Below the pieces are notes generated by a model. It was not told the DNA's origin. It did no database searches and was given only the letters and a program-made list of their open reading frames with translations. Source: a virus. From it: a DNA stretch of 64,000 nucleotides. Each line of letters begins with the position of its first letter. Within the stretch, counting starts at the first letter, position 1. The stretch spans positions 1-64,000 of IMG/VR virus record IMGVR_UViG_3300046512_000174; one strand, 5' to 3'. Below, in pieces: positions 1 through 64,000 of the stretch. The translations under genes and the position numbers were made by a program.

Positions 1-2
1 TC

Positions 3-770
3 CTCGAACCCCCGGCGGGCGCGACGAAGTGGCGCGTTTTGCGCAAAGGCAGCGACACGATCGCATCCTTCGATGACCCGTCAGCGCTGCTGGTGTTTGA
101 GGGTGAAACCAAGTTTTTCGTTGATGCTGCATCGCTGCCTAACGAGGTAATGGCGTTCTACAAGCCGTTCTACTGGGTCAATGGCGCGTGGGTCGCTGGC
201 CAAGGCAGCAGCGGAACGCCAGCAGCAATCTACGAGGATCACAGCACTGACGTGGTGGCCTTCCTGCGTGAGCGGCTTGAGGCTGGCTTGCAGGTCGAGG
301 TGCAGCGCGGGAACTTCAATACCGAGTTGGGCTACATCCAAGTCTACACAGCGCCACCATCCCTTGAGCAGAACCTGATGTTCCCCTGCGTCACCGTTGA
401 ACTCAACGATGAAGGGCGCGGCGAATCTGGTATCGGCGAAGACATTGGCAGCGATGAGGATGACGAAGAATCCGAAGGCTGGCTTGAGGACGTGTCCGTC
501 AGCATGGTCGCATGGTCCCTCAATCCGCTCGAACGTATCGAGCTGCGTAAAGCGCTTCGCCGCCTGCTTCTGGCGAATCTGCCGGTGCTCGATGACCACG
601 GGATCCAGCAGGTCAGTTTCCGCTTCAGTGACGTCAATGCGGTCAATGGCGAATTCGGCGCACCGGTCTATCAAGTGCTTTGCAATCTTTCATGTGTTGC
701 GCCAGCGCGTGTCAGCGCCCGCGTCAGCACGATTCAGGATGTTGTGGTCACGCTCTCGACCACCACGTAA
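3..770 (+). CDS. Tail-completion/tail-terminator-like protein (5' partial)
   Basis: The frame is open to the left edge of the window, and residues encoded before the first possible TTG (position 39) read like protein (EPPAGATKWRVLRKGSDTI), so the gene starts upstream. The first part resembles a beta-rich domain with a WRVLRK core. The second half (from about NFNTELGYIQVYTAPP) has an acidic insert followed by a segment ending in a beta strand. Its position directly before the sheath gene fits a neck or tail-terminator protein, but this is inference from gene order. Functional call is low confidence. Confidence 0.5.
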   Translation, partial: LEPPAGATKWRVLRKGSDTIASFDDPSALLVFEGETKFFVDAASLPNEVMAFYKPFYWVNGAWVAGQGSSGTPAAIYEDHSTDVVAFLRERLEAGLQVEVQRGNFNTELGYIQVYTAPPSLEQNLMFPCVTVELNDEGRGESGIGEDIGSDEDDEESEGWLEDVSVSMVAWSLNPLERIELRKALRRLLLANLPVLDDHGIQQVSFRFSDVNAVNGEFGAPVYQVLCNLSCVAPARVSARVSTIQDVVVTLSTTT

Positions 771-809
771 ACCGCCTGCGCGGCGGATTGTTTCCATAAG
801 GACCACACC

Positions 810-1115
810 ATGGCAGCTAAAAGCACCACCAGCGACACCCCTGAAACGACCGAGGCTGTCGCCTCTGCCGCGCAGGTTGCAGCTACTGAAAAACCGACTA
901 TCGCAGAGGACGCAGACATGTCGAACACGCCGGTTCCCGCTGCGTTTCAAATCACTCTGCAGGAATTCATGCAGAAGCTTTCGGCCCGTGATAATCGCGT
1001 TGAGCTGATCAACGCGTTCTATTACACCGAACGCCAAGCCGGCCACATCAAGGACTTCGAAGCGAACTTCCAAGCCCGTTTCGTAGCCTTCACCCAACTT
1101 GTCATTGAGGACTAA
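810..1115 (+). CDS. Small protein preceding the tail sheath, unknown
   Basis: A 101-residue protein with a good SD (AAGGA, 7 nt before the ATG). The first 40 residues are low-complexity Ala/Thr/Glu and probably disordered. The rest (FQITLQEFMQKLSARDNRVELINAFYYTERQAGHIKDFEANFQARFVAFT) looks like a short helical domain. A weak GC-rich hairpin (772-786) separates it from the previous gene. It lies 5 nt before the sheath gene and is probably cotranscribed with it. I do not recognise the family; a small tail-assembly or minor virion protein is possible. Confidence 0.7.
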   Translation: MAAKSTTSDTPETTEAVASAAQVAATEKPTIAEDADMSNTPVPAAFQITLQEFMQKLSARDNRVELINAFYYTERQAGHIKDFEANFQARFVAFTQLVIED

Positions 1116-1120
1116 AATCA

Positions 1121-2839
1121 ATGTCCCTTTTCTTCAACGGTAAGCTGTGGATCACCCCGGCTACGATGTCCAAGATCGACGACTCTGCAATGCAGAGCGC
1201 GAATCTCGGCGTGGGCAACTATGCCGCGCTGCTGGGCACCTGCACTGGTGGTAAACCCAATACGCAACTGGCATTCAGCACCCCGGCCGAGGCCAAGGCA
1301 GTACTGCGCAGTGGCGCACTGCTGGACGCCATCAACAAGGCATTCGCGCCGAGCGCTGACACTGGCGGCCCGTCGACCGTTTACGCCATCCGCGTAAACC
1401 CGGCCGTACAGGCGTCGCTCGTCCTGAATGACACCCCCGGTAACGCGGCTGTCAATCTGGTTTCGACCGACTACGGCCTGTGGAACAACCAGATCAAGGT
1501 CAAGATCGAAGCAGGATCGGTATCTGGTCTGGCGATCACTACCCAGTATCAGACCGACTACTTCTCTGAAGACAACATCGCTCGCGATGCCTTCACGATC
1601 CAGTACACCGGCGCGCTGGCCAGTGCTGCAATGACCGTGACCGGCACCAGTATCGTGTTGCAGGCGCCATCCGGCACCACGGTGGCGACTGTGGATCTCA
1701 CCACCTACGGCACCTATGCGCAGGTGGTCGACTTCATCAATACCGTGCCGGATTTCAGCGCGCTGATCAGCGACACGTCGAACGATGAACTGGCGTCGCT
1801 GAATGGCTTCGATTTTTCGGCCTCGGTCGATGTGAAGACGACTCCGGTCAAGGTTACCGCCAACCTGCAAGCTGTGGTTGACTGGTTCAACTCGAACGGC
1901 GAAGGCTACGTGACCGCAAGCCGGGCGACCGGTGCAGGCGCAATCCCGGCACTGACATCGTTCAAGTACCTCACCGGCGGCTCTGACGGCATCACCAGCA
2001 CCCCGGAATGGTCGGCGGCCTTCACCACCCTGCAAACGGTCGATGCGCAATGGATCACCCCGGTGACTACCAACGCTGCGATCTGGGCGATGACCGAAGC
2101 GCACGTTCAGTACATGTCCAAGTTCGCCGGGATGGAGCGTCGCGCCATCGTTGGTGCGCCGCTGGGCACCTCGGACGAGGACGCCTTGACCATGGCCAAG
2201 TCGCTGGGCAGCGATCGCACCTCGATCGTTCACCTCGGCTACTACGACTACAACGCAGCCGGCAATCTGGTTCTGTTCTCGCCAGCCTACATGGCGGCGC
2301 TCCTGACTGGCATGTTCGCGGGTGTGAACCCGGGCACCGCGTTGAGTAACAAAACGATCACCGTGAGCGGTCTGGAGCGCAAGCTGCGCAACCCAACCGA
2401 CACCGACGCCCTGATCAAGGGTGGTGTTCTGTGCATCGAGGACACCAAGACCGGCTACAAGGTTGTCCAGTCGATCAGTACGTGGATCAAGGACAAAAAG
2501 TTCAACAAGGTTGAGCAGTCCTGTGGCTGGGCGGCTGACTACACCGCGCGCACCGTTCGCGAGGCGCTGGACATCCTGCGCGGCGAAAAGAACAACCAAG
2601 TCAACCTTGGTCGCGCAGCGAGTATCACCCAGACCGCCCTGAAAGCGCTGGCAGTTGCTGAGCCTTCCGGCCCGGGTGTTCTGGCCGGCGATAAAGCAAA
2701 TCCGCCGTTCCGTGGTATCACCGTCACGGCAGATGGCGACGTGCTGGCTGTGGCGTTTGAATGCTCCCCGGTCATCCCTATCAACTACATCCCGGTTTCG
2801 ATCTCGCTGAAGATCTTCACCGGCACTGCCTCGGCATAA
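1121..2839 (+). CDS. Contractile tail sheath protein
   Basis: A 572-residue protein with the typical sheath plan. The N-terminal part handles attachment (MSLFFNGKLWITPATMSKID). The middle is variable and beta-rich. The conserved C-terminal domain includes SNKTITVSGLERKLRNPTD, a GVLCIED stretch and VVQSISTWIKDKKFNKVE, then a helical end with VREALDILRG. Sheath subunits polymerise around the tail tube and contract during injection. The tube gene follows directly, which supports the call and identifies the phage as a myovirus. A 607-residue antisense frame here is a shadow. Confidence 0.93.
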   Translation: MSLFFNGKLWITPATMSKIDDSAMQSANLGVGNYAALLGTCTGGKPNTQLAFSTPAEAKAVLRSGALLDAINKAFAPSADTGGPSTVYAIRVNPAVQASLVLNDTPGNAAVNLVSTDYGLWNNQIKVKIEAGSVSGLAITTQYQTDYFSEDNIARDAFTIQYTGALASAAMTVTGTSIVLQAPSGTTVATVDLTTYGTYAQVVDFINTVPDFSALISDTSNDELASLNGFDFSASVDVKTTPVKVTANLQAVVDWFNSNGEGYVTASRATGAGAIPALTSFKYLTGGSDGITSTPEWSAAFTTLQTVDAQWITPVTTNAAIWAMTEAHVQYMSKFAGMERRAIVGAPLGTSDEDALTMAKSLGSDRTSIVHLGYYDYNAAGNLVLFSPAYMAALLTGMFAGVNPGTALSNKTITVSGLERKLRNPTDTDALIKGGVLCIEDTKTGYKVVQSISTWIKDKKFNKVEQSCGWAADYTARTVREALDILRGEKNNQVNLGRAASITQTALKALAVAEPSGPGVLAGDKANPPFRGITVTADGDVLAVAFECSPVIPINYIPVSISLKIFTGTASA

Positions 2840-2852
2840 GGAGGGGTAGACC

Positions 2853-3275
2853 ATGAGAGAGAATCGGAAGGTCCAGAGTGGTAACCGGATCATCATCACG
2901 TATGACGGTTTCCAAGTGGGCATGGTCCAGTCGGTCCGCATGAACGACGACTACTCGCCCGAGCCGGCCTCTGGCATTGGCGATATCCACGCTCAGGAGT
3001 ACGTGCCAACCATGGCGCGCCATTCCCTGACGGTGAGTCGCATGATCCTGATCGCCGACAAGATGCGCGAGCGTGGCATTTTTGCCGAAAACGGCGATGC
3101 CATGCTGCAAGGCTTGGTCTTCGACATCGAGACCTACTCCAAGGATGATGGCACGCTGTTGCGCAAATACATTGGCTGCTCTTACGCATCGGGCGACCTC
3201 GAAGTATCCAAGCACCAGATCCTGATTGGCTCCGGCCAGTTCAACGCTCTGGACACCAGCGGCACCGGCGCCTAA
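2853..3275 (+). CDS. Tail tube protein
   Basis: A 140-residue protein with a very strong SD (AAGGAGGGG) 7 nt before its ATG, as expected for an abundant structural subunit. The order sheath-tube is conserved in myoviruses, and the length and beta-rich character (NRIIITYDGFQVGMVQSVRMND, LIGSGQFNALDTSGTGA) fit the tube fold. It forms the hexameric inner tube. A strong intrinsic terminator follows 18 nt after the stop, so sheath and tube can be expressed at a higher level than the downstream tail genes. Confidence 0.85.
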   Translation: MRENRKVQSGNRIIITYDGFQVGMVQSVRMNDDYSPEPASGIGDIHAQEYVPTMARHSLTVSRMILIADKMRERGIFAENGDAMLQGLVFDIETYSKDDGTLLRKYIGCSYASGDLEVSKHQILIGSGQFNALDTSGTGA

Positions 3276-3293
3276 CTGCGCCAAGGCAACACC

Positions 3294-3320
3294 AAAAAGC
3301 CCGCCTAGTGCGGGCTTTTT
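3294..3320 (+). terminator. Intrinsic terminator after the tube gene
   Basis: An 11-bp perfect stem (AAAAAGCCCGC / GCGGGCTTTTT) with a 5-nt loop, ending in five T. It separates the abundant sheath/tube transcript from the chaperone and tape-measure genes. Confidence 0.9.
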
Positions 3321-3374
3321 GTCGTGACCCAACAATGACGGAATTGTGTTCAATCCTGACCACTTGGAGCCGAT

Positions 3375-3803
3375 ATGAGTACCGAAGAAAAAAACCGACA
3401 GGGCCGCGCCGCAGCTGCCACTGATTTCCATCTGCACGTTGACAGCATCGGCAGCTTCACTTTTGCGCGCCGCACCATGCGAGACGAGATGCGTATTGCG
3501 GCCGAGTATTCCAGATTCACCGAAGGCCTCACCCAGCCGAGCAATTACCTCGACACGATGGCCGGGTGGATTGCCACGCTGAACGTGCTTACGGTGTCGA
3601 TGCCGCACAGTTGGGATCCAGAAAACATGGACCCTTTTGATCCTGAGAGTGAGGAAAAAATCCTCAAGGTCTATAGCGCGCTTCGCGTCAAGGAGGGATC
3701 TTTTCGCCCTAAAGAGAAAGCAGCGGGCGAAGATGTCCGGACGGGAGATGGCGGAGCGGGTGAGCTTCTGGTTTCGCCACCGGTACCACCTGCCGCCGAC
3801 TGA
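3375..3803 (+). CDS. Tail assembly chaperone, upstream frame (G-like)
   Basis: A 142-residue protein with SD GGAG 7 nt before the ATG. It sits between tube and tape measure, where nearly all long-tailed phages encode a pair of chaperones (lambda G/GT, P2 E/E', Mu 41/42). From about residue 118 the frame degenerates into a Gly/Pro-rich tail (GDGGAGELLVSPPVPPAAD). The overlapping frame there encodes a convincing conserved domain, so a fraction of ribosomes probably shift out of this frame near 3699-3732. The chaperone pair binds the tape measure before tube assembly and is not in the virion. Confidence 0.8.
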   Translation: MSTEEKNRQGRAAAATDFHLHVDSIGSFTFARRTMRDEMRIAAEYSRFTEGLTQPSNYLDTMAGWIATLNVLTVSMPHSWDPENMDPFDPESEEKILKVYSALRVKEGSFRPKEKAAGEDVRTGDGGAGELLVSPPVPPAAD

Positions 3804-4023
3804 TCCGCGCTTTCTCGATATGACGCTCGAGGCTATGGAGGCTGAGTACTGGGCAGTTCATTACTTCGAGAACAAGGATTCCAACAGCGAGGAATTTGAG
3901 GACGACGATTTCGATGAGGCGGCAATTCTTGCGCAGATCGAAGCCGATGCGCTGGAAGCTGAAAAACGACGTGAGGCCGAGGAAGGCCCACCCGACCCGG
4001 GTGACTGGGAACCAATTGAGTAA
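3637..4023 (+). CDS. Tail assembly chaperone, downstream frame (T-like, made by frameshift)
   Basis: The frame is +1 (equal to -2) relative to the upstream chaperone gene and overlaps it by about 165 nt. The conserved part is WFRHRYHLPPTDPRFLDMTLEAMEAEYWAVHYFE, the usual T-domain signature, followed by an acidic tail. No good ribosome binding site fits its own starts (ATG at 3637 or 3733), so expression as a fusion by programmed frameshift is the best explanation. An independent start at 3733 (MSGREMAERV) is the alternative. The frame is certain; the mechanism is inferred. Confidence 0.72.
   Translation: MILRVRKKSSRSIARFASRRDLFALKRKQRAKMSGREMAERVSFWFRHRYHLPPTDPRFLDMTLEAMEAEYWAVHYFENKDSNSEEFEDDDFDEAAILAQIEADALEAEKRREAEEGPPDPGDWEPIE
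3690..3732 (+). promoter_or_regulatory. Candidate programmed frameshift region
   Basis: An internal SD-like AAGGAGG (3690-3696) lies 5 nt before in-frame TTT followed by C (3702-3705). Phe-tRNA could re-pair +1 on TTC, as in the SD-stimulated +1 shift of prfB. A second candidate is GCGGGCGAA (3723-3731), G-rich like the -2 slippery site I recall for Mu. Either event leads into the T-like frame. Which is used cannot be decided from sequence. Confidence 0.5.
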
Positions 4024-4031
4024 CTGATCGC

Positions 4032-6635
4032 ATGAGCATCAAAATCCCCGTAAGCGCCGAACTGAACCAGCAGCAGATTACCGGCCAGATTGATCAGGTC
4101 CGCGATGCGCTGAACAATCTCGGCCGCGATGCTCAGGGCGCAGGCAAGATCAAGTTTGACCCCATCAACAGCGTGAGCCTTGAAAACGTCAAGAAGATGC
4201 GCGCCGAGTTTGACGCCATCGTCAAGATGTCGCCGGGGCTTAAAAAAGCGCTCGATACAGCCGGTCAAGGCGGCAAACCTTTCGATGAAGTTCGTTGGGG
4301 AAAGGTTTGGACTGATGACAAACAACGTCGTGAGCATGCGGCAACGCTGCTGCGTCGTCTGGCACCAAAGCAGCTGTCTGACAACCCTGCCCCTGAAGCG
4401 CCTGCCGTTAATCGACGATCTGCCCAGCCAACCCCGGGAACCGGTGGATGGGGCCGGGCAGCGATGGGCGGCGTTGCTGGTATTGCCGGCGGCGTTGCCA
4501 GCCAGATTGGTGGAATTGGCGGCGGGATGGCGTCTGGCGCCCTTGCTGGGGGTCTTGCAGGCGGCCCTATCGGCGCGGCTGTCGGCGGCTTGGCTGGCGC
4601 CATAACCAGCCTGCTCGGCGCTATTGGTGAAGCCAGAGACATCGCTGTAGGGCTGGACACGCTGAAGCGCACCCTCGGTGACACCAACGTATCGTTCAAG
4701 GATCTGCAGGACAGCACGCGCAGCCTTGCGGATGAATACAGCCTTGCGGATACCGAGGCGTCCGCCCTGACAAAGCGCTATGCAACGCTGGCGAACTCTG
4801 GAAAGGATACAGCCGCGCTGCGCAACGAGGTCGGTGTTGGTGTTGGGTTCTCCCGATCGTTCGGCCTTGATCCGTCTGCGGGCGTTGGCTTCTTTGGCCA
4901 GATGCAGGGCATGGGGATCACCCGTGGCGCTGATGACAGCAAAAAGCTTGCGCTGCTGATCGGTGAAAGCGTCGCCAAGGCCGGTGACCTGCCGCGTCTT
5001 GGCGACGTGCTGGCCGGGCTTACCCGGTTCATGGAAGGTGCTGCACGCACCAGCCTGACAAATCCGAACGCGACGGCATGGTTGTCGCGATTCGCGGGAC
5101 TGGAAAAAAGCGGGCTGTCCGGTATGGATCCGACCACGGCCGCCAGCATCATCGGCAGTATAGACGGCAGTATCCGACAGGGTGGCATTACCGAAGCCGG
5201 CAAAAACTTTATGAACGGCGTGCTGCAGCGCGATCAAGGTCTGAATACGATTCAGGCTGCGATCCAGCTGGAGGGCGGAGCGTTCGGCACCGGGCGCTCA
5301 ACGTTCGGTGCCGACTCGCCGATGTCGCGGTTTTATTCAAGATTCGGCGGTGGTGCGCCACTCGATTCGTGGAGTGCCGATGAAAGCAACGTCAGCGTGC
5401 TACAGAAAAATCTGGTCCAGCAGTACAGGGGTAAACCGCCTGAATTGATGCTGGACGCCTTCAAAAACACCTTCGGCACCAGTTACGGGCAGTCAGCGGC
5501 ATGGATGGCGACTGACCCACAACAAAATGACAGCATGCTCAAGCGCATGCAGCGTCTGGGTATCAACTGGAAGGACGTGAACGCTTCGGGCGTTTCGAAA
5601 ATCAGCCAGATTGAAGCGAACGGCAACCTCTCGGAAAAGGAAAAGGACAGTCAGATCCGCAAGGCCGCCGCGAATTACCAAGAGGACACGGTCGGTTCCG
5701 AAGCGCGGCGCGCCAGTATCGACGGATCGAACGCCATGGTTCGATTGGCGACAGAAGGCCTGCCAATGATCAGTTCGATTCAGGCCGGCGTATTGAAACT
5801 TGCCGGGCTGGATGGATTCAGTCCGCAAAAGGCCGCGCTAAAGAGCGAGCATGAACGGCGCATGGCGGAGATCGATAATGGCCCGCTGGCAGCCGAGCGC
5901 GGAAAAGCCGTGAAAAACTACAAGGATGTTGTTCCTTTGTGGAAGCAAATCAGCGGCGTCGGCCTGAACGATGATGAGCAGCAGGCAAAGGATTGGCTTG
6001 ATAGCGCGAACAGTGACATTTCTGCCGCCAGAGAGGCCGAGGACGCGAAGTACAACAGCAGCCTCGATGTCCTCAATACCAGCCCAAGCCCGGGGATCTC
6101 CTCGGCCGCTGTGAAGCCAACCGACGACTTGCTGGCACGCGCCGCTGAGTCGGACAAAAAGGCAGGCCTACCGCCGGGTACGACCGCTGGCCTGATGATG
6201 CAGGAAAGCGGATTCAATCCGCAGGCAGTCAGCTCGGCAGGTGCTCTGGGCATGCACCAGATCATGCCGTCGAACATCAAGTCGTTGTCCAAGCGCGCCG
6301 GGCGCAAGCTCGATCCGACCAATACCGATGACTCGTTTTACATGTACGACGAGCTGATGGCAGAGCGCAAGCGCAAGTACGGCAGCGATACCGACAAGAT
6401 GCTGCGCAGCTACCATGGTGGCTACGATGAAACCGAATGGGGCAAGGTCAATGCTGACTACATCCCGGCGATCGAGCGGCGCAAACGCGAGCTGGCGAAG
6501 AACGGCGCAGGTACATCGGTCTCGCACAAAGTTGAGGTCGATGTCACCATGCGCGATCAATCTGGCAACCAGATGAACAACGCCTCGATCAACACCACGG
6601 TCGGGAAGCCAACAGTCAGCGGAGCAGCAGAATAA
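4032..6635 (+). CDS. Tape measure protein with lytic transglycosylase domain
   Basis: An 867-residue protein directly after the chaperone pair, the normal place for the tape measure that sets tail length. Residues about 140-200 are a Gly/Ala-rich hydrophobic stretch (GGVAGIAGGVASQIGGIGGG...), followed by a long helical region. Residues about 700-820 form an SLT/goose-lysozyme-type transglycosylase: LMMQESGFNPQAVSS with catalytic Glu about 725, GALGMHQIMP, and RSYHGGYDETEWGK. The enzyme probably opens peptidoglycan during DNA entry. Length times 0.15 nm per residue predicts a tail of about 130 nm. Confidence 0.9.
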   Translation: MSIKIPVSAELNQQQITGQIDQVRDALNNLGRDAQGAGKIKFDPINSVSLENVKKMRAEFDAIVKMSPGLKKALDTAGQGGKPFDEVRWGKVWTDDKQRREHAATLLRRLAPKQLSDNPAPEAPAVNRRSAQPTPGTGGWGRAAMGGVAGIAGGVASQIGGIGGGMASGALAGGLAGGPIGAAVGGLAGAITSLLGAIGEARDIAVGLDTLKRTLGDTNVSFKDLQDSTRSLADEYSLADTEASALTKRYATLANSGKDTAALRNEVGVGVGFSRSFGLDPSAGVGFFGQMQGMGITRGADDSKKLALLIGESVAKAGDLPRLGDVLAGLTRFMEGAARTSLTNPNATAWLSRFAGLEKSGLSGMDPTTAASIIGSIDGSIRQGGITEAGKNFMNGVLQRDQGLNTIQAAIQLEGGAFGTGRSTFGADSPMSRFYSRFGGGAPLDSWSADESNVSVLQKNLVQQYRGKPPELMLDAFKNTFGTSYGQSAAWMATDPQQNDSMLKRMQRLGINWKDVNASGVSKISQIEANGNLSEKEKDSQIRKAAANYQEDTVGSEARRASIDGSNAMVRLATEGLPMISSIQAGVLKLAGLDGFSPQKAALKSEHERRMAEIDNGPLAAERGKAVKNYKDVVPLWKQISGVGLNDDEQQAKDWLDSANSDISAAREAEDAKYNSSLDVLNTSPSPGISSAAVKPTDDLLARAAESDKKAGLPPGTTAGLMMQESGFNPQAVSSAGALGMHQIMPSNIKSLSKRAGRKLDPTNTDDSFYMYDELMAERKRKYGSDTDKMLRSYHGGYDETEWGKVNADYIPAIERRKRELAKNGAGTSVSHKVEVDVTMRDQSGNQMNNASINTTVGKPTVSGAAE

Positions 6636-8144
6636 ATGGATATCAAAGTCCACCTACCGCGCTATCAGGTTCTGGTGACGAAAACGGTAAAGCGCAAGAC
6701 CGTGGACGGCTACATGCCGACCTCTACCCGGTTTCAGGGAGCATTCGACACCATCGATCTTGCCCCATGGCTTGGTGATGGGTCTTCGATATCGACGGTG
6801 AAAGGAGTGAATCAGGCAGCTGGTGGATTTTCCATCACCATCCCCGACATGCCAGTCACGTCGTCAACCGGCGGCCTAGACACGCTCTATGGCATCATCG
6901 AACCGATGGACCTGATCCAGATCAAAGTTCAACATTCACCTTCGGAATGGGCCGGCAACAAATTGCCGGTGATCATGCGCGGGTTCGTCTCTAAGGTGAC
7001 CCGACAAGAAGGCATGTCGCCTGATGGGAAGCCCGGAAGATTCGTCATGATCAACGGGCAGGACTACGGGAAAATCTGGCAGATCATTCAGATTTTCTAC
7101 GGACCGTCGTACATCTTTGGCGAGGACATTCTTTCCGCGTTCAAGCTGATGGACAAGTTCGGCGCCGGCTTCAAAAATGCCATGAGCAACATCGAGTTTC
7201 TGCAAACAGCGATCGACCAGATCATCAACCCATTTCTGACTCGGCTGCTTCCGGAGGGAAGCGGGTTCCCACTGATCAGTTTGAATACCGATCACGTTGT
7301 CGAGGGAGCCGTTGGCATTACCGGGATCCAGTCCGCCGAGGGCACGATCTACCAGTTGATGCGCAATTATCTGGATATCGGGCCATTCAACGAGCTGTTT
7401 ATCGCTGATGACGACGCTGGTACCCACTGTATTTACCGGCAGAATCCGGCAATTGGTCTCGATGGCTACCCGCTTGCGCCAGACGTGACTGAGCTGCCAT
7501 CGTCAAACCCTCTCACCCTCTCGGATGCGACCACGCTGAACATCATCGACGTTCCAGCCGAGGACATCATTGCGATGGATGTTTCGCGCTCTGATGAAGG
7601 TGTGGGCAACTATTACTGGGTGTCGGCGCCGAGCTTCAGCCTGAACAGTGACGCCCTGCAGCGGCAGATGGGTTACAGCAGCTCCGAGCGAGCTACCATC
7701 GACCTGTCAGAGTACCCCAACAGCTCGTCGACGCTGTACGGCACTCGCCTGATGTGGATCGATACAAAGCTGGGCGGCCCCGCCGTCACCAACACCAAAT
7801 CGGGGCTGTCGGAGGCCGAGCAGGATAAGCGCGACATAAACCTGTTCGACTGGCTGCGGATCCGCCGAGAATTTCTGGTGGCGCAGAACCGCGACAACAG
7901 CATCCTTGAGAGTGGCACGCTGCGGATGCGTGGCAACGAGAACATCCGCGCCGGGAACTATGTTCGAGTGTGGCGAGGAACTTTCATCGCGGTATTTTAC
8001 GTCGCCTCAGTCTCGCACAGCATTATGCCTTTGCGCGGGTTTTACACCACACTAACCCTGACCCGTGGCACCGGATTTGCCGATCGCATCCGAATGGCTG
8101 GCGGTGTAGATTCCCCTTATCTGAGCGAACTGGCGGGGCTATGA
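6636..8144 (+). CDS. Baseplate hub protein
   Basis: A 502-residue protein starting directly after the tape-measure stop. Position between tape measure and spike, length and beta-rich sequence (PVIMRGFVSKVTRQEGMSPDGKPGRFVMINGQDYGKIWQI near residues 105-150, then YVRVWRGTFIAVFYVASVSHSI near the end) fit the hub family (T4 gp27, Mu gp44, P2 gpD). The hub joins the tube to the baseplate and carries the spike. It overlaps the next gene by ATGA, implying coupled translation. Family call from context plus the RGFVSKV-type domain. Confidence 0.72.
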   Translation: MDIKVHLPRYQVLVTKTVKRKTVDGYMPTSTRFQGAFDTIDLAPWLGDGSSISTVKGVNQAAGGFSITIPDMPVTSSTGGLDTLYGIIEPMDLIQIKVQHSPSEWAGNKLPVIMRGFVSKVTRQEGMSPDGKPGRFVMINGQDYGKIWQIIQIFYGPSYIFGEDILSAFKLMDKFGAGFKNAMSNIEFLQTAIDQIINPFLTRLLPEGSGFPLISLNTDHVVEGAVGITGIQSAEGTIYQLMRNYLDIGPFNELFIADDDAGTHCIYRQNPAIGLDGYPLAPDVTELPSSNPLTLSDATTLNIIDVPAEDIIAMDVSRSDEGVGNYYWVSAPSFSLNSDALQRQMGYSSSERATIDLSEYPNSSSTLYGTRLMWIDTKLGGPAVTNTKSGLSEAEQDKRDINLFDWLRIRREFLVAQNRDNSILESGTLRMRGNENIRAGNYVRVWRGTFIAVFYVASVSHSIMPLRGFYTTLTLTRGTGFADRIRMAGGVDSPYLSELAGL

Positions 8145-8908
8145 GCACAAAAACACGCGCAAAAGTGATTACGATCCATCCTGAAGACCACTCTTGCGAC
8201 GTCCGCCTTCTGCGCGATGGTAGCCTGCTGGCGGGTCTTCAGGTTTTGTCGTCATCCGCCAGCACGAACACCGGTCTGAATGATCTGCCAACGCCATCCA
8301 CTCCGCCAGCAGGGCAATGGATTCAGCGCACTGATCGCGACATCATCGCCATTGTCGATTGGTGCGATGGCGTCCCATACGTGGAAGGATTTCTGTTTCC
8401 GCAGATCTGCCAAATGACTTTCAAGGAAGCTAACCGAAAGGTTGATCGGCATGCATCGGACTTTTACCACACGGTAGATGCGGCGGGGAATGCTGAGTGG
8501 TACCACCCGAGCGGGACCTACCTGCGCATGGGCGAAAGTCCCGCTCACGAAGATCTGACCGGCAAGGACGTGGACAAGAAGTGGGCAATCACCAAGAACA
8601 CCACTCGCGCTCCACATGTGCAGTTGGTGGTGGCCAGTGCCGGTGCGGCCGCGCTGACGATCAACATTGATCCCGGCGGGAATCTTACGGTGACCAGCGC
8701 TGCTGGTGCCGCTACGCTGGTGTTCCCCGGAGGGACCACCATCGATACCCCGCTGACTACAATGACCGGAGATCTCAAGGTAGACGGCAACATCAAGGCT
8801 GATGGCGAGATTACGGACCACACCAGATCGATGCAGGGTGATCGCGACATCTACAACATCCACACTCACCCGGCGAACGCGACCCAAGCACCCAACCAAC
8901 AGATGTAA
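8141..8908 (+). CDS. Baseplate central spike protein (gpV/gp45-like)
   Basis: A 255-residue protein. The ATG at 8141 overlaps the previous stop (ATGA) and is preferred over a longer frame from 7970. The N-terminus is an OB-like domain (TIHPEDHSCDVRLLRDGSLL). The C-terminal third is a repetitive beta-helix (AALTINIDPGGNLTVTSAAGAATLVFPGG, GDLKVDGNIKADGEITDHTRSM) that ends in NIHTHP. An HxH motif is the iron-binding apex signature of P2/Mu-type spikes that pierce the outer membrane. Good confidence. Confidence 0.87.
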   Translation: MSTKTRAKVITIHPEDHSCDVRLLRDGSLLAGLQVLSSSASTNTGLNDLPTPSTPPAGQWIQRTDRDIIAIVDWCDGVPYVEGFLFPQICQMTFKEANRKVDRHASDFYHTVDAAGNAEWYHPSGTYLRMGESPAHEDLTGKDVDKKWAITKNTTRAPHVQLVVASAGAAALTINIDPGGNLTVTSAAGAATLVFPGGTTIDTPLTTMTGDLKVDGNIKADGEITDHTRSMQGDRDIYNIHTHPANATQAPNQQM

Positions 8909-8916
8909 ATCCGTCG

Positions 8917-8935
8917 TGACGCCATTATGGCGTCA
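8917..8935 (+). promoter_or_regulatory. Hairpin at the start of the next baseplate gene
   Basis: A perfect palindrome TGACGCCATTATGGCGTCA that ends on the first base of the downstream ATG (8935). No conventional SD is visible, so folding of this hairpin may affect initiation. The segment also carries one copy of the repeated GTCGTGACGCC motif. Confidence 0.5.
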
Positions 8936-10089
8936 TGGACCTATCTACGCCCGCATCGCAGAAAGCAGACGAATGCCCCATTACTTTTGTGATGGAGGAC
9001 GAGTCTGCCGGTACGTCTGACGAACTTACCCTCCTGATTCGACCGGAGGAGCTGTCTATCGGCTTCCCGAGCCGCATGTCTGTCAATCAGACGCTTGGCG
9101 GAGGATGGGCTGACAGTTTCGGCGAGGGCATCGAGGAAGGCACCTACGCGGGCACGCTGGGTTGGCGCGCCACCAGCTCCGACAGTGGCGGCACCGAGCG
9201 GCTGGCAAAAATGAAGGAATTCACCTACAGCGACTGGCACGCGCGCCGCGCCGCTGCCGTCGTAAAAGGTGATGACCCGAGCATGGTGCGGCTGATTCTG
9301 GTCGACACCCTGAACAACTATTCGCGAGTCATCGCGCCGAGAATATTTGAGCTGAAGCGCAGCAAGAGTCGGCCACTGCTGTCGCAATATCGGTTCAACT
9401 TCGTGATGCTTTCCAAGGACGTCACTCGACAAGACCTGCTGCTGTCCGACACGGGTTTTGGTGGGATTCTTGGGACCATCGGTTCGTGGATCGACAGCTT
9501 TACCGCGTCGATCAACAACATCACCAATCGCATCCGTGAAGCCTACAAATGGATCGATAAAACGATCATCGCGCCGATCAAGAAGTTTGTAGCTACCACC
9601 ATGCGGCTGTACAACGCGGTGAAGAATCTGGTCACAGCGGGTGTTGGCATCATTCGACAGGTCGGCAGCATTGCGACACTGGCCACGCAGGCCATCACCA
9701 ACGTTTTGCGCGCGGCAGCGATCGTGATCAACATCCCGAATATAGGCAAGGCCGCAATCATGAATGTGGTGCGTGAATACACCAACCTTTTCTGCCTCCT
9801 GAAGAACGCAAAAAAGGTTCTCGATTATGAAGACTACTCGGACATTTACGGCGCCTCGAACTGCTCGTCTACCGGTGGCGGCCGCTCCATTTCCGTTTAC
9901 TCTGGGTCGACCAACAACACGTTCGCTGCAATCGCCAAGGAAACGCCGTCGCCAGTCATCGTTACGCAGGCTGCTTCGAACAGCATGAAGACTCTCGCGG
10001 GGACTGACTTGGTGACAACGCCACTACCGAGTTCGGTGATCGCCAGCAACCTCAACGTGATCAATTCCGGCGTGTCGGTGACGGCATGA
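8935..10089 (+). CDS. Baseplate/tail protein, DNA-circulation or hub-associated type
   Basis: A 384-residue protein between spike and gp25-like genes. The N-terminal 150 residues carry a pattern familiar from myovirus baseplate proteins (LTLLIRPEELSIGFPSRMSVNQTLGGGWADSFGEGIEEGTYAGTLGW). The middle (about 180-300) has several hydrophobic or amphipathic helices (IIRQVGSIATLATQAITNVLRAAAIVIN). The C-terminus is Ser/Thr-rich. The weak ribosome binding site overlaps a hairpin. It overlaps the next gene by ATGA. The role is inferred from position. Confidence 0.62.
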   Translation: MDLSTPASQKADECPITFVMEDESAGTSDELTLLIRPEELSIGFPSRMSVNQTLGGGWADSFGEGIEEGTYAGTLGWRATSSDSGGTERLAKMKEFTYSDWHARRAAAVVKGDDPSMVRLILVDTLNNYSRVIAPRIFELKRSKSRPLLSQYRFNFVMLSKDVTRQDLLLSDTGFGGILGTIGSWIDSFTASINNITNRIREAYKWIDKTIIAPIKKFVATTMRLYNAVKNLVTAGVGIIRQVGSIATLATQAITNVLRAAAIVINIPNIGKAAIMNVVREYTNLFCLLKNAKKVLDYEDYSDIYGASNCSSTGGGRSISVYSGSTNNTFAAIAKETPSPVIVTQAASNSMKTLAGTDLVTTPLPSSVIASNLNVINSGVSVTA

Positions 10090-10709
10090 CCGACTTTACC
10101 AAGCAGTATTCCGGCTATCGGTTCGTAAATACCCAGCGCGGCGACACGCTGCAGATGGTGGCGTTCCGTGAGCTTGGCAGCGCCAACGACTGGGCAAAAC
10201 TGGCATGGTTCAACGACCTGTTGCCGCCATTCATTACGGATGATGCGTCGCTGGCCGGTGACCGGGTGCTGCTGTCTGGGCAGCAGATAAAAATCCCTTC
10301 AACCGTGGCTGAGTCGGAGTCTTCGACCAGTGACGCAGATAATGTGCTGCTTACCGACTGCCGACTGCGAAACGGGAAGTTGTCGGTCGATCTTGAAACT
10401 GGCGACTTCGCGGTCGTGTCGGGACGCGATAATCTCAAGCAGGCCATCACATTCAGGATCGTGACCGATCAGGGCGAGCTGATTTTCCATCCGGCGTATG
10501 GATGCAAAATCAGTCGGCGGCGCGGAAACAAGAATGCGGCCGTAGCCACTCTCCTTGGCCGAATGGATCTTCAAGATGCGCTGGTGCAGGAGACCCGCCT
10601 GCGCCGAATCAACAGTATCACCACCACCAGTAGAGGTGATGTTCTGTCGGCATCTGTCGACGTCACACCGATTACTGGCGACTCAGTGCAAGTGGATGCG
10701 AGCGTATAA
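10086..10709 (+). CDS. Baseplate wedge protein: LysM-like plus gp25-like domains
   Basis: A 207-residue protein. Residues about 10-75 look LysM-like (GYRFVNTQRGDTLQMVAFRELGSANDWAKLAWFNDLLPP ... LSGQQIKIP). Residues about 105-200 match the gp25/gpW baseplate family (GDFAVVSGRDNLKQAITFRIVTDQGELIFHPAYGCKI). gp25-type subunits prime sheath assembly at the baseplate. The two modules are often separate genes (P2 gpX and gpW), so this is a fusion. Fused domain order and context give good confidence. Confidence 0.8.
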   Translation: MTDFTKQYSGYRFVNTQRGDTLQMVAFRELGSANDWAKLAWFNDLLPPFITDDASLAGDRVLLSGQQIKIPSTVAESESSTSDADNVLLTDCRLRNGKLSVDLETGDFAVVSGRDNLKQAITFRIVTDQGELIFHPAYGCKISRRRGNKNAAVATLLGRMDLQDALVQETRLRRINSITTTSRGDVLSASVDVTPITGDSVQVDASV

Positions 10710-11825
10710 ATGGCCTTTCAGGTAAAAGATTTCGTTTCGATTACCGCATCCATGATCAACTGGATGCGGGCGACTACCCGCCGGGTCAGCGACTACAACA
10801 TCGGTTCGATTGTTCGAACCATGCTCGAGGCCGTTGCGGCGGAAATCGACGAGCTGTATCAGCAGTTTTTCATCGGTGTCAAAGAGGCAATCCCGGTCTC
10901 GGTCTACAACTCGTTCAGCTTCGATAAGCTGGCGGCGATCAGCACCAATGGGCTGATTCGGGTCACGCTCACCCCGTCTGATACGGCCGGTCTGATCTCG
11001 GCCGGAACGACGTTCTCGGCCACCGGACTGCCTACGACTTATACGTCACTTACGGATGTGGTGGTCGGCATTGGCGTTTCGTCTGTCGACGTGTCTGTGA
11101 AGGCCGATATCGCAGGCTCGATCGGCAATATCGCCGCACTGCAAGAGTTCACTCTCAACCCGGCCCCGGACAACTTCGTCAGCGCGACCAACCTCACCGG
11201 CTGGGCTTCTGGCGTTGATGCCGAGACTGATGATGAGCGAAAGATCCGTTTCGCCGCTTACATCGCATCGATCAGCCGATCGACCAACGCAGCTCTGCGT
11301 TACGGCATGAGCACTGCGACGCTGGTGGACGCCAACGGCAATATCATTGAGCGTGTTGCTACCGCGATTACGGTAGAGCCGTATCTTGACGACTCTAACC
11401 AGCCGATCGCGAAGGTCGATTGCTACATCCACAACGGTGTCGGAGGAACCTCGTCTGCGCTTCTTGCGCGAACTACCCAGATTGTTGATGGCTATTACGA
11501 TGAGAATGGTGTGGCTGTTCCCGGATACAAAGCATCAGGGATCAAAACCACGGTATTCATTGCTGAGGAACAGCTGGTCACGGTTGTTGGCGAGATCACC
11601 CCGGAAGCGGGTTATGACGAGCCTACCCTGATCGCCAGCGCAACCACCACCGTATATGCCTATTTGCAAAACCTTGCGATCGGCGAGACTGCTGTGCTTG
11701 CTGAGGTGATCTATCTGGTCAAGGACATCGAGGGGGTTTATGACTTCCAGATGTCTACCCCATCAGCGAACGTGACTGTTGCGAAAAACAAGAAGCTGAT
11801 GCCCGGGAGTATCGACATCACATGA
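10710..11825 (+). CDS. Baseplate J-like wedge protein
   Basis: A 371-residue protein of normal J-family length. The start pattern FVSITASMINWMRATTRRVSDYNIGSIVRTMLEAVAAEIDELYQQFF is the family hallmark. It is followed by repeated beta modules (GLIRVTLTPSDTAGLISAGTTFSATG) and ETDDERKIRFAAYIASISRSTNAALRYG. J builds the outer baseplate ring with gpI and gp25. It overlaps the following gene by 4 nt. Confidence 0.9.
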   Translation: MAFQVKDFVSITASMINWMRATTRRVSDYNIGSIVRTMLEAVAAEIDELYQQFFIGVKEAIPVSVYNSFSFDKLAAISTNGLIRVTLTPSDTAGLISAGTTFSATGLPTTYTSLTDVVVGIGVSSVDVSVKADIAGSIGNIAALQEFTLNPAPDNFVSATNLTGWASGVDAETDDERKIRFAAYIASISRSTNAALRYGMSTATLVDANGNIIERVATAITVEPYLDDSNQPIAKVDCYIHNGVGGTSSALLARTTQIVDGYYDENGVAVPGYKASGIKTTVFIAEEQLVTVVGEITPEAGYDEPTLIASATTTVYAYLQNLAIGETAVLAEVIYLVKDIEGVYDFQMSTPSANVTVAKNKKLMPGSIDIT

Positions 11826-14104
11826 ATCTGGTTCAGAAACTCCTCGGATTGCTGCACCGCGTTTTTGATCCTGACCCGGAGCAGTTTCTCGCGCTGCAAT
11901 TCCAGTACGACGGCCTGATGGTCTGGACCGTGGCTGATAACGTGCTGAGCACGTCTGTCACGGATGGCAGCGGCGAGAACCTATCGATCAATCTCGTCGA
12001 TTACACCATCAGCGGCCTGATCAATTTCATTTCGCAGCAGGCCGGGTACACGGTATCCACCAATGCGGCGCCTGATAAGCTCGCCCTTTCCGCGCGCACG
12101 CTCATCGACGGGAGCAAAAACCAGTTTGCGTCCAATGGCGACCATCTTTACGCCTATGCCAGTCTGATTTGGGTGTTCATGAGCGCTGTCGCCAGCGAAT
12201 TACGGGCAGCCGGCGCGCAGATCCCGCAGGCAATTCGCCAGATGACCGTGACTGAGGCGTCTGATGACTGGATCGACGAGCTGGGCGGCTACTACGGCGT
12301 AAAGCGCCAGCAGGGCGAGTCAGATGCCAGCTACGGACCGCGCATCATCGCGGAGGTTGTGCGGCCACGCTGCAACAACATCGCCATGGAGGCGGCCATC
12401 TCGCTTTACACGGGGCAGAGCACCAAGGTGACCGACGTCGTCATCTACGGCGCCAGTTTCCCGAAGTATGACAGCACAATTTTCCGCGACAGCGTGTATC
12501 AGTACCAGTCGGTATCAGCTCCGCAATACGGGTTGTTTGACGTCGAGTACGGATATGACCTGCTGGGTGGTGATGATGTAACGGACTTCTCGGCGCGCGT
12601 GCGTGGAATCATCGACACGCTGCGCGCTGCGGGTACTCACCTGCGATCGCTGGTGCTGAAAGCCGGTTCGTTTGGCGACACGCTGACGCCGCCGATTGAT
12701 GAGGCCATGCCGCTGCGCTTGACCTTCAATCAGGCAGACACCCTGACCGCGCCGAACGACGACCTGTTCACGTTTGACGCGGCTCTCGGCGCATTCAACG
12801 ACTCAGCTGCTTCTGGGACTGAAAGCGAGTTCAACGCGATTCACTACAACCAGCGGTACAACAGTGTTCGGACACGCAACAGCGCGATCAATTTCGCCGG
12901 CGGCACCATCGAAACATTCCCGGTTCTGGCGAAAGAGTGGCTATTCACCACCGGATCGCTTCCGGCAGACGTCAGTGTTTCGCGCGCAAGCGTTGGCGCT
13001 CGATTCAACGCGCAAGGGGTGCTTGAGTTCGTCGGCGCAGATCTCCCACGCTTTGACTACGACCCGTACACCAGGACCACGCGCGGACTGATGATCGAGG
13101 AGGCCCGCACCAACCTGCTGCCATATTCCAGCGACTTCACCAATGCTGCGTGGGGAAAAACCGCCTGTGCCGCATCTGTCAGCGCGATGAATGGCCCGGA
13201 CAACGCCACCGCTGCATCGCTGATCGTGCCGAACACCAGCAATACCTCGCACTACGTTGGATCGACTGCGATCGCGGTAACGGCATCAAAGGCCTACACC
13301 GAATCGATTTTCGTTAAGGCGGCCGGGTACACGCAGGTTCGCTTGCTGATATCCGATAACATTGGTCAGCTGATCGAAACCGTATTTGATACGGCAACGG
13401 GGACTGTGATCGCCGGCAGCACGGCTGCCATCATCACGCGAATGGCTAATGGCTGGTGGCGCGTGGCGCTGACAGCGATCACCAGCGTCGGAGCATCGAC
13501 ACTGACCCTGCAGGCGTGGGTATATTCTGCTGGGAGTGGCGTGTTCACAGGTGATGGCACGTCGGGCCTGTATCTATGGCACGCGCAAATGGAGCTTGGT
13601 GCGTTCGGCACTACACCGATCGTCACCGCCGGATCCGCAGCCACCCGCGCGGCAGACCTGCCAACAATTTCAAGTTTGTCGCCATGGTACAACGCATCGC
13701 TTGGCACCTTTATCGTCCATGCCACCGACCGCATGCCTTCGACCGCCAACGGATACACCCTCTCGATCGGTAGTGATAGTTCGAACTACATGGCATTCGG
13801 CCAAGTAACCACTGCTGGACCGACAGGGACGGCTGCATTTATCAAAGCCGGTGCAGGGCCAGTAGGGCCGGACCTATTCAACCGCAGCAAGATGGCGCTC
13901 GCGTGGAACGTGTCCGCTGTGAATCAGGCAGCGGATGGTGTAGCGCTTGGCGGTGCCACGCACAGCGGAATTCCGGTTGTCAGCAGTATCTGGCTGGGTC
14001 GAGGGCACTCAGGAGGCCCGACGGTCACCTGCTACATCCGCAAGATGACGTATTGGGCTGCGCGGTTCCCTGATGGGACTTTGAAAATCATGACCGAGGC
14101 CTGA
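11822..14104 (+). CDS. gpI-like baseplate protein fused to a lectin-like fibre domain
   Basis: A 760-residue protein. Residues 1 to about 290 fit a gpI/tail-protein-I role: ASDDWIDELGGYYGVKRQQGESDASYGPRII, then a segment with repeated YDxxxFRD/QYGxFDVEYGYD. Residues about 390-760 are typical of phage head/tail spike carbohydrate-binding regions (TRGLMIEEARTNLLPYSSDFTNAAWGKT, then jelly-roll repeats with MANGWWRVALT and LYLWHAQMELG). The fusion puts a receptor- or glycan-binding domain on the baseplate. It follows J in the expected J-I order. Confidence 0.75.
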   Translation: MNLVQKLLGLLHRVFDPDPEQFLALQFQYDGLMVWTVADNVLSTSVTDGSGENLSINLVDYTISGLINFISQQAGYTVSTNAAPDKLALSARTLIDGSKNQFASNGDHLYAYASLIWVFMSAVASELRAAGAQIPQAIRQMTVTEASDDWIDELGGYYGVKRQQGESDASYGPRIIAEVVRPRCNNIAMEAAISLYTGQSTKVTDVVIYGASFPKYDSTIFRDSVYQYQSVSAPQYGLFDVEYGYDLLGGDDVTDFSARVRGIIDTLRAAGTHLRSLVLKAGSFGDTLTPPIDEAMPLRLTFNQADTLTAPNDDLFTFDAALGAFNDSAASGTESEFNAIHYNQRYNSVRTRNSAINFAGGTIETFPVLAKEWLFTTGSLPADVSVSRASVGARFNAQGVLEFVGADLPRFDYDPYTRTTRGLMIEEARTNLLPYSSDFTNAAWGKTACAASVSAMNGPDNATAASLIVPNTSNTSHYVGSTAIAVTASKAYTESIFVKAAGYTQVRLLISDNIGQLIETVFDTATGTVIAGSTAAIITRMANGWWRVALTAITSVGASTLTLQAWVYSAGSGVFTGDGTSGLYLWHAQMELGAFGTTPIVTAGSAATRAADLPTISSLSPWYNASLGTFIVHATDRMPSTANGYTLSIGSDSSNYMAFGQVTTAGPTGTAAFIKAGAGPVGPDLFNRSKMALAWNVSAVNQAADGVALGGATHSGIPVVSSIWLGRGHSGGPTVTCYIRKMTYWAARFPDGTLKIMTEA

Positions 14105-14155
14105 CAAGGCCTCGCGTCGTGACGCCAGACTGCGCGTACCGCACGGAGAACCCAC

Positions 14156-14611
14156 ATGACCGGCTTCAACCTAAAAGACCATTACGACAAAGCGCCAAGC
14201 GGCCTGTTTCTGCTGAAGGTTTACCGCGCTGGCGAACTGATCGAGGTCTTTGAAGAAAAGAACCTGATTGTTGATCTGTCGAAACAAATCCACGCGAAGC
14301 TGCTCGGCGGCGCAGTGGCAAACCAGTCTGTAACCCAGATCGGCTTTGGCACCAACAACACTGCGCCTGCCGTTGGAAACACTTCGTTAACCAGCCCGTA
14401 TTTGAAGGCCTTAGACAGCGTGACCTATCCGCTGACGAATCAGGTGTCTTTCAACTTCTCGCTGGGCACCACCGAAAACAACGGCGTCAACATCGGTGAA
14501 TTCGGCCTGTTCACCGCAGGCGGCACTTTGTACGCCCGCAAAACGCGAACCACTGTTCTTCCAAAAGCGTCCGACCTTTCGTTCGCGGGCTCTTGGATCA
14601 TTTCTTTCTGA
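14156..14611 (+). CDS. Conserved tail-fibre-region protein
   Basis: A 151-residue protein with SD GGAG 8 nt before the ATG. The sequence (GLFLLKVYRAGELIEVFEEKNLIVDLSKQIHAKLLGG, SVTQIGFGTNNTAPAVGNTSLTSPYLKAL, NIGEFGLFTAGGTLYARKTRT) is a type often seen between baseplate and fibre genes. It is all-beta and lacks a signal peptide. It probably forms a fibre- or baseplate-attached structural component; its precise role is unknown. Confidence 0.65.
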   Translation: MTGFNLKDHYDKAPSGLFLLKVYRAGELIEVFEEKNLIVDLSKQIHAKLLGGAVANQSVTQIGFGTNNTAPAVGNTSLTSPYLKALDSVTYPLTNQVSFNFSLGTTENNGVNIGEFGLFTAGGTLYARKTRTTVLPKASDLSFAGSWIISF

Positions 14612-14622
14612 GGCCCTGATTA

Positions 14623-15618
14623 ATGGCTAACCAACCGGAAGTCGCCGTCTACGACAGCGGCGTATACCAGATCGAGGTTTCCGACCCGGTAGATGGTGGC
14701 GTCGGCGCGAAAACGAACGCACCGCTGCTGGCGCTGGCGAACCGTACCGCGTACCTGAAAGCACACCTTGACGCTATCGAGGGCGGTGCGTTCCTTCTGC
14801 CCGGCTATGCGCTACTTGATTCGCCAGCCCTGATCAACTCGCCAACCGCGCCGACTCAAGCTGCTGGCGACAACTCGACCAAGATCGCAACCGATGCGTT
14901 CGTGCAGACAGCTGTTAACGGATCGGTCAGCGTCAGCGTAGCTGGCGGCGCTACTACCACGCTTACGCAAGCCCAGTATGGCGCTTCAAGCATCGTATTG
15001 ACCGGCGCCATCACAGCGAATAAGGCCGTCGTTCTGCCAAACGGTCCGGGCCGGTGGCTGGTCACCAACAACACGACCGGTGCATTCACTATCACGTTGA
15101 AAACGGCTGCAGGTACCGGCGTCGTGGTCACCCAAGGCAAGAGCACGCTGGTGTTCTCCGATGGGACTAACGTGCGCCTACAGCAGAGCGACTTTGTCAG
15201 CCCTGCACTGCTCGGTACGCCAACCGCGCCAACAGCTGCGCCGGGAACCAGCACCACGCAACTGGCGACAACTGAATTCGTCACGCTGGTTCAAGGACTT
15301 TCGGTCCCGCAAGATAGCTCGGTGGGCGCCGCCCAGCTGCCAACCGGCACTAATGCGCAGCGCCCGGCAAATGGCGCTGGCAAGCTTCGATTCAACACCG
15401 ACATCAATCGTGCCGAGATCAACAACGGCGCCGCATGGGGGTCGTTGGGCGGTGCCACTGGCGGCGGTAACGACGCAGTGTTTTACCTGAACGATCAAAC
15501 CATCAACAACGACTACACCGTTGCCGCCAACCAGAACGCGATGAGTGCTGGCCCAATCACCATTGCCAACGGCAAGACTGTCACGGTTTCGACCGGTGCC
15601 GTCTGGACCGTGGTTTGA
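14623..15618 (+). CDS. Tail fibre protein
   Basis: A 331-residue protein. The N-terminus (VAVYDSGVYQIEVSDPVDGGVGAKTNAPLLALANRTAYLKAHLD) is a common fibre attachment module. Two imperfect copies of a fibre repeat, SPTAPTQAAGDNSTKIATDAFV and GTPTAPTAAPGTSTTQLATTEFV, flank a beta-sandwich region. The C-terminus (LNDQTINNDYTVAANQNAMSAGPITIANGKTVTVSTGAVWTVV) is the usual end of short fibres. It is followed directly by the three small tip genes, which may supply alternative distal domains. Confidence 0.83.
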   Translation: MANQPEVAVYDSGVYQIEVSDPVDGGVGAKTNAPLLALANRTAYLKAHLDAIEGGAFLLPGYALLDSPALINSPTAPTQAAGDNSTKIATDAFVQTAVNGSVSVSVAGGATTTLTQAQYGASSIVLTGAITANKAVVLPNGPGRWLVTNNTTGAFTITLKTAAGTGVVVTQGKSTLVFSDGTNVRLQQSDFVSPALLGTPTAPTAAPGTSTTQLATTEFVTLVQGLSVPQDSSVGAAQLPTGTNAQRPANGAGKLRFNTDINRAEINNGAAWGSLGGATGGGNDAVFYLNDQTINNDYTVAANQNAMSAGPITIANGKTVTVSTGAVWTVV

Positions 15619-15628
15619 GGATCTTTCG

Positions 15629-16036
15629 ATGAGTCTTATTCTTTCCGGCACCGGCGGCCTTACAATTCCAAGCGGAAGCGTATTATCTGCAAGTCCGGCA
15701 ACCGGAGATCGCTCTACTGCCATTGCGACGATGCAGAAATTCGCTGATGAGTTCAGCGCCAACCTTGCAGGCAACGGTTGGCAGAAATTTCCTAACGGCC
15801 TGATCATCCAATGGGGTCAGGGTGCTGCAAGCAGTTCAGTCAACACCTCGGTAAACATCAACTTCCCCACTGCATATACAGCTCAGGTTCTTTGTGTGTC
15901 TGTCACCAGAACATCCACCAACATTGCAACGGACATTAACAGCTTCGCTGTTGGCGCGATCTCCTCACTAACGAGCTTCCCAATAAAATGTCAGCTCGCT
16001 TCCGCAACATTTTTCTGGATGGCCTTGGGCTATTAA
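15629..16036 (+). CDS. Fibre-tip protein, paralogue 1
   Basis: A 135-residue protein starting at ATG 15629 after SD GAGG; the longer frame from 15545 overlaps the fibre gene and is not used. A short variable head leads to MQKFADEF, then the gp53-like fibre-tip core GNGWQKFPNGLIIQWGQGAASSSVNTSVNINFPTAY, and ends in FFWMALGY. This domain forms the receptor-binding knob in many Pseudomonas and enterobacterial fibres, including pyocins. Two more paralogues follow. Confidence 0.8.
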   Translation: MSLILSGTGGLTIPSGSVLSASPATGDRSTAIATMQKFADEFSANLAGNGWQKFPNGLIIQWGQGAASSSVNTSVNINFPTAYTAQVLCVSVTRTSTNIATDINSFAVGAISSLTSFPIKCQLASATFFWMALGY

Positions 16037-16045
16037 GGGATTGCT

Positions 16046-16510
16046 ATGAGCACAGTAAAAGCCAACCGCTTGCAGCTCGGCCAGTCCGGCACCGCGACGC
16101 AGAACTTCACGTTGGATGCCTCGGCCGCTGACGGAACCATGAAGCTGGCACGCGGTGTTGCAGGCGGCACCACGCAGGACGTTATGCTTGTCAACGCCGC
16201 TGGCGAGGTGGATTTTCCCCAACTGGTGCGGCTTTATGGGTCAAATGGTTATCAAAAGATGCCCGGCGGCCTGATCTTGCAGTGGGGAGCGTCCACAACG
16301 CCCGCCGGGGGAACCATCGCCGTGGCATTCCCTATCATTTTCCCGAATGCACTATTTCAGGTTTATGCGGCTGACTACAGCGTTAGTAACGGCACTACCA
16401 ACATCATCGGCTGCGATGCTGGAACGGTAAATGGCTGTAACGTTTATACGAGTGACGCCGCAGGCACTGCTCAAGGGTCGAATTTCAAATGGTTCGCCAT
16501 TGGTAATTAA
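16046..16510 (+). CDS. Fibre-tip protein, paralogue 2
   Basis: A 154-residue protein with SD AAGGG. Its different N-terminal half (STVKANRLQLGQSGTATQNFTLDASAADGTMKLARGVAG) resembles fibre connector modules. The C-terminal half is the same tip domain as its neighbours: SNGYQKMPGGLILQWGASTTPAGGTIAVAFPIIFPNALFQVYA, ending NFKWFAIGN. The core is divergent from the flanking copies in exposed segments, as expected for diversified receptor binding. Confidence 0.8.
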   Translation: MSTVKANRLQLGQSGTATQNFTLDASAADGTMKLARGVAGGTTQDVMLVNAAGEVDFPQLVRLYGSNGYQKMPGGLILQWGASTTPAGGTIAVAFPIIFPNALFQVYAADYSVSNGTTNIIGCDAGTVNGCNVYTSDAAGTAQGSNFKWFAIGN

Positions 16511-16520
16511 GGAGAAATGT

Positions 16521-16859
16521 ATGTTTTCTGCAAACTCAACTCGCGGTTTTTATGACCCGGAAATCCACACCACGATGCCAGAAGACGCCATCGAGATGCC
16601 TGATGGTCTGCACGCTGAGCTGATGGCCGGGCAGTCTGAAGGGAAGGTCATCACGTGGGGTAAAAAGGGGCTTCCATATCTCGCTGATCGCCCAGCGCCA
16701 ACGACCGATGAGCTGAATGCCAGCGCCATTGCCGGCCGTGAAGCGGCCTACCGCAGCGAAGCGGACCCACTCTACTTCCAGTTCCAGCGTGGCGACGTCG
16801 AAAAGCAAGTCTGGCTCGACAAGATCGCTGAAATCAAAGCTCGCTTTCCGAAGGTGTAA
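16521..16859 (+). CDS. Tail fibre assembly protein (Tfa-like)
   Basis: A 112-residue protein from ATG 16521, with SD AAGGAG 6 nt upstream; the longer frame from 16431 overlaps the preceding tip gene. The sequence (FSANSTRGFYDPEIHTTMPEDAIEMPDGLHAELMAGQSEGKVITWGKKGLPYLADRPAPTTDEL) is typical of Tfa/gp38-like chaperones that fold or cap fibre tips. It sits between tip paralogues 2 and 3, so it may serve either. Confidence 0.83.
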   Translation: MFSANSTRGFYDPEIHTTMPEDAIEMPDGLHAELMAGQSEGKVITWGKKGLPYLADRPAPTTDELNASAIAGREAAYRSEADPLYFQFQRGDVEKQVWLDKIAEIKARFPKV

Positions 16860-16861
16860 CC

Positions 16862-17323
16862 ATGTCCGTCTCTCTACGAGCTGATAGCGGTGGCGCAACT
16901 GGCGCTATCCAGCTGAATGGATCTGACAAGCTGGTGCTCAATGCCGACGGCACGTTGAGCGGTACGGCGAACCCGGCGACCGGCCTGCGCAGTCAGGCGC
17001 TGGCGACCATGCAGAAATTCGCCGATGAATTTAATTTATTGGCGGGCGACAATGGCTATCAGAAGCTTCCGAGCGGATTGATTATCCAATGGGGTTCTGT
17101 AACTTCTAGCGCTAGCGCTGACCTTGTTGTCAATTATCCAATTCAATTTCCAACCCTTCAATTCGCATTGGTTGCTACTGCGTATATCAGTGGAAACTCT
17201 ACCAGAGACACCAACGTCATGGTTCGCAGGGACGCTCCCGGACTCTCTCAGTTTTCAGTTGGTACGTTCCTTACCGCTACTCGAATATCTGAAGCTATTT
17301 TCTGGATGGCTCTTGGACGCTAG
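16862..17323 (+). CDS. Fibre-tip protein, paralogue 3
   Basis: A 153-residue protein with SD GAAGGTG. It shares with paralogue 1 the linker ATGLRSQALATMQKFADEF and with both the core GYQKLPSGLIIQWGSVTSSASADLVVNYPIQFPTLQFALVATAY, ending ISEAIFWMALGR. Coming after the assembly chaperone gene, it looks like a duplicated tip cassette. It closes the fibre module; a strong hairpin follows before the lysis genes. Confidence 0.8.
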   Translation: MSVSLRADSGGATGAIQLNGSDKLVLNADGTLSGTANPATGLRSQALATMQKFADEFNLLAGDNGYQKLPSGLIIQWGSVTSSASADLVVNYPIQFPTLQFALVATAYISGNSTRDTNVMVRRDAPGLSQFSVGTFLTATRISEAIFWMALGR

Positions 17324-17360
17324 TAATCGCCCAGTAAAATAGTATCGTCGTGATGCCACC

Positions 17361-17391
17361 ATCCGCTTAGTCACCCAACTAAGCGGATTTT
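17361..17391 (+). terminator. Strong hairpin between fibre and lysis modules
   Basis: An 11-bp stem (ATCCGCTTAGT / ACTAAGCGGAT) with a 6-nt loop is followed by TTTT. It ends only 4 nt before the ATG of the holin candidate, which lacks any SD outside the stem. It can act as terminator of the tail transcript and may also hinder initiation of the lysis cassette. Confidence 0.75.
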
Positions 17392-17394
17392 CAC

Positions 17395-17703
17395 ATGACT
17401 CCATTCCGTCGCATCAAAGCCCTTGTCGATACGTCGGCGTGGATCCTGATTGCACCCTCTCTGATTGCCCTGTTCTTTATCGATGAGTCGATGCTCACCA
17501 CACTGGTGCAATGGCTGGTGTTCGCTCCGGTGCTCGCCGGTGTAGCCGTGATCGTCAGCCGCATCGTTTTCCCGCAGATCCACCTGACTGACTTGGTCAG
17601 CGAGGCGATGCGCGGGAATCGTGCTGCAGCGACCGTGGCGGGCGCTCTGGTGATCTTTGTCGCCATTCTGGTGCTGGCGCTCGCTATCTGGTCTCGCGCC
17701 TGA
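17395..17703 (+). CDS. Putative holin (three membrane segments)
   Basis: A 102-residue membrane protein. It has three hydrophobic segments at about residues 14-30 (TSAWILIAPSLIALFFI), 34-62 (LTTLVQWLVFAPVLAGVAVIVSRIVF) and 80-100 (VAGALVIFVAILVLALAIW), with a basic N-terminus. It is the first gene of the lysis cassette, and its stop overlaps the endolysin start (TGATG). A class I-like holin is the best guess; it could also be a different phage membrane protein. The start lies just behind a hairpin and lacks a clear SD. Confidence 0.65.
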   Translation: MTPFRRIKALVDTSAWILIAPSLIALFFIDESMLTTLVQWLVFAPVLAGVAVIVSRIVFPQIHLTDLVSEAMRGNRAAATVAGALVIFVAILVLALAIWSRA

Positions 17704-18401
17704 TGAGCCGCCTCCTGATCGCCCTGCTGGTGCTTCTGTCGGTGCCGGCTGCCGCTGAATCCGTTCCTGCGCGCGCTGAGATCTACTTGCCGACTCTGGT
17801 TGGCGCCCAGCGCTCGATCTGGCCGGACGCGCCAACCCCATCGTTTCTGGCTGGGCAGGTCGAACAGGAATCGTGCATCACGCTCAAGCACTCTAAATGC
17901 TGGAACCCTACCGCGCAGCTGAAGACCTCTCGCGAATGGGGGCGCGGCCTTGGCCAAGTCACCACCGCATATCGCACCGACGGATCTGTTCGGTTCGACA
18001 AGCAGGAGGAGTTGCGGCAGCAGTTTCCTTCGCTTCGCGGCTGGACCACGGCGCGCTGGGCAGACGCCACCTTCCAGATGACTGCCATCGTCGAGATGGA
18101 CAAATCGATTTACACCCGGCAGCGCGATGCGGCTACACCCCGTGACCGTCTGGCGTTCACCCTGTCAGCTTACAATGGCGGCGAGGGTGGTGTTCTTCAG
18201 GATCGTCGACTCTGCGCAAACACCAAGGGCTGCGACCCGACGCGATGGTCTGGCCACGTCGAGCGCACCAGCCTGAAAAACAGGGTGGCCAGTTCCGGCT
18301 ACGGCAAATCATTTTTCGAGATCAACCGCGAGTACGTCACCAACATCCTCGATGTAAGGCGGCACAAATATGAACCCTATTTTCAGGGCGAGCCTAAATG
18401 A
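17703..18401 (+). CDS. Secreted endolysin, lytic transglycosylase type
   Basis: A 232-residue protein. Residues 1-19 are a Sec signal peptide (MSRLLIALLVLLSVPAAAES). The mature part is a goose-lysozyme/SLT-like fold: VEQES with probable catalytic Glu56, then EWGRGLGQVTTAY and FTLSAYNGGEGGV. It degrades peptidoglycan in the periplasm. Export by Sec means the holin may serve mainly for timing. It overlaps the downstream coiled-coil protein by 4 nt. Confidence 0.82.
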   Translation: MSRLLIALLVLLSVPAAAESVPARAEIYLPTLVGAQRSIWPDAPTPSFLAGQVEQESCITLKHSKCWNPTAQLKTSREWGRGLGQVTTAYRTDGSVRFDKQEELRQQFPSLRGWTTARWADATFQMTAIVEMDKSIYTRQRDAATPRDRLAFTLSAYNGGEGGVLQDRRLCANTKGCDPTRWSGHVERTSLKNRVASSGYGKSFFEINREYVTNILDVRRHKYEPYFQGEPK

Positions 18402-18625
18402 ATCCAGTACAACGTGATGAATTTCAAGAACTTGAGATCACGGTGCAGCACGTCGACCGCAATGTCATCCGCCTGCAAGAGCAGGTGAAATCGATGCAAA
18501 AAACCATTGAAGACTTGGTGTCGCGCGCCGAATTCGCACCGGTCAAACTGATCGCCTACGGACTGGCCACTGCCGTCGGCTCATCGGTCATTTTCGCCAT
18601 CTTGGCCAAGGTGATTATAAAATGA
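18398..18625 (+). CDS. Small coiled-coil membrane protein (XhlA/holin-like)
   Basis: A 75-residue protein. A heptad-rich N-terminal helix (LEITVQHVDRNVIRLQEQVKSMQKTIEDLVSR) is followed by one membrane segment (LIAYGLATAVGSSVIFAILAKVIIK). This plan matches XhlA/hemolysin-type phage proteins that act with holin and endolysin. It is the second holin candidate of the cassette. ATGA overlaps on both sides suggest coupled translation. Confidence 0.65.
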   Translation: MNPVQRDEFQELEITVQHVDRNVIRLQEQVKSMQKTIEDLVSRAEFAPVKLIAYGLATAVGSSVIFAILAKVIIK

Positions 18626-19092
18626 CAGTTCGCATGGCTTTCCGCGATCGCGCCTTCGTGTGCGTCAGCGTGTATCTGGCGGGTCTGTTCATCTCGCTGG
18701 TTCTGCTGGGCTGGCTGGTGTTCGTTGGCGGAAACCCGCTAACCGTCAAGAACTACGGCGCCGTAAGCTCGACCGGATTTCCCAATGATCGGTTCCACGC
18801 CGGTGATGTGGCCGGCATCAAGCGCCAGCTGTGCGCTGACAAGGACATGGCCATCCAGCTATTCCCCGCCCTGAAAGACTCTCGCGGTTTTCTGTTCCCC
18901 TTGCCGGTCACCATGAGCGAGACCATGTCCGGCTGCCATGACAATATCTACGGTTTCGTCATCCCAAACCTCCCGGCAGGGGAATATACCTACGTCAGCA
19001 GTATCAGGTTCCAGAACAACTTGGTCGGGCGTGATGAAGCGACTACCTTCCCACCCATTCGCGTAAGGATCATGTATGAGCGCAATAATTGA
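18622..19092 (+). CDS. Membrane-anchored protein of the lysis cassette, unknown
   Basis: A 156-residue protein. One N-terminal membrane helix (FVCVSVYLAGLFISLVLLGWLVFVGG) is followed by a probably periplasmic domain with two Cys (QLCADKD, SGCHDN). I do not recognise the family. It lies between the XhlA-like gene and the i-spanin and overlaps both, so a role in lysis, superinfection exclusion or envelope change is possible; none is shown by sequence. Confidence 0.6.
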   Translation: MTVRMAFRDRAFVCVSVYLAGLFISLVLLGWLVFVGGNPLTVKNYGAVSSTGFPNDRFHAGDVAGIKRQLCADKDMAIQLFPALKDSRGFLFPLPVTMSETMSGCHDNIYGFVIPNLPAGEYTYVSSIRFQNNLVGRDEATTFPPIRVRIMYERNN

Positions 19093-19513
19093 TATTGCGC
19101 TCGGCACAGCGTCGAGCGCCGTAAAGAAAGCAATCCTACCGTGGCTGATTCTTGCGGCGACGCTGGCCCTCGGTACAGCAGGTGCTGCAGGGATGTACGC
19201 TGGCTTTGAGATCTCCAACGCCCGCCATGCGCGTGATCGCGAAGCCCTGCAGGCCGCGCAGCTCGAAGCTATGACGATCTCGAAAGACGCACTAAAGGTG
19301 GCAATAGCCAACGGTAATCAAGTGTCTGGCGAGTTTTTGGCTGCATTGAAAGGGATCCAGATCGTCAATACGACGATCACCAACGAGGTCCGCAAGGAAA
19401 CTGAGAAGCTGATTTATACCGACTGCAAGCTTCCAGACAGCGGCGCAGACCTACTAAAACGCAACCGCGACTCTGTGAACTTGCGCCTGCTTGGAAAGGG
19501 GAAAAATAAATGA
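19076..19513 (+). CDS. Inner-membrane spanin subunit (Rz-like)
   Basis: A 145-residue protein. One N-terminal membrane helix (ILPWLILAATLALGTAGAAGMYAGF) is followed by a charged helical periplasmic region (ARDREALQAAQLEAMTISKDALKVAIANGNQVSGEFLAALKGI) and the typical i-spanin end YTDCKLPDSGADLLKRNRDSVN. The o-spanin lipoprotein gene overlaps its end, the standard Rz/Rz1 arrangement. The pair fuses inner and outer membranes in the last lysis step. Confidence 0.82.
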   Translation: MSAIIDIALGTASSAVKKAILPWLILAATLALGTAGAAGMYAGFEISNARHARDREALQAAQLEAMTISKDALKVAIANGNQVSGEFLAALKGIQIVNTTITNEVRKETEKLIYTDCKLPDSGADLLKRNRDSVNLRLLGKGKNK

Positions 19514-19770
19514 GGATGGTTGCTGCTTTCTTTGTCGCGCTAGCACTGTCAGGCTGCGGCTCGACCACGTTTAAAACCTATGTGCAGAACGACAAGGTCC
19601 CGGTAGATCCGAACATCAATCAGACTTGCGATTTGGTCCCAGAGACACCGCCACGATCATCTGATTTCGGAAAGGTCTATCAGTTCGCCAACGACATGGT
19701 CGGCCTGTACGGTGTTTGCGCTTTGCGGGACAAGGCAAAGGCCGACTGGATCAAGTCGCAGGGTCACTGA
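19510..19770 (+). CDS. Outer-membrane spanin lipoprotein (Rz1-like)
   Basis: An 86-residue lipoprotein with signal MRMVAAFFVALALSGC; the lipobox LSGC predicts acylation at Cys16. The mature part is Pro-rich near residue 48 (ETPPRSSDFGK) with two further Cys. It overlaps the i-spanin gene by 4 nt rather than being nested. It closes the rightward late region and ends convergent with the DksA-like gene, overlapping it by 7 nt. Confidence 0.82.
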   Translation: MRMVAAFFVALALSGCGSTTFKTYVQNDKVPVDPNINQTCDLVPETPPRSSDFGKVYQFANDMVGLYGVCALRDKAKADWIKSQGH

Positions 19771-20000
19771 CGGCGCAAATGCTTCCCGGCAGCCTCAAGA
19801 CCTGCCTTGCATTCAACGCAGATCGTGTAGCCGTATTCGCGGCGCTTATCCTGCAGTGGGTTGTCGCATTCTTCGGTGGTGCAAATTTCCGGACCGTAGC
19901 CATTTTCGCCCGGCTTATACGTTGGCTCAGGTGTGCGCGGCCGGTTATTGCGCTTCCATTCTTCCAGCTCGACAACCTGTGCATGATCTTCGTTTGACAT
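19764..20000 (-). CDS. TraR/DksA-type zinc-finger protein
   Basis: A 78-residue protein. Four Cys in two CxxxxC/CxxC knuckles (ICTTEECDNPLQDKRREYGYTICVECKAGLE) give the C-terminal zinc finger of small phage TraR/DksA proteins, which bind the RNA polymerase secondary channel. The N-terminal coiled coil of DksA is missing, as in TraR. ATG 20000 is preferred over GTG 20009. It lies just past an intrinsic terminator downstream of the integrase gene. Confidence 0.75.
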   Translation of the reverse strand: MSNEDHAQVVELEEWKRNNRPRTPEPTYKPGENGYGPEICTTEECDNPLQDKRREYGYTICVECKAGLEAAGKHLRRQ

Positions 20001-20011
20001 ATCTTTCACTC

Positions 20012-20039
20012 AAAAAGAGACGCCGGGGATCCAGCGTCT
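20012..20039 (-). terminator. Intrinsic terminator after the integrase gene
   Basis: On the minus strand the stem AGACGC / GCGTCT with a 10-nt loop is followed by CTTTTT. It lies between the integrase stop (20069) and the DksA-like start (20000). Confidence 0.75.
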
Positions 20040-20068
20040 TGGTTTATTCAGTTTGCTGTCACGCCGAA

Positions 20069-21355
20069 TCAGGCGACCAGCGCTGGCGACCATGGGGTAT
20101 GGTTTCCGAAAAGTGCCGCGTCCAGCCACGTCGACCACTTGCCCATCGCCTCTTTCATCTGAGGCAGGTAGTCGGCCCGGTCGTAATTCTTCGAGCCCGT
20201 GTCACTCTTGGCGTGCTGCTGGATCAGATCGCGGGTGAAGCGCTCGACACCGGCATCATGCGTGCGAGACTTCCACGTCCGGCGCAGATCTCGCGTCTGG
20301 AAATGGGCAACCGTCACGCCCACGCTGTCCAGCCAGCGCGATATCGCCTGATTGACACTGCGATGGTCGATCAGAGCCGATTGGCTTCCGCCACGGGACG
20401 GGAACAAAGGTCCGTCGCCATGGATCGCAATCAGATCACGCAGCACCTCAACGACCTGTGATGGCAGCGGGATGATGTGCTGGTGCTTGCGGCCTTTGGT
20501 CTTGTGCGCCGGCATTTTCCACAACCCGGCATCGAGGTCGATATCGGCGCCGTCAATACGCAAAGTTTCCTGCACGCGCTGGCCGCAGCCGATCAGCACG
20601 CGGATGCATGCGGCGATCTCGGCGGCGAACCCGGCGGTGCCGGTGGCTTCCCACAACATACGCAGCTCTGGACCTGACAGGTTGCGGTCGCGGGTGTTGA
20701 TCGCCCCGGCATCCTTGGCCACGTCAGACGCAGGGTTGCGCTCAACGCCCCAGTCCTGCCGCTCTTTCGCGGTGTAGTCGTTAGCTGACTTCATTGCCCA
20801 GCTGTATGCGGAGGCGATATAGCTTCTCGCCTTGTCAGCGGCGCCGCGATGGCCAGCGCTGAAGAACGTCGACACGTAGTTGACCACATCCATCGGCGTC
20901 GGCTCGGAGGCTGCTCGATCGCGGCCAAGGGCATCAGCAGCGTTGTTGGCTGCCAGTAGCAGCACACGCTCGACCTCGTCAGCGCTCACCTTACCCTTCG
21001 CACGCATGCTGGCGATGTAAGCCTCGAACATCAGGCCAACGGTCGCCTTGAGCTGCGCAGGCTCGCTCCTGACTGGCTTGCGGTCGGCTGCGGGGTCCTG
21101 ACCTTCCGCTACCTTCGCAAACTCCTTGCGCGCGAGTTCGCGAGCCTTATCCGGCGTCAGGTCGGTGCAGCGCGCCAATGTCAGCTTGCGCTGGGTGCGA
21201 GCCGCATCCTTGGTGCGGTAGCGAATCGCGTAGGTTTTGCGGCCGCTGGCTTGGATGCGAACGCCGAAGCCTTCCAGCTCGCTATCCCACAACCAGCTAT
21301 CACCTTTTTCAGGGCTTGGCGCATTATCAACGATCGTCTTTGTCAGTTTAGGCAT
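20069..21355 (-). CDS. int: Tyrosine-recombinase integrase
   Basis: A 428-residue integrase of the P4-like family. The N-terminal arm-binding domain begins MPKLTKTIVDNAPSPEKGDSWLWDSELEGFGVRI. The catalytic set is R260 (CGQRVQETLR), a Lys in HKTKGRKHQH, R358 (TRDLRRTWK), H381 (QQHAKSD) and Y391 (KNYDRADY). In place of the usual HxLR the sequence has R355-D-L-R358. The enzyme catalyses site-specific integration, so the phage is temperate. Its own promoter (21386-21415) overlaps an operator of the 18-bp family, consistent with repressor control. No attP could be identified. Confidence 0.93.
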   Translation of the reverse strand: MPKLTKTIVDNAPSPEKGDSWLWDSELEGFGVRIQASGRKTYAIRYRTKDAARTQRKLTLARCTDLTPDKARELARKEFAKVAEGQDPAADRKPVRSEPAQLKATVGLMFEAYIASMRAKGKVSADEVERVLLLAANNAADALGRDRAASEPTPMDVVNYVSTFFSAGHRGAADKARSYIASAYSWAMKSANDYTAKERQDWGVERNPASDVAKDAGAINTRDRNLSGPELRMLWEATGTAGFAAEIAACIRVLIGCGQRVQETLRIDGADIDLDAGLWKMPAHKTKGRKHQHIIPLPSQVVEVLRDLIAIHGDGPLFPSRGGSQSALIDHRSVNQAISRWLDSVGVTVAHFQTRDLRRTWKSRTHDAGVERFTRDLIQQHAKSDTGSKNYDRADYLPQMKEAMGKWSTWLDAALFGNHTPWSPALVA

Positions 21356-21382
21356 GATAAACCCCGCTAATTTGCTTGTGCG

Positions 21383-21400
21383 TTAATCATAAATGATTAA
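21383..21400. promoter_or_regulatory. Operator site 1, at the integrase promoter
   Basis: Palindrome TTAATCATAAATGATTAA, flanked by G and C to give a 20-bp perfect inverted repeat. It covers the -10 of the minus-strand promoter TTGGCA-N18-TATGAT (21415 down to 21386) that faces the integrase gene. It matches the family TTNNTCANWWNTGANNAA. Confidence 0.75.
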
Positions 21401-21415
21401 CTTGGTTATTGCCAA
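21386..21415 (-). promoter_or_regulatory. Integrase promoter
   Basis: -35 TTGGCA (21410-21415) and -10 TATGAT (21386-21391) are separated by 18 nt. Both match sigma70 well. Transcription would begin about 25 nt before the integrase start. Confidence 0.7.
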
Positions 21416-21431
21416 TATTTTTGCCATAGCG

Positions 21432-21467
21432 AAAAAAAGCCACTGCGCCAGACCGGCGCAGTGGCTT
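21432..21467 (-). terminator. Intrinsic terminator upstream of the integrase unit
   Basis: A perfect 13-bp stem (AAGCCACTGCGCC / GGCGCAGTGGCTT) with a 5-nt loop; seven T follow on the minus strand. It stops leftward transcription coming from the recombination operon before the integrase promoter. Confidence 0.9.
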
Positions 21468-21482
21468 GAGTATTGACCAAAT

Positions 21483-22331
21483 TCAGGCAAGTGTTTTTTC
21501 AGGATCCAGCCGATCAAGGCGCTCAATTTCGGCGATGATCAGCGCGCCGGCTTTTACCAGCTGCTCGCGCCGAGGTTTTTGACTCTTTTGAAATGCCCAG
21601 CTTGCAGCATCCGGGTATTGATCAGGCATGGCGTAATCGGCAGCGGCCAGAGCTATCTCTCCATAACTGTGTTCGTCATCATGCTGGTGGGTGTAGCCCT
21701 TTTCGGAGATCTGGCGAACTCTCTCGTTCACCAGATCGCGCCATGGGATCCCCTCGCCATGGCGCATCAGGTCCTGAAGGCGAGTCACCTCATTGTCAGC
21801 AGCCTGCGCGGCCTTCTCGGCGCCACGGACGCGCTCGATCAGTTCGGGCAGAGCATTCACCGCCTCGATTGCCAATAAGGCATCACGCCACTGACGCAGC
21901 GCGCCGATCTGAAGGTCGTAAACCTCGGTGAAGGTCATTCCATCAATGCTGCCCGCGCCATCTCGGCCAGCGCGCCATTCGCCCGGTTTGTGACAGGCCT
22001 CCTCGATCATCTTTTCCAGATGAGTGACGATATCGACCTTCTGCGGCGTAAGTCCGGTGAGGTGGGTGGCGGCCTTCTCGTCTGGAACCGCCAACGCTTC
22101 AATATCTCGGAGCGTATCAAACACGCCTTTGGCAACTTCCTGCCGCTGAGTGAGCGTAACCGCCAGCACCGGAACGCTGACAGAAAGCAGAACCTGAGCA
22201 ACGCTGGCGATCGCCTCGCGCGGGCGACTTCCCTCTGGCCGCAGCCACTGGCCCACAATCTTTCTGATTGCGACAATCCCTTCGACAGGAGTCAATTCCG
22301 GCGCAGAAATAACTGATTGAGCATTTTCCAC
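21483..22331 (-). CDS. Conserved phage protein with HDD motif domain
   Basis: A 282-residue protein. GTG 22331 is chosen because AAGGGG lies 7 nt upstream; a longer TTG frame lacks this. The C-terminal 100 residues (ERVRQISEKGYTHQHDDEHSYGEIALAAADYAMP...WAFQKSQKPRREQLVKAGALIIAEIERLDR) are a well-conserved phage module with an acidic-His motif. The N-terminal half has helical segments and a hydrophobic stretch (VAQVLLSVSVPVLAVTLTQ). Function is unknown. It lies between two intrinsic terminators. Confidence 0.7.
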   Translation of the reverse strand: MENAQSVISAPELTPVEGIVAIRKIVGQWLRPEGSRPREAIASVAQVLLSVSVPVLAVTLTQRQEVAKGVFDTLRDIEALAVPDEKAATHLTGLTPQKVDIVTHLEKMIEEACHKPGEWRAGRDGAGSIDGMTFTEVYDLQIGALRQWRDALLAIEAVNALPELIERVRGAEKAAQAADNEVTRLQDLMRHGEGIPWRDLVNERVRQISEKGYTHQHDDEHSYGEIALAAADYAMPDQYPDAASWAFQKSQKPRREQLVKAGALIIAEIERLDRLDPEKTLA

Positions 22332-22356
22332 CTGTAATCCCCTTATTCCGAGCAAT

Positions 22357-22381
22357 AAAAAGCGGGGCGCATGACCCCGCT
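22357..22381 (-). terminator. Intrinsic terminator after the HU gene
   Basis: Minus-strand stem AGCGGGG / CCCCGCT with a 7-nt loop and TTTTT. It directly precedes the SD of the next leftward gene. Confidence 0.85.
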
Positions 22382-22405
22382 GACAGCATCACATATCAGT
22401 CGATA

Positions 22406-22678
22406 TCAATTCACCGCGTCTTTCAACGCCTTGGCCGGGACAAACTTCAGCGCGACCTTGGCATCGATCACGATCGCTTCACCGGTGCGCGGATTGCGAC
22501 CGGGGCGCTCAGGCTTGTTCGTGGCTTTCAGCTTGCCAATCGATGGCAACAGGACTTCGCCATCGGCGCGGAGGCGCGCGACAGTGTCAGAAAACAACGC
22601 GTCAAGCACTCGGCCAACAGTAGCCTGTGACTCATTGGTCTTCGTAGCGATGCTGGCGACAAGTGCGAGCTTGCTCAT
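22406..22678 (-). CDS. HU-family DNA-binding protein
   Basis: A 90-residue protein with the full HU/IHF fold: helical N-terminus, then LLPSIGKLKATNKPERPGRNPRTGEAIVIDAKVALKFVPAKALKDAVN with the GRNPRTGE arm and an intercalating Pro. It bends DNA non-specifically and may assist integration, replication or packaging. It has SD GGAG and lies between the annealing-like protein gene and a terminator. Confidence 0.92.
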   Translation of the reverse strand: MSKLALVASIATKTNESQATVGRVLDALFSDTVARLRADGEVLLPSIGKLKATNKPERPGRNPRTGEAIVIDAKVALKFVPAKALKDAVN

Positions 22679-22702
22679 GGTGTTTCTCCAGTTGTTGGTG
22701 GG

Positions 22703-23905
22703 TTAGAAAACGTCTTCTTTGGATGGATCGATAGCGTTGCTTTGCTCTGGATCCGGCTCTGGCTCCGGTTCTGGCTCCGAATTATCGGACCCGGTCCCGG
22801 TAGCAGCTGCGGCTTCACCTTGGGAAACCGCATTAGCCTCGGCAGCCTTATCGACGGCCTTGGTTAGGTCGGCAGTCACCTGTCCCTGCGCCTCGGTAAC
22901 ATCGGCATCGGAACCTGCGCCAGTTGGCAGCGCCTGATTGGTAGCATCTTTCGGCTGCTCGGCCTTGGCCTTGTCAGCTGCCGTCTGGCGCTTCACCGGT
23001 GCAGCTTTGGTTGCTGGTGCGGTCTTCGCGGTTGCCGCCAAAGCGCTGCCCGTCTGCTCGGCTGCCGCCTCGGTTTCCGGCGCACCGAAGAACTCGGCCG
23101 CTGGCGTGCCGTCCTTGAGCGCAGCGTAAACGCCCTGCAGGTTGATCAGCTCGTCGAGCAGGATGTCGTCAAGACTGTGCCCGAGGTACGTTTCAAGATG
23201 CGAGACCGTGACGCCGTAGCCGCTGAAGGCTCCGATCATTTTGCGGGCGCGGACAGCTAAAGGCTCAGTGTTCGCCCCAGCGATGGTCTTCTTGCACTCC
23301 TCGGACGCGGACTCGATCATCCACTTCGGCATCATCGCCAAGATCCGGCCACGCATCTGCTTGCTGGCGACGTTGGCAATGCGGTTGTCGATGTCCTTCT
23401 GGTCGCGCAGCTTGCGCGGGCCGTCTTTGGTGTCGATGACGTGCAGAACGGTCAACTGGCGAATCTGCCGGTTATTGGTCTGCTTGTCCCATGCGTAGAT
23501 CTCGACCTCGGACCGGCCAAAATCACGCGGCTCAGGGCCTGCTTCAGTGCGCGACAGTTCGCGGTGACCGTATTCGAAGTTGCCATAGACACGGGCAATT
23601 TCCTCAGCAAACCGGATACTGAGGCCGGTAACCTTGCTGCCGCCCTGCGGGATCGTATAGAACGCCACGTTGGCGAATGCCGGGATTGCGCAAGCCTCTT
23701 TCAGCTCCTCGAATGCCGACATCAGGTTGCGCGGGAAGCGCTTGGCCATGATCAGCTGGCCCTGCGCTTCGGCGATCGCCCGTTCCTGCTCGATGGACAC
23801 CGCACCGGCGTTGATGCCAGCGGCCAGTGGTTGCCGGTTGCCCATGGACAACTGGTTGCCCTGCTGAGCCGTGCGCTCAATCAGTTCCTGCGTACCTTGC
23901 GTCAT
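22703..23905 (-). CDS. Putative recombination protein with acidic SSB-like C-terminus
   Basis: A 400-residue protein. The core, residues about 45-260 (AKRFPRNLMSAFEELKEACAIPAFANVAFYTIPQGGSKVTGLSIRFAEEIARVYGNFEYGHREL), is a conserved phage domain usually found beside exonuclease and SSB genes. A role in single-strand annealing is inferred from that context only. Residues 270-380 are a disordered Ala/Thr/Glu linker with an EP repeat. The final DPSKEDVF resembles the acidic SSB tip. It sits in one leftward operon with SMC-like and RecE-like genes. Confidence 0.65.
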   Translation of the reverse strand: MTQGTQELIERTAQQGNQLSMGNRQPLAAGINAGAVSIEQERAIAEAQGQLIMAKRFPRNLMSAFEELKEACAIPAFANVAFYTIPQGGSKVTGLSIRFAEEIARVYGNFEYGHRELSRTEAGPEPRDFGRSEVEIYAWDKQTNNRQIRQLTVLHVIDTKDGPRKLRDQKDIDNRIANVASKQMRGRILAMMPKWMIESASEECKKTIAGANTEPLAVRARKMIGAFSGYGVTVSHLETYLGHSLDDILLDELINLQGVYAALKDGTPAAEFFGAPETEAAAEQTGSALAATAKTAPATKAAPVKRQTAADKAKAEQPKDATNQALPTGAGSDADVTEAQGQVTADLTKAVDKAAEANAVSQGEAAAATGTGSDNSEPEPEPEPDPEQSNAIDPSKEDVF

Positions 23906-23931
23906 GAATTGTACCTTTCGTTACTGGTTCG

Positions 23932-23949
23932 TTAATTGTAAATGATTAT
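23932..23949. promoter_or_regulatory. Operator site 2 (degenerate)
   Basis: TTAATTGTAAATGATTAT, 15 of 18 positions identical to site 1. It lies in the short gap upstream of the putative recombination gene. A minus-strand -10 (TACAAT) overlaps it but I see no good -35, so an internal promoter here is uncertain. Confidence 0.45.
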
Positions 23950-23954
23950 GCAGG

Positions 23955-25361
23955 TTATGCCGTGGTTTGCACGTTAAATTCTTCACCATTGACCGTGGTG
24001 ACGAAAAGTTGCAAGCCTGATTCGAGAACCTGCTCGCGGAATGCCGCGAAAGCGTCAGGATCCAAGCATTCCAGCCGGTCGACGCAGCAGATACCGAGGT
24101 CACCGGTGCGCAGCTTGGCGATCTCGACCGCAATCTCGACCTGCTGTGCAGTGTTGAGGCGGTCAAACACCACACCGCCACGGTAGATTTCACCATCACG
24201 AACCTCGACGCCGGGAATCGGCAGCGCAGCGAGCAGTTCCAGTTTGTACGCGTCGATGTCTTCGAGTGCTTTTGTCTGTGCTGCGGCGTCCAGCTTGAGA
24301 TCTTCCAGCTCCTTTTCCAGCAGCTTTATGGTTTCCAGTGCCTGCTCACGCTTGGCGTGCGCGCTGCGGTTGGTGCGGATGGCTTCGAGCGTTTGGTTGA
24401 TCGGGCCTACCGTGTCGTTATGGGTCTGGATGGTTTTCTCGCGCTGCTGACCAGCCTTCTGCTCGATTTCACGCTCGCCGGTCTGGATGGTTTCGATAGC
24501 TGCGTTCGAGGTGTTATTGATGGCTTCGACTTCAGCAGAGCCTTTGGCTTTGAGTTCGTCGATCTGGCGCTGGGTCTCGGCACGAATCTCATCGACCTTG
24601 CCTTGCGCTTCTGCACGAATCCCGTCGATTTTCTTCTGGTTGTCAGACTTGATGCCGTCCAGCTTGTCGCGAACCCGGGTCAGCTCAGCGTCTTTCTTGC
24701 TGGTCGATTCCTCGACCTTCGCGCGCAATTCGTCTTCATTGCCTTCAGCGCCGCCGGGCACATCTGGCATCGCCAGTTGCAGCTGGTTGATCGTGTTGTC
24801 CTTTTCCTTCACGGCACGGTTGGTGCCGGTACGGTCTTCGTAAACTCGCTTGCGGATCTCGTCGATGATCGCCAGACCGTGGATGGAGCCATCCATGATC
24901 GGCGCCATACCGCCGATGCTCTCCAGCCGCTCGGCATCAATCTCGATCGGCATCGCCTCGAGTAGAACCTTCACCCGGTCTTTTGGCTGGGCAGTCAGGA
25001 ACGCGACAGGGTTGACGCTCAGGCTATCAACCAGCGACTTCATGAACTCGGCGGGCTTGGTGACCTTCTTGCCGTCGGCATCGGTGACGCTGGTGGTGCT
25101 GCGCAGACCGGTTACGCGCTTCTTGATCTCGGCGCCGTCGTCGAGGACCAGCACGATTTCGCCTTCATCAGCGCCCAGACGCAGCAGTGTGGCGTCGTGG
25201 CCTTGGCCGGTGGCAGCCTTGATCGCCTCGAGGACGCTGGTCTTACCCTCGCCATTTTTGCCACGGATCTCGTTGAAGCCTTCCGGGCTGAATTCCAGCT
25301 CATCGATGCCGAGGATATTGGAGATTTTGAGGTGGGAAATTTGCAGCAATTTATCAGTCAT
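23955..25361 (-). CDS. SMC/RecN-like AAA ATPase
   Basis: A 468-residue protein. Walker A GKNGEGKTS (residues about 34-42) follows a typical SMC start (LLQISHLKISNILGIDELEFSPEGFNEI). Residues 170-370 form a long coiled coil with repeats such as KKIDGIRAEAQGKVDEIRAETQRQIDELKAK. The C-terminus has an ABC-like signature region (FDRLNTAQQVEIAVEIAKLR) and a Walker B-like ICCVDRLECLD. Such proteins act in DNA end processing or repair; the RecE-like nuclease gene is immediately upstream, an SbcCD-like pairing in concept. Confidence 0.82.
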   Translation of the reverse strand: MTDKLLQISHLKISNILGIDELEFSPEGFNEIRGKNGEGKTSVLEAIKAATGQGHDATLLRLGADEGEIVLVLDDGAEIKKRVTGLRSTTSVTDADGKKVTKPAEFMKSLVDSLSVNPVAFLTAQPKDRVKVLLEAMPIEIDAERLESIGGMAPIMDGSIHGLAIIDEIRKRVYEDRTGTNRAVKEKDNTINQLQLAMPDVPGGAEGNEDELRAKVEESTSKKDAELTRVRDKLDGIKSDNQKKIDGIRAEAQGKVDEIRAETQRQIDELKAKGSAEVEAINNTSNAAIETIQTGEREIEQKAGQQREKTIQTHNDTVGPINQTLEAIRTNRSAHAKREQALETIKLLEKELEDLKLDAAAQTKALEDIDAYKLELLAALPIPGVEVRDGEIYRGGVVFDRLNTAQQVEIAVEIAKLRTGDLGICCVDRLECLDPDAFAAFREQVLESGLQLFVTTVNGEEFNVQTTA

Positions 25362-25393
25362 GGGTTGGGTTCCTTCAGGTGCTATGTCGGGTG

Positions 25394-26398
25394 TTAAATG
25401 GCGAATTCTTCTTCACGCATTGCCCAGAACGGCAATTTGGCTTCGAGCATGTCGCCTTCGGCGGCGCCCAGCCAAAGGTTGTTCTGCTCGCAGTGGATCA
25501 GCCGAGCCAAGTCGCGCTTGTAAAGGCGGCGACCGCGCTCGATCTGGAAGTCATTCAGGTAGTGGACGGCCACGTCATACGGGCGCCCTTTCTGTGCGGC
25601 GATAAAAGCGAACCCACGCGGTGCGTCGCGTCCGTACAGGCCTCGGAGGATGTCCAGATACCACGCGGCCTGAACTTCGTAGCGGCGCTGGGCGATGGTT
25701 TTGCCGAAGCCTTCGAGACTCACGTCGTCGGTGGTCTTGAGGTCGACAACCCACATACCGTCATGAGTGATGGCGTCAGTTCGGCATTTTCGCAAAACCG
25801 GCACCTTGACCACTTTCTGGGTGTCATGGTCGATGTAGTCTTCCTCAGTCTCGAGGAAAAACGATCGCTCTACCGTGGCGCCGCTCAACAGGCCGCCGGC
25901 CCATGGGTCACGATCGACTGCGCGCAGCATGCCGAGCATGCCTTTATAGTCCTTTGCCGGGATGGCGATCTTTCCGACCATGCTTTCTTCATGCATTTGC
26001 TTGAGGAAATAGATGATCTTTTCACGCGGGTAGCCGGCTTCCTCTACCAGTCGGCGCGCCAACTCAGGCTTGGATCCGCCAGTCATCAGCGACTCATCGA
26101 TCAGGACGCGCTTCATGTCGTCGACCGTGTCCAGTGCTTGAGGGAAGGCTGACTTGTCGAAGTCGACCGCGTAGGTCTTTTCGAAGGTGCCCGGCTCTAA
26201 AACCAGCTTGTGGGTGCCGTCACCAACAGCAAAGCAGTGCTTGAATTCCTGCTCCTCGCGATCCGGGTTGATGTACTGATCCCAGTAGTTCAAGCCGCTG
26301 ACAGCGATCGCATCCAGCTTGCTTTTACTGACCCCGGGGCCGGAATGGTACTCATCGTTTGTAAGCACGACTTCGCCGTGCAGTTTGGGTAGGTTCAA
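25394..26398 (-). CDS. RecE-like PD-(D/E)XK exonuclease
   Basis: A 334-residue protein from TTG 26398. The longest frame begins at TTG 26443, but that codon lies inside the predicted promoter, so the shorter start is preferred. The nuclease core is CRTDAITHDGMWVVDLKTTDD (about D208, D219, K221), followed by EVQAAWYLDIL with the helical Q/Y motif of this superfamily. The N-terminal EYHSGPGVSKSKLDAI pattern is common in phage RecE-like enzymes. It makes 3' single-strand tails for recombination. It is the first gene of the leftward early operon. Confidence 0.82.
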   Translation of the reverse strand: MNLPKLHGEVVLTNDEYHSGPGVSKSKLDAIAVSGLNYWDQYINPDREEQEFKHCFAVGDGTHKLVLEPGTFEKTYAVDFDKSAFPQALDTVDDMKRVLIDESLMTGGSKPELARRLVEEAGYPREKIIYFLKQMHEESMVGKIAIPAKDYKGMLGMLRAVDRDPWAGGLLSGATVERSFFLETEEDYIDHDTQKVVKVPVLRKCRTDAITHDGMWVVDLKTTDDVSLEGFGKTIAQRRYEVQAAWYLDILRGLYGRDAPRGFAFIAAQKGRPYDVAVHYLNDFQIERGRRLYKRDLARLIHCEQNNLWLGAAEGDMLEAKLPFWAMREEEFAI

Positions 26399-26430
26399 GG
26401 TCTGATCTCGGTTGAACTCTGGAGGTGCGC

Positions 26431-26460
26431 AGAATACGCGCAAATTTGATTAACGCGCAA
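26431..26460 (-). promoter_or_regulatory. Leftward early (recombination operon) promoter
   Basis: Minus-strand -35 TTGCGC (26455-26460), N18, -10 TATTCT (26431-26436). The spacer is almost wholly occupied by operator site 3. Transcription would start near 26424, upstream of the chosen nuclease start. Confidence 0.65.
26436..26453. promoter_or_regulatory. Operator site 3, recombination operon
   Basis: On the minus strand TTAATCAAATTTGCGCGT: one good half site (TTAATCAAAT) and a weaker second half. An inverted copy of CGTTAATCAAAT stands about 90 bp away (site 4), placing the two divergent promoters under the same operator type. Confidence 0.65.
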
Positions 26461-26527
26461 GTCATCACGACCATTTTTGTGCAGCTTATATAGTTTCGCT
26501 TTTTTCGTGCCGGGGGCGATTTATTCG

Positions 26528-26556
26528 TTACACCCGTTAATCAAATCCGATACACT
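26528..26556 (+). promoter_or_regulatory. Rightward early promoter (HTH/replication operon) with operator site 4
   Basis: -35 TTACAC (26528-26533), N17, -10 TACACT (26551-26556). Operator-like TTAATCAAATCCGATACA (26537-26554) fills the spacer and overlaps the -10. Together with site 3 it forms a divergent control region about 130 bp long between the nuclease and HTH genes. Confidence 0.65.
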
Positions 26557-26586
26557 TGGCCGGCAGTCAATCGAGTGAGCACTACC

Positions 26587-26832
26587 ATGAACGAACAGAA
26601 CAGAATAGAAACAGAAGGCGATGCGCCGGAGAGCTTCGATCAGATCTTCTATCAGTATCTGGATCAGCTTGAGCGTCGGGCACATGCGGTCAATATGACG
26701 TTGACCGATCTTTGTCGTGATTCTGGAGTATCGAGGGCGACCCCGGATCGTTGGCGGAAAAGTCTGCCTAAAACGATCCAGAACGTTTGCGACCTCGAAG
26801 CCATCGTTAAAAAGGCTGAGCGGAAAAAATAA
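26587..26832 (+). CDS. Small HTH regulator (Cro/repressor candidate)
   Basis: An 81-residue protein from ATG 26587; an in-frame GTG at 26575 is possible. The helix-turn-helix is MTLTDLCRDSGVSRATPDRWRKSLPKTIQNVCDLEAIVKKAE, near the C-terminus, with an acidic N-terminal 25 residues. It is the first gene behind the rightward early promoter and opposite the leftward one, the classic position of Cro or a repressor. It is the best candidate in this window for the protein that reads the 18-bp operators; no separate full-length CI-like gene is seen here. Confidence 0.72.
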   Translation: MNEQNRIETEGDAPESFDQIFYQYLDQLERRAHAVNMTLTDLCRDSGVSRATPDRWRKSLPKTIQNVCDLEAIVKKAERKK

Positions 26833-26881
26833 CCCCTAACTTTGGGGCGTGGACCTATCAATAAAGCCACGCTTGTGCCGA

Positions 26882-28543
26882 ATGAAAATTCAACCCCGCG
26901 ACTATCAGCAATCGCTGATGGATCAGGTTCGTGTTGCCTTTAGAGAGGGAAAGCGCAGTCCGTTGGTAGTTGCTGCCACCGGCGCGGGAAAGACCGTCGT
27001 GTTCAGCGCTATCGCTGACAGCGCGGCGGAAAAGGGGCATGAGGTGCTGATTCTGGCGCACCGTGACACCCTCATTAAGCAGGCCAGCGCCAAGCTCAGG
27101 CAGAACGGCGTGAAACACGGCATCATCATGGCGGGCTTCACACAAGACCTTCGCCAGAAGGTGCAGGTTGGGTCAGTGCAAACGCTGGCCCGGCGCCTGT
27201 CAAAGCTGCGCTGGAAGCCGAAACTCATCATCATCGATGAGGCCCACCTGTCCGCTGCAAAAACCTACCGCGACATCCTCAAGGCCTTCCCTGACGCGCT
27301 GGTACTGGGCTTCACGGGATCGCCGTGCCGGCTCGACAACAAGCCTCTGGGCAAAGAGGCTGGCGGCATTTATGACGACCTGATTCAGGCTATCTCCATC
27401 AAGCAGCTCATTGCGCGCGGCTTCTTGGTGCAGCCGCAGGTGTTCGGCGCCGCCGAGGCGCTGGATCTGTCCGGCATCAAAAAGAGCATGGGCGACTACG
27501 CCACCGCCGAACTGGCGGCCGTGGTGGATAAACCCAAGATCACCGGCGACGCTGTCGCGCAATACCTCAAGATCTGCCCGGATGTCCCGGCGGTGGCGTG
27601 GTGCGTAACGGTTGAGCACGCCCAGCACGTTGCTGACGCCTTCAATGCGGCGGGGATCTCGGCGCTGATGCTCTGCGGCGAACACGACAGCGATTACCGC
27701 GACAAGGCGCTCAAGGCGCTGGAAACCGGTGAGATCAAGGTCATTTCTTTTGTCGGGATCTTGATCGAGGGCGTCGACCAGCCCGCGATCGGGGCAATCA
27801 TCCTGCTGCGCCCGACCATGTCCCTCGCCAGTTACCTGCAGGTGATCGGTCGCGGACTTCGCCCATACACCGATGCCAACGGTATCAAGAAAGAATGCTG
27901 CTACGTGCTTGATCACGCGGGGCTCTGGCAACGCCACGGCTTCGCTGATGAGGAACGCGAGTGGGAGCTGAACATCGAGGTCAAGAAGGGCGCCAAGAAA
28001 AAGGAAAAGGAGACAACTGTCGACCTTATCCAGTGTCGCGGCTGCTTTGCGGTTTTCTCCCCGGTACAGGCTGCCGAGGCAGGCCAGAAGCTGATTGAGG
28101 AGCGTCCGGGCTATCTCGGCGCGCCATGCTGCCCGAACTGCAAGAAGGCGATCGAGATCAAGGTCCGCAAGCTGGAGCAGGTTGATGGCGAGCTGATCAA
28201 GATCACGCCGGAAATGCGTGCGGAAATGGAGGCTGACCGCAAAAAGACATCGCTTGAGCAGCGCCGCATGCAGGGTCAGACCCAGACGCTCGAGGACCTG
28301 AAGGCCTACGGCGCGAAGATGGGCCGCTCTGCGCAGTGGGCGGAACACGTTTGGAATGCTCGCCAGCGCAAGAAAGAACCCAAGAAATCGCCGCCAGTCA
28401 TCGATCTGCCGCCGGTCCCTACCGATGAGCAGCTGGCCGTCATGACACTGGAGGAGCTGGAGAAAGTCCGCGCCGAACAGGGCTGGCCCCTCAGCTGGCC
28501 AACTGAATTTTATCGCAGCAATCAGTCGAACCTCAATTTCTAA
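26882..28543 (+). CDS. SF2 DEAH-box helicase
   Basis: A 553-residue protein from ATG 26882 (MKIQPRDYQ); GTG at 26849 would add 11 residues. Motif I is AATGAGKT (31-38), motif II DEAH (119-122), motif III FTGSP, and motif VI YLQVIGRGLRP, with the expected FVGILIEGVDQP motif V. A C-terminal zinc-ribbon-like part has CRGC and CCPNC. It probably remodels or unwinds DNA in phage replication or recombination. It lies between the HTH and SSB genes in a rightward operon. Confidence 0.88.
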   Translation: MKIQPRDYQQSLMDQVRVAFREGKRSPLVVAATGAGKTVVFSAIADSAAEKGHEVLILAHRDTLIKQASAKLRQNGVKHGIIMAGFTQDLRQKVQVGSVQTLARRLSKLRWKPKLIIIDEAHLSAAKTYRDILKAFPDALVLGFTGSPCRLDNKPLGKEAGGIYDDLIQAISIKQLIARGFLVQPQVFGAAEALDLSGIKKSMGDYATAELAAVVDKPKITGDAVAQYLKICPDVPAVAWCVTVEHAQHVADAFNAAGISALMLCGEHDSDYRDKALKALETGEIKVISFVGILIEGVDQPAIGAIILLRPTMSLASYLQVIGRGLRPYTDANGIKKECCYVLDHAGLWQRHGFADEEREWELNIEVKKGAKKKEKETTVDLIQCRGCFAVFSPVQAAEAGQKLIEERPGYLGAPCCPNCKKAIEIKVRKLEQVDGELIKITPEMRAEMEADRKKTSLEQRRMQGQTQTLEDLKAYGAKMGRSAQWAEHVWNARQRKKEPKKSPPVIDLPPVPTDEQLAVMTLEELEKVRAEQGWPLSWPTEFYRSNQSNLNF

Positions 28544-28555
28544 GGTAACCACACC

Positions 28556-29014
28556 ATGTCATCCGTAAACAGCGTCACCATCGTCGGTCGTGTCGGTCAG
28601 GATCCAGAAATCCGCTTCCTGCCGAACGGCGACGCGATCTGCAACCTGTCCGTGGCCACCAGCAAGCAATGGCTCGACAAGGCATCTGGCGAAAAGAAGG
28701 AAAAAACTGAGTGGCATCGCATCGTGCTGTTCGGGAAAACCGCCGAGCTGGCGGGCAAGTGGACCAAGAAGGGCACCGTGGTTTATGTCCGAGGCGAGCT
28801 GGAAACCCGCGAGTGGGAGAAAGACGGCATCAAGCGCTACACCACCGAGATCAAAGCGCTCGACTTCGATCCGTTCATCAGCGGCGTCAAGGCCGAGCCG
28901 AACCAGACTCAAAGTCGTGACGGTAACAATCAGACCTCGCAGCAACGTTCTCAGGCCGCCCCGCAGCAATCCGCGCCGCCGCCGAAGGACAAAAATGACG
29001 ATATTCCGTTCTGA
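28556..29014 (+). CDS. ssb: Single-stranded DNA-binding protein
   Basis: A 152-residue SSB. OB-fold residues 1-110 ([39 protein letters not shown] ... [41 protein letters not shown]) are complete. A Gln/Ser/Pro linker leads to the acidic tip KNDDIPF that recruits partner enzymes. One GGTAACC heptamer, the motif of the array at 48.4-48.9 kb, overlaps its ribosome binding region at 28544. Confidence 0.95.
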
Positions 29015-29016
29015 CG

Positions 29017-29049
29017 CCGCCCCGCATTGAGCAATGGAGGGGCGGTTTT
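29017..29049 (+). terminator. Intrinsic terminator after ssb
   Basis: CCGCCCC (29017-29023) pairs with GGGGCGG (29039-29045), with an inner CATTG/CAATG stem, followed by TTTT. It likely reduces read-through to the downstream small genes. Confidence 0.75.
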
Positions 29050-29086
29050 CCACTCTGGGGCCTCCCCTCCTACAAGGAAGCCGTAA

Positions 29087-29308
29087 ATGAAAGACAGTAT
29101 TTTGCAGGCGTACCAAGACGAGCGCGATAGCTCGCATCCGGACAGCAAAGCTCCTGCGCTGACGGCGCATGATCACGCGGTTGCTGCCATTGCTGCGCTG
29201 TATTCCGAGAATGACCTACGGCAGGCAGCGGCAATGCGTGGCGCATACGAGCGCAAGCAGCGCCGCGAAGGTCTCGCGGCCCAGCGCAAAGCGAAGGCTG
29301 TCAAATGA
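29087..29308 (+). CDS. Small basic phage protein, unknown
   Basis: A 73-residue protein with a good SD (AAGGA). It has a central Ala-rich helix (AHDHAVAAIAALYSENDLRQAAAM) and a strongly basic end (ERKQRREGLAAQRKAKAVK) that could bind nucleic acid. It overlaps the next gene by 4 nt. I do not recognise the family. Confidence 0.65.
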   Translation: MKDSILQAYQDERDSSHPDSKAPALTAHDHAVAAIAALYSENDLRQAAAMRGAYERKQRREGLAAQRKAKAVK

Positions 29309-29634
29309 GCCCGGTTATCCTTTGTCCACGGGTTGAAGGCTACGAAACCCTTGAAAGCGTGCTCGACGCCGCGTATGCGCAAGCTGCGCATGGCAAGGGC
29401 AAAGAACGTCACGCCAATGACCTGCCGTTTCACAAGCAGCGTATGCAGTCGATCAGCGATCTGCTCGACTCCGATGAGGGCATGGCTTATCAGGTCATCA
29501 AGAAAATGACCGAAGGCCTGCAATTCACGGATCCGGCCGCGCGCGAGAAAGAATTGCTCGGTGCCATCGTCTACATCGCCGGTATCGTCGTCCGCCAGCG
29601 TCAGTCTTTGGCGGGCACACCCGATGGCCAGTGA
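29305..29634 (+). CDS. Conserved phage protein upstream of the VRR-NUC gene
   Basis: A 109-residue protein (MSPVILCPRVEGYETLESVLDAAYAQAAHGKGKERHANDLPFHKQRMQSISDLL). It is helical with a conserved-looking GKGKERHAN...PFxxQ motif. It overlaps the nuclease start by 11 nt. It is frequently paired with VRR-NUC genes in Pseudomonas phages as far as I recall, so a shared process is plausible; the biochemical role is unknown. Confidence 0.65.
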   Translation: MSPVILCPRVEGYETLESVLDAAYAQAAHGKGKERHANDLPFHKQRMQSISDLLDSDEGMAYQVIKKMTEGLQFTDPAAREKELLGAIVYIAGIVVRQRQSLAGTPDGQ

Positions 29635-30070
29635 AGGCGTAATCCAGAAAGAGATCATCGGTGCCCTCGGCTTCCTTTCTCGCTTATTCCGCCTGAATGG
29701 CGGCAAAGCTTGGATGTCAAACCTCGGTCCAAAGGGCGTTATAACACTCCCTGACGGTTCCAAACTGATCAAGGCGCCGCGCCCGGTCGGACTCGGCTTC
29801 ACCATGACCAACGGTGACAGCGTTCCGGGGCAAAGCGACCTTGGCGGCTGGACCAAGGTGACCATAACGCCGGAGATGGTTGGCAAAGACATTGCCGTTT
29901 TTACCGCCATTGAAACCAAGCGCTCGAAGGGCGGAAAGGCATCCGACGACCAGCTCAATTTCGTCGACCAAGTGCAGCGCCAAGGCGGTATCGCGGGCAT
30001 TGCCAATAGCGTCGACGCCGCTCGTAAAATTATTGAGCAATGGGCTAGTAAAATCGGCGCTATTTTGTAG
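29624..30070 (+). CDS. VRR-NUC domain nuclease
   Basis: A 148-residue protein from ATG 29624; a longer frame from 29561 has no support. The core is VPGQSDLGGWTKVTIT..., then FTAIETKRSKGGKASDDQLNFVDQVQRQGGIAGIANSVDAARK, giving the D...ExK nuclease residues and the Q/GG motifs of the VRR-NUC family. These resolve or process branched DNA. It lies just upstream of the primase-helicase with a long structured gap between. Confidence 0.87.
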   Translation: MASEGVIQKEIIGALGFLSRLFRLNGGKAWMSNLGPKGVITLPDGSKLIKAPRPVGLGFTMTNGDSVPGQSDLGGWTKVTITPEMVGKDIAVFTAIETKRSKGGKASDDQLNFVDQVQRQGGIAGIANSVDAARKIIEQWASKIGAIL

Positions 30071-30250
30071 TATCATCGCGACGCTTCCTATTGCTTAAAG
30101 TGTTGTGGCCCGGGCTTGGGCCGTGTTGTTGTGGGCTAGGGTCCGGTTAGCTCCCGAACTCGAAAAGCGCATCCTGATGGCGCCGCCCATTTTTTTTATC
30201 AGTCAGACTTCAGGGGTCAGGATGAACACTTTAATGGGCGGGGACATTCA
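30071..30250 (+). promoter_or_regulatory. Structured leader before the primase-helicase gene
   Basis: This 180-nt gap holds several potential stems. GGCCC/GGGCC (30107-30122) comes first. TGGGC (30132-30136) pairs with GCCCA (30185-30189) and encloses a GCG-CATC/GATG-GCGC hairpin, directly before eight T (30190-30197). Alternatively CCGCCCATT (30183-30191) pairs perfectly with AATGGGCGG (30233-30241), which carries the SD of the primase gene. The two folds exclude each other, as in an attenuator or riboregulator. No open frame of note is present. Confidence 0.5.
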
Positions 30251-33130
30251 ATGAATGACCACGCGGCAATCAACAAGTTCCTAGAAGCAATGGCGGAACA
30301 AGACATCGTTCCGAGCCAGAACCTTAATTTCGAAGGAAAGCTTGAGCGTTTCCACGTTCAGGGTGATGCCCTCGGCAGCCGAAACGGCTGGGCTATCCTT
30401 CACATCGACAGCGCACCGGCCGGTCAGTTCGGTTGCAACAAGCGTTACGGCGATCATAAGTTCTCTTGGAGCGCTGGCATCAGTGCCACTCCGATGACTG
30501 AAGCCGAAAAGAAAAAACAGCGTGAAGACTGGGCAAAGCAGAAGGCAGAAACAGAGAAGCGCCGCGCTGCTGAGCGTGATGCTGCCGCTGTTCGAGCGCA
30601 GTCCGTCTGGGACGCCAGCGCACCAGCCACTGATGATCATCCGTACCTCGTTCGGAAGGGCGTCAAGGCGCACGGCCTGCGCGTGGGCAAGTGGGAATTC
30701 ATCAATGCCGATACCGGTGAAGTAACCTGTCTGACCAATCAGGCGCTGCTGGTTCCGCTGAGCGACAAGACCCGAAAAATTCACAGCCTGCAGGGCATTT
30801 TCCCCGGCAAAATCCTTGGTCGCGGCGAAGGTGCGCGCGATAAGGACTACCTGAAAAATGGCGCCAAGATTGGCATGTTTCACGCCATCGGCAAGCCGCA
30901 GATGGTCGACGGCAACCCGGTATTCGTTATCTGCGAAGGCTATGCCACCGGCGCATCCATCCATGAAGAAACCAACCATCTGGTGCTGGTCACTTTCGAT
31001 GTGACCAACCTGCTCACGGTTGCCAAGGCGATCCGCGACAGCAAGCCTGATGCGATCATCGTGTTTGCCGTCGATAACGATGTCTGGACCAAAAAGCCAG
31101 TCGAAAACCCGGGCGTCCATTACGCAACGATCGCGGCAAAAGCCGTTGGCGGGCTGCTGGCCATTCCGCCATTCGTCCATGCCGATGGCACCCAAGATTC
31201 GGCCGGCAAGTGGTCTGGCCCCACTGACTTCAATGATTTGCAGGTGCGTGATGGTGCTGGCGCGATAAAGGCCATCTTCGACGACGTCATTGCAAACCGA
31301 AGCCTGCCGCCAGAGCCCGAGCCAGAACCTCCGATGCCTTGGGAGGACGGTCCACCCGACTACCTCACCGAAGACATCCCGCCGGCGGCATTGGATGATT
31401 CAGCCGATAGCGCATCATCTCCACCGGCAGAGCCACCAGCGGCGGCAAGCGGCGGCCCGAAAGACCCGATTGTCCCCGCTGAAAAGGATGAAGACGATCT
31501 GGTCAAGAATGCCCACTTCACGATCCTCGGTTACGATGGGCAGACCTATTTCCTGTTCCAGCACGAAAAGAAACAGGTGCTGGAGATCACCAAAAAGGAC
31601 CTGAGCGATGTTGGCCTGATCGAGCTGGCCGACCTTTACTGGTGGGAGATGAATTTCGGCAACGGCAACGGCGGGATCGACAAAAAGGCCGTTGCTCAGT
31701 GGCTGTTCCGCACGGCGAACGGTCGCGGTATCTACGATCCTTCGCGGATCCGTGGGCGTGGTGCATGGGCTGATAAAGGGCGCGCGGTGTTCCACCACGG
31801 CTCCTACCTGACCGTAAATGGCGAGCACACCGACATCACCGCCATCAAATCAGCCTACGTCTACCCGATGGCGCGCGAACTGCCGCAGCCGTCAGAGACG
31901 CCGCTGACCGATGCGGAAGGCGACCATCTCGTCGGCGTTGCCGATATGGTCCGCTGGAACATGCCGGGCAGCGCGGCGCTGATGGCCGGCTTCGTGATGC
32001 TGGCTCCGATCTGCGGTGCGCTGACATGGCGTCCCCACATCTGGCTGACAGGCGTGGCCGGCTCTGGCAAGTCAACCGTTCAGAACAAGTTCTGCGCGGC
32101 CCTGCTGCGTGGTGTTGGCCAGTACTACTCTGGCGACAGTACAGAGGCCGGTATCCGTCAAGATCTCAAGGCAGACGCGCTGCCGGTGCTGATCGATGAG
32201 GCTGAATCGAACAACGAGCGCGACAAGCAGCGGATCGAGAACGTCATCGGCCTGATCCGGAAAACCTCGACCGAGTCGCAGATGCACACGGCCAAGGGCA
32301 CCGTTTCCGGAAACAGCCAGCACTTCCAAATCAGGTCGATGTTCTGTCTGGCTTCGATCAACGTCAACCTGCCGACCAAGGCCGATATCGACCGCCTGAC
32401 CATCCTCTCGATCAAGAAGGCAAAAGAGGGTGACGTCGACAACTGGCCTGAGCTTGAGGCTGAGCTGAACAAGATTGATCAGGACGAAACCATGTCCAGC
32501 CGGCTGTTGGCCCGCGCGCTAAAGCTGATGCCGGTGATCCTCGAATCGGTGAAGGTGTTCCGCAAGGCCGCCGCCATCCACTTCAAGGACCAGCGCTATG
32601 GTGACCAGTTCGGCACCCTGCTGGCGGGCTGCTGGTGTCTGATGAAAAGCTACGTGCCGCAGGAATATGAGGCACTGGCCATGATCAAGGGCTACAACTG
32701 GCAGGAGCACACCGAAGATCAGGATCAGGATGACTCGGCCAAGGCGCTTGAGGCGCTGCTGAGCGCGAAGATTCGCCTGCCGGGCAATCTAGGTGACCTG
32801 ACGGTCTACGAGCTGATACGCGAGTCGACAACGTCGTTCCGTCACGGTGGCGGCGTTGATATGGACGTGGCCGACCAAACGCTGCGCCGTCACGGGATCC
32901 TCGTCGAGAGCGGGCGCCTGTTGTTCGGTACCGGCGTGAGCAACCTCAAAGAGCTGATCGCCAAGATGCCAGCCATCACCAACTTGCGCGACCAGCTGCT
33001 GCGAGTGAAGGACGCCGATCGAGTGGGCACCAAGAGCTTCAACGGTACCAAGTCAAAGTGCGTGTCTATCCCTCTAGTTCCGATCCTCGGCGAGGCAAAC
33101 AAGGAGGAGGACGACGGCAAGCCGTTCTGA
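30251..33130 (+). CDS. Primase-helicase (TOPRIM plus ATPase)
   Basis: A 959-residue protein. The N-terminal region (1-200) is a DNA-binding/primase-associated part without an obvious Cys4 zinc finger. TOPRIM motifs follow at E229 (FVICEGYATGAS) and D275-N-D277 (FAVDNDV). A Pro/Ala-rich linker runs at about 355-420. A DUF927-like helicase domain has Walker A GVAGSGKST (601-609) and LPVLIDEAESNN. It synthesises primers and unwinds the fork. The C-terminus KEEDDGKPF resembles an SSB tip. Expression may be controlled by the structured leader. Confidence 0.88.
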   Translation: MNDHAAINKFLEAMAEQDIVPSQNLNFEGKLERFHVQGDALGSRNGWAILHIDSAPAGQFGCNKRYGDHKFSWSAGISATPMTEAEKKKQREDWAKQKAETEKRRAAERDAAAVRAQSVWDASAPATDDHPYLVRKGVKAHGLRVGKWEFINADTGEVTCLTNQALLVPLSDKTRKIHSLQGIFPGKILGRGEGARDKDYLKNGAKIGMFHAIGKPQMVDGNPVFVICEGYATGASIHEETNHLVLVTFDVTNLLTVAKAIRDSKPDAIIVFAVDNDVWTKKPVENPGVHYATIAAKAVGGLLAIPPFVHADGTQDSAGKWSGPTDFNDLQVRDGAGAIKAIFDDVIANRSLPPEPEPEPPMPWEDGPPDYLTEDIPPAALDDSADSASSPPAEPPAAASGGPKDPIVPAEKDEDDLVKNAHFTILGYDGQTYFLFQHEKKQVLEITKKDLSDVGLIELADLYWWEMNFGNGNGGIDKKAVAQWLFRTANGRGIYDPSRIRGRGAWADKGRAVFHHGSYLTVNGEHTDITAIKSAYVYPMARELPQPSETPLTDAEGDHLVGVADMVRWNMPGSAALMAGFVMLAPICGALTWRPHIWLTGVAGSGKSTVQNKFCAALLRGVGQYYSGDSTEAGIRQDLKADALPVLIDEAESNNERDKQRIENVIGLIRKTSTESQMHTAKGTVSGNSQHFQIRSMFCLASINVNLPTKADIDRLTILSIKKAKEGDVDNWPELEAELNKIDQDETMSSRLLARALKLMPVILESVKVFRKAAAIHFKDQRYGDQFGTLLAGCWCLMKSYVPQEYEALAMIKGYNWQEHTEDQDQDDSAKALEALLSAKIRLPGNLGDLTVYELIRESTTSFRHGGGVDMDVADQTLRRHGILVESGRLLFGTGVSNLKELIAKMPAITNLRDQLLRVKDADRVGTKSFNGTKSKCVSIPLVPILGEANKEEDDGKPF

Positions 33131-33145
33131 CCATTCGGAAACGAC

Positions 33146-33170
33146 AAAGCCCGCAAATGCGGGCTTTTTT
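33146..33170. terminator. Intrinsic terminator at the end of the replication operon
   Basis: Stem AAAGCCCGC/GCGGGCTTT with loop AAAT and six T on the + strand. It separates the rightward replication operon from the convergent leftward accessory genes. Confidence 0.9.
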
Positions 33171-33181
33171 GTGGGCAGGAT

Positions 33182-33397
33182 TCAGTCTGGCTTGATCGGT
33201 CGACCCAGCATCCCGAAGTCAGCCCAGAGTGCTTCACGCTCTCCGCAGTGTGTGCATTCGCGGATTTTCATGCTGATGTATCGAACCCATATGTGTTTCC
33301 CGGGGCAGGGCGCTCCGTTCGGACGCCACTCCCAGATATCCGTGTTCGGGATCTCGGCTACGGCGCCGGGCGTCCATTTATCTACTTTGAATTGCAT
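33182..33397 (-). CDS. Small zinc-binding-type protein, unknown
   Basis: A 71-residue protein from ATG 33397 (MQFKVDKWTPG), with GGGG 6 nt upstream. The longer frame would run through a terminator hairpin. It has a Trp-rich middle (DIWEWRPNGAPCPGKHIWVRY) and a Cys pair plus one more Cys (CPGK, RECTHCGER) suggesting metal binding. It is the last gene of the first accessory unit. Confidence 0.7.
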   Translation of the reverse strand: MQFKVDKWTPGAVAEIPNTDIWEWRPNGAPCPGKHIWVRYISMKIRECTHCGEREALWADFGMLGRPIKPD

Positions 33398-33409
33398 TGC
33401 GTACCCCAT

Positions 33410-33433
33410 AAAAAAGCCCGGCACTGGCCGGGC
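33410..33433 (-). terminator. Intrinsic terminator between accessory genes
   Basis: Minus-strand stem GCCCGGC/GCCGGGC with a 4-nt loop and six T. It lies 13 nt before the start of the following leftward gene. Confidence 0.85.
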
Positions 33434-33449
33434 GGTCTGCAGGTCGGCG

Positions 33450-33734
33450 TTACGGGATCCAGACCTGCCAAGTGAAGTCGGTCCAGTCGGCATGCTCGAC
33501 GAGGGCCTTTTCCAGTTCGGCTTTGGCGAAGGCCGCTGCCGACCAATATGGCATCACGCTGGTGTCCATGTTCAGGCGGATCACCGGGCGCTGTGTGGCA
33601 CCGGGCTCGAACGGAAGGTCGATGATGAGGCGGATGTGCCATCGGCGCTGCGAGTTGGTGAAGGTGCGAGGCCCAACAAACACGCCAACGCCCTGCTTGT
33701 GCTTGCTGTGGACAAAATTACTCAGGTGCCTCAT
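33450..33734 (-). CDS. Hypothetical phage protein
   Basis: A 94-residue protein from ATG 33734 with SD AGGAGG. The start overlaps the stop of the small gene upstream. A beta-rich middle (HIRLIIDLPFEPGATQRPVIRLNMDTSV) and a helical acidic C-terminus (AFAKAELEKALVEHADWTDFTWQVWIP) are visible. Family not recognised. Confidence 0.68.
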   Translation of the reverse strand: MRHLSNFVHSKHKQGVGVFVGPRTFTNSQRRWHIRLIIDLPFEPGATQRPVIRLNMDTSVMPYWSAAAFAKAELEKALVEHADWTDFTWQVWIP

Positions 33735-33904
33735 GCAGCCTCCTGACTGAAGGACCGGGCTTCCTGCCATGTTTCCCAGCGAACCTGAACCCCACGATTG
33801 GAGTAACGGCCGCGCCCGTTGACATGCAGACGTGTGACCCGGGCAATCAGGTCGACGCTGTATTTACGGCAATACCACTGTTCAAAAAGTTCGCGCTCTG
33901 TCAT
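33731..33904 (-). CDS. Small phage protein (57 aa), unknown
   Basis: MTERELFEQWYCRKYS..., ending WETWQEARSFSQEAA. ATGA overlaps link it to genes on both sides. The E(L/F)FExW...W..A plan is common among small phage accessory proteins that may bind other proteins; no domain is assigned. It is too short to be found with a 60-codon cutoff, but start, SD (GAGGA) and both overlaps support it. Confidence 0.72.
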   Translation of the reverse strand: MTERELFEQWYCRKYSVDLIARVTRLHVNGRGRYSNRGVQVRWETWQEARSFSQEAA

Positions 33905-34140
33905 TTGCGAGGAGGCCCTAAAATTGCTTCAACCTTGACCATGGCGGCCCGGACTCGCGCTCGGCTTGCGGCCGCATCGATCTTGTTCTGAGCGTTCACC
34001 CGAAGCCAGTACTGCTCCATCTGGGCAAATTGCTCATCACGGGATGATCGTGCGGACGGGTCTGTTCGCCGGGCGATATCGCGATCCATCTGCCGTGCTT
34101 GCGGGCTGTCCGCGTATTCGATTGCTTCGTTCATGCTCAC
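33901..34140 (-). CDS. Small helical protein, unknown
   Basis: A 79-residue protein from GTG 34140, with GGAG 8 nt upstream and GTGA overlapping the previous stop; ATG 34134 is the alternative. It is charged and helical (ARQMDRDIARRTDPSARSSRDEQFAQMEQYWLRVNAQNKIDAAASRARVRAAMVKVEAIL). Not recognised. Confidence 0.65.
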   Translation of the reverse strand: MSMNEAIEYADSPQARQMDRDIARRTDPSARSSRDEQFAQMEQYWLRVNAQNKIDAAASRARVRAAMVKVEAILGPPRK

Positions 34141-34676
34141 TTGCTCAGCTCCATGTCTGCATCATGCCAGCCAGCCATCCACCACCCGCGAAGTACTCGG
34201 TCAAGACCAGATGGCGGTGAATTATTCGCATGGCAGGCCCGAGCCTGCTTGCCTTCGGCGTAGGCATCTTCTGGTTTGACCTTAACGTCACACGGCCCGG
34301 CCAGTGCAATCTCGATCCGGCGTAGAGTGACCGCTTCGGCCACTTCCAGACGAAAGGAGTCGGTCACCCTGATCGACTTCCCATGCCCTGCTATCCGTAG
34401 CCAGCCGCCACCACCTTCTGCTCGAGTGGCTTGCGTATAGCTCATCATCAGCGAGCGCTTCACCAGAAGGCCGGGGGAACAGCAGACAAAATCAGCGGTG
34501 TACTCAGCAGCAAGCAGACGAATCGTCATGCGGGCAGGCAGATAAAGCGATCGCCCATCGATCAGATCCGCCATGACGACGCGGTCGTCTGCCCGGAACC
34601 ACATGACGCTGTCGACTGAGAATTTGGTGACGCAGTCACCAAGTCTGGCACTGAGAATTTTGCGAGCGGGTTTCAC
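34137..34676 (-). CDS. LytTR-like DNA-binding protein with RMF-like C-terminus
   Basis: A 179-residue protein. Residues about 30-120 follow a LytTR-like pattern (GRSLYLPARMTIRLLAAEYTADFVCCSPGLLVKRSLMMSY ... GWLRIAGHGKSIRVTDSFRLEVAEAV). Residues about 135-176 (AYAEGKQARACHANNSPPSGLDRVLRGWWMAGWHDADMEL) resemble ribosome modulation factor/CrpP-type domains. Both assignments are by eye. If right, this is a two-domain regulator that could act on transcription and ribosomes. Confidence 0.5.
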   Translation of the reverse strand: MKPARKILSARLGDCVTKFSVDSVMWFRADDRVVMADLIDGRSLYLPARMTIRLLAAEYTADFVCCSPGLLVKRSLMMSYTQATRAEGGGGWLRIAGHGKSIRVTDSFRLEVAEAVTLRRIEIALAGPCDVKVKPEDAYAEGKQARACHANNSPPSGLDRVLRGWWMAGWHDADMELSK

Positions 34677-35206
34677 AGATCGTGACCGCTGGCGATCGGC
34701 TGCATACGCTTGGCGAAGTCTTCGGGCTCACGGAAAAACAACTTACCGCTGGCAATATCGCGGTACGCCCGACCAACCAACCCCTTGGCCTGACCGGCAC
34801 CGGTAATGGTGCCCAGCACGGCATATTCGCCGCCCTTGCTGAGGCTGGTGAAGCGCGCAACGCCTTGCAGGGCATCACGCTCGGCGGTCACCTTGGTCAG
34901 CGCTGCCAAGGCCCACGCCATGAGGCCTGACTGATCAACTGGGCGCACGTTGCGGGCATTGCCGACCAACCAGCTTTGCAGCTCAGCAGCTTCGGCGCTG
35001 TCGCGCTTGCGGGCTGCAACGGCGACCTCATCGAGCGGTTGAGCCGGTGCCGCTGCGACCATCTTGGCGAAGTTACTCGCCATGTTTTCGCGGTTGCGGG
35101 CTTGGGTCAGGCAGCACTGCGGCTCGATCAAGCCAACAAATGGCGCGTTGGCCATCTCCGGAGTGGCAGTCGTTGGCAGCATTTGCCACTGAATCGGCTT
35201 TTCCAT
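34673..35206 (-). CDS. Conserved phage accessory protein
   Basis: A 177-residue protein with SD AGGGG. A low-complexity Ala-rich N-terminus is followed by helices (AAELQSWLVGNARNVRPVDQSGLMAWALAALTKVTAERDAL). A beta-rich C-terminus (GGEYAVLGTITGAGQAKGLVGRAYRDIASGKLFFREPEDFAKRMQPI) recalls a small conserved phage domain of unknown role. It overlaps the next leftward gene by 4 nt. Confidence 0.68.
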   Translation of the reverse strand: MEKPIQWQMLPTTATPEMANAPFVGLIEPQCCLTQARNRENMASNFAKMVAAAPAQPLDEVAVAARKRDSAEAAELQSWLVGNARNVRPVDQSGLMAWALAALTKVTAERDALQGVARFTSLSKGGEYAVLGTITGAGQAKGLVGRAYRDIASGKLFFREPEDFAKRMQPIASGHDL

Positions 35207-35219
35207 GGTTTTCCCCTTT

Positions 35220-35336
35220 TTAGATCGATGAGTGAACGAAAGCGATACCGCAAACGACCAGAATCAGCAGCGCCGAAACCCAGAGATGGGCCTTTGTTAT
35301 TTCCGCTTCGTGGTGCCGCTTGGTTTGGTTGCGCAT
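35220..35336 (-). CDS. Small membrane protein (38 aa)
   Basis: MRNQTKRHHEAEITKAH, followed by one membrane segment (LWVSALLILVVCGIAFV). SD AGGAG stands 7 nt before the ATG. It is the first gene behind the operator-promoter at 35.38 kb, a position often held by small host-take-over or exclusion proteins. No homologue recognised. Confidence 0.62.
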   Translation of the reverse strand: MRNQTKRHHEAEITKAHLWVSALLILVVCGIAFVHSSI

Positions 35337-35360
35337 CGACTTCGCTCCTGCGTTTATGAT

Positions 35361-35396
35361 GCCCAAATAATAACGCCGTTACTCATATTTGAGCAA
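35361..35396 (-). promoter_or_regulatory. Accessory unit 1 promoter with operator site 5
   Basis: Operator TTACTCATATTTGAGCAA (35379-35396) is the centre of a 26-bp palindrome (35375-35400, arms GCCGTT/AACGGC). On the minus strand its TTGCTC arm serves as -35, followed by N18 and -10 TATTAT. The promoter drives 35336 down to 33182. Confidence 0.78.
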
Positions 35397-35427
35397 CGGC
35401 GCATGTAGAACTGTTTGGAATATGCGA

Positions 35428-35619
35428 TTAGCTATTTTCGCAATCAACCTTATTAAAACCGGGTGGCAGCGGGATAGGGCTGTACTGCTTGGAAAGGATC
35501 ATCTGACGCACCTTCTCACATCCGTCCATTGTCATGCTGGGTGGCAATTCGAGTTTCTGAGTCACTACGCATTTTTCAAGTGCAGCGTTGACGCAAGCGG
35601 CGAAAATCAGGCTGATCAT
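35428..35619 (-). CDS. Small exported-type protein, unknown
   Basis: A 63-residue protein from ATG 35619 with SD AAGGA; the longer frame from 35679 overlaps the upstream gene. The hydrophobic start MISLIFAACVNAALEKC could be a weak signal peptide. Four Cys are scattered (KCVV, DGCEK, VDCENS). Last gene of its unit. Confidence 0.62.
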   Translation of the reverse strand: MISLIFAACVNAALEKCVVTQKLELPPSMTMDGCEKVRQMILSKQYSPIPLPPGFNKVDCENS

Positions 35620-35638
35620 GGGTTGGCTTCCTTGTTGA

Positions 35639-36253
35639 TTATGGGGCGTTGCAGGCGCCGCAGTTCGGGCAGGCACCATAGTTCTGTGATTCTGTAAGGA
35701 ACCGACCGCACGGCTCGCAGCGGTAGGTATAACGGGTGCGCTTGCGTTTGAATCGCTTGATACCGGATCCGCTCAGGGCTTCGGCGAGGCTCAGCTTGCC
35801 TTGATGGACCAGACGCCGGGTTTTCGTCTCGATGTAGGCCAGCGGCCAGATAATTTCGTTTTCACTCAGTCTCTTGGCATGCTCGAGTGAAATGCGGTGA
35901 GCCTGCTCGAACTTTGGCGATGTGCCGATCGGCCACCGCGCCCAGATCAGATCGTTGCCGTTCCACTCGCCCTTGACTTGCACCACGCACTGGCAGCCTT
36001 CTACCAGCATCGGCGCAGCCTCCTCGGCGCGCACATACTGGTGGTCGACGCCGAGGTGCGCGCGCTGGTCGATGTAGGCCTTCGGCCAAGGAATGTCATC
36101 GCCACAGCGATCTTCGTGCAGCTTCTGCGCGCGATCGCGGGTGAATACCTCGGCCCTGTCCAGATCAGTGCAATAACCACCGCCCAGCGCCCAGAACATC
36201 AGGCCGTCGCCGGTATTGCCGTGCGGGCTCTGCAGGTAAAATTCGTCAATCAT
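35639..36253 (-). CDS. Protein with duplicated WPxAYI motif and zinc ribbon
   Basis: A 204-residue protein. Two copies of a repeat are visible: TRDRAQKLHEDRCGDDIPWPKAYIDQRAHLGV and LEHAKRLSENEIIWPLAYIETKTRRLVHQGKL. The C-terminus YRCEPCGRFLTESQNYGACPNCGACNAP is a four-Cys zinc ribbon. SD GAGGTG precedes its start, which overlaps the upstream stop. Function unknown; nucleic-acid or protein contact is plausible through the ribbon. Confidence 0.7.
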   Translation of the reverse strand: MIDEFYLQSPHGNTGDGLMFWALGGGYCTDLDRAEVFTRDRAQKLHEDRCGDDIPWPKAYIDQRAHLGVDHQYVRAEEAAPMLVEGCQCVVQVKGEWNGNDLIWARWPIGTSPKFEQAHRISLEHAKRLSENEIIWPLAYIETKTRRLVHQGKLSLAEALSGSGIKRFKRKRTRYTYRCEPCGRFLTESQNYGACPNCGACNAP

Positions 36254-37011
36254 TGAGCCACCTCTACTGGCGCTTGCTCGATCGCCGTACCCAGCGCCTT
36301 CATCGCCATGATCGCCTTGGCGGCGTGGTTGATCATGTAGAGGTTGCCGTAGACGCTTTCGCGCACTTTCTCAACGCTCTCGCTGTCGACTTCGGCCATG
36401 TGCAGGTCATCACCGCTTTCCTGCACGAAGATCATGGCGGCCTCGGTGTATTCGATATCCTCGGCCTCCTGCATCATGTCGTAGAGGTTCGTCCAGCTCA
36501 GGTCAACTTCGTGCTCTCGCATCGAGTCAACAAAGGCCATGACCTCGGCGTAGATCTCGCGGGACTGAAGGTCGGTGTTGTTTACCCACTCCGGCCACTT
36601 CTCCGCTTCATCTTCAGATGAAATTTCAGTGATCCGCGAGCAGGCGCCTTTGACCACCAGCTCACGCCAGCGATCCTGATCGAACTCGAACTCCTTGCAC
36701 TTCGGGTCGAGCTTGCTGTGGATGTAATACTGGACGTCATCTTTTGCCAGAAACTCCATCCCGTAATAGCTGCCGACCACAAAGGACATGTTTTCGATAT
36801 CGCCGACGACGCTGATTCCGAAGCGGGTGATCAGGATGTCGAAGGCATGAAATGTGCTGCGCGGATCCTTGCAGCGCCACGCCTCGACCGGGCCTGTCGC
36901 GATCTGGGTGTAGCGGTGGTCAAACATGTTTTCGGCAGCGCGGGCCTTGTAGCGATCTTCGGTCGCCTTGCGTTCGGCGATGTATTCCGCATGTGATTTT
37001 TCAGTGTTCAT
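36250..37011 (-). CDS. Conserved phage protein, unknown
   Basis: A 253-residue acidic protein. The middle (FHAFDILITRFGISVVGDIENMSFVVGSYYGMEFLAKDDVQYYIHSKLDP) is a recurrent pattern in large phages. A helical C-terminal half ends in MINHAAKAIMAMKALG. The start overlaps the stop of the upstream gene by one base (TGATG). I know no function. Confidence 0.7.
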   Translation of the reverse strand: MNTEKSHAEYIAERKATEDRYKARAAENMFDHRYTQIATGPVEAWRCKDPRSTFHAFDILITRFGISVVGDIENMSFVVGSYYGMEFLAKDDVQYYIHSKLDPKCKEFEFDQDRWRELVVKGACSRITEISSEDEAEKWPEWVNNTDLQSREIYAEVMAFVDSMREHEVDLSWTNLYDMMQEAEDIEYTEAAMIFVQESGDDLHMAEVDSESVEKVRESVYGNLYMINHAAKAIMAMKALGTAIEQAPVEVAQ

Positions 37012-37436
37012 CAGCAGTCCCAGTTCAGGCCTTCGTAATATTCAGGAGTACCGCAGTTCGTGTCTTCGATCGGCGCTAAGGCGGCAGCGATCAGTTCATC
37101 GACCTTTTCCTTTGCCGCCTTGGCGGTGGCCATCGCGTATTCGAGGTGCAACAGATGGCGAACCTTGCGCTGCTGGAACGAATGCAGCGCCTGCGTGCGA
37201 TCGGCATAGCAGTATTGAAGTCGGGCACGGTCCTTGCTGATTTTGCGACGCTGTTTCGTCAGCCAGTCCGGGCCGAATGCAAACGCGTGCTCAGCAACGT
37301 ATTTGGTGACCACGTACCAATAGAACGGCGTCTGGCCAACCACCACGAACGTGTCGCATACCAGCGTGACGCCGTCCGGGCCGCCCTCTGCGCGATAGCG
37401 ATAATGGTCTGGTCCAATTTTCACTTTTGCATTCAT
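37011..37436 (-). CDS. Conserved phage protein, unknown
   Basis: A 141-residue protein from ATG 37436. Its beta-rich first half (KIGPDHYRYRAEGGPDGVTLVCDTFVVVGQTPFYWYVVTKYVAEHAFAFGPDWLTKQRRKISKDRARLQYCYADRTQALHSFQQRKVRHLLHLEYA) is a domain repeated in similar form in other phage accessory genes, including the one at 41787. It overlaps its upstream neighbour by 4 nt. Confidence 0.68.
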   Translation of the reverse strand: MNAKVKIGPDHYRYRAEGGPDGVTLVCDTFVVVGQTPFYWYVVTKYVAEHAFAFGPDWLTKQRRKISKDRARLQYCYADRTQALHSFQQRKVRHLLHLEYAMATAKAAKEKVDELIAAALAPIEDTNCGTPEYYEGLNWDC

Positions 37437-37918
37437 GCGAATTGTTCCTCGGCTTCCCGCTGCGCGGCTTTGTATTTTTTGAGGGCTTCCTTGTAGCTGG
37501 CCTTGGCTTCCGCTGCCGTTAGCGACCACTCACCTTCTACGTCCCGGTCATAGAGAGAATCGTAGCCGGAACGGGTGCGGTACATGCGGAACTGGCGCCG
37601 GCCATCAACAACCCGGCGTTCACGGTGTGGTTTGTTGATCCGAAGCCATTCATGGAAGTAGAGGCCAGACTCGTCGTGCTGGAACTCTTCGTAGTTCGAC
37701 CGGCGCGGCGGCTTCGGCAGCTTCTCGGCCAGTTCGCCATAGACGATGCCATCGGTTGGGTGATGCGGGCGCGGACGGCGCTTCGGATCATCGTCGAGCA
37801 CCACGCCGATATAGGCGTTGATGGCGGACATGATGATCCCGGGCTTGCCGTAGGCCACCACGCGGCGGCCAACCACGGCTGGCACCGCGTAATATTCGCG
37901 GATGTAGGACAGGCTCAT
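37433..37918 (-). CDS. Conserved phage protein, SH3-like start
   Basis: A 161-residue protein. It begins LSYIREYYAVPAVVGRRVVAYGKPGIIMSAINAYIGVVLDDDPKRRPRPHHPTDGIVYGE, which looks like a small SH3-like barrel found in phage accessory proteins. The rest is charged and helical. Overlaps on both sides by 4 nt. Function unknown. Confidence 0.68.
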   Translation of the reverse strand: MSLSYIREYYAVPAVVGRRVVAYGKPGIIMSAINAYIGVVLDDDPKRRPRPHHPTDGIVYGELAEKLPKPPRRSNYEEFQHDESGLYFHEWLRINKPHRERRVVDGRRQFRMYRTRSGYDSLYDRDVEGEWSLTAAEAKASYKEALKKYKAAQREAEEQFA

Positions 37919-38412
37919 TTGACTGGAGCCAGACCGGCCGCCGCGAAGGCTTCATTGACCTTAGCGTTCAGCGTGTCACGGGTGATGGTCTGGACTTTGT
38001 AGTCAACCATTTTCTGGATACTCGGTTCCATACCGTCTTGCCACTTGGTCAGCCGCTCCTCGATCAGCTCGACCATACGGGTTTCAACATGATCCTTGAA
38101 TACCTGCTCAACCTTCGCCTTGATGGCGACGGCCAAACCGCCACCCTCACGAACCTCCAGAACCTTCTGCCAGCCTTTTCGCTCGAACAGTGATTCCATG
38201 ATGCCTTCGGCATCTATTTTTTTGGTGGCTTCGTCGACGTGCGCTTTGAGCGCGCCAGTGACTTGTTCAGTCAGCTGGCCCTTAACGAATTTTCCGGCGG
38301 CCTCGGCCAGCACAGCAGACTGCAGCTGGACGCGGGCCTCGGTGCCTTCAGGAAACAGCGCGTTCAATGCCGAGGTGTTCAGTCGCAGGATTACTTGTTC
38401 GCCAATGTTCAT
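37915..38412 (-). CDS. Helical phage protein, unknown
   Basis: A 165-residue protein, almost entirely helical (VQLQSAVLAEAAGKFVKGQLTEQVTGALKAHVDEATKKIDAEGIMESLF), with possible coiled coil. It has no Cys and no membrane segment. It may be structural or oligomeric; I recognise no family. Confidence 0.66.
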   Translation of the reverse strand: MNIGEQVILRLNTSALNALFPEGTEARVQLQSAVLAEAAGKFVKGQLTEQVTGALKAHVDEATKKIDAEGIMESLFERKGWQKVLEVREGGGLAVAIKAKVEQVFKDHVETRMVELIEERLTKWQDGMEPSIQKMVDYKVQTITRDTLNAKVNEAFAAAGLAPVK

Positions 38413-38421
38413 AGGTGTTCC

Positions 38422-38580
38422 TCAGTTAAGGTGCCAGCCGTTGCAGTACTTGCAGCGCGGGCAAACGGTTTTTGATACGTGAGTGCGGCGGTAGATCTGT
38501 TCCACAGCAGCGCGCGCCGTCTCGGCCGAAGTGAAACGGCGGCGCGGGTGGCACAGCCGCTTTTCTTTGACTTCGGCCAT
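38422..38580 (-). CDS. Small Cys-rich protein (52 aa)
   Basis: It begins MAEVKEKRLCHPRRRF and ends TVCPRCKYCNGWHLN. Basic and with a CxxCxxC cluster, so it may bind zinc. The SD upstream is weak (GGAGCC). Too short for usual ORF cutoffs, but it fills a gap exactly between two genes of the same operon. Confidence 0.65.
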   Translation of the reverse strand: MAEVKEKRLCHPRRRFTSAETARAAVEQIYRRTHVSKTVCPRCKYCNGWHLN

Positions 38581-38589
38581 GATGGCTCC

Positions 38590-39135
38590 TTACGCGTAGT
38601 CTTCGGCTTGGAAGGATTTCATCGCGGCATCGAAGCCGTCAGGATCCTTGTCGGTGAAGCTGTAATCAGCGACAAGGTCAGACCCTTCGCCAAGAATCAT
38701 CAGGATGCGATGGCTGTTCCCGGCTGCGTTGCTGACCTCGACGCGAACCTCGTCGAGGTCGAAAATCAGTTCCATCGCCGACTTGGCGTCAGAAACCAAG
38801 GTTTCTTCGTCACCATCGTCGATCTCGGTGACCTTCCAGCCGTTGAACTCGAGCCATGCCAGCAGATTGGCCACGATACGGCGCTCCATCTTGGCGCTGG
38901 CGTGCATTTCACTCCCCTTGTAGAGCAGCGCATCGATTTCCAGATCTGGCGGCTCGACCGGCATGAACACGGTCGGCGCCGAGAATTCAAGAGCAGCGCG
39001 CGCATTGTCTGCCAGCGCGGTGTTGCCGGTGGCGTCGTGCAGCGGGATCAGCAGCGCGATCGTGGCGCTCAACTGGTTGCGCTGGGCAATCACAGTGGCA
39101 AGTTCGGCCTTGAGGGTTTTTTCGTTGATGGACAT
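38590..39135 (-). CDS. Hypothetical acidic phage protein
   Basis: A 181-residue protein with SD GAGG. It has a helical N-terminus (LKAELATVIAQRNQLSATIALLIPLHDA) and an acidic beta-rich C-terminal half with a DDGDEE cluster (NGWKVTEIDDGDEETLVSDAKSAMELIFDLDEVRVEVSN). An intercistronic element of the GGTACCGG-hairpin family sits 30 nt upstream of its start. Not recognised. Confidence 0.66.
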   Translation of the reverse strand: MSINEKTLKAELATVIAQRNQLSATIALLIPLHDATGNTALADNARAALEFSAPTVFMPVEPPDLEIDALLYKGSEMHASAKMERRIVANLLAWLEFNGWKVTEIDDGDEETLVSDAKSAMELIFDLDEVRVEVSNAAGNSHRILMILGEGSDLVADYSFTDKDPDGFDAAMKSFQAEDYA

Positions 39136-39164
39136 AGCTGAATCCTCGGATTGGTTGCAGGCGT

Positions 39165-39195
39165 TGGTACCGGGGAAGCCCCCAATTAAGGGGCT
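39165..39195 (-). repeat. Intercistronic GGTACCGG-hairpin element, copy 1
   Basis: TGGTACCGG (39165-39173) followed on the + strand by the hairpin AGCCCCC-AATTAA-GGGGCT. It lies between two genes of one leftward operon, just before the SD of the lower gene. Confidence 0.65.
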
Positions 39196-39213
39196 TATAT
39201 GTGATCGGGGCGA

Positions 39214-39432
39214 TCAGACCGCTTCGTCTTCGATGATGGCGAGGAAGGCTGCTACAGCCAGATCTTTCTGGGCGAACGTCCCTTGGCTGAAGTCGTTGCG
39301 CAACACCATGAATTCGCCGGTTGATGACAGCTGGCAGATCCGGATGGTGATGGTGCGTGCAAGCAGCGAAACGACCACCTCGGCAATAACGGTTGCGGAA
39401 TCGGTGTTGATTTTGATCTGGTCGTTTTTCAT
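39214..39432 (-). CDS. Small hypothetical protein (72 aa)
   Basis: From ATG 39432 (MKNDQIKINTDSATVIAEVVVSLLARTITIRICQLSSTGEFMVLRNDFSQGTFAQKDLAVAAFLAIIEDEAV), flanked on both sides by GGTACCGG-hairpin elements. It is a compact alpha/beta protein with no Cys clusters. Not recognised. Confidence 0.66.
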   Translation of the reverse strand: MKNDQIKINTDSATVIAEVVVSLLARTITIRICQLSSTGEFMVLRNDFSQGTFAQKDLAVAAFLAIIEDEAV

Positions 39433-39450
39433 GGTGCGGCTCCTTTGGCT

Positions 39451-39479
39451 GGTACCGGCTTGGCCCCAATCAAGGGGCC
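39451..39479 (-). repeat. Intercistronic GGTACCGG-hairpin element, copy 2
   Basis: GGTACCGG (39451-39458), then the + strand hairpin GGCCCC-AATCAA-GGGGCC (39462-39479). Same position relative to the downstream start as copy 1. Confidence 0.65.
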
Positions 39480-39485
39480 GTGACA

Positions 39486-39842
39486 TCAGAAGTTGTAGTC
39501 GTGGAATTTGCAGGGCTTGTCGCTCATGCGGTGCATGCCGTAGGCCGATTTCCAAGTCATGCAGCGGTTCGAGTGCGATGGCTTGACCCGGCGCATGCGG
39601 ATGACCGGAGCGCTTTCATCCTGCTCGTAAATCCATTTTTGGGTGTGCTGGTTGTGGCAGTGGCCAGCAAAACCGCCCGGGGTGATTTCCGGTTTCCAGT
39701 CCGGCGAAAGAGTCGCCTTCATCTTGCGGATCTCAACGGTGGTTTCCGAGATCGCCCGGATCACTTCGTAGGGTTCGATATCGGTGTGCAGGACGAGGTT
39801 GGCGTAGGCTTCGATGCGTGGGATGGCGGCAGGCTTGGTCAT
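39486..39842 (-). CDS. Conserved phage protein, first gene of accessory unit 2
   Basis: A 118-residue protein with SD GGAG. Its C-terminal half is rich in Cys/His and aromatic residues (GGFAGHCHNQHTQKWIYEQDESAPVIRMRRVKPSHSNRCMTWKSAYGMHRMSDKPCKFHDYNF), suggesting a metal or nucleic-acid contact. It lies directly behind an operator-controlled promoter. Function unknown. Confidence 0.68.
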   Translation of the reverse strand: MTKPAAIPRIEAYANLVLHTDIEPYEVIRAISETTVEIRKMKATLSPDWKPEITPGGFAGHCHNQHTQKWIYEQDESAPVIRMRRVKPSHSNRCMTWKSAYGMHRMSDKPCKFHDYNF

Positions 39843-39875
39843 GGCTGGAACTCCGTGTTCGTGTTTGATGGAGCA

Positions 39876-39905
39876 ATAATAGCCGCATTACTCAAATTTG
39901 ATCAA
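39876..39905 (-). promoter_or_regulatory. Accessory unit 2 promoter with operator site 6
   Basis: Operator TTACTCAAATTTGATCAA (39888-39905). On the minus strand -35 TTGATC is one operator arm, then N18 and -10 TATTAT. The leader that follows has CTCC able to pair with the GGAG of the SD. It drives 39842 down to 35428. Confidence 0.78.
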
Positions 39906-39908
39906 CAA

Positions 39909-40286
39909 CTATTTTTCTTTTTCTTTGTTTAAGGTCTGCGCATCTCTCGCCTTCTCAAGGGCGGACGCACGTAACGCCTTCGCATGCGGTTGCTTCCGCT
40001 CATCATGGGTCAAGAGTGAGTAGCCATTCTCATCGCACTCGGCGCGGAACAGGCGGGATAACTCAGCAGCGTGCTGCGCCCGGGCGACCATGTCGACGAT
40101 GCTCAGGGTCTTGTCATGGGGCAGCGATGCTTGCAAGCGAGCCAGTTCGGTCTCGGCAGCGTCCGAGGTCAACAGGTAGTCTGGATTCCCGGCGTACCAT
40201 GCGCGGTAGTTCCAGATCAGCTCGCGGCCGTCCGGATCGTTCTTCGAAGAAATGGCAAAACGTTGTGGCTTGGCGTGGGTGATCAT
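39909..40286 (-). CDS. Hypothetical phage protein
   Basis: A 125-residue protein with SD AGAGG. It begins with a pattern (FAISSKNDPDGRELIWNYRAWYAGNPDYLLTSDAAETELARLQASLP) and ends in a basic helical tail (KEKEK). No domain recognised. Last gene of accessory unit 3. Confidence 0.66.
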   Translation of the reverse strand: MITHAKPQRFAISSKNDPDGRELIWNYRAWYAGNPDYLLTSDAAETELARLQASLPHDKTLSIVDMVARAQHAAELSRLFRAECDENGYSLLTHDERKQPHAKALRASALEKARDAQTLNKEKEK

Positions 40287-40537
40287 CGTGTTACCTCTTT
40301 GGTGGCTCCGGAAGGTTGCAGCGTCGCCTGATAGGCCAGCGCCATTTCAAGATTGGCGGCCTTCTGCTCAGGGGTGTCAGTATCGGTCTTCAGTTCACGC
40401 AGACGCTCGCTCGCCATGAATCCGCGCTTGGTCAGCGTGTAACCGGATCCACCGCAGCCCCGGCACTTGATATCGGCATGACGACCAAAACCCCGGCATT
40501 GTCTGCAAGGGTTGTGTTCGAAGGCAGGCTTGCCCAT
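40283..40537 (-). CDS. Small DnaJ-type zinc-finger protein
   Basis: An 84-residue protein. CRQCRGFGRHADIKCRGCGGSGYTLTKRG has two CxxCxGxG knuckles, the zinc-binding unit of DnaJ. The rest is a charged helix. Many phages carry such short J-less fingers; their partners are unknown. It overlaps genes on both sides. Confidence 0.75.
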   Translation of the reverse strand: MGKPAFEHNPCRQCRGFGRHADIKCRGCGGSGYTLTKRGFMASERLRELKTDTDTPEQKAANLEMALAYQATLQPSGATKEVTR

Positions 40538-40959
40538 CAGTAGTTGTACGACACGCGGGCTTTCACGGAGAACTCACCGCGCCCGGTTGGCCGCGCATCG
40601 GCGTACACGCTGGCACAGCCGCAGCAGTCGTATTCGTGGTGGCAGCCGTAGCTGCTGTAGTGGTCCTCGATCGCTCGGCGCAACCAATGGGCGAAGGTCG
40701 TCGGGATCGATGCCTGATTGCGATTACCGTTCGCGCGGTTGCGGCGGTATGACTTCCGGGCTTCCAGCATCTGGGTAGCGGTCAGCGACACCACGAAAGC
40801 ACGGGTCAGGCCTTCGGATGGGTCCTCGCCGTCTGGCGTGCTGACAGTGTAGGGGCCGGTTGCGCGGGCGCTGCATACTGGCGCCCACTGGTCGAGGTGC
40901 TGGCAAGAGCCAACATAGCTGCGAGTGATGCGGGTTTCGATACGGATTGGCGTTTTCAT
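40537..40959 (-). CDS. Cys-rich phage protein, first gene of accessory unit 3
   Basis: A 140-residue protein from ATG 40959, which has SD GGAG; the longer frame from 40983 starts inside the leader hairpin. A cluster YGCHHEYDCCGCASVYAD near residue 115 probably binds metal. The middle is basic (RKSYRRNRANGNRNQAS). The SD can be sequestered by the hairpin at 40965-40990. Function unknown. Confidence 0.68.
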   Translation of the reverse strand: MKTPIRIETRITRSYVGSCQHLDQWAPVCSARATGPYTVSTPDGEDPSEGLTRAFVVSLTATQMLEARKSYRRNRANGNRNQASIPTTFAHWLRRAIEDHYSSYGCHHEYDCCGCASVYADARPTGRGEFSVKARVSYNY

Positions 40960-40964
40960 GGGAC

Positions 40965-40990
40965 TGCTCCATTTCGTGTTCAATGGAGCA
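40965..40990 (-). promoter_or_regulatory. SD-sequestering leader hairpin
   Basis: Perfect 9-bp stem TGCTCCATT/AATGGAGCA (minus strand) with an 8-nt loop. The 3' arm contains the GGAG SD of the downstream gene. It begins right after the -10 of the operator promoter. Confidence 0.6.
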
Positions 40991-41020
40991 ATCCTATATC
41001 AATTACTCAAATATGATCAA
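40991..41020 (-). promoter_or_regulatory. Accessory unit 3 promoter with operator site 7
   Basis: Operator TTACTCAAATATGATCAA (41003-41020). Minus-strand promoter TTGATC-N18-TAGGAT. It drives 40959 down to 39909. Confidence 0.75.
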
Positions 41021-41026
41021 GGGCAT

Positions 41027-41794
41027 TTAAAGCTTTTTGCTTTTTTCATTTCGTAATTCTGCGAGTTCGGCACGCAACCGGGCAATCTCCAGCTGCTGCG
41101 AGTCATCGCCGTTGATCACTTCGCCATGCAGGTCGATGGCGCTGCGCAGCGAGATCTTGGCGAAACGACCGGACTTCATGTTCACAAACATCAGCTCAGG
41201 GTCTGTGACCGCTTTCTCGATAGCGACAGATTTTTCCACCATCGACACCATGTCGCTCATCACCATCAGCAGCTGCGGGCCGGTCAGCGGCATATCCGGG
41301 TTGGTGATGCCGCACTCGATCGCGGCTTTCCCGATCGCGGCGGCGAGGATGTTTCGCTCATCAAGGATGTGGTGCAGATGGTCGAGCACGACGTCGTCGG
41401 CATAGGCATGGCGGGCTGGCAGCCACTGACCATTAATGCCTCCGGTCACGGTAAGAGGGTCAGCGTAGAACTCCCAGCAATTAGTATCCGGACGCTTTTT
41501 CCCGCGCCGGAACAAGACGCCGGGGAACAGCTCGACTGTCGCGATCGGCTCGAAGGCAATGCAATCGATGCTCGGGCCGAGCTGCTTGATCATCACCGCT
41601 TTGCACTCATCGCACAGCGCCATTGAGCCCAACTGGCCATCGCCGATCAGTGGAGTCACCTCCTTGGCGATGACGGTTGGAGTTCGAGAGCATTGCTGCA
41701 TACGTGGGCGACCGCCGAGCGAGAACGCGGATTGCCCGTTTGGCAGCATCGCCTGACAGCGATCGAGGGTTGGGGGAAGCAGTGGTTCAGTCAT
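41027..41794 (-). CDS. Hypothetical phage protein
   Basis: A 255-residue protein from ATG 41794, with SD AGGAG. The N-terminal part has Cys pairs (DRCQAML, QQCSRT, ALCDECKAVM); the middle is beta-rich (IATVELFPGVLFRRGKKRPDTNCWEFYADPL). The C-terminus is a coiled-coil-like helix (QQLEIARLRAELAELRNEK). It ends accessory unit 4. Not recognised. Confidence 0.66.
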   Translation of the reverse strand: MTEPLLPPTLDRCQAMLPNGQSAFSLGGRPRMQQCSRTPTVIAKEVTPLIGDGQLGSMALCDECKAVMIKQLGPSIDCIAFEPIATVELFPGVLFRRGKKRPDTNCWEFYADPLTVTGGINGQWLPARHAYADDVVLDHLHHILDERNILAAAIGKAAIECGITNPDMPLTGPQLLMVMSDMVSMVEKSVAIEKAVTDPELMFVNMKSGRFAKISLRSAIDLHGEVINGDDSQQLEIARLRAELAELRNEKSKKL

Positions 41795-42146
41795 TGATCT
41801 TCTCCTGTTGAATTCTGACTTTGTTGGCCTGCTCGAGCAGCTTTGCCAGCGCCGCGTGAAACTGCATCTCGGAACCAATGCAGCTGAATTTTGTGACCTG
41901 ATCCCTGAGCGCCACCAGCGCCGCGCAAGGATTGCTCAGGTTGAAACCGCCGCGCCCATCCCAAAGGACGTCCAGCCATTTTCCACCCGTATAGGTTTTC
42001 GCTTCGAGGAACCAGTCAGGACCGAAGCGGTAGCTGAATTCATATATGGTGTGTTCGAGGTCTAGCTCGACCTTGTCGATTTGGAACCAGTCCAAAACGT
42101 ATCGATGGCGCTCAACGATCGCTGTTTTCGGTTTCTTGGCGCTCAT
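41787..42146 (-). CDS. Conserved phage protein, related to the gene at 37011
   Basis: A 119-residue protein from ATG 42146. The pattern ERHRYVLDWFQIDKVELDLEHTIYEFSYRFGPDWFLEAKTYTGGKWLDVLWDG resembles the region around FGPDWL in the protein at 37011, so the two may be distant paralogues. It overlaps the next gene by 8 nt. Function unknown. Confidence 0.66.
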   Translation of the reverse strand: MSAKKPKTAIVERHRYVLDWFQIDKVELDLEHTIYEFSYRFGPDWFLEAKTYTGGKWLDVLWDGRGGFNLSNPCAALVALRDQVTKFSCIGSEMQFHAALAKLLEQANKVRIQQEKIND

Positions 42147-42148
42147 GC

Positions 42149-42352
42149 TCACAGCCCGTGATTGGTCGATCTGAAATGGTGGGTGCAATAGACGCTCGCC
42201 ACGCCACCGTCGTAGGTGTAGACCTGCCGCCATGGCAAGCCAACCTGCTCGCACTTCATCGCCTCGGCAATGATCGCGTCGTTGGTCATGTGCGTCGGGC
42301 CGGCGCAGCCACTCATGGCGAGCAGGGTCAGCAGTACGATCAGGATTTTCAT
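42149..42352 (-). CDS. Small lipoprotein (67 aa)
   Basis: Starts MKILIVLLTLLAMSGCAGPTHM. A clear signal with lipobox MSGC predicts acylation at Cys16. The mature part has two further Cys (KCEQ, VYCTH). Early-expressed phage lipoproteins often block superinfection; that role is inferred from type only. It is chosen from ATG 42352; the longer frame overlaps the upstream gene. Confidence 0.72.
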   Translation of the reverse strand: MKILIVLLTLLAMSGCAGPTHMTNDAIIAEAMKCEQVGLPWRQVYTYDGGVASVYCTHHFRSTNHGL

Positions 42353-42363
42353 TATGACGCTAC

Positions 42364-42822
42364 TTACTGGGTGGGTTGCGTGCGTTGCGATTCCAGCGCG
42401 GCTTGGCATTCCCGGTGGCGGACTTCGTCAATCTCGAACGCCGGGCGCAGGTCGGTGGGCAGACGCTCTCCGGCATTCACCAGCCGGTTGATCTCAGCAA
42501 CAAGCGACTTGGTGTCGAGCAGACGTTCGAACTTCCTGCCGATGATCGGCACGGATCCATGCTCTGGGAGATCTGCGCCATGTTCAAACAGCGTCCAGCC
42601 GACTGCGTTCCGGCCAATGGCGTGAAAGAATCGGCCGCCCAGCACCGTCGAGCGCTCGCGGCTGCCGTGAATGGTGAACAGCATCTTGCCGGACGTGATC
42701 TGCTTGTATGGCTTGCCCGGGTTTCCGCACTGTCGGCAGTCGTGGCCTTTCGGTTGAACCAGCGCGCAGCGGGTGCAGGTGGTGAAGTCCCAGCGGAACT
42801 TCCCGTCGGTTTCAGTTCCCAT
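42364..42822 (-). CDS. Zinc-ribbon protein, unknown
   Basis: A 152-residue protein with SD AGGAAG. Residues about 15-35 (TTCTRCALVQPKGHDCRQCGNPG) form a four-Cys ribbon. The rest is mixed alpha/beta (GKMLFTIHGSRERSTVLGGRFFHAIGRNAVGWTLFEHG). It overlaps the upstream gene by 11 nt. Function unknown. Confidence 0.67.
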   Translation of the reverse strand: MGTETDGKFRWDFTTCTRCALVQPKGHDCRQCGNPGKPYKQITSGKMLFTIHGSRERSTVLGGRFFHAIGRNAVGWTLFEHGADLPEHGSVPIIGRKFERLLDTKSLVAEINRLVNAGERLPTDLRPAFEIDEVRHRECQAALESQRTQPTQ

Positions 42823-43318
42823 CTTTATTGGCTTCCTGCTGCGAGGCCACGAACTCAGCTAGCAACTGCTGACGCTCGGCTTCGGCCTTCTTGCTGTCGA
42901 TGCCGAAGAACTCGGCGATGAATTCCAGCTTGCCGCGTGGGCGGGTGGCCACATACAGGCTGTCGGTGCCTTCGTGGTATTCAGCCAGAACGATGCCCTG
43001 CTCCTGCAACCACTCCAGAAACTCGCCGATCGCCTGACTGCCAGCGGCCTTGGCTTCGACTTCCTTGGCCAGCTCAGGGAAGCGCGGTTCGCAGGTGCTG
43101 TAGTGGGTTACGAGGACCTTCTCGCCGGAATTCCCAACAATGCGGTGACGGTCCCAGTTGAGGCTGGCCGCGTTGTTCTCGGCTTTCTGACCATCAGACC
43201 ATTCAGCGCGAACGTGCTCATCGCCAGCCACTGGGCAAATGCCATGGGGAACGGTGTTTTCATGGCGAGTCCAGATCATCTGCTCACCGCTCAGGGCGTA
43301 AAAGCGTTTCGATTTCAT
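42812..43318 (-). CDS. Hypothetical phage protein
   Basis: A 168-residue protein with SD AGGAA. It has an N-terminal beta region with Cys/His (MIWTRHENTVPHGICPVAGDEHVRAEWSDGQKAE) and a helical C-terminus (IGEFLEWLQEQGIVLAEYHEG...). The latter half recalls domains seen in several accessory genes of Pseudomonas phages. No function assigned. Confidence 0.66.
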   Translation of the reverse strand: MKSKRFYALSGEQMIWTRHENTVPHGICPVAGDEHVRAEWSDGQKAENNAASLNWDRHRIVGNSGEKVLVTHYSTCEPRFPELAKEVEAKAAGSQAIGEFLEWLQEQGIVLAEYHEGTDSLYVATRPRGKLEFIAEFFGIDSKKAEAERQQLLAEFVASQQEANKDGN

Positions 43319-43578
43319 TGCTGGTGTTCCTGTTCAAGTTGATCACGGATGATGCGGGCCGAGCGGGCGAGGTAGTAGGACGCTGCCTTCTGCCAGCCAA
43401 TCCAACTATCGTCGGTGCCACGGTCGAAGTAGTGCGAGAACTGGCCGTTTACCTTAACGGCGCCGAGCGGCCAGCCCTCTGATTTTGCATAGGCCTCGAA
43501 GTCGGTGCGCGAGCTGCACATCAGCTCAATGATTTGCGGTGGCTTGTGCGACGGGATCAGGCGTGGAGTGGTGGCCAT
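43315..43578 (-). CDS. Hypothetical phage protein (87 aa)
   Basis: From ATG 43578 (MATTPRLIPSHKPPQIIELMCSSRTDFEAYAKSEGWPLGAVKVNGQFSHYFDRGTDDSWIGWQKAASYYLARSARIIRDQLEQEHQQ). The pattern FDRG(T)DDSWxGWQKAA is common in short phage proteins. It overlaps neighbours on both sides. Function unknown. Confidence 0.67.
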   Translation of the reverse strand: MATTPRLIPSHKPPQIIELMCSSRTDFEAYAKSEGWPLGAVKVNGQFSHYFDRGTDDSWIGWQKAASYYLARSARIIRDQLEQEHQQ

Positions 43579-44642
43579 CAGTTCGCTTCCCATCCGGATG
43601 CAGCGGCGATATCGGCGGGGATCTGGACTACGGCGCCGAGCTTCGACATAACGACCGCCCGGCACACGGCGAGGAGTACGGTTTCGCAGCCATCCTGATC
43701 GGCAGTTGGCGCGCCATCATCACCGTAGATCTCAGCATCCCAGCCGACAGGCTCAACGTCTTTAACCGGCGCCGACAGCCAGACATGGTATTTTTCGATC
43801 AGCGGGCCGCCAATTTCCCAGCCGAGCGGATCCCAGCAGCCGTGGTCGTCGGTCCACATGTTCTGGATGCCGGCGCCGTCCTCGAGCCAGCACCAGCGCA
43901 ACTGCTCGAGCAAACCCTCGGCACTGGCCACCGCGTAACGCAGCGCCGGGCCGGTCAGTTTGGATGTGCGCATCGAGACCATTTCGGTGGGTGCAGGTTG
44001 TTGCACTTTGTCTGTCACGGCGTCCGGCATACCGAGGCGCAGCACGTTGCCCGCCACGTCGAGGATCATGGCGAACGGCTTCTTGCTGCGGGCGATATCC
44101 ATCACGCGCTGATCGCGGGTGCGGTTCGCCATGCGGGTTTCGTATTCCGGTCGGCTTTCACCTTCGCGACGCGGCTCTGGTGCGGGCACAACAGCGGCGG
44201 CGACAAACCTGCTGAAGCGAGTTCGGCTCGCAGTAGGCGTAGCAACAATGACCACATCGACTTCTGGCAGCTTGCTTTCGAGCAAGACATTGCAGGTAGT
44301 CAGCACCAGCAGGGAGCCTTGTTGTAGTCGCTCGATATTCACGTCGCGCTCTGCCCTGTTTTGGCTGGCCAGCACCGACGCGGCTGGAACTCCGGCGTTG
44401 ATGAATGCAGCTGTAACCATCTCGCAATGCTGGACCGTCGCGCAGAACACAATGGCGCGCTTGCCGCTTGCGTGCTGCAGGTACGGATTGACGATGGTGT
44501 GGCCGATGCCGGTGGACATGCCGAGCGGAACAGCATCAAAGCTCGGCGGAGTCGCAAAGTACTTCACCGGGGTCAGATAACCCTGTTCGATCAGGGAAGC
44601 CAAGGTGACGGACTCGAGAGGTTCAACGGTGGCCTTTTTCAT
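43578..44642 (-). CDS. Degenerate helicase C-terminal domain fused to a DUF2591-like domain
   Basis: A 354-residue protein from ATG 44642 with SD AAGGAG. Residues about 30-150 resemble only the second RecA domain of SF2 helicases (GKRAIVFCATVQHCEMVTAAFINAGVPAASVLAS, LVLTTCNVLLESKLPEVDVVIVATPTASRTRFSRFVAAAV). The Arg-rich motif VI (QxxGRxxR) is lost and there is no DEAD/Walker domain. Residues about 205-345 (TSKLTGPALRYAVASAEGL ... GGPLIEKYHVWLSA ... AVCRAVVMSKLGAVVQIP) match DUF2591-type phage proteins. It cannot be an active helicase alone. Confidence 0.68.
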   Translation of the reverse strand: MKKATVEPLESVTLASLIEQGYLTPVKYFATPPSFDAVPLGMSTGIGHTIVNPYLQHASGKRAIVFCATVQHCEMVTAAFINAGVPAASVLASQNRAERDVNIERLQQGSLLVLTTCNVLLESKLPEVDVVIVATPTASRTRFSRFVAAAVVPAPEPRREGESRPEYETRMANRTRDQRVMDIARSKKPFAMILDVAGNVLRLGMPDAVTDKVQQPAPTEMVSMRTSKLTGPALRYAVASAEGLLEQLRWCWLEDGAGIQNMWTDDHGCWDPLGWEIGGPLIEKYHVWLSAPVKDVEPVGWDAEIYGDDGAPTADQDGCETVLLAVCRAVVMSKLGAVVQIPADIAAASGWEAN

Positions 44643-44848
44643 TTCGATGCTCCTTGAGTTTGGACTGGTGCGCCGCCCTCGACGCGGATGGTGTTGCGAA
44701 CCACGGTCAGGATGCTGCGATCGCTGAAGTAGTAGCGATCCTTGTCGGCGCGGTGGTCGCGGGTCATGTGCGAGCATTGGGCCTGCGCGGCGCGGCGGAC
44801 TTGGCCGGCGGTGTGGTGCTCGCGGTTGATTTTGTTCGCCATGCTCAT
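44639..44848 (-). CDS. Small basic protein (69 aa), unknown
   Basis: ATG 44848 overlaps the upstream stop (ATGA). A basic N-terminus (NKINREHHTAGQVRRAAQAQCSHMTRDHRADKD) suggests nucleic-acid contact. No family recognised. Confidence 0.62.
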   Translation of the reverse strand: MSMANKINREHHTAGQVRRAAQAQCSHMTRDHRADKDRYYFSDRSILTVVRNTIRVEGGAPVQTQGASK

Positions 44849-45450
44849 TTCGAGGAGTCCGGGCGGTTAATGCCGTCGGTCAGCAACGCGGTGTTGATCG
44901 GGCCGCCGATGTTCAGCGGAACGCCGAAGTACTTTGCCAGCAGAGCCGAACTCATGGCCGATGCACCTTCCCCCGCACCCCCTTCCCGCGAAAGCAGTGG
45001 TAGCGAATCGGTCGACCACTGGATCTCCGGGCGCTTGCTGCGACCGATGCTCTGCACATGAAGGGTTGGGGACTGGACCGGTCGAATGTCGCGATGGCAG
45101 AAATGGCGACCGCAGACGCTCATGCCCAGCACCGAACCATCTGGCCGGCGGTAAACGGTCGCGCCGATCGAGGGCTGGTAGGAGGCGATCAGCATGCCGG
45201 CCTTCGTGCAACCGATGATCAGGCGGTCCAGTTCGATCTGGGTGATCTCGCAGATATAGCCAGCAAACAGCGCGGTCTTGCGCTTGATCAGGCTCCACGC
45301 CTCGGCCGGGAACATCAGGCCATCGCCGCCGTCAACGTAGTCCTGTGCGATGGACGCTGCTGGCGTGTTGGCGATGGCCAGCGCGCTGCTGATGTCCTGC
45401 AGCTCGTTGATCAGGTCGCTGACTGGTGCGGTGATATCGACTGGCTTCAT
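44845..45450 (-). CDS. Hypothetical phage protein
   Basis: A 201-residue protein with SD GGGAG. Alpha/beta mix (LIIGCTKAGMLIASYQPSIGATVYRRPDGSVLGMSVCGRHFCHRDIRP) with three Cys near residues 110-120. The C-terminus is Gly/Ser-rich. A GGTACCGG-hairpin element lies just upstream. Not recognised. Confidence 0.65.
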   Translation of the reverse strand: MKPVDITAPVSDLINELQDISSALAIANTPAASIAQDYVDGGDGLMFPAEAWSLIKRKTALFAGYICEITQIELDRLIIGCTKAGMLIASYQPSIGATVYRRPDGSVLGMSVCGRHFCHRDIRPVQSPTLHVQSIGRSKRPEIQWSTDSLPLLSREGGAGEGASAMSSALLAKYFGVPLNIGGPINTALLTDGINRPDSSK

Positions 45451-45467
45451 GGTGATGCTCCCGTGTT

Positions 45468-45497
45468 GGTACCGGCGAACCCCCAGTTAAGGGGGTT
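45468..45497 (-). repeat. Intercistronic GGTACCGG-hairpin element, copy 3
   Basis: GGTACCGG (45468-45475), then AACCCCC-AGTTAA-GGGGGTT (45478-45497). The loop and arms differ from copies 1 and 2 while pairing is kept, which supports an RNA or DNA hairpin as the functional unit. Confidence 0.68.
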
Positions 45498-45513
45498 GAG
45501 GTGGGTGCGTTGG

Positions 45514-45696
45514 TTAGATGCGCGAGACTTCGACTGAGTGAACCATTTCTGACTTTTCACCAACACTTCCAGCAATTTCAGGATCTTTGAAAAAGGCGGT
45601 GAACGCACGCTCTACCGAAAGAGCAAAACCACCGGTATTCGTGGGAAAAGTAAAAATTGCCTTTCCTTTTGCATCCTTGAAAATTACTTGCTTCAT
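45514..45696 (-). CDS. Small protein (60 aa), first gene of accessory unit 4
   Basis: MKQVIFKDAKGKAIFTFPTNTGGFALSVERAFTAFFKDPEIAGSVGEKSEMVHSVEVSRI. SD GGAG can be bound by a leader hairpin (45704-45726). Beta-strand rich, soluble. First genes of operator-controlled units are typical sites for host-interaction proteins; no function is evident. Confidence 0.68.
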   Translation of the reverse strand: MKQVIFKDAKGKAIFTFPTNTGGFALSVERAFTAFFKDPEIAGSVGEKSEMVHSVEVSRI

Positions 45697-45703
45697 GGCT
45701 CTG

Positions 45704-45726
45704 CTCCGTTGTGCGTTTCAATGGAG
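45704..45726 (-). promoter_or_regulatory. SD-sequestering leader hairpin
   Basis: CTCCATTG (minus strand) faces CAACGGAG with one mismatch. The second arm carries the SD. Same architecture as at 40965-40990. Confidence 0.5.
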
Positions 45727-45728
45727 TG

Positions 45729-45758
45729 ATTGTAGGCGCATTACTCAAATATGAGCAA
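45729..45758 (-). promoter_or_regulatory. Accessory unit 4 promoter with operator site 8
   Basis: Operator TTACTCAAATATGAGCAA (45741-45758), flanked by GGCGC/GCGCC arms. Minus-strand promoter TTGCTC-N18-TACAAT. It drives 45696 down to 41027. Confidence 0.78.
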
Positions 45759-45788
45759 GCGCCTTTTGCAGATTTATTGATGAACGGT

Positions 45789-46067
45789 TTATGAAGCGTA
45801 CACACCGCCGAACAAATGAAGCACCAGCGCCCCGTCGCCGAGCTGAAACGTTCCAAGGAACGGCCAGACCACAGCCATTGGCAGAAGCGGGTTGCCGGTG
45901 CTGCATACTTCAAAACGCTGCGCCTTGAGCGGGCGGCTGTCGTCGACGCGGAACCACATCTGCGCGGTTCCGTGCTGGACTTGGACTGACAGGAAGGTAG
46001 CGCCTTCTGGCAGGTCGAGAGTGAACGTCTGTTCAAGCGGGACGGCGTGTTTGTGGATGGTGATCAT
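45789..46067 (-). CDS. Conserved small phage protein
   Basis: A 92-residue protein with SD GGAG. The beta-rich sequence (ITIHKHAVPLEQTFTLDLPEGATFLSVQVQHGTAQMWFRVDDSRPLKAQRFEVCSTGNPL) follows a plan common to phage proteins of unknown function (HxYxL ... LPxGAxxLSVQxQ). It ends accessory unit 5 just upstream of the unit 4 promoter. Confidence 0.7.
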   Translation of the reverse strand: MITIHKHAVPLEQTFTLDLPEGATFLSVQVQHGTAQMWFRVDDSRPLKAQRFEVCSTGNPLLPMAVVWPFLGTFQLGDGALVLHLFGGVYAS

Positions 46068-46444
46068 GCTGGGGCTCCGGAGGTTGTGGGTTGTTGTGCC
46101 CGCAGCCAGCGCGCGTACCGGCTTTCAGGCTGTCCCGGCGGCAGGGTGCGTTCGATCATCTGCACCAGCGCCAGACGCAGCGGGAACGTGCCCTGCATCA
46201 GAACGGTGGTGCGAAGTTCATGCCGGGCGCCGTTGGTTGCCTTGGCAGTGATGGCGGCGATGGCATGGAACATCTGCTCGGTCGGCTCGATTCCGTAGGA
46301 ACGCAGTTCCGCGTCGACCAGCCAGCGCGCCGGGCCTCGATTCAGCTTTTCAAAGGCTGCCTCGATCGCCGGGCAGGTCTCCGGCACCATGTCGAACGAC
46401 AGGGCTTCAGCCGGAGTGACCTTTGTGTCTTCTCGGAATGCCAT
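46064..46444 (-). CDS. Hypothetical phage protein
   Basis: A 126-residue protein with SD AAAGGA. It is helical (CPAIEAAFEKLNRGPARWLVDAELRSYGIEPTEQMFHAIAAITAKATNGARHELRTTVLMQG) with one further helix. Overlaps its downstream neighbour by 4 nt. Not recognised. Confidence 0.66.
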   Translation of the reverse strand: MAFREDTKVTPAEALSFDMVPETCPAIEAAFEKLNRGPARWLVDAELRSYGIEPTEQMFHAIAAITAKATNGARHELRTTVLMQGTFPLRLALVQMIERTLPPGQPESRYARWLRAQQPTTSGAPA

Positions 46445-46446
46445 GG

Positions 46447-46737
46447 CTATTCCTTTGGCTTGCTGATCGTGGCGAGGTTATAGCTGCGCAGCAGGTCTTT
46501 CTTGATGGCAGCGACTGTTCCGGCGCTGAGGCCATCGCGGATTACGACCGGGTTGATGATTTCGCGGCCGCCCAATGCGGTCAGCTGGATCAAGACGCCG
46601 GACCCGGTCAGGGTGTCGCCAGCCTTTTCGATTTCACGGCTGGCAGCAGCGTAACTGCCGGCGAGCTGGGCTTTCAGTTCGAGGTTCTGACGCGCCAAAT
46701 CCTGATAGGTCGGCTTTTTCGGTTTGGTGCTAGACAT
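46447..46737 (-). CDS. Hypothetical phage protein
   Basis: A 96-residue protein with SD AAGGAG. A basic N-terminus (SSTKPKKPTYQDLARQNLELKAQLAGSYAAASREIEKAGDTL) forms a likely coiled-coil helix, followed by a beta/helix region. It has a GGTACCGG-hairpin element directly upstream. Not recognised. Confidence 0.66.
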   Translation of the reverse strand: MSSTKPKKPTYQDLARQNLELKAQLAGSYAAASREIEKAGDTLTGSGVLIQLTALGGREIINPVVIRDGLSAGTVAAIKKDLLRSYNLATISKPKE

Positions 46738-46753
46738 GGCGGATCTCCTTGGT

Positions 46754-46783
46754 GGTACCGGAAAAGCCCCGGGAAGGGGCTTT
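46754..46783 (-). repeat. Intercistronic GGTACCGG-hairpin element, copy 4
   Basis: GGTACCGG (46754-46761), then AAAGCCCC-GGGAA-GGGGCTTT (46763-46783). It lies between two genes of accessory unit 5. Confidence 0.65.
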
Positions 46784-46800
46784 GGTGTTGAAGTGGGCTG

Positions 46801-47064
46801 CTATAGAAAGAAGCCTTCGACGACCTGCAGGGGAACGCCTGTCTTTTCGGTCCACTCGGCGGCGTAGGCTTCGGCCGCTGCCTTGGCCTTGGCCTTCTGT
46901 TCTTCATTGCCGTCAGTGAACTGGAACACTTTGCAGCCGTCCCAGCCGGCTTCCTTCAATTTCAATTGTTGCTGGGTGCGGCGAAGGCGGCCGGCGTCGA
47001 TGGTGTTCTGTTCTTCAGGAAGTCGGTAGCGGACGCGGGCGGCATAGTGGGAAAGGGTTGGCAT
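46801..47064 (-). CDS. Hypothetical phage protein (87 aa)
   Basis: SD AAGGAG. MPTLSHYAARVRYRLPEEQNTIDAGRLRRTQQQLKLKEAGWDGCKVFQFTDGNEEQKAKAKAAAEAYAAEWTEKTGVPLQVVEGFFL. A mixed beta/helix fold with a charged helix. No family recognised. Confidence 0.66.
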   Translation of the reverse strand: MPTLSHYAARVRYRLPEEQNTIDAGRLRRTQQQLKLKEAGWDGCKVFQFTDGNEEQKAKAKAAAEAYAAEWTEKTGVPLQVVEGFFL

Positions 47065-47103
47065 GGGTGTGGCTCCTTGATGGATGGGGTTTGCTTGGCA
47101 GCT

Positions 47104-48039
47104 TTATTTCACCACGTACCAGTACACGCTGCCGTTCGAGGCGCTGACCAAGCGGGCATTCATGTATTGGCGCCCATTCACCGCCTGAGTGGCAACTTCC
47201 TTGGCGCTGGCTTCGCGCATCGCTGCCTCACCGGCCAAGCGAATCCAGTCACCGCTGAGTTTCTGATATTCGATTTTGTACATGTCAGCCTCTACCCGTT
47301 GTTGTTCGCGATCGAACAGTTCGCCGATGGTGCCCTCATTCAGTGGATCCGCAGCGCGCCATTCGATGGCGTCGGCTTCGAATGCAAAGGTGGCGCGGTA
47401 CTGTCGTCCAGCGTAAGCCAACCATTCGCCGCTGTTGGCGATGCGTTCGATGCGGCGGAAGGCTGGTGCTTCTTCGGCCGGCTCGGCAACTGGTGGGGTC
47501 GGTGCCGGGGCATCGCAGGTCATGTCGTAGTGATCGGCGATCAGGGCGATGGCTTCGGTCTTGGTGACCAGCTTCGGGCGGGCACCCACATGCTGTGCAT
47601 TGGTCAGCACCCAAGTGACCCGAGGCGTTGTCCCATTGTATTTGGTGTTGCAGCGCAGCACGCCGGAAGTGACACGGCCGTTCTCACGGTACTCGATGCC
47701 CATGCTGGTGCAGCCGGCTTCTTTGGCATGTTCGAGCATCTGGCCTGCGGTGATTTGAGCAGATTCTTGATGAGTGTTCATGCTTGGCTCAGCTGGTATC
47801 GCTGCTGGCTTGTGCGGGCTATCAATGCGGGCAACCTCTTTACGAGTGCCGCTTTCATCATCGACCTCAACCACGCGAATTGGTGGGCGCATACCGCTGC
47901 AGCTGAAGCGCTCATTCATGCGGTGAACAGCAGCGTTGAAGCCGCGAGGCTTGTCATCGTGCTCCAGCCATTCCGCGTCAACGTCGAACGCTTTGCCGTT
48001 GGAGCCAAACACTTGCTGGGTCTCAATGCGGTATTTCAT
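47104..48039 (-). CDS. Multi-segment phage protein, first gene of accessory unit 5
   Basis: A 311-residue protein with SD AGGGA. It contains a pattern used for small phage domains (FNAAVHRMNERFSCSGMRPPIRVVEVDDESGTRKEVARIDSP). A middle section has VTWVLTNAQHVGARPKLVTKTEAIALIADHYD. The end is YKIEYQKLSGDWIRLAGEAAMREASAKEVATQAVNGRQYMNARLVSA. A Pro/Ala/Glu linker lies near residue 185. It appears to be a fusion of two or three accessory domains. Function unknown. Confidence 0.66.
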   Translation of the reverse strand: MKYRIETQQVFGSNGKAFDVDAEWLEHDDKPRGFNAAVHRMNERFSCSGMRPPIRVVEVDDESGTRKEVARIDSPHKPAAIPAEPSMNTHQESAQITAGQMLEHAKEAGCTSMGIEYRENGRVTSGVLRCNTKYNGTTPRVTWVLTNAQHVGARPKLVTKTEAIALIADHYDMTCDAPAPTPPVAEPAEEAPAFRRIERIANSGEWLAYAGRQYRATFAFEADAIEWRAADPLNEGTIGELFDREQQRVEADMYKIEYQKLSGDWIRLAGEAAMREASAKEVATQAVNGRQYMNARLVSASNGSVYWYVVK

Positions 48040-48077
48040 GGTCGTTTCCCTGTTCGGTTGATTGCTTGGATGGGTGA

Positions 48078-48106
48078 ATCATACGGCGTTACTCAAATTT
48101 GATCAA
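48078..48106 (-). promoter_or_regulatory. Accessory unit 5 promoter with operator site 9
   Basis: Operator TTACTCAAATTTGATCAA (48089-48106), identical to site 6. Minus-strand promoter TTGATC-N17-TATGAT. It drives 48039 down to 45789. Confidence 0.77.
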
Positions 48107-48358
48107 TGCCATTGTGATAACAATTCGTTCTAAGCCAAAAGCCACCCGCTGCGGGCAGGCATATGCCCTCACGGCCTGACCGCGCCGCCGAACGGACACA
48201 TTTGCACATAACTCAAAAAGTTCCGCGTCCAAAATGGCGAACCGACGACCTGACCGCCACGGTCACCCGCCAGCCGACCCCCTCGCGCACCCAAAACGGA
48301 ACCCCTCGCCATGGGTGGATTGCGGTCGATTTGAGGGTGCTGGTCACCAAAAAGGAGC

Positions 48359-48865
48359 GGTTACCGGGACGGTTTTTGGTGGTAACCGGTTACCGGAACA
48401 GCAAAGGTAACCATGCTCAGATATGAGTAAGCACACCTGTAAATGCTGGGTAGTTACCGGCAAAGTTACCACCTGTTACCCCTATCCGGTTACCTTTGAT
48501 GCAGTTACCTCGAAACCACCTGCAATTGCTGGGGTAACCGATTTGCGGTTACCGCCGGTTACGCCGCGTATTTGATGATTGCGCAAGCAATATAAGGGGT
48601 AACCGAGGCATGTCAGTTTTGCGGTAACCGGGTAACCCGGATCGAAAGCAAATATAAATTAACCCTCGGAAATATCATCCCCGACATCACCCCCTACAAC
48701 CCCCTCCAAAAAATACACGGTTATATATATCCAGTTACTGGTTACCTTGACCCTTATTATTATTATTTATTGAGTATCTAGTGATATATATAAAGGGCTT
48801 TTTGGGGTAACCAGAAAGGTAACCAAGGGGTAACCCGACCGCTTTTCCGGGGTTACCCGGTTACC
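48359..48865. repeat. GGTWACC heptamer array, 16 exact copies
   Basis: Exact GGTAACC or GGTTACC start at 48359, 48381, 48388, 48406, 48488, 48533, 48547, 48598, 48623, 48631, 48740, 48806, 48818, 48829, 48851 and 48859. Near matches (one base off) start at 48452, 48464, 48474, 48503 and 48557; GGTCACC occurs at 48261 and 48342. By chance well under one exact copy is expected in 500 bp. The heptamer is a palindrome around the central base pair, so orientation is neutral. Spacing is irregular (7-109 bp). Confidence 0.85.
48413..48430. promoter_or_regulatory. Operator site 10 inside the iteron region
   Basis: ATGCTCAGATATGAGTAA, one base from the consensus at the first position and strongly palindromic. 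No clear promoter overlaps it, so it may link repressor binding to origin activity or act as a transcription block. Confidence 0.6.
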
Positions 48866-49008
48866 TCTGGAAAAATGCGGGGTAGCAGCGTGCCATTGTG
48901 TTGCACAGGGTTGCGTGCAATCGCTGAATGGTTAATCATTCTTGGGGTACACCGACCATCCCGACGAACGGTGATTGGATCCGTTAGCGCAGCCCAAGAG
49001 ATAACCGT

Positions 49009-49590
49009 ATGATCGCCGGCAATCCCATTGACCCGCAGGTGGCTGTGATGCAATCGAATTCGATTGAGTACTTCACGTATCCCGAGCTGCCTGATCGTCC
49101 GATGTTCGAGTGCGCAGCACTCAGGGCAACCCTGCAAGTCGAGCGCTGTGCAGGGATGTGGACCGAGGCTAATGGGAAAAACCCACCAGAACGTCTGGCC
49201 AAGTGCAGGAACTGTCCGATCGGCGCGCTGCATGCCGGGGAAGTGGAGTTCGACGTGTCAGTGCTGCGGGGAACCGGGATCTGTTCTCGGTGCCACCGGG
49301 GCGGCATGCGGTTGATCGGCGGTGACATCTGCGTCAGCTGCTGGAACAGGGCTCGCGAAGTCATCGTCGGACGCAATGCCAAGGGCAAACCGCCCAAGAT
49401 TCACCCGCCGCTGGCACCACGGTCGATCACCGTCCGGTCAGGCGGCCAGAACATCACGATCAAACGTGAGCACTCGGTCAGCACCGATGAGCTGGTGGTG
49501 GCCGGTTTGAGAGATTGCACCCGGCAGGTTCTGTTCGGATTCAGTGCAACGAGAAAGGTTCCTATTTGCGTCCAAGGGGAGTTGTTCTGA
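49009..49590 (+). CDS. Cys-rich zinc-finger phage protein
   Basis: A 193-residue protein. The N-terminal half has FECAALRATLQVERCAGMWTEANGKNPPERLAKCRNCPIGALHAG, the middle GICSRCHRGGMRLIGGDICVSCWNRAREVIVGRNAKGKPPK, so two possible zinc sites. The second half is basic with beta strands (SITVRSGGQNITIKREHSVSTDELVVAGLRDCTRQVLFGF). It is the first rightward gene beside the candidate origin. DNA binding is plausible; family not recognised. Confidence 0.7.
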   Translation: MIAGNPIDPQVAVMQSNSIEYFTYPELPDRPMFECAALRATLQVERCAGMWTEANGKNPPERLAKCRNCPIGALHAGEVEFDVSVLRGTGICSRCHRGGMRLIGGDICVSCWNRAREVIVGRNAKGKPPKIHPPLAPRSITVRSGGQNITIKREHSVSTDELVVAGLRDCTRQVLFGFSATRKVPICVQGELF

Positions 49591-49991
49591 TGGAAGAAAT
49601 TAAAAATTGCGCGAATTCTCAGAATCCGAGCAGCATCGTCGACTTCGATGCCGAAAAACGTGCGCGCGAGGCTAAGTCTGACCAATCTGCGCAAGAACCA
49701 GTCTTCACGCTCATGCCGCACATCTGCCGACACTGCTTCGGCCGATTGGCGAGCCGTTTGAACGATGGGCTTCAGGAGTACCGCTGCACGAATTGCGAGA
49801 CGGTGACCGTGGCCCTTTCGCATGAGGAGGCCTGCTGCTGCGGGATGAAGATCCGCAAGCGCAACGGCGCCGGCCGCAGTGGTGGCCCGATGGTCGATGC
49901 AGGGATCCGCTGCATCCCAAACCCCGAGAAAAGTCCAGCATTTCCAAGCGCTTACGTCGCTTGCGAGGTGGTCAAAATCAAGCGACCCTGA
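49590..49991 (+). CDS. Zinc-ribbon protein, unknown
   Basis: A 133-residue protein. ATG 49590 overlaps the previous stop (TGATG) with SD GGGGAG. It has an acidic N-terminus, then a ribbon (HICRHCFGRLASRLNDGLQEYRCTNCETVTVA) and further Cys (EACCCGMKIRKRNGAGRSGG) resembling a degenerate second finger. Likely translationally coupled to the previous gene. Function unknown. Confidence 0.68.
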   Translation: MEEIKNCANSQNPSSIVDFDAEKRAREAKSDQSAQEPVFTLMPHICRHCFGRLASRLNDGLQEYRCTNCETVTVALSHEEACCCGMKIRKRNGAGRSGGPMVDAGIRCIPNPEKSPAFPSAYVACEVVKIKRP

Positions 49992-50076
49992 TTCGCAATC
50001 AGGGCATCTGCAACAAAAAACCCTTATAAATCAACGTCATTCCGTGCGCCGCTGGATTCTAGGGCGCACATAGGGC
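49986..50076 (+). repeat. Intergenic hairpin/GGGCGC element, copy A
   Basis: Hairpin CCCTGATT-CGC-AATCAGGG (49986-50004) overlaps the stop of the previous gene. About 55 nt further comes GGGCGC-N5-GGGCGC (50062-50078). Three similar elements occur downstream (54.4, 55.6 and 59.2 kb). Confidence 0.6.
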
Positions 50077-50116
50077 GCAGACCTTTTTCGCTTAACCCAG
50101 CGCATTTGCTAAGGCA

Positions 50117-50140
50117 TTGATCATATTTGATTGATATACT
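50117..50140 (+). promoter_or_regulatory. Rightward promoter with operator site 11
   Basis: Operator-like TTGATCATATTTGATTGA (50117-50134) is directly followed by the -10 TATACT (50135-50140). TGA before it gives an extended -10 (TGN), which compensates for the absent -35. It drives the deoxyribosyltransferase-like and methyltransferase genes. Confidence 0.65.
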
Positions 50141-50177
50141 TGCACCCTTCGCTGCACTCACGATTCGGGGGAACACC

Positions 50178-50606
50178 ATGGATTCATCACCGCAACCACG
50201 CCTGCCAGTTGTGTACATCGCCGGGCCTTACCGCGCCGCGACGCAAGCCGGCATCGAGCTGAACATCCAAGCCGCTCGGTCGATAGGCCTGCAAGCCATT
50301 CGACGTGGCTGGTCGCCGATCATTCCGCACTGCAACTTCGCGCAGCTGGATCTGGTCGACCCGGCCATTGGCGACAGTTTCTGGCTGGCCGCGACCATGG
50401 AGCACATGCGCCGGGCCGACGTGGTGCTGCTGGTGCCGGGCTGGGAGAATTCGACCGGCACTCAGGCCGAGGTGCGGGAAGCGAACCGCTGGAATATTCC
50501 GGTGTTCGGATCGCTCCGCCAGCTGCCGGACGCCACCGAGTACATGGCCGACTGTGAAAAAATCAACACTGTTCGCCGCGTCGTGATGGCAGGTTCGCCC
50601 ACATGA
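50178..50606 (+). CDS. Nucleoside 2-deoxyribosyltransferase-like (DUF4406) protein
   Basis: A 142-residue protein from ATG 50178. VVYIAGPYRAATQAGIELNIQAARSIGLQAIRRGWSPIIPHCNFAQLDL is the family start; DSFWLAATMEHMRRADVVLLVPGWENSTGTQAEVREANRWNIPVF carries the Asp/Glu (ADVVLLVPGWENSxGTxxE) nucleotide-handling motif. Such phage enzymes act on nucleotides or ADP-ribose-like ligands. It overlaps the methyltransferase gene by 4 nt. Confidence 0.82.
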   Translation: MDSSPQPRLPVVYIAGPYRAATQAGIELNIQAARSIGLQAIRRGWSPIIPHCNFAQLDLVDPAIGDSFWLAATMEHMRRADVVLLVPGWENSTGTQAEVREANRWNIPVFGSLRQLPDATEYMADCEKINTVRRVVMAGSPT

Positions 50607-51937
50607 ACCAGACCGAACTCCCATACCGACTGCACCTCGGCGACTGCCTCGAAGTCTTGCGCTTTCTGCCGGATAACTCGGTCGACAGCGTCGTGACCGA
50701 TCCGCCGTATGGCATTCGGTTCATGGGCAAGGCGTGGGATGGCAAGGACATCGAGGAGCGCACTGCGCACCGCGCCGGGATGCCATCGCACGACGCTGCA
50801 TGCGGCGAAACCGGTGGCCATCGGTCGGTCGCCGCCGAAGCGGGCAAGTACGACCTGACCCCGGACGGCATGAGGGCTTTTCAGGCCTTCACGTTGGAAT
50901 GGGCATCGGAGTGCTTGCGGGTTCTCAAGCCCGGCGGCCACCTGCTGTCGTTCGCCGCCGCCCGGACCTATCACCACATGGCGGTCGGGATCGAAATGGC
51001 TGGCTTCGAGATCCGCGACCAGATCATGTGGGTGTTCGGCTCAGGCTTTCCGAAGTCGCACAACCTCAAGGGCGATCGCGCTGGATGGGGAACTGCGCTC
51101 AAGCCAGCACACGAACCGATCTGCATGGCGCGAAAGCCTCTGATCGGCACGGTGCTGGCAAACGTCGCGGCGTTCGGGACTGGCGCGTTGAACATCGACG
51201 CCTGCCGGATCCAGACTGGCGACAACCTGAACGGTGGCGCCTACGTCGACGGCGGTCGCAAGTCGGTCTCGGATTCGCTGCGTCAGGGCAGCGGCATGAA
51301 CGCCGTTGGCTCATCGGCGGGCGAATACGTCCAGCCATCAGGTCGATGGCCAGCCAACCTGATCCACGATGGCTGTCCAGAGGTGGTGGCGATGTTCCCC
51401 GCCGAGGCCGGCGCATCCGCTCCGGTCAAGGGCACCGAGCCAACCGCCAACGGATTCAGTGGTGCGGTTTCCTACAGCGGAATGCGCGAGCGCGTCGAGG
51501 GTGCATTCCACGGTGACAGCGGCAGTGCCGCACGGTTTTTCTACTGCGCCAAGACCAGCCGACGCGATCGCAACGAGGGGCTGGTCGATCCCGGGCCGCA
51601 GTTCAAGCGCGGCACCACGCTGCGAAAGGTCGAGAACACCGACACCAAGGGCAACAACCATCCGACCGTCAAGCCTACCGACCTGATGGCGTACCTGCTG
51701 CGACTGGTCACGCCGGTTGGCGGCACCACGCTCGATCCGTTCCTCGGCAGTGGTAGCACCGGCAAGGCCGCGATGCTCGAAGGTTTCGAGTTCATCGGGA
51801 TCGAAAAGGAAGCGCCGTACATGGCCATCGCCAGCGCTCGGATCCGTCACGCTCACGCAGCCGCCGTCACCGCTGCCGATCTGGCGGACGCTGTCGCCAA
51901 CCCGGTGCAAGCCGACCTGTTTGGGTTGCTGGCATGA
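50603..51937 (+). CDS. DNA methyltransferase (N6-adenine/N4-cytosine type)
   Basis: A 444-residue protein. The catalytic motif IV is DPPY (33-36) near the N-terminus and the AdoMet motif FLGSGSTG (380-387) near the C-terminus, the beta-class order. Between them lies a large variable target-recognition part with Gly-rich stretches. WASECLRVLKPGGHLLSFAAARTYHHMAVGIEMAGFEIRDQIMWVFGSGFPKSHN is typical of phage solitary methylases. It probably protects phage DNA from restriction. No restriction gene is nearby. Confidence 0.9.
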   Translation: MNQTELPYRLHLGDCLEVLRFLPDNSVDSVVTDPPYGIRFMGKAWDGKDIEERTAHRAGMPSHDAACGETGGHRSVAAEAGKYDLTPDGMRAFQAFTLEWASECLRVLKPGGHLLSFAAARTYHHMAVGIEMAGFEIRDQIMWVFGSGFPKSHNLKGDRAGWGTALKPAHEPICMARKPLIGTVLANVAAFGTGALNIDACRIQTGDNLNGGAYVDGGRKSVSDSLRQGSGMNAVGSSAGEYVQPSGRWPANLIHDGCPEVVAMFPAEAGASAPVKGTEPTANGFSGAVSYSGMRERVEGAFHGDSGSAARFFYCAKTSRRDRNEGLVDPGPQFKRGTTLRKVENTDTKGNNHPTVKPTDLMAYLLRLVTPVGGTTLDPFLGSGSTGKAAMLEGFEFIGIEKEAPYMAIASARIRHAHAAAVTAADLADAVANPVQADLFGLLA

Positions 51938-52302
51938 ACGCCTGCAGCTGGATTCATGACGTCGTCACGCTGGCCGATGGCCGCAAGATCGCCAGCAACA
52001 GCGAAGAGTGGCGCGCAGAATGTGAGGCGCGCCACGTCCTGCGTATGAACCACACCGCGCGCACTGAATTCATGACCTTCATCGAACAGCGACGTGGCGC
52101 AGCTGCTGCCGAAAGCCTTCGCGCCTGCATCGAGGCGACCGAACCGGCCTACGTGCTGGAGCTGCCGAACAAAGCCCAGCGCAACGCCTATTTGCGCACG
52201 GTCGAGCTGAATCAGGGCGAGAACGCATCCGAGCACCTGCGCAACCGCTGCATGGACCTGCATGGCAAGCGTGAAGCCGCTTGTGCGGTGTCTGCCGCGT
52301 AG
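51934..52302 (+). CDS. Conserved small phage protein
   Basis: A 122-residue protein overlapping the methyltransferase by 4 nt. WIHDVVTLADGRKIASNSEEWRAECEARHVLRMNHTARTEFMTFIEQRRGAAAAESLRACIEATEPAYVLEL is a recurring phage motif with LxxGR/WRxECEAR, of unknown role. It ends just where the next promoter lies. Confidence 0.72.
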   Translation: MNACSWIHDVVTLADGRKIASNSEEWRAECEARHVLRMNHTARTEFMTFIEQRRGAAAAESLRACIEATEPAYVLELPNKAQRNAYLRTVELNQGENASEHLRNRCMDLHGKREAACAVSAA

Positions 52303-52317
52303 CGCATAATTGAGCAA
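52281..52317 (+). promoter_or_regulatory. Promoter of the small-gene cassette with operator site 12
   Basis: -35 TTGTGC (52281-52286), N18, -10 CATAAT (52305-52310). The operator-like TAGCGCATAATTGAGCAA (52300-52317) has one good half and covers the -10, as at the integrase promoter. It drives genes from 52353. Confidence 0.6.
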
Positions 52318-52352
52318 TGACGCCGTGATCCCCACGGCTTTATGGTGATCCT

Positions 52353-52472
52353 ATGAACGTATTTGAATTCATGAGTAAGCATCCGATCCTTACCGTCATC
52401 CTGACCCTGATCATCTGTGGCAGCATCAGCGACGCGTTTCGGGATGTGATCAGTGTCGGGTGGTGCCAATGA
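52353..52472 (+). CDS. Small membrane protein (39 aa)
   Basis: MNVFEFMSKHPILTVILTLIICGSISDAFRDVISVGWCQ; one membrane segment at 11-24. It is the first gene of a string of tiny overlapping genes. The SD is weak (GGTGATCCT). No homologue recognised. Confidence 0.65.
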   Translation: MNVFEFMSKHPILTVILTLIICGSISDAFRDVISVGWCQ

Positions 52473-52534
52473 TCATCCCAGTGTTTGCCCTGATGTTCTT
52501 GGCCCAGCACATTCTGCGCGGACCGCGCCGGTGA
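52469..52534 (+). CDS. Very short hydrophobic peptide (21 aa)
   Basis: Begins MIIPVFALMFLAQHI and ends RGPRR. It overlaps the previous gene (ATGA) and the next (GTGA), so it may be a genuine micro-gene or just a translational relay. Evidence is only position and start/stop coupling. Confidence 0.4.
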   Translation: MIIPVFALMFLAQHILRGPRR

Positions 52535-52677
52535 GACTGCAAGTGATGGCCGTCACCGGTCACTTCCAGTACGCGTGGACGAACGTGCAGAACATTCGAT
52601 CCGGCTACCTGCGTGCCCAGCGCTGCAATGATCCCGGTAAAGACCTGCCGTACAGCCGCATTCGGTGGAAAAAATGA
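52531..52677 (+). CDS. Small protein (48 aa), unknown
   Basis: GTG 52531 overlaps the preceding stop; ATG 52546 is the alternative. Sequence VTGHFQYAWTNVQNIRSGYLRAQRCNDPGKDLPYSRIRWKK is basic and aromatic. The longer frame from 52453 has no support. No family recognised. Confidence 0.5.
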   Translation: MRLQVMAVTGHFQYAWTNVQNIRSGYLRAQRCNDPGKDLPYSRIRWKK

Positions 52678-52766
52678 AAATCCTTGTCCTGCTGTACGCG
52701 CTGGATCTGCCGATTGAGTTCGAGATCCGCCGCCACCTGCTGCTGCGTATCCGGGGGCTTCGATGA
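52674..52766 (+). CDS. Micro-protein (30 aa)
   Basis: MKILVLLYALDLPIEFEIRR and ten more residues (HLLLRIRGLR). ATGA overlaps on both sides. Amphipathic; may be a peptide or coupling frame. Only the tight coupling supports it. Confidence 0.42.
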   Translation: MKILVLLYALDLPIEFEIRRHLLLRIRGLR

Positions 52767-53056
52767 GCCTGACCGGTCGCACGCGCTACCGCACCGGCTG
52801 GTTCGGCTGGATCATCCTGCAGGTCGAAGAAACAGCGCTTCAAGCACATGAAGGCACCGAAGGCCGTGGCACCGACTGGCTGCCAACGGGCCGTAAGTGG
52901 CGAGACGCCAAGACCGAAGACTTTACCGAGTCCAGTGTCCGTCCGCTCTTTCGTGATGCTCCAATGCCCTACCCGGGCCAGCGCCCACAAACCGAACGCC
53001 GACCGCTGCCAGATATGGTTCCACCGGCACCGCCCGCCCCACCAACCGGACGATAG
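52763..53056 (+). CDS. Small phage protein (97 aa)
   Basis: MSLTGRTRYRTGWFGWIILQVEETALQAHEGTEGRGTDWLPTGRKWRDAKTEDFTESSVRPLFRDAPMPYPG plus a Pro-rich tail. The core (RTGWFGxxILQVEE...G....W.RDA) is common in phage small-gene cassettes. ATGA overlap with the upstream micro-gene. Function unknown. Confidence 0.7.
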   Translation: MSLTGRTRYRTGWFGWIILQVEETALQAHEGTEGRGTDWLPTGRKWRDAKTEDFTESSVRPLFRDAPMPYPGQRPQTERRPLPDMVPPAPPAPPTGR

Positions 53057-53061
53057 ACCAC

Positions 53062-53253
53062 ATGACCCAACCGACCACGATGAAACGCCTGTACGCCGAC
53101 GATGGCAGCTACGCCGGTGTTTGCGCCGTCACCGCTGATGATCGCATTGCTCAGATGTTCCGCTATCGCCCGGGCGTCCGAATGGAGCTGACCCGCATGT
53201 CCATGGCCGTGCGCCTTGGGATCACCCGTATTCTTCTGGAGCGTCGCGCATGA
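53062..53253 (+). CDS. Small protein (63 aa), unknown
   Basis: MTQPTTMKRLYADDGSYAGVCAVTADDRIAQMFRYRPGVRMELTRMSMAVRLGITRILLERRA. A compact mixed fold with a basic C-terminus. It overlaps the next gene by 4 nt. Not recognised. Confidence 0.62.
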   Translation: MTQPTTMKRLYADDGSYAGVCAVTADDRIAQMFRYRPGVRMELTRMSMAVRLGITRILLERRA

Positions 53254-53732
53254 GCGTTATGAAAACCGAGGTGTTCGAAACCCTTAATCAGCGGATCATC
53301 GTCGAGACGCCCGTGGTCACCCGCGAGCAGCTGCAAGCCGCGCTGAGCTGCTTCGTGGGGCGACTGGTTACACCAGAGCTTCAAAGGGATATGCAGGTTA
53401 CGGTCACTATGCTGCTCGCGCCTAAGATCACCATCGAGGAATGCTTGCCACGGAGCAGCCTGTTGATCCAGCTGCCGCTCTACCAGCACATCTCGGTCGG
53501 CCATCGGCAAGTACGCGCGCTGAAGGTATCCGCTGTCATCCCGAACCCGCGCGGCATCGAACTGCACTTCGAGAACACCCGCTACGCGCCGATTCAGGTT
53601 TCCAACCGCTGGAACATCGACTGGGCGCCAGAGCCGGGTGGCTACTACGGCCATGCTGAGAATGGCGAGCCGTTCTACATGGGCGCCGATGGCTTCAAGG
53701 AAAACTACACCATGATCGAGGTCGGCGCATGA
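53250..53732 (+). CDS. Hypothetical phage protein
   Basis: A 160-residue protein with beta-rich content (LQRDMQVTVTMLLAPKITIEECLPRSSLLIQLPLYQHISVGHRQVRALKVSAVIPNPRGIELHFEN). It overlaps its neighbours by 4 nt each. No family recognised. Confidence 0.66.
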   Translation: MSVMKTEVFETLNQRIIVETPVVTREQLQAALSCFVGRLVTPELQRDMQVTVTMLLAPKITIEECLPRSSLLIQLPLYQHISVGHRQVRALKVSAVIPNPRGIELHFENTRYAPIQVSNRWNIDWAPEPGGYYGHAENGEPFYMGADGFKENYTMIEVGA

Positions 53733-53986
53733 ACCTGTCCCGCGTGCTCGACATCCTGATCCCGCGCTTCATGACCGAGGACGCAGCGGCTGATCTCCAC
53801 TTCTGCGATCACTGCAACAAGCCGCACCCGCAACCAGTCTGCTCGATGAAGGATATCGAACCCGGCGAGGTCTTCGCGGGCATCATGACCGTGCGGTTCT
53901 TCAACCTGTTCGGCCTGTCGCTGTTCCCGCGCTTCGACGGCGTGATGCGACCATGGGTCAACCCCCACGACAAGGCTGAGCCCTGA
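53729..53986 (+). CDS. Small Cys-containing protein (85 aa)
   Basis: MNLSRVLDILIPRFMTEDAAADLHFCDHCNKPHPQPVCSMKDIEPGEVFAGIMTVRFFNLFGLSLFPRFDGVMRPWVNP. CDHC plus a later Cys and His may bind a metal. A C-terminal hydrophobic stretch may be amphipathic. Not recognised. Confidence 0.63.
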   Translation: MNLSRVLDILIPRFMTEDAAADLHFCDHCNKPHPQPVCSMKDIEPGEVFAGIMTVRFFNLFGLSLFPRFDGVMRPWVNPHDKAEP

Positions 53987-54423
53987 TGGCGAACATTGAC
54001 GAAATCCGGCAGGACCGGTCGGCCGACCGCGACGCCATTCAAGCACAGATGGATGACTACCTGCGCAATGGCGGCATGATCAGCAAGGTGGACTGGGCCG
54101 GCAACGTTGTCGGCTTTGCCAGCGAGACACCATCCGGACCTCGCCCGATTCCGAAGGGCATGAACTTCAATCCGCCGATCAATAGCGATCGAACGGCGAA
54201 GCTCGCTCCCACAGTGCCAGCCCCGGCCAGCAAGGCTTTGCCGGTCAAAAAGGTCGAGTTCGCTCCCACAGTGGAAATCGCACCGGCGCCGGTCACTCGC
54301 CGGGTGAAGCCAGCGCCGACCTCCACCGTCATCGATATCGTGCCCGAGCTGCGCCGCATCCGCGCTGACGCCGAGCGCGCACTGGCTCGGCTGAACGCCG
54401 CTGCCGAAAGGCGAACCGCGTGA
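53986..54423 (+). CDS. Low-complexity phage protein with basic/Pro-rich middle
   Basis: A 145-residue protein. An N-terminal helical part (IDEIRQDRSADRDAIQAQMDDYLRNGGMISKVDWAGNVVGF) leads to a Pro/Ala/Lys-rich, probably disordered region (about 65-115) and a charged C-terminal helix (IDIVPELRRIRADAERALARLNAAAERR). It overlaps its upstream neighbour by one base. Function unknown. Confidence 0.63.
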   Translation: MANIDEIRQDRSADRDAIQAQMDDYLRNGGMISKVDWAGNVVGFASETPSGPRPIPKGMNFNPPINSDRTAKLAPTVPAPASKALPVKKVEFAPTVEIAPAPVTRRVKPAPTSTVIDIVPELRRIRADAERALARLNAAAERRTA

Positions 54424-54517
54424 CAACCCTGACCAGTGATCAGGGTGTCAGAGGCGCAAACACCCGCAGACGCTGACCGCCTGCGTACACACCGACAGTT
54501 CGGGCGCCATAAGGGCG
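54424..54517 (+). repeat. Intergenic hairpin/GGGCGC element, copy B
   Basis: CCCTGA-N7-TCAGGG (54428-54446), then 50-odd nt, then GGGCGC-N5-GGGCGC (54502-54518). Same layout and spacing as copy A. Confidence 0.6.
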
Positions 54518-54536
54518 CGAAGCCATGGAGAACCGC

Positions 54537-54713
54537 ATGATCGAGACACCTGAAAACTGGGAGGTACTGGCCAAGTCGCTGAGCGATCCGCGCGCCAACC
54601 ACCAGTGCAAGACCTGCAGCGGCAAGGGCATTCACAAATGCCCCGGCTCGAAACCGGCACCAGTTCGCTCGGTCGCCGATCATGAGGAACTGCTGGCCAA
54701 GGCCGATCGATGA
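54537..54713 (+). CDS. Small Cys-rich zinc-type protein (58 aa)
   Basis: ATG 54537 has SD GGAG 8 nt upstream. MIETPENWEVLAKSLSDPRANHQCKTCSGKGIHKCPGSKPAP... contains CKTCSGKG and KCPG, a single DnaJ-like knuckle. It overlaps the next gene by 4 nt. Function unknown. Confidence 0.66.
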   Translation: MIETPENWEVLAKSLSDPRANHQCKTCSGKGIHKCPGSKPAPVRSVADHEELLAKADR

Positions 54714-55006
54714 GCAGCGTATTCCACGGCGAGCCGGGCGGCCATGCCCGGTCTGTGCGCGACGTCACCTTCGGAACACCGAAGCGGCCATCGACCGGCA
54801 ACCAGAAAGGGCACAAGCCGCTGCTGACCGACGCGGAAATCCTTGAGATGCGTGCGCTCAGTGAATTCTCCGGCTGGACTCGCGAGCAGCTGATGGCTCG
54901 TTTCGTCGTCGATTACGACATGGTGTACCGCGTGCTGTCGGGCGTGACCCGGTCGCGCTTGGTCGCCACCCGCAAACACCTACCGAAGAATCTGGAGTCC
55001 GCATGA
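54710..55006 (+). CDS. HTH-like small protein
   Basis: A 98-residue protein. The second half (LLTDAEILEMRALSEFSGWTREQLMARFVVDYDMVYRVLSGVTRSRLVATRKH) is a helix-turn-helix of the type used to read DNA near recombination or small terminase proteins. The first half is Gly-rich and flexible. A regulatory role is possible, but no target is seen. Confidence 0.64.
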   Translation: MSSVFHGEPGGHARSVRDVTFGTPKRPSTGNQKGHKPLLTDAEILEMRALSEFSGWTREQLMARFVVDYDMVYRVLSGVTRSRLVATRKHLPKNLESA

Positions 55007-55275
55007 TCGACAAAGAGCTGTCGCTGATCGTTTACCCGGTTGAACTGGGTGAGGATCCGCCATTCTGGGTGGCTGAGTCTCAGCACTTCAAGTACCTGCA
55101 CCCGCTCGACGGCAAGGAGGAGGCTTTCCGCTTTCAGCAGAAGGGCGCCAGCGCAGAGGAGGCGCGTGAGAAGGCGCAGAAGCAGCTGGACTGGTTCAAT
55201 GGCGATCGAGGTCACTGCATCACCGAGATCGAAGACTTCACCGCCGAGCAGCTGGCCAAGGTGACGCCGGTATGA
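55003..55275 (+). CDS. Small hypothetical protein (90 aa)
   Basis: MIDKELSLIVYPVELGEDPPFWVAESQHFKYLHPLDGKEEAFRFQQKGASAEEAREKAQKQLDWFNGD... The motif EDPPFWVAES ... ASAEEAxxxAQKQL is shared by DUF1902-like small proteins, here only as a resemblance. Overlaps neighbours by 4 nt. Confidence 0.62.
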   Translation: MIDKELSLIVYPVELGEDPPFWVAESQHFKYLHPLDGKEEAFRFQQKGASAEEAREKAQKQLDWFNGDRGHCITEIEDFTAEQLAKVTPV

Positions 55276-55577
55276 GCCAAAGAGCGGAGTACCTCGACTA
55301 TGCGACTCTGGACAGCGGAATGATGCATCGCGTGCGGGTGCGCGCCGAGACCGTCGATATCGGTGAAGCGAAGGACGTTCCTTGCGGCCCGGTAGCTGTC
55401 GCCCTGACCCACTTGAACTACGGCTGGTATTCGTGGCGCCAGAAAGCCGAGTTCGGATTCATGCGACTGGTGCGCCGCAAGCCTCTCGCGGCACAAACGG
55501 CCGCACTCATCTCGCACGACCGGATTCTCAACGGTCAGATCGCGTCGCGCGGGCTGGTGGATTTTTACATCACCTGA
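55272..55577 (+). CDS. Hypothetical phage protein (101 aa)
   Basis: MSQRAEYLDYATLDSGMMHRVRVRAETVDIGEAKDVPCGPVAVALTHLNYGWYSWRQKAEFGFMRLVRRKPLAAQTAALISHDRILNG. Mixed fold, basic. Its stop is close to element C. No family recognised. Confidence 0.64.
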   Translation: MSQRAEYLDYATLDSGMMHRVRVRAETVDIGEAKDVPCGPVAVALTHLNYGWYSWRQKAEFGFMRLVRRKPLAAQTAALISHDRILNGQIASRGLVDFYIT

Positions 55578-55662
55578 TACGGAATCAGGGCGTCAGCCTG
55601 CTGTGCGATCAATAGACACTGATGGCTTAAACGCTGAACTTCACTTCGGGCGCCAACCGGGC
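55571..55662 (+). repeat. Intergenic hairpin/GGGCGC element, copy C
   Basis: CCTGAT-ACGG-AATCAGG (55572-55589), then GGGCGC-N5-GGGCGC (55648-55664). The previous gene's stop lies inside the hairpin. Confidence 0.58.
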
Positions 55663-55682
55663 GCAAAAATCAAGGGGTATGC

Positions 55683-56495
55683 ATGAACACTAAAGATAAT
55701 CTGAACACCGCTTCGATGCTCGGCAACACCATCGCCGGGCTACTGGTGATTTCCACCAACAACAGCGCGGCAGTGCAAACGGCAGTCGGTGATTTGATCG
55801 TTGCCATGGCAGCCAAGGCCCGAGGTCTGCTGAATGGCGATCAGCTGGAATTATCCATTCCGGATGGCCGGCCGGGCCGCGCCTACGATGCCGCTGCCGC
55901 GCAATGCCCTGAAGCCAAAGAGCAGCAGGTCGCTGCGGGCGCGGAATGTGCGAAATGCGGACAGGTCGATGCTGGACAAACCGGCGAGTACCCTTGCGCC
56001 GATTGCGGCTTGCCAAAAACGCACGACTCCGACTGCTCGACCAACAATCGCGGTGTGCCGGAACTGCTCGGCAAGTGCGACTGCTCGATCGCGCCGTGTG
56101 AGCACAATGCCCCTGCTTCCGACTGCCCGTGCGCGAGCGAGTCGACGCGCAATCTTGGGCGCCCTCACAACCTCAACTGCAACTTCGAGCACTTCCTCGC
56201 TTACACGGGCCTCATGAATGAGTCGCCTGAGATCATCGCCAAGGTCAAGCTCGGTTACGCTGATCAGTGGCGCGCATGCGTGCAGCTCACCGAGCTGGAG
56301 TCTGCTCTCAATCAAACAGCGCCGATCGCCACCATGCGGACGGCTGTGACAGAACATCTGCGGCGTGGTTTTGCTGATGGTCACATCGACCATGTCGTTC
56401 GCGTTGTGTCCGACTCGGCCGGCAGCACCGAGTTTTATATCCGTCCGCTGAAGGGCTCTGGCGAAACCACCCAGTTCGTCGTCCTCAACGACTGA
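55683..56495 (+). CDS. Cys-cluster accessory protein
   Basis: A 270-residue protein with SD GGGG. An N-terminal helical part (ASMLGNTIAGLLVISTNNSAAVQTAVGDLIVAMAAKARGLLNG) and a central, repetitive Cys region (ECAKCGQVDAGQTGEYPCADCGLPKTHDSDCSTNN ... CDCSIAPCEHNAPASDCPCAS) with several potential zinc knuckles. The last third is soluble alpha/beta. Function unknown. Confidence 0.66.
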   Translation: MNTKDNLNTASMLGNTIAGLLVISTNNSAAVQTAVGDLIVAMAAKARGLLNGDQLELSIPDGRPGRAYDAAAAQCPEAKEQQVAAGAECAKCGQVDAGQTGEYPCADCGLPKTHDSDCSTNNRGVPELLGKCDCSIAPCEHNAPASDCPCASESTRNLGRPHNLNCNFEHFLAYTGLMNESPEIIAKVKLGYADQWRACVQLTELESALNQTAPIATMRTAVTEHLRRGFADGHIDHVVRVVSDSAGSTEFYIRPLKGSGETTQFVVLND

Positions 56496-56536
56496 TCAAC
56501 CCAGCGCCACGGACGGCGCACCACCGAGGCTTCACC

Positions 56537-56923
56537 ATGACCCCTGTTGAATTCTGTTACTGGCTTCGCGGCTCGACCGAGATGCACCCGGTCGCACAAC
56601 CAACCCCTGAGCAATGGGCAATGATCCGCGAGCACGCTGGTCTGGCGACATCTGACCTCAGCCCGGCGCCGATCAGCATTGCGTGCGATCGGTTCGCGCA
56701 GTGGATCCACGGATTCGCGCAACTGGCCATCGAAGGCCCCAGCCCAGATCAGTGGCTGATCATCCAAGAGCGGCTGCGTCAGGTATTCATCAAGGTTACA
56801 TCGACGCCTGCATTCCGGCTCGACAATAGTGGGCTGCGCACGCTGGAGCTTCGGCAAGAAGACCGAATTGCCGAATTGCTTCGCGAACAGAACTATCCGC
56901 TGCTGCACACCGCCACCTGCTGA
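56537..56923 (+). CDS. Protein with internal duplication (128 aa)
   Basis: Two related halves: EFCYWLRGSTEMHPVAQPTPEQWAMIREHAGLA (about 5-37) and RFAQWIHGFAQLAIEGPSPDQWLIIQERLRQVF (about 53-85). The unit FxxWLxGxxE...PTxxQWxxIxxxL occurs singly in many phage proteins. A conserved final segment lies about at 105-128. Function unknown; a tandem binding module is plausible. Confidence 0.7.
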   Translation: MTPVEFCYWLRGSTEMHPVAQPTPEQWAMIREHAGLATSDLSPAPISIACDRFAQWIHGFAQLAIEGPSPDQWLIIQERLRQVFIKVTSTPAFRLDNSGLRTLELRQEDRIAELLREQNYPLLHTATC

Positions 56924-57015
56924 CCACCATCGCCGGCCCATCCGTGGCCGGCCTTCCCCTGCGTCGTCGTGACAATACCCTCGCTCAATACCCTACCCAA
57001 CCCACGGAACGAATA

Positions 57016-57534
57016 GTGTCAAACGACGATCTCGAAACCACGATTGCGTATGCCCGCGCGCTATACGAGGGCACGCATGGCATGACCATCACGCAGCTGT
57101 CGGAGATCACCCAGATCGCGCCGCGCACGCTGAAGATCTACAGCAGCGATCAGAAGTGGAAAAAGGAACTCGAAACCAAGACCGGCGCCACCACGCAGTC
57201 GGCGATCGAGGCTGCTGCTCATTTCTCCGGTCAGCAGCTGATGCGCGAGAAGGAAGGCGAGGAGGCGCCGGCCGAAGACAATGCGCTGGTCGAGCCTTTG
57301 CCATCCGAGCGTGATGAACTGCTGACCCGGCACAAGGCTGAATGGAAAGTGCCGCGCGCGATGGCGAACGAATCGGTGAACCTGCGCACCACCAACCCGA
57401 TGGCCGCATTCGAGCGCGCCAAGATGGCCAAGATCACCGCCGAGAGCCTGAAAATCATTCAGGACGGTGAGCGCCGGGCCTACGGTATCGACAAGCCGGA
57501 CGGCGACCACACCCTGCTTCTGCAAAGGACCTGA
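57016..57534 (+). CDS. HTH protein, possible small-terminase-like
   Basis: A 172-residue protein from GTG 57016 with GGA upstream; a longer frame from 56944 has no SD. The HTH is YARALYEGTHGMTITQLSEITQIAPRTLKIYSSDQKWKKEL, followed by a charged region (MREKEGEEAPAEDN) and a C-terminal helical domain. A terminase small subunit or a DNA-binding adapter is possible, since the ParB-methylase gene follows and such pairs sit near packaging genes. The large subunit is not in the window. Confidence 0.5.
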   Translation: MSNDDLETTIAYARALYEGTHGMTITQLSEITQIAPRTLKIYSSDQKWKKELETKTGATTQSAIEAAAHFSGQQLMREKEGEEAPAEDNALVEPLPSERDELLTRHKAEWKVPRAMANESVNLRTTNPMAAFERAKMAKITAESLKIIQDGERRAYGIDKPDGDHTLLLQRT

Positions 57535-57537
57535 TCG

Positions 57538-59043
57538 ATGGACATGAACCAGATGATGGGCCTCGACGTCGAGATCCCGCAAATCACCCTGCGGCCGATC
57601 GAAAGCATGGTCGCCTACCACAACAACTCGCGCACGCACTCGATCGGGCAGCTGGCCGAGATTGGCGCAAGCCTGCTGGAATTTGGTTGGACCAACCCGA
57701 TTCTGGCCGATGCGCTGGGCACCGTCGCCGGCCACGGACGCACCATGGCCGCCGCCGAGCTGTATCGCCAAGGCAAGCAGATCCTGTTCCCCAACGGTTC
57801 GCCGATCCCGATCGGCATGGTGCCCGTGGTCGACTGCACCGGCTGGAGCGATGCCCAGCGCCGCGCCTACATCATCGCCGACAACAAGCTGGCCCTGAAC
57901 GCGGGGTGGGACATGGACCTGCTGAGTATCGAATTGACCGAGCTGGGCGAACTGGGTTTCGACCTATCGCTGACCGGCTTCAACGAGGATGAACTCGCCG
58001 ACCTGCTCACGATCGAGGAGCCTGAGCTGCCGGACGCTGATCCAGATGCCGCGCCAGCGCTAGAGGACAACGCCGTTTCCGTGCTCGGCGATGTCTGGGT
58101 GCTCGGCCCGCACCGGGTCTGTTGCGGTGACAGCACCAGCCTCGATGATTGGGATCGCCTGATGCAGGGCGAGCGCGCCGATATCTGCTGGACTGACCCG
58201 CCGTACAACGTGGACGTCGGCCGGAAAAACCGCCTGATGGACACCGTCGATGGCCAGTCGCGAGGGGCAACCGGATCGCTGAAGAACGACAAGATGAGCG
58301 ACGCCGACTTCGGTGAGTTCATGCTCGACTTCTACAAGGCCACGATCGAGCAGCTGAAGGCCGGCGCGCCGATCTACGTGGCGCACGCCGATCGCACCGG
58401 GGACATTTTCCGGAACGCTTTCATCGCCGCCGGCTTCCACTTCAGTCAGACGATCATCTGGCGCAAGAACAACCATGTGCTCGGCGTGGCCGACTACCAG
58501 TCGATCCACGAACCAATCCTGTACGGCTGGCGCCCGGGCTCGAAACACAAGTGGCATGGCGGCCGGAAGAACAAGACCGTCATTGAAATCGGCGAAGGCG
58601 GCCCGATCAGCAAGACCGAGGACGGCCGGTGGGTGATCAAGGTCGGTGATCAGGTGCTGATCGTCGATGGTCAGGCGACCCTGCAGGAAAGCCAGTCGTC
58701 GATGATCTACGAGCCGAAGCCGGCCAAGTCAGGTCTGCACCCGACGCAGAAGCCCGTTGCACTGGTCGAGCGGATGCTGAAGAACAGCGCGCGCTCCGGT
58801 GATCTGGTGGTCGACGCGTTCGGCGGTTCCGGGACCACGCTGCTGGCAGCCGACCGCATGGGCATGTCTGCCCGACTTATGGAACTCGACCCGCGTTTCG
58901 CCGACGTGATCGTGCGGCGCTGGCAGGATTACACCGGGCGCCGTGCGTGCCATGCGCTCACTGGCGAACTGTTCCCCGGTGAGGGCGAGGTTCGTCCGGA
59001 TCCGGCGCCGCAACCACCGATGGGCGATGAGGATATTTTCTGA
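57538..59043 (+). CDS. ParB-like nuclease domain fused to DNA methyltransferase
   Basis: A 501-residue protein. Residues about 15-115 are a ParB/Srx-like domain (LRPIESMVAYHNNSRTHSIGQLAEIGASLLEFGWTNPILADALGTVAGHGRTMAAAELYRQG) with GHGR. The methylase part has DPPY at 220-223 and FGGSGTT at 428-434. Its partner genes on both sides are coupled (TGATG at 59043). Such ParB-methylases occur near terminases in several phages. The end MGDEDIF looks like an SSB-type acidic tip. Confidence 0.88.
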   Translation: MDMNQMMGLDVEIPQITLRPIESMVAYHNNSRTHSIGQLAEIGASLLEFGWTNPILADALGTVAGHGRTMAAAELYRQGKQILFPNGSPIPIGMVPVVDCTGWSDAQRRAYIIADNKLALNAGWDMDLLSIELTELGELGFDLSLTGFNEDELADLLTIEEPELPDADPDAAPALEDNAVSVLGDVWVLGPHRVCCGDSTSLDDWDRLMQGERADICWTDPPYNVDVGRKNRLMDTVDGQSRGATGSLKNDKMSDADFGEFMLDFYKATIEQLKAGAPIYVAHADRTGDIFRNAFIAAGFHFSQTIIWRKNNHVLGVADYQSIHEPILYGWRPGSKHKWHGGRKNKTVIEIGEGGPISKTEDGRWVIKVGDQVLIVDGQATLQESQSSMIYEPKPAKSGLHPTQKPVALVERMLKNSARSGDLVVDAFGGSGTTLLAADRMGMSARLMELDPRFADVIVRRWQDYTGRRACHALTGELFPGEGEVRPDPAPQPPMGDEDIF

Positions 59044-59249
59044 TGGATACCGTTCAGCTGGTAGAACTCAATACCCTGTCGCCCGGTGACTGGGTTCGCT
59101 TCATCGGCGGCGATATCGGCATCATCCGCGACAAAGTCACGGTGCCCGGGTACCGGCAATCCTACGTCGAGGTCCCCGGCGATCGTTACCCGGTGCGAAT
59201 CACGCCGCTCGACGTCAAGGTCGAACACCTTCCCGACCACCATCCCTGA
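59043..59249 (+). CDS. Small beta-rich protein (68 aa)
   Basis: MDTVQLVELNTLSPGDWVRFIGGDIGIIRDKVTVPGYRQSYVEVPGDRYPVRITPLDVKVEHLPDHHP. An SH3/KOW-like strand pattern. Its start overlaps the methylase stop. Function unknown; last gene before element D. Confidence 0.65.
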   Translation: MDTVQLVELNTLSPGDWVRFIGGDIGIIRDKVTVPGYRQSYVEVPGDRYPVRITPLDVKVEHLPDHHP

Positions 59250-59325
59250 CTACCAATCAGGGAATCAGCCAGATGACGCGCCGCTTTGAGCGCGTTTTCT
59301 GTTTTTAGGGCGCCAATAGTCCGCA
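59243..59325 (+). repeat. Intergenic hairpin/GGGCGC element, copy D
   Basis: TCCCTGA-N7-TCAGGGA (59243-59263), then GGGCGC-N5-GTCCGC (59309-59325). The second GGGCGC is altered. It precedes the next operator promoter. Confidence 0.55.
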
Positions 59326-59340
59326 ACGTCAATTAGCCTA

Positions 59341-59370
59341 TTGCTCAAATCCGATTAATGCGCGCATAAT
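59341..59370 (+). promoter_or_regulatory. Rightward promoter with operator site 13
   Basis: Operator TTGCTCAAATCCGATTAA (59341-59358). Its left arm is the -35 TTGCTC, followed by N18 and -10 CATAAT (59365-59370). It drives the genes from 59402. Confidence 0.75.
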
Positions 59371-59399
59371 CCTGCCATCAACAACGCAGCGGGGCAGGA
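59370..59399 (+). promoter_or_regulatory. SD-sequestering leader hairpin
   Basis: TCCTGCC (59370-59376) pairs perfectly with GGCAGGA (59393-59399), which includes the SD AGGA of the gene at 59402. It starts right after the -10. Different sequence but same design as at 40965 and 45704. Confidence 0.58.
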
Positions 59400-59401
59400 A
59401 C

Positions 59402-60199
59402 ATGAATCAGCGCATCGTCACGTACACGACAAGGCTGAACGAAAACACTGGTGTAGCAACCCATGTGGTCGAGCTGAGCGGAAAACTGGTAGCTGACACG
59501 GGCATCCCACGGATTTGCAAGTCGTCTTATGAGGCTGTGCTGGCCTCCAGCGACAATATCGTCATGGCCCGGCACATCGCCGCCTGCCTGAATGCGTGCG
59601 AAGGCATCGACATTGAGGCGCTGGAAGCAATGCCGGGCAGTTTCGATACGCTGCTGTCCGCTGGCTTCAAGGAAGTCATCGCTCACCCGGCAATCAAGCT
59701 GATGATCGACAATGAGCAAGCCCGCGACTTTATCGCCGCGTGGAACGCCATGCCGGTTACTGGCCCGACCATCGTCGCAATGCAAGCGTCCGGCGACCTG
59801 CTACCGCCGGTTGAGATCGAGCAGATCGCGTGGCTGCAAAAGGCGCATACCCTGCACCGTCAGGTTTCGATGCTGTACATGGTCGATGGCTACGAGGTGA
59901 CGGTTACGTGGGATGAAAATCCAATCTCCGAAGCCTTCCATGGCGAAACCCTGCGCGAGGCGATCAGCAACGCCATGGCCGGGCACGACCTTGATGCGCG
60001 GCATCCGTACACCGACAATCAGCTGCGTTACCCGGAAGATGCGCAGCGCACCAAGCTGCTCAACACCCTGAAAGGTATCCGCGCGCACATTGAAAAAATC
60101 AGCCCAGATCACTGGTGGATCGACACGCCGGACCGTGGCGGTTTCGACACCGATGCGCTGGATGCCGTTATCTCTGAATTTGAAGGCGGTGATGTATGA
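59402..60199 (+). CDS. Conserved phage protein with NACxG motif
   Basis: A 265-residue protein. ARHIAACLNACEGIDIEALEAMPGSFDTLL is a recurring phage motif (RxxACxNACxGI). Further on YMVDGYEVTVTWDENPISEAFHGETLREAISNAMAGHD. It has a mixed fold and no signal. Its own leader hairpin and operator suggest tight control. Function unknown. Confidence 0.7.
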   Translation: MNQRIVTYTTRLNENTGVATHVVELSGKLVADTGIPRICKSSYEAVLASSDNIVMARHIAACLNACEGIDIEALEAMPGSFDTLLSAGFKEVIAHPAIKLMIDNEQARDFIAAWNAMPVTGPTIVAMQASGDLLPPVEIEQIAWLQKAHTLHRQVSMLYMVDGYEVTVTWDENPISEAFHGETLREAISNAMAGHDLDARHPYTDNQLRYPEDAQRTKLLNTLKGIRAHIEKISPDHWWIDTPDRGGFDTDALDAVISEFEGGDV

Positions 60200-60789
60200 C
60201 CGATCAAACACTCAAGGCCGCCCCGCTGAGCATTTCTCTGGGTTACGGCGCTGTCATCACTCAAGGCAATCGAGAAGTCGCGAAGGTCGGCAACCTGATG
60301 GAAGCCGAGCGCCTTGCGGCCTGCTGGAACGTATGCGACGGGATCAGCACCTCGGTGTTGGAGCTGAACGCAACGGCAGGTGGCGTGGCGAATCTCGAGC
60401 GCCAGCGTGACGCGTTGCTGGCAGCACTCAAAAAGCTGAATAGTCGGTTCTGCTCAAACATTGATGCCGGGGCCGTCGCCACTGATATCGACTTCGAGTT
60501 AGTGGCTGAAATTGGAGTTGTGCTCGCAAGCATCAAGGATCTCAAGCCAGCCGAACCGCCAAGCTACCACGACGTCGTTGTCTTCGCCGGTGACCAGCGC
60601 CTGCGCCTTTTCGATTGCTCCTATGGGTTGCAGCTGCAATGTACACGCTCAGCCGGATGGGAGCTGTGGAACGTGTGGGACGGCAAAGAGGAGTTTCTGG
60701 CCGGCGAATACAGCAGCAAGCCGCTCCGCATCGAAGTGCGGGGCGTGGTGATCTGCGAAACGAAACCGTCTGAGGGTGATGATAAATGA
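60196..60789 (+). CDS. Paralogue-type phage protein with WNVCDGI motif
   Basis: A 197-residue protein. AERLAACWNVCDGISTSVLELNATAGGVANLERQRDALLAALKKLNSR contains the same ACxNxCxGI unit as the gene before, so the two may share a domain. Then a coiled-coil-like helix and a beta-rich C-terminus (VVFAGDQRLRLFDCSYGLQLQCTRSAGWELWNVW). Function unknown. Confidence 0.68.
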   Translation: MTDQTLKAAPLSISLGYGAVITQGNREVAKVGNLMEAERLAACWNVCDGISTSVLELNATAGGVANLERQRDALLAALKKLNSRFCSNIDAGAVATDIDFELVAEIGVVLASIKDLKPAEPPSYHDVVVFAGDQRLRLFDCSYGLQLQCTRSAGWELWNVWDGKEEFLAGEYSSKPLRIEVRGVVICETKPSEGDDK

Positions 60790-61019
60790 AACCAATCCCA
60801 ATCTCAGCCGCCGAGCGCATCGCCAAGGATTACGGTTACGACCAAGTGATCATCATCGCGCGCAAGGTCGGTGATGCCCCGGATCCACATGGCGAGCACT
60901 GCACGACCTACGGTGTAACTAAGGCCCACTGCGAGGTTGCCGCACGTGCAGGCGACTTCCTGAAATACAAGGTGATGGGCTGGGTGAAGGACGAGGCGGC
61001 TGAGGTGCCTGAAGCATGA
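60786..61019 (+). CDS. Small phage protein (77 aa)
   Basis: MKPIPISAAERIAKDYGYDQVIIIARKVGDAPDPHGEHCTTYGVTKAHCEVAARAGDFLKYKVMGW. AAxRIAxxYGYDQVIIIARKVG...G.EH.TTYG..xxHC is a well-conserved phage family of unknown function. Overlaps both neighbours by 4 nt. Confidence 0.75.
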   Translation: MKPIPISAAERIAKDYGYDQVIIIARKVGDAPDPHGEHCTTYGVTKAHCEVAARAGDFLKYKVMGWVKDEAAEVPEA

Positions 61020-61252
61020 GCCTGCCAATGAACTACTTCGTCAACGAAAGAACTCGCCTGTGCCGCACCCTCAGCGGGCGCGGCCCGGACCACACGGCCA
61101 ACCTGCTCGAAGCCGAAAAGGATGGATTTAAGGAGGTCACTCCGTTTGAGTTCGACGACTTCCGCGCTGAAACCCAGAAGGCCAAAGACGCCGGCTGGAA
61201 TCCGAACCGCATGCGCTACGCCACGTTCATGGCCAAGCAGGCCGCCAAATGA
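61016..61252 (+). CDS. Small phage protein (78 aa)
   Basis: MSLPMNYFVNERTRLCRTLSGRGPDHTANLLEAEKDGFKEVTPFEFDDFRAETQKAKDAGWNPNRMRYATFMAKQAAK. Charged, helical C-terminus. Overlaps neighbours by 4 nt. No family recognised. Confidence 0.64.
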   Translation: MSLPMNYFVNERTRLCRTLSGRGPDHTANLLEAEKDGFKEVTPFEFDDFRAETQKAKDAGWNPNRMRYATFMAKQAAK

Positions 61253-61458
61253 TCCGCTGCTGCCGCGACCGCTGCGAGCCCGGCACTGAATGCGGCTGCC
61301 CTGCCTGCTCGGCGAAGAAATACCCGCAGTACGCGAAAATAGAACCAGAACAAATGGCCGGCATCTGCGGCGGTTGCCAAGGGATGCTGGTTTACCGTAA
61401 CGGCGCGCTGGTCCATTCCAGCCCGCGATCTACTTGCCCGGGAGTTATTAGGCGATGA
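61249..61458 (+). CDS. Cys-rich small protein (69 aa)
   Basis: MIRCCRDRCEPGTECGCPACSAKKYPQYAKIEPEQMAGICGGCQGMLVYRNGALVHSSPRSTCPG. Nine Cys, with several CxxC pairs, so likely zinc-binding. It lies in the tightly overlapped accessory run. Function unknown. Confidence 0.68.
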   Translation: MIRCCRDRCEPGTECGCPACSAKKYPQYAKIEPEQMAGICGGCQGMLVYRNGALVHSSPRSTCPGVIRR

Positions 61459-62042
61459 GCGAGAACAAAGAACCGAATGCGATTTACTGGCCAGCAGGCG
61501 GAAAGCTGCTCGCCCGCATCACCAAAAACGGGAAAATGGTTGCAATTTTCAAGGTTCCGCCAACCGATGAAATTGGCAATGCCATGGCCGCAGCCCTTGA
61601 TGACGCTAAAGACGTCACCCAGATCCTGCTCAGCGTCACCCCCGGTCCCGATGGTGAAGGCCAAGAGAACTACGCCAAATCGATTGACGATGTCGTGGAA
61701 CGTCTCGGCGAGCAGAGCGATCAGATCGAAGCGCTCGAAGCCCGCAATGCCGAGCAACGCATTGCGGAGCTGGAGAAGGACGCCGCACGCTACCAGTGGC
61801 TGCGCGATAAGAGCCAGAATCATCATCAGTTCTACCTGAGCACCCCGCTCTATTTCACGGGCGTGAAGTTCAGCAAAGAGAACGTAGATAGCACAATCGA
61901 CGCCGCCCTCAATCCCAACCCCGAGGCAGAAATCCCCCTGTGCGGCACCTGTCACGGCCAAGGCATCATCGCCACCGGCATCGCCGAGGCTTCATCAACG
62001 ATCTGCTACAAGTGCGAAGGCACTGGGAGAAAGGGTCAGTGA
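61455..62042 (+). CDS. Ea8.5-type phage protein with DnaJ-like finger
   Basis: A 195-residue protein. A coiled-coil segment (LGEQSDQIEALEARNAEQRIAELEKDAARYQWLRDKSQN) contains the AARYxWLRDxS motif common in phage accessory proteins. The C-terminus (PLCGTCHGQGIIATGIAEASSTICYKCEGTG) is a two-knuckle CxxCxGxG zinc finger. Overlaps neighbours by 4 nt. Confidence 0.72.
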   Translation: MSENKEPNAIYWPAGGKLLARITKNGKMVAIFKVPPTDEIGNAMAAALDDAKDVTQILLSVTPGPDGEGQENYAKSIDDVVERLGEQSDQIEALEARNAEQRIAELEKDAARYQWLRDKSQNHHQFYLSTPLYFTGVKFSKENVDSTIDAALNPNPEAEIPLCGTCHGQGIIATGIAEASSTICYKCEGTGRKGQ

Positions 62043-62281
62043 AAACCGAAGCGGGCAACACCCTGCAGCAACACATTCTCGATTCAGCAAAAAAGCTCAA
62101 CGATACCGCTACGATGTATGCGGTCACGTATGCCCAGACCGACAGCCCGGAAAGCAAAGCATCTTTCGACCGCTATTCGTTTGCCGCTGAGGAGATCCGG
62201 AAACTGCATGCCCCGGCGTGCCAGATGCTCCATGCGATCGAGGCGATGATCCCAAATCCAAAGGAAGCGAAAAAACCATGA
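62039..62281 (+). CDS. Small helical protein (80 aa)
   Basis: From GTG 62039, with AAAGGG upstream; it overlaps the previous stop. VKTEAGNTLQQHILDSAKKLNDTATMYAVTYAQTDSPESKASFDRYSFAAEEIRKLHAPACQMLHAIEAM. Helical, soluble. The longer frame from 61940 has no support. Not recognised. Confidence 0.64.
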   Translation: MKTEAGNTLQQHILDSAKKLNDTATMYAVTYAQTDSPESKASFDRYSFAAEEIRKLHAPACQMLHAIEAMIPNPKEAKKP

Positions 62282-63522
62282 CCAATAACCCAACGATTGA
62301 CGGCCTGCTTCTGGAAACGCTGAAGAAATGGCGCCGCGACTTCGATGCATGCCAGCGCGTGATCTGGCTGGCCGGCGGCTTTGACCCTGCCTATTGCACA
62401 GATGCTCAGGCCTGCATTGCCGAGATGGACGCTTTCCTCGATGAGCGTGCGGCCCACCCATCCAGCGGCCCCGCCGGCCCGCGCGAGCGCTTCGAAAAAT
62501 GGGTCATGGCCAAGAAGCATCCGGTGCTGGGTTTCCTCGACGGGCACTGGCTCAAGCGCGGCGATGACCGCGAAGGCTACGCCAACGAGTACGTGCAGGG
62601 CCTGTGGGTTGCGTTCAAGGAGTTCGACTTGCCGCCGCTGATCAAAACCCTGCGCGAAAATGGCGACCTGATCGCAGCTGAGGCGACCATCGCTCAGTTG
62701 CAGCAGCGTGTTGCGCAGCTGGAGAGTGGGCAGTCTGAGAAAATCCATCCAGAGCTTGGTTCAGCACCGTCAGCTCACATGACTTGGCTTTTGGAGAAGG
62801 TCGTAAATCCCCGCGACTACCCTGAAAAAGTTCTGCACGAACAAATCCGATCGACGCTTGAGGTGTTAAACAAAAAACCTTCTGCAACGCCGGAACCGCT
62901 CGGCTGGGTTTCCCAGTATGAACTGAACAGGATCCGCAACAAGCAGGCGCACTGGGCAACACTCTGGGCAACAGATGGCAGTGAGAATCCATCGCGCATG
63001 GACCCGACGTTTGCGCTGTACGCCTATCCTCAAGAGCCTGCGGCAGTTGCATGGCGAGACATGGCAACCGCGCCGAAAGATGGAACGCTGCTGATCCTGC
63101 TGGTCGAGTTCGATGAGCATTCCACCGAGGACGAAAAACAGGCGCCGACCATCGGGGCGAACAACTTCACCAATGACGGGCAGGACGAATGGGTGTTTGC
63201 CGGCTGGTGCTGGAGCCATGACCACTGGACGCAGGGCGTCGGTAAGCCGATCGGGTGGCGCCCATTGACCGCTGAGGTTCCGGAACCAAAACAGCTTCTC
63301 GCGCGCGCCTTCACCACGTTGGAATCTGGTGATGGGCGGTACAAGATCGTGGCCTGCTTCCAGAACCGTGATGATGCCTACGAGGCCTATCGGCTGATCT
63401 GCGGCGGCAAACAACACATCCCACCAGTCAGTTCCGGCCATTGCCGCAATGGCGACGCCTGCGTGTGCGGCGGGGATACCGCTGGTGTGCGCGCCACTTG
63501 TGGGAACTGGGTGAAGCCGTGA
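62278..63522 (+). CDS. Multi-domain accessory protein with DUF551-like part
   Basis: A 414-residue protein from ATG 62278. An N-terminal helical domain includes CTDAQACIAEMDAFLDERAAHPSSGPAGPRERFEKWVM, and a coiled coil runs at about 135-160. A DUF551-like part at about 257-328 (WRDMATAPKDGTLLILLVEFDEHSTEDEKQAPTIGANNFTNDGQDEWVFAGWCWSHDHWTQGVGKPIGWRPL) is followed by a Cys-rich end. It resembles a fusion of several common phage accessory domains. Function unknown. Confidence 0.7.
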   Translation: MTNNPTIDGLLLETLKKWRRDFDACQRVIWLAGGFDPAYCTDAQACIAEMDAFLDERAAHPSSGPAGPRERFEKWVMAKKHPVLGFLDGHWLKRGDDREGYANEYVQGLWVAFKEFDLPPLIKTLRENGDLIAAEATIAQLQQRVAQLESGQSEKIHPELGSAPSAHMTWLLEKVVNPRDYPEKVLHEQIRSTLEVLNKKPSATPEPLGWVSQYELNRIRNKQAHWATLWATDGSENPSRMDPTFALYAYPQEPAAVAWRDMATAPKDGTLLILLVEFDEHSTEDEKQAPTIGANNFTNDGQDEWVFAGWCWSHDHWTQGVGKPIGWRPLTAEVPEPKQLLARAFTTLESGDGRYKIVACFQNRDDAYEAYRLICGGKQHIPPVSSGHCRNGDACVCGGDTAGVRATCGNWVKP

Positions 63523-63758
63523 CTGATAAGCCGAAGGCCTTGATCTTGGTTATTGGCGGATCACCAGCAGCGCATCGCATCTTTTGTGAGGAATACTGGC
63601 GCCTCATGTTCGAATTCGATGTCGAGGTTTTGGACGCTGGAAAGCGTACGGAACTCGGTACGGAACTCGGAAACCTGATCACCGCTCAGCAATTCCCGAA
63701 AGAATTCAAACAGCCTGACCGCAGCAAAATCCAAAACCGATGGGGGCGATACAAGTGA
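63519..63758 (+). CDS. Small phage protein (79 aa)
   Basis: GTG 63519 overlaps the previous stop (GTGA). VTDKPKALILVIGGSPAAHRIFCEEYWRLMFEFDVEVLDAGKRTELGTELGNLITAQQFPKEFKQPDRSKIQNRWGRYK. An alpha/beta start with a GG loop, unknown function. It overlaps the last gene by 4 nt. Confidence 0.6.
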   Translation: MTDKPKALILVIGGSPAAHRIFCEEYWRLMFEFDVEVLDAGKRTELGTELGNLITAQQFPKEFKQPDRSKIQNRWGRYK

Positions 63759-64000
63759 ACCAACAACAACGTGAAGCATTCGAAAGCCACATCCGCAAGA
63801 CCAAATCGGCCGAGTTGATCGCCAAGACCGAGGGCGGGATCTCGCAGGCTGCTGCTGAGCGAATCATCCAAGCGACGTGGCTTTCGCAGATTTTCGGCAC
63901 TGATGAGTACAGCGCCGAAGGCACCCGGGAATTGCAGGCGCTTTGGCTGGCGGCGCAGGCGAGCATCGTTGTCGAGCTTCCGCCTGCTTTTCCATGCCCA
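63755..64000 (+). CDS. Phage protein, 3' end outside the window
   Basis: GTG 63755 overlaps the previous stop. NQQQREAFESHIRKTKSAELIAKTEGGISQAAAERIIQATWLSQIFGTDEYSAEGTRELQALWLAAQASI... is helical and open to the window end. The start resembles the small phage proteins of the NxxQRxAFExWxRK type. Function unknown. Confidence 0.55.
   Translation, partial: MNQQQREAFESHIRKTKSAELIAKTEGGISQAAAERIIQATWLSQIFGTDEYSAEGTRELQALWLAAQASIVVELPPAFPCP

Follow-up and report, generated by a model that had tools for sequence, protein, structure and literature searches.

In the SaPI elements, the iterons of the origin flank an AT-rich segment and differ from one SaPI to another. The Rep proteins of these elements and the Cch and Cch2 proteins of SCCmec are self-loading AAA+ helicases with a C-terminal domain, acting at an origin of multiple short iterons, and in Cch2 and SaPI Rep the iterons are bound via this C-terminal domain (PMC7581432). 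The locus described here appears to share this general plan. It differs in that its helicase belongs to a tailed phage of ~90 kb and is fused to a Toprim-type primase, in that its iterons are many more, and in that ~15 kb separate the proposed origin from the putative initiator gene; in SaPIs, the origin is found next to rep.

Two other systems are comparable. In satellite phage P4, the alpha protein joins a primase to a helicase and carries a DNA-binding domain at its C terminus, and the iterons (ori and crr) lie away from the alpha gene. As judged from this description, the present locus resembles P4 both in the primase-helicase fusion with its C-terminal domain and in the iterons far from the gene. 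Plasmid origins of the RepA/TrfA type are similar in having short direct iterons that adjoin AT-rich DNA. Unlike these, the present locus has no winged-helix plasmid Rep among the proteins examined and no exact DnaA box (TTWTNCACA) in the intergenic gap at 48040-49008.

Here, we analyze a window of 64,000 nucleotides that begins at position 1 of an IMG/VR virus record of 93,465 bp (IMGVR_UViG_3300046512_000174). The ends of the record overlap by 127 bp, which indicates a closed phage genome of ~93.3 kb. The gap carries a dense array of short repeats that, judging from sequence comparison and structural modelling, is likely to be a replication origin of the iteron type read by the phage primase-helicase. 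On this reading, it would belong with the iteron origins opened by helicases that load themselves, here in ~90-kb phages. No origin description for this ~90-kb phage/prophage group was found in the literature searched.

The Iteron Array and Its Intergenic Gap

A sequence-only reading of the window had proposed an iteron origin on the strength of sixteen exact GGTWACC heptamers, and exactly 16 are present at 48359-48865. The one-mismatch copies that it mentioned are also found, five of them inside this span (at 48452, 48464, 48474, 48503, and 48557), and GGTCACC occurs just outside it at 48261 and 48342. Outside the array, GGTWACC is found at 4 other positions in the 64-kb window and at 12 in the whole 93-kb record, and the genome holds a heptamer array at one place only. 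The gap itself, given earlier as 900 bp and divergent, measures 969 bp and separates a minus-strand open reading frame (ORF) from a plus-strand ORF. In a first-order Markov simulation of the 969-bp gap (2000 runs), the mean number of GGTWACC copies is 0.05 with the composition of the genome and 0.31 with that of the gap, with a maximum of 3, in agreement with the earlier estimate of well under one copy by chance. The locus thus holds many short repeats clustered in noncoding DNA. The features discussed in the text are collected in Table 1.

Table 1. Positions of the iteron array, the neighbouring genes, and the primase-helicase in the window.
Feature	Position	Strand	Description
Primase-helicase, proposed iteron-binding initiator	30251..33130	+	959 aa; primase half with Toprim_3, helicase half of AAA+ type, and C-terminal domain; Pfam/PHROG, AlphaFold2, Foldseek
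C-terminal domain of primase-helicase, proposed iteron-binding domain	32666..33124	+	
Left flanking ORF	47104..48039	-	311 aa; no Pfam/PHROG hit; no homologue in phage collection
Palindromic operator TTACTCAAATTTGATCAA	48089..48106	.	Also at 35379, 39888, 41003, 45741; weaker match at 59341
Left iteron block	48359..48637	.	10 exact GGTWACC and 5 one-mismatch copies, both orientations
Left-edge iteron(s) of AT-rich segment	48733..48746	-	Degenerate AGTTACT (48733) and GGTTACC (48740); inverted relative to right-hand triad
AT-rich segment, proposed DNA-unwinding element	48747..48805	.	CCTTATTATTATTATTTATTG...GATATATATAAAGGGCTTTTTGG
Right triad, three direct GGTAACC	48806..48835	+	At 48806, 48818, 48829; spacing 12 and 11 bp; abuts AT-rich segment
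Inverted iteron pair GGTTACC	48851..48865	-	At 48851, 48859; 8 bp apart
Zinc-ribbon-like protein beside array	49009..49590	+	193 aa, eight conserved cysteines

The AT-rich DNA reported beside the array is likewise present, the stretch 48721-48800 being 74% A+T. The AT-rich segment proper is flanked by iterons on its left edge and by the direct triad on its right, and a similar arrangement occurs in relatives: left-edge iterons are present in several of them, and relatives of other iteron classes have a comparable AT-rich segment. Of the architectural elements of the array, the right direct triad is the most conserved. GC skew, which had been proposed as a check and was computed over the window and the whole record, is weak, tracks gene direction, and is uninformative on the origin. 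Compared by BLASTN with phages and plasmids, the gap had no matches, and Rfam and tRNA scans were empty.

Iteron Arrays in Related Phages

Relatives were identified by tblastn with the primase-helicase and include the Pseudomonas phages Touem01, Dolphis, and Jeremy, Aeromonas phage ST4, Bordetella phage PHB04, Morganella phage Mecenats66, Yersinia phage fHe-Yen8-01, and Enterobacter phage phiT5282EW. Arrays were scored in these relatives by hexamer enrichment against simulations, since a home-made motif EM proved too loose. The homologous gap carries an array in ST4, PHB04, Touem01, Dolphis, Jeremy, fHe-Yen8-01, phiT5282EW, and many IMG/VR contigs, most of these arrays being significant against simulation, and the repeated unit varies by lineage. 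The GGTWAC class is found in Touem01, Dolphis, and Jeremy; ST4 has 22 copies of GCTACC and PHB04 has 10 copies of GATACC, and other relatives use TGTTCC(AG), TGTSACA, GGTCGC/GGTTGC, GGAACC, GGTACA, or TGTAAC. Significant hexamer enrichment in the gap is absent in Mecenats66 and in L034, L041, L044, L059, and L068. In G022, no array was found elsewhere in the parts examined, namely those outside 39.8-54 kb together with loci spanning much of 39.8-54 kb.

The layout is conserved in many lineages. It consists of an AT-rich stretch, often with TTATTATTATTA, followed by three to four same-strand copies at a spacing of 10-13 bp. The successive spacings are 12 and 11 bp in the window, 12, 11, and 10 bp in Touem01, and 11 and 11 bp in fHe-Yen8-01, and among the contigs they are 12, 12, and 10 bp (L027), 12, 11, and 10 bp (L033), 12, 11, and 13 bp (L032), and 13, 11, and 10 bp (L051). 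Across 26 arrays, the spacing of same-strand neighbours peaks at 8 and at 11-12 bp. A direct triad was not seen with the motif used in ST4, PHB04, and several others, so the core layout is not universal. Divergent transcription, which had been counted as part of the origin layout, turns out not to be essential to it: in fHe-Yen8-01 and phiT5282EW the array lies between co-oriented genes. A varying spelling under a constant layout fits protein complexes that assemble in register beside a melting site, and these comparisons suggest that the iteron sequence of the family has changed repeatedly while a single core architecture was kept.

A Steroidobacter MAG shows a further iteron class: near position 5101 of L133, GAAACC occurs 16 times next to a homologue of the zinc protein.

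The Primase-Helicase and Its C-Terminal Domain

The P-loop helicase half of the primase-helicase gives weak AAA+/DUF5906 matches under Pfam cut-offs (DUF5906 E 0.0035), DUF927 was not found in the protein by Pfam, and a PDB sequence search with a primase profile returned only weak matches to the adenylylsulfate-kinase P-loop. An AlphaFold2 model of the helicase half with the C-terminal domain has a mean pLDDT of 78.7. In a Foldseek comparison with the PDB, its best match is SCCmec Cch (5dgk, E 7.5e-7), and the next are SaPI5 PriRep1 with dsDNA (7pds), NrS-1, and SaPI5 7ola, at modest TM-scores of 0.29-0.45 (global TM to Cch only 0.43-0.45). Weaker matches include vaccinia and mpox D5/E5 structures. 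The sequence-only reading had suggested that this protein could bind the array as P4 alpha does at its own ori. It is indeed the best-supported candidate reader; the closest structural analogue, however, is the SCCmec Cch/SaPI Rep group, and the likeness to P4 alpha is drawn from description.

The phage thus encodes an AAA+ helicase with a C-terminal domain for which a DNA-binding role may be proposed. In the model, this domain runs helix-strand-helix-helix-hairpin, an order that can be read as winged-helix-like. Homologues of the C-terminal domain without the helicase occur near arrays in L029, L031, and L032, which indicates that the domain can travel as a unit. Two of them (L029:7259-8200 and L031:7122-8378), just downstream of the zinc gene, have an N-terminal AntA antirepressor domain fused to the C-terminal-domain homologue. 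A stand-alone C-terminal domain may act as a regulator or a competitor at the origin. Another protein, which stands alone and weakly matches the C-terminal domain, is encoded on the other side of the array (L032:4721-5422 and L131:4721-5422, both minus strand).

In Dolphis (L012:4074-6986), the N-terminal half of the primase is unrelated to that of the window, being apparently a CHC2-type zinc-finger primase, and the helicase half is the same; the iteron class is shared, so the N-terminal half does not set it. In partial Mantel comparisons, array similarity follows the helicase core (r 0.43) no less closely than it follows the C-terminal domain (0.33) or the zinc protein (0.33). With the helicase core taken into account, no further signal comes from the C-terminal domain, nor is there a separate one for the zinc protein, and Mantel and partial Mantel tests together do not point to either as the determinant of specificity. 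Dolphis and L032 have C-terminal domains 69% identical and zinc proteins 83% identical, and their arrays differ. Such close pairs suggest that few specificity residues may be involved, whichever protein carries them.

Association of the Array with the Helicase

Homologues of the zinc protein beside the array are found in the same phages as the primase-helicase relatives and in 46 IMG/VR loci. The two genes are separable: Acjo_20, S-H1, KLER1-1, MQ-4, ZRG1, and PY223 have the homologous helicase half and, by tblastn, no zinc-protein homologue. In all six, the strongest hexamer cluster genome-wide (for ZRG1, within the first 50 kb, to which the scan was confined) is an array of GTTAC, GTTAG, or CTTAC type located in DNA that is mostly noncoding, and all six arrays exceed the simulated maxima. 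In Acjo_20, the array immediately precedes the helicase gene, and in S-H1 and KLER1-1 it sits at the 3' end of this gene or just beyond it, so that in these three phages the array stands directly beside the proposed initiator gene, from which it is ~15 kb away in the window phage. In MQ-4, ZRG1, and PY223, the arrays occupy other gaps, and those of MQ-4 and PY223 show an AT-rich stretch and then three direct copies, as in the family of the window.

Bacterial genomes with zinc-protein homologues point in the same direction. Of those that have the helicase, 5 of 8 show an array close to the zinc gene, versus 2 of 14 of those that lack it (Fisher p 0.05). In L148, one of the two helicase-less exceptions, a DUF5906 primase-helicase overlaps the array; the other, L153, runs against the association, having an array and no recognised primase-helicase within the locus. 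At L153:5701-6300, the CGTAAC cluster adjoins a 1388-aa protein with weak AAA/STAND-type matches.

Packaging, Transcription Control, and Partition as Less Probable Readings

The genes and sites around the array allow other readings, of which packaging deserves the most attention. The array could be part of a pac recognition region for the terminase or the zinc protein, with headful packaging starting alongside. The pac site of P1 is built of repeated hexamers, and the present array resembles it in that short repeats are clustered in a headful phage. The packaging initiation base of Mecenats66 (OL614104) has been verified experimentally and the genome reorganised to start there (PMC9503643); in the homologous zinc gene, this base sits 14 bp short of the end. 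Touem01 (PP179325), scored as Headful (pac) in a paper whose wording is inconsistent with its own table, opens 12 bp past the zinc-gene stop, and a small terminase gene was not found in Mecenats66. The pac cut in these two phages therefore falls at the zinc-gene 3' end, ~0.5-1 kb from the array, adjoining but outside it, and there are no iterons around the cut, which sets both apart from the P1 arrangement. Mecenats66 combines a verified pac with almost no array, which makes the packaging reading less probable. Arrays are also present in phages that lack the zinc protein, and in three of these the array stands next to the helicase gene. For MQ-4 and KLER1-1, a small terminase is annotated at the opposite end of the linear record. 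In the window phage, ~27 kb separate the array from the large terminase. We regard packaging as an improbable function of the array itself. The zinc protein, the model of which has no PDB fold match and which has no Pfam hit, may be a packaging-recognition factor of the small terminase kind, or its gene may simply contain the pac sequence.

A role in transcription control is about equally improbable. Here, a regulator, possibly the zinc protein, would bind the array to govern divergent early promoters, as might be expected from the divergence of the gap in most members and from the zinc protein being encoded beside the array in all nine phage-collection records that have it. However, the array is kept between co-oriented genes in fHe-Yen8-01 and phiT5282EW and is kept without the zinc protein, promoter-like matches are near chance, and twenty-odd sites around an AT-rich core would be unusual for an operator. 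The gap does contain a separate operator, as had been claimed, in the palindrome TTACTCAAATTTGATCAA, which has 10 strand matches at 6 places in the window against 0.05 expected. This operator recurs in the early region and occurs once in the gap, whereas the genome has a single heptamer array. The operator is apparently an early-gene control element separate from the iterons, and probably the site of an early repressor. Sequences similar to it are found in the gaps of relatives.

Partition is very improbable. On this reading, the array would be a centromere to which a ParB-like protein binds while the prophage persists in the manner of a plasmid. In its favour, Touem01 encodes a ParA-like protein, the window encodes a ParB-domain methyltransferase (57538-59043), and centromeres can be tandem short repeats. 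Against it, the arrays follow the helicase and sometimes directly adjoin its gene, iterons on both sides of an AT-rich core are arranged as in an origin, and no ParA-ParB pair was seen beside the array.

Proposed Mechanism and Implications

The iteron-origin reading is supported by arrays that occupy the same place with differing units and the same core layout, by arrays that stay with the helicase where the zinc gene is absent, and by a model whose top PDB match is a self-loading initiator helicase. A mechanism of initiation can be outlined on this basis. The C-terminal domain of the primase-helicase would bind GGTWACC on both sides of the AT-rich segment. The direct, roughly helically spaced iterons of the right triad and the inverted iterons at the left edge would position two AAA+ helicase assemblies at this segment, which would melt it and self-load in opposite directions. 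The fused primase would then prime for a polymerase, probably that of the host.

A bolder and rather unlikely extension is that the origin, the zinc-ribbon protein, and the pac cut form one module of ~1.2 kb, in which the zinc protein would mark new origin DNA for packaging and thereby couple the start of replication to the start of packaging; alongside, fast iteron turnover with fixed core spacing would supply natural initiator-iteron pairs for reading the recognition code.

With the iteron-origin reading, a widespread group of ~90-kb phages and prophages gains an origin that can be tested and a protein that is probably its initiator. In relatives, no more than about 1 kb separates the proposed origin from the point where packaging starts, so that a connection of the two processes can be tested as well. 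An iteron respelled many times under one core architecture, as it appears to have been here, would make this family a good system for how a self-loading helicase changes its DNA specificity.
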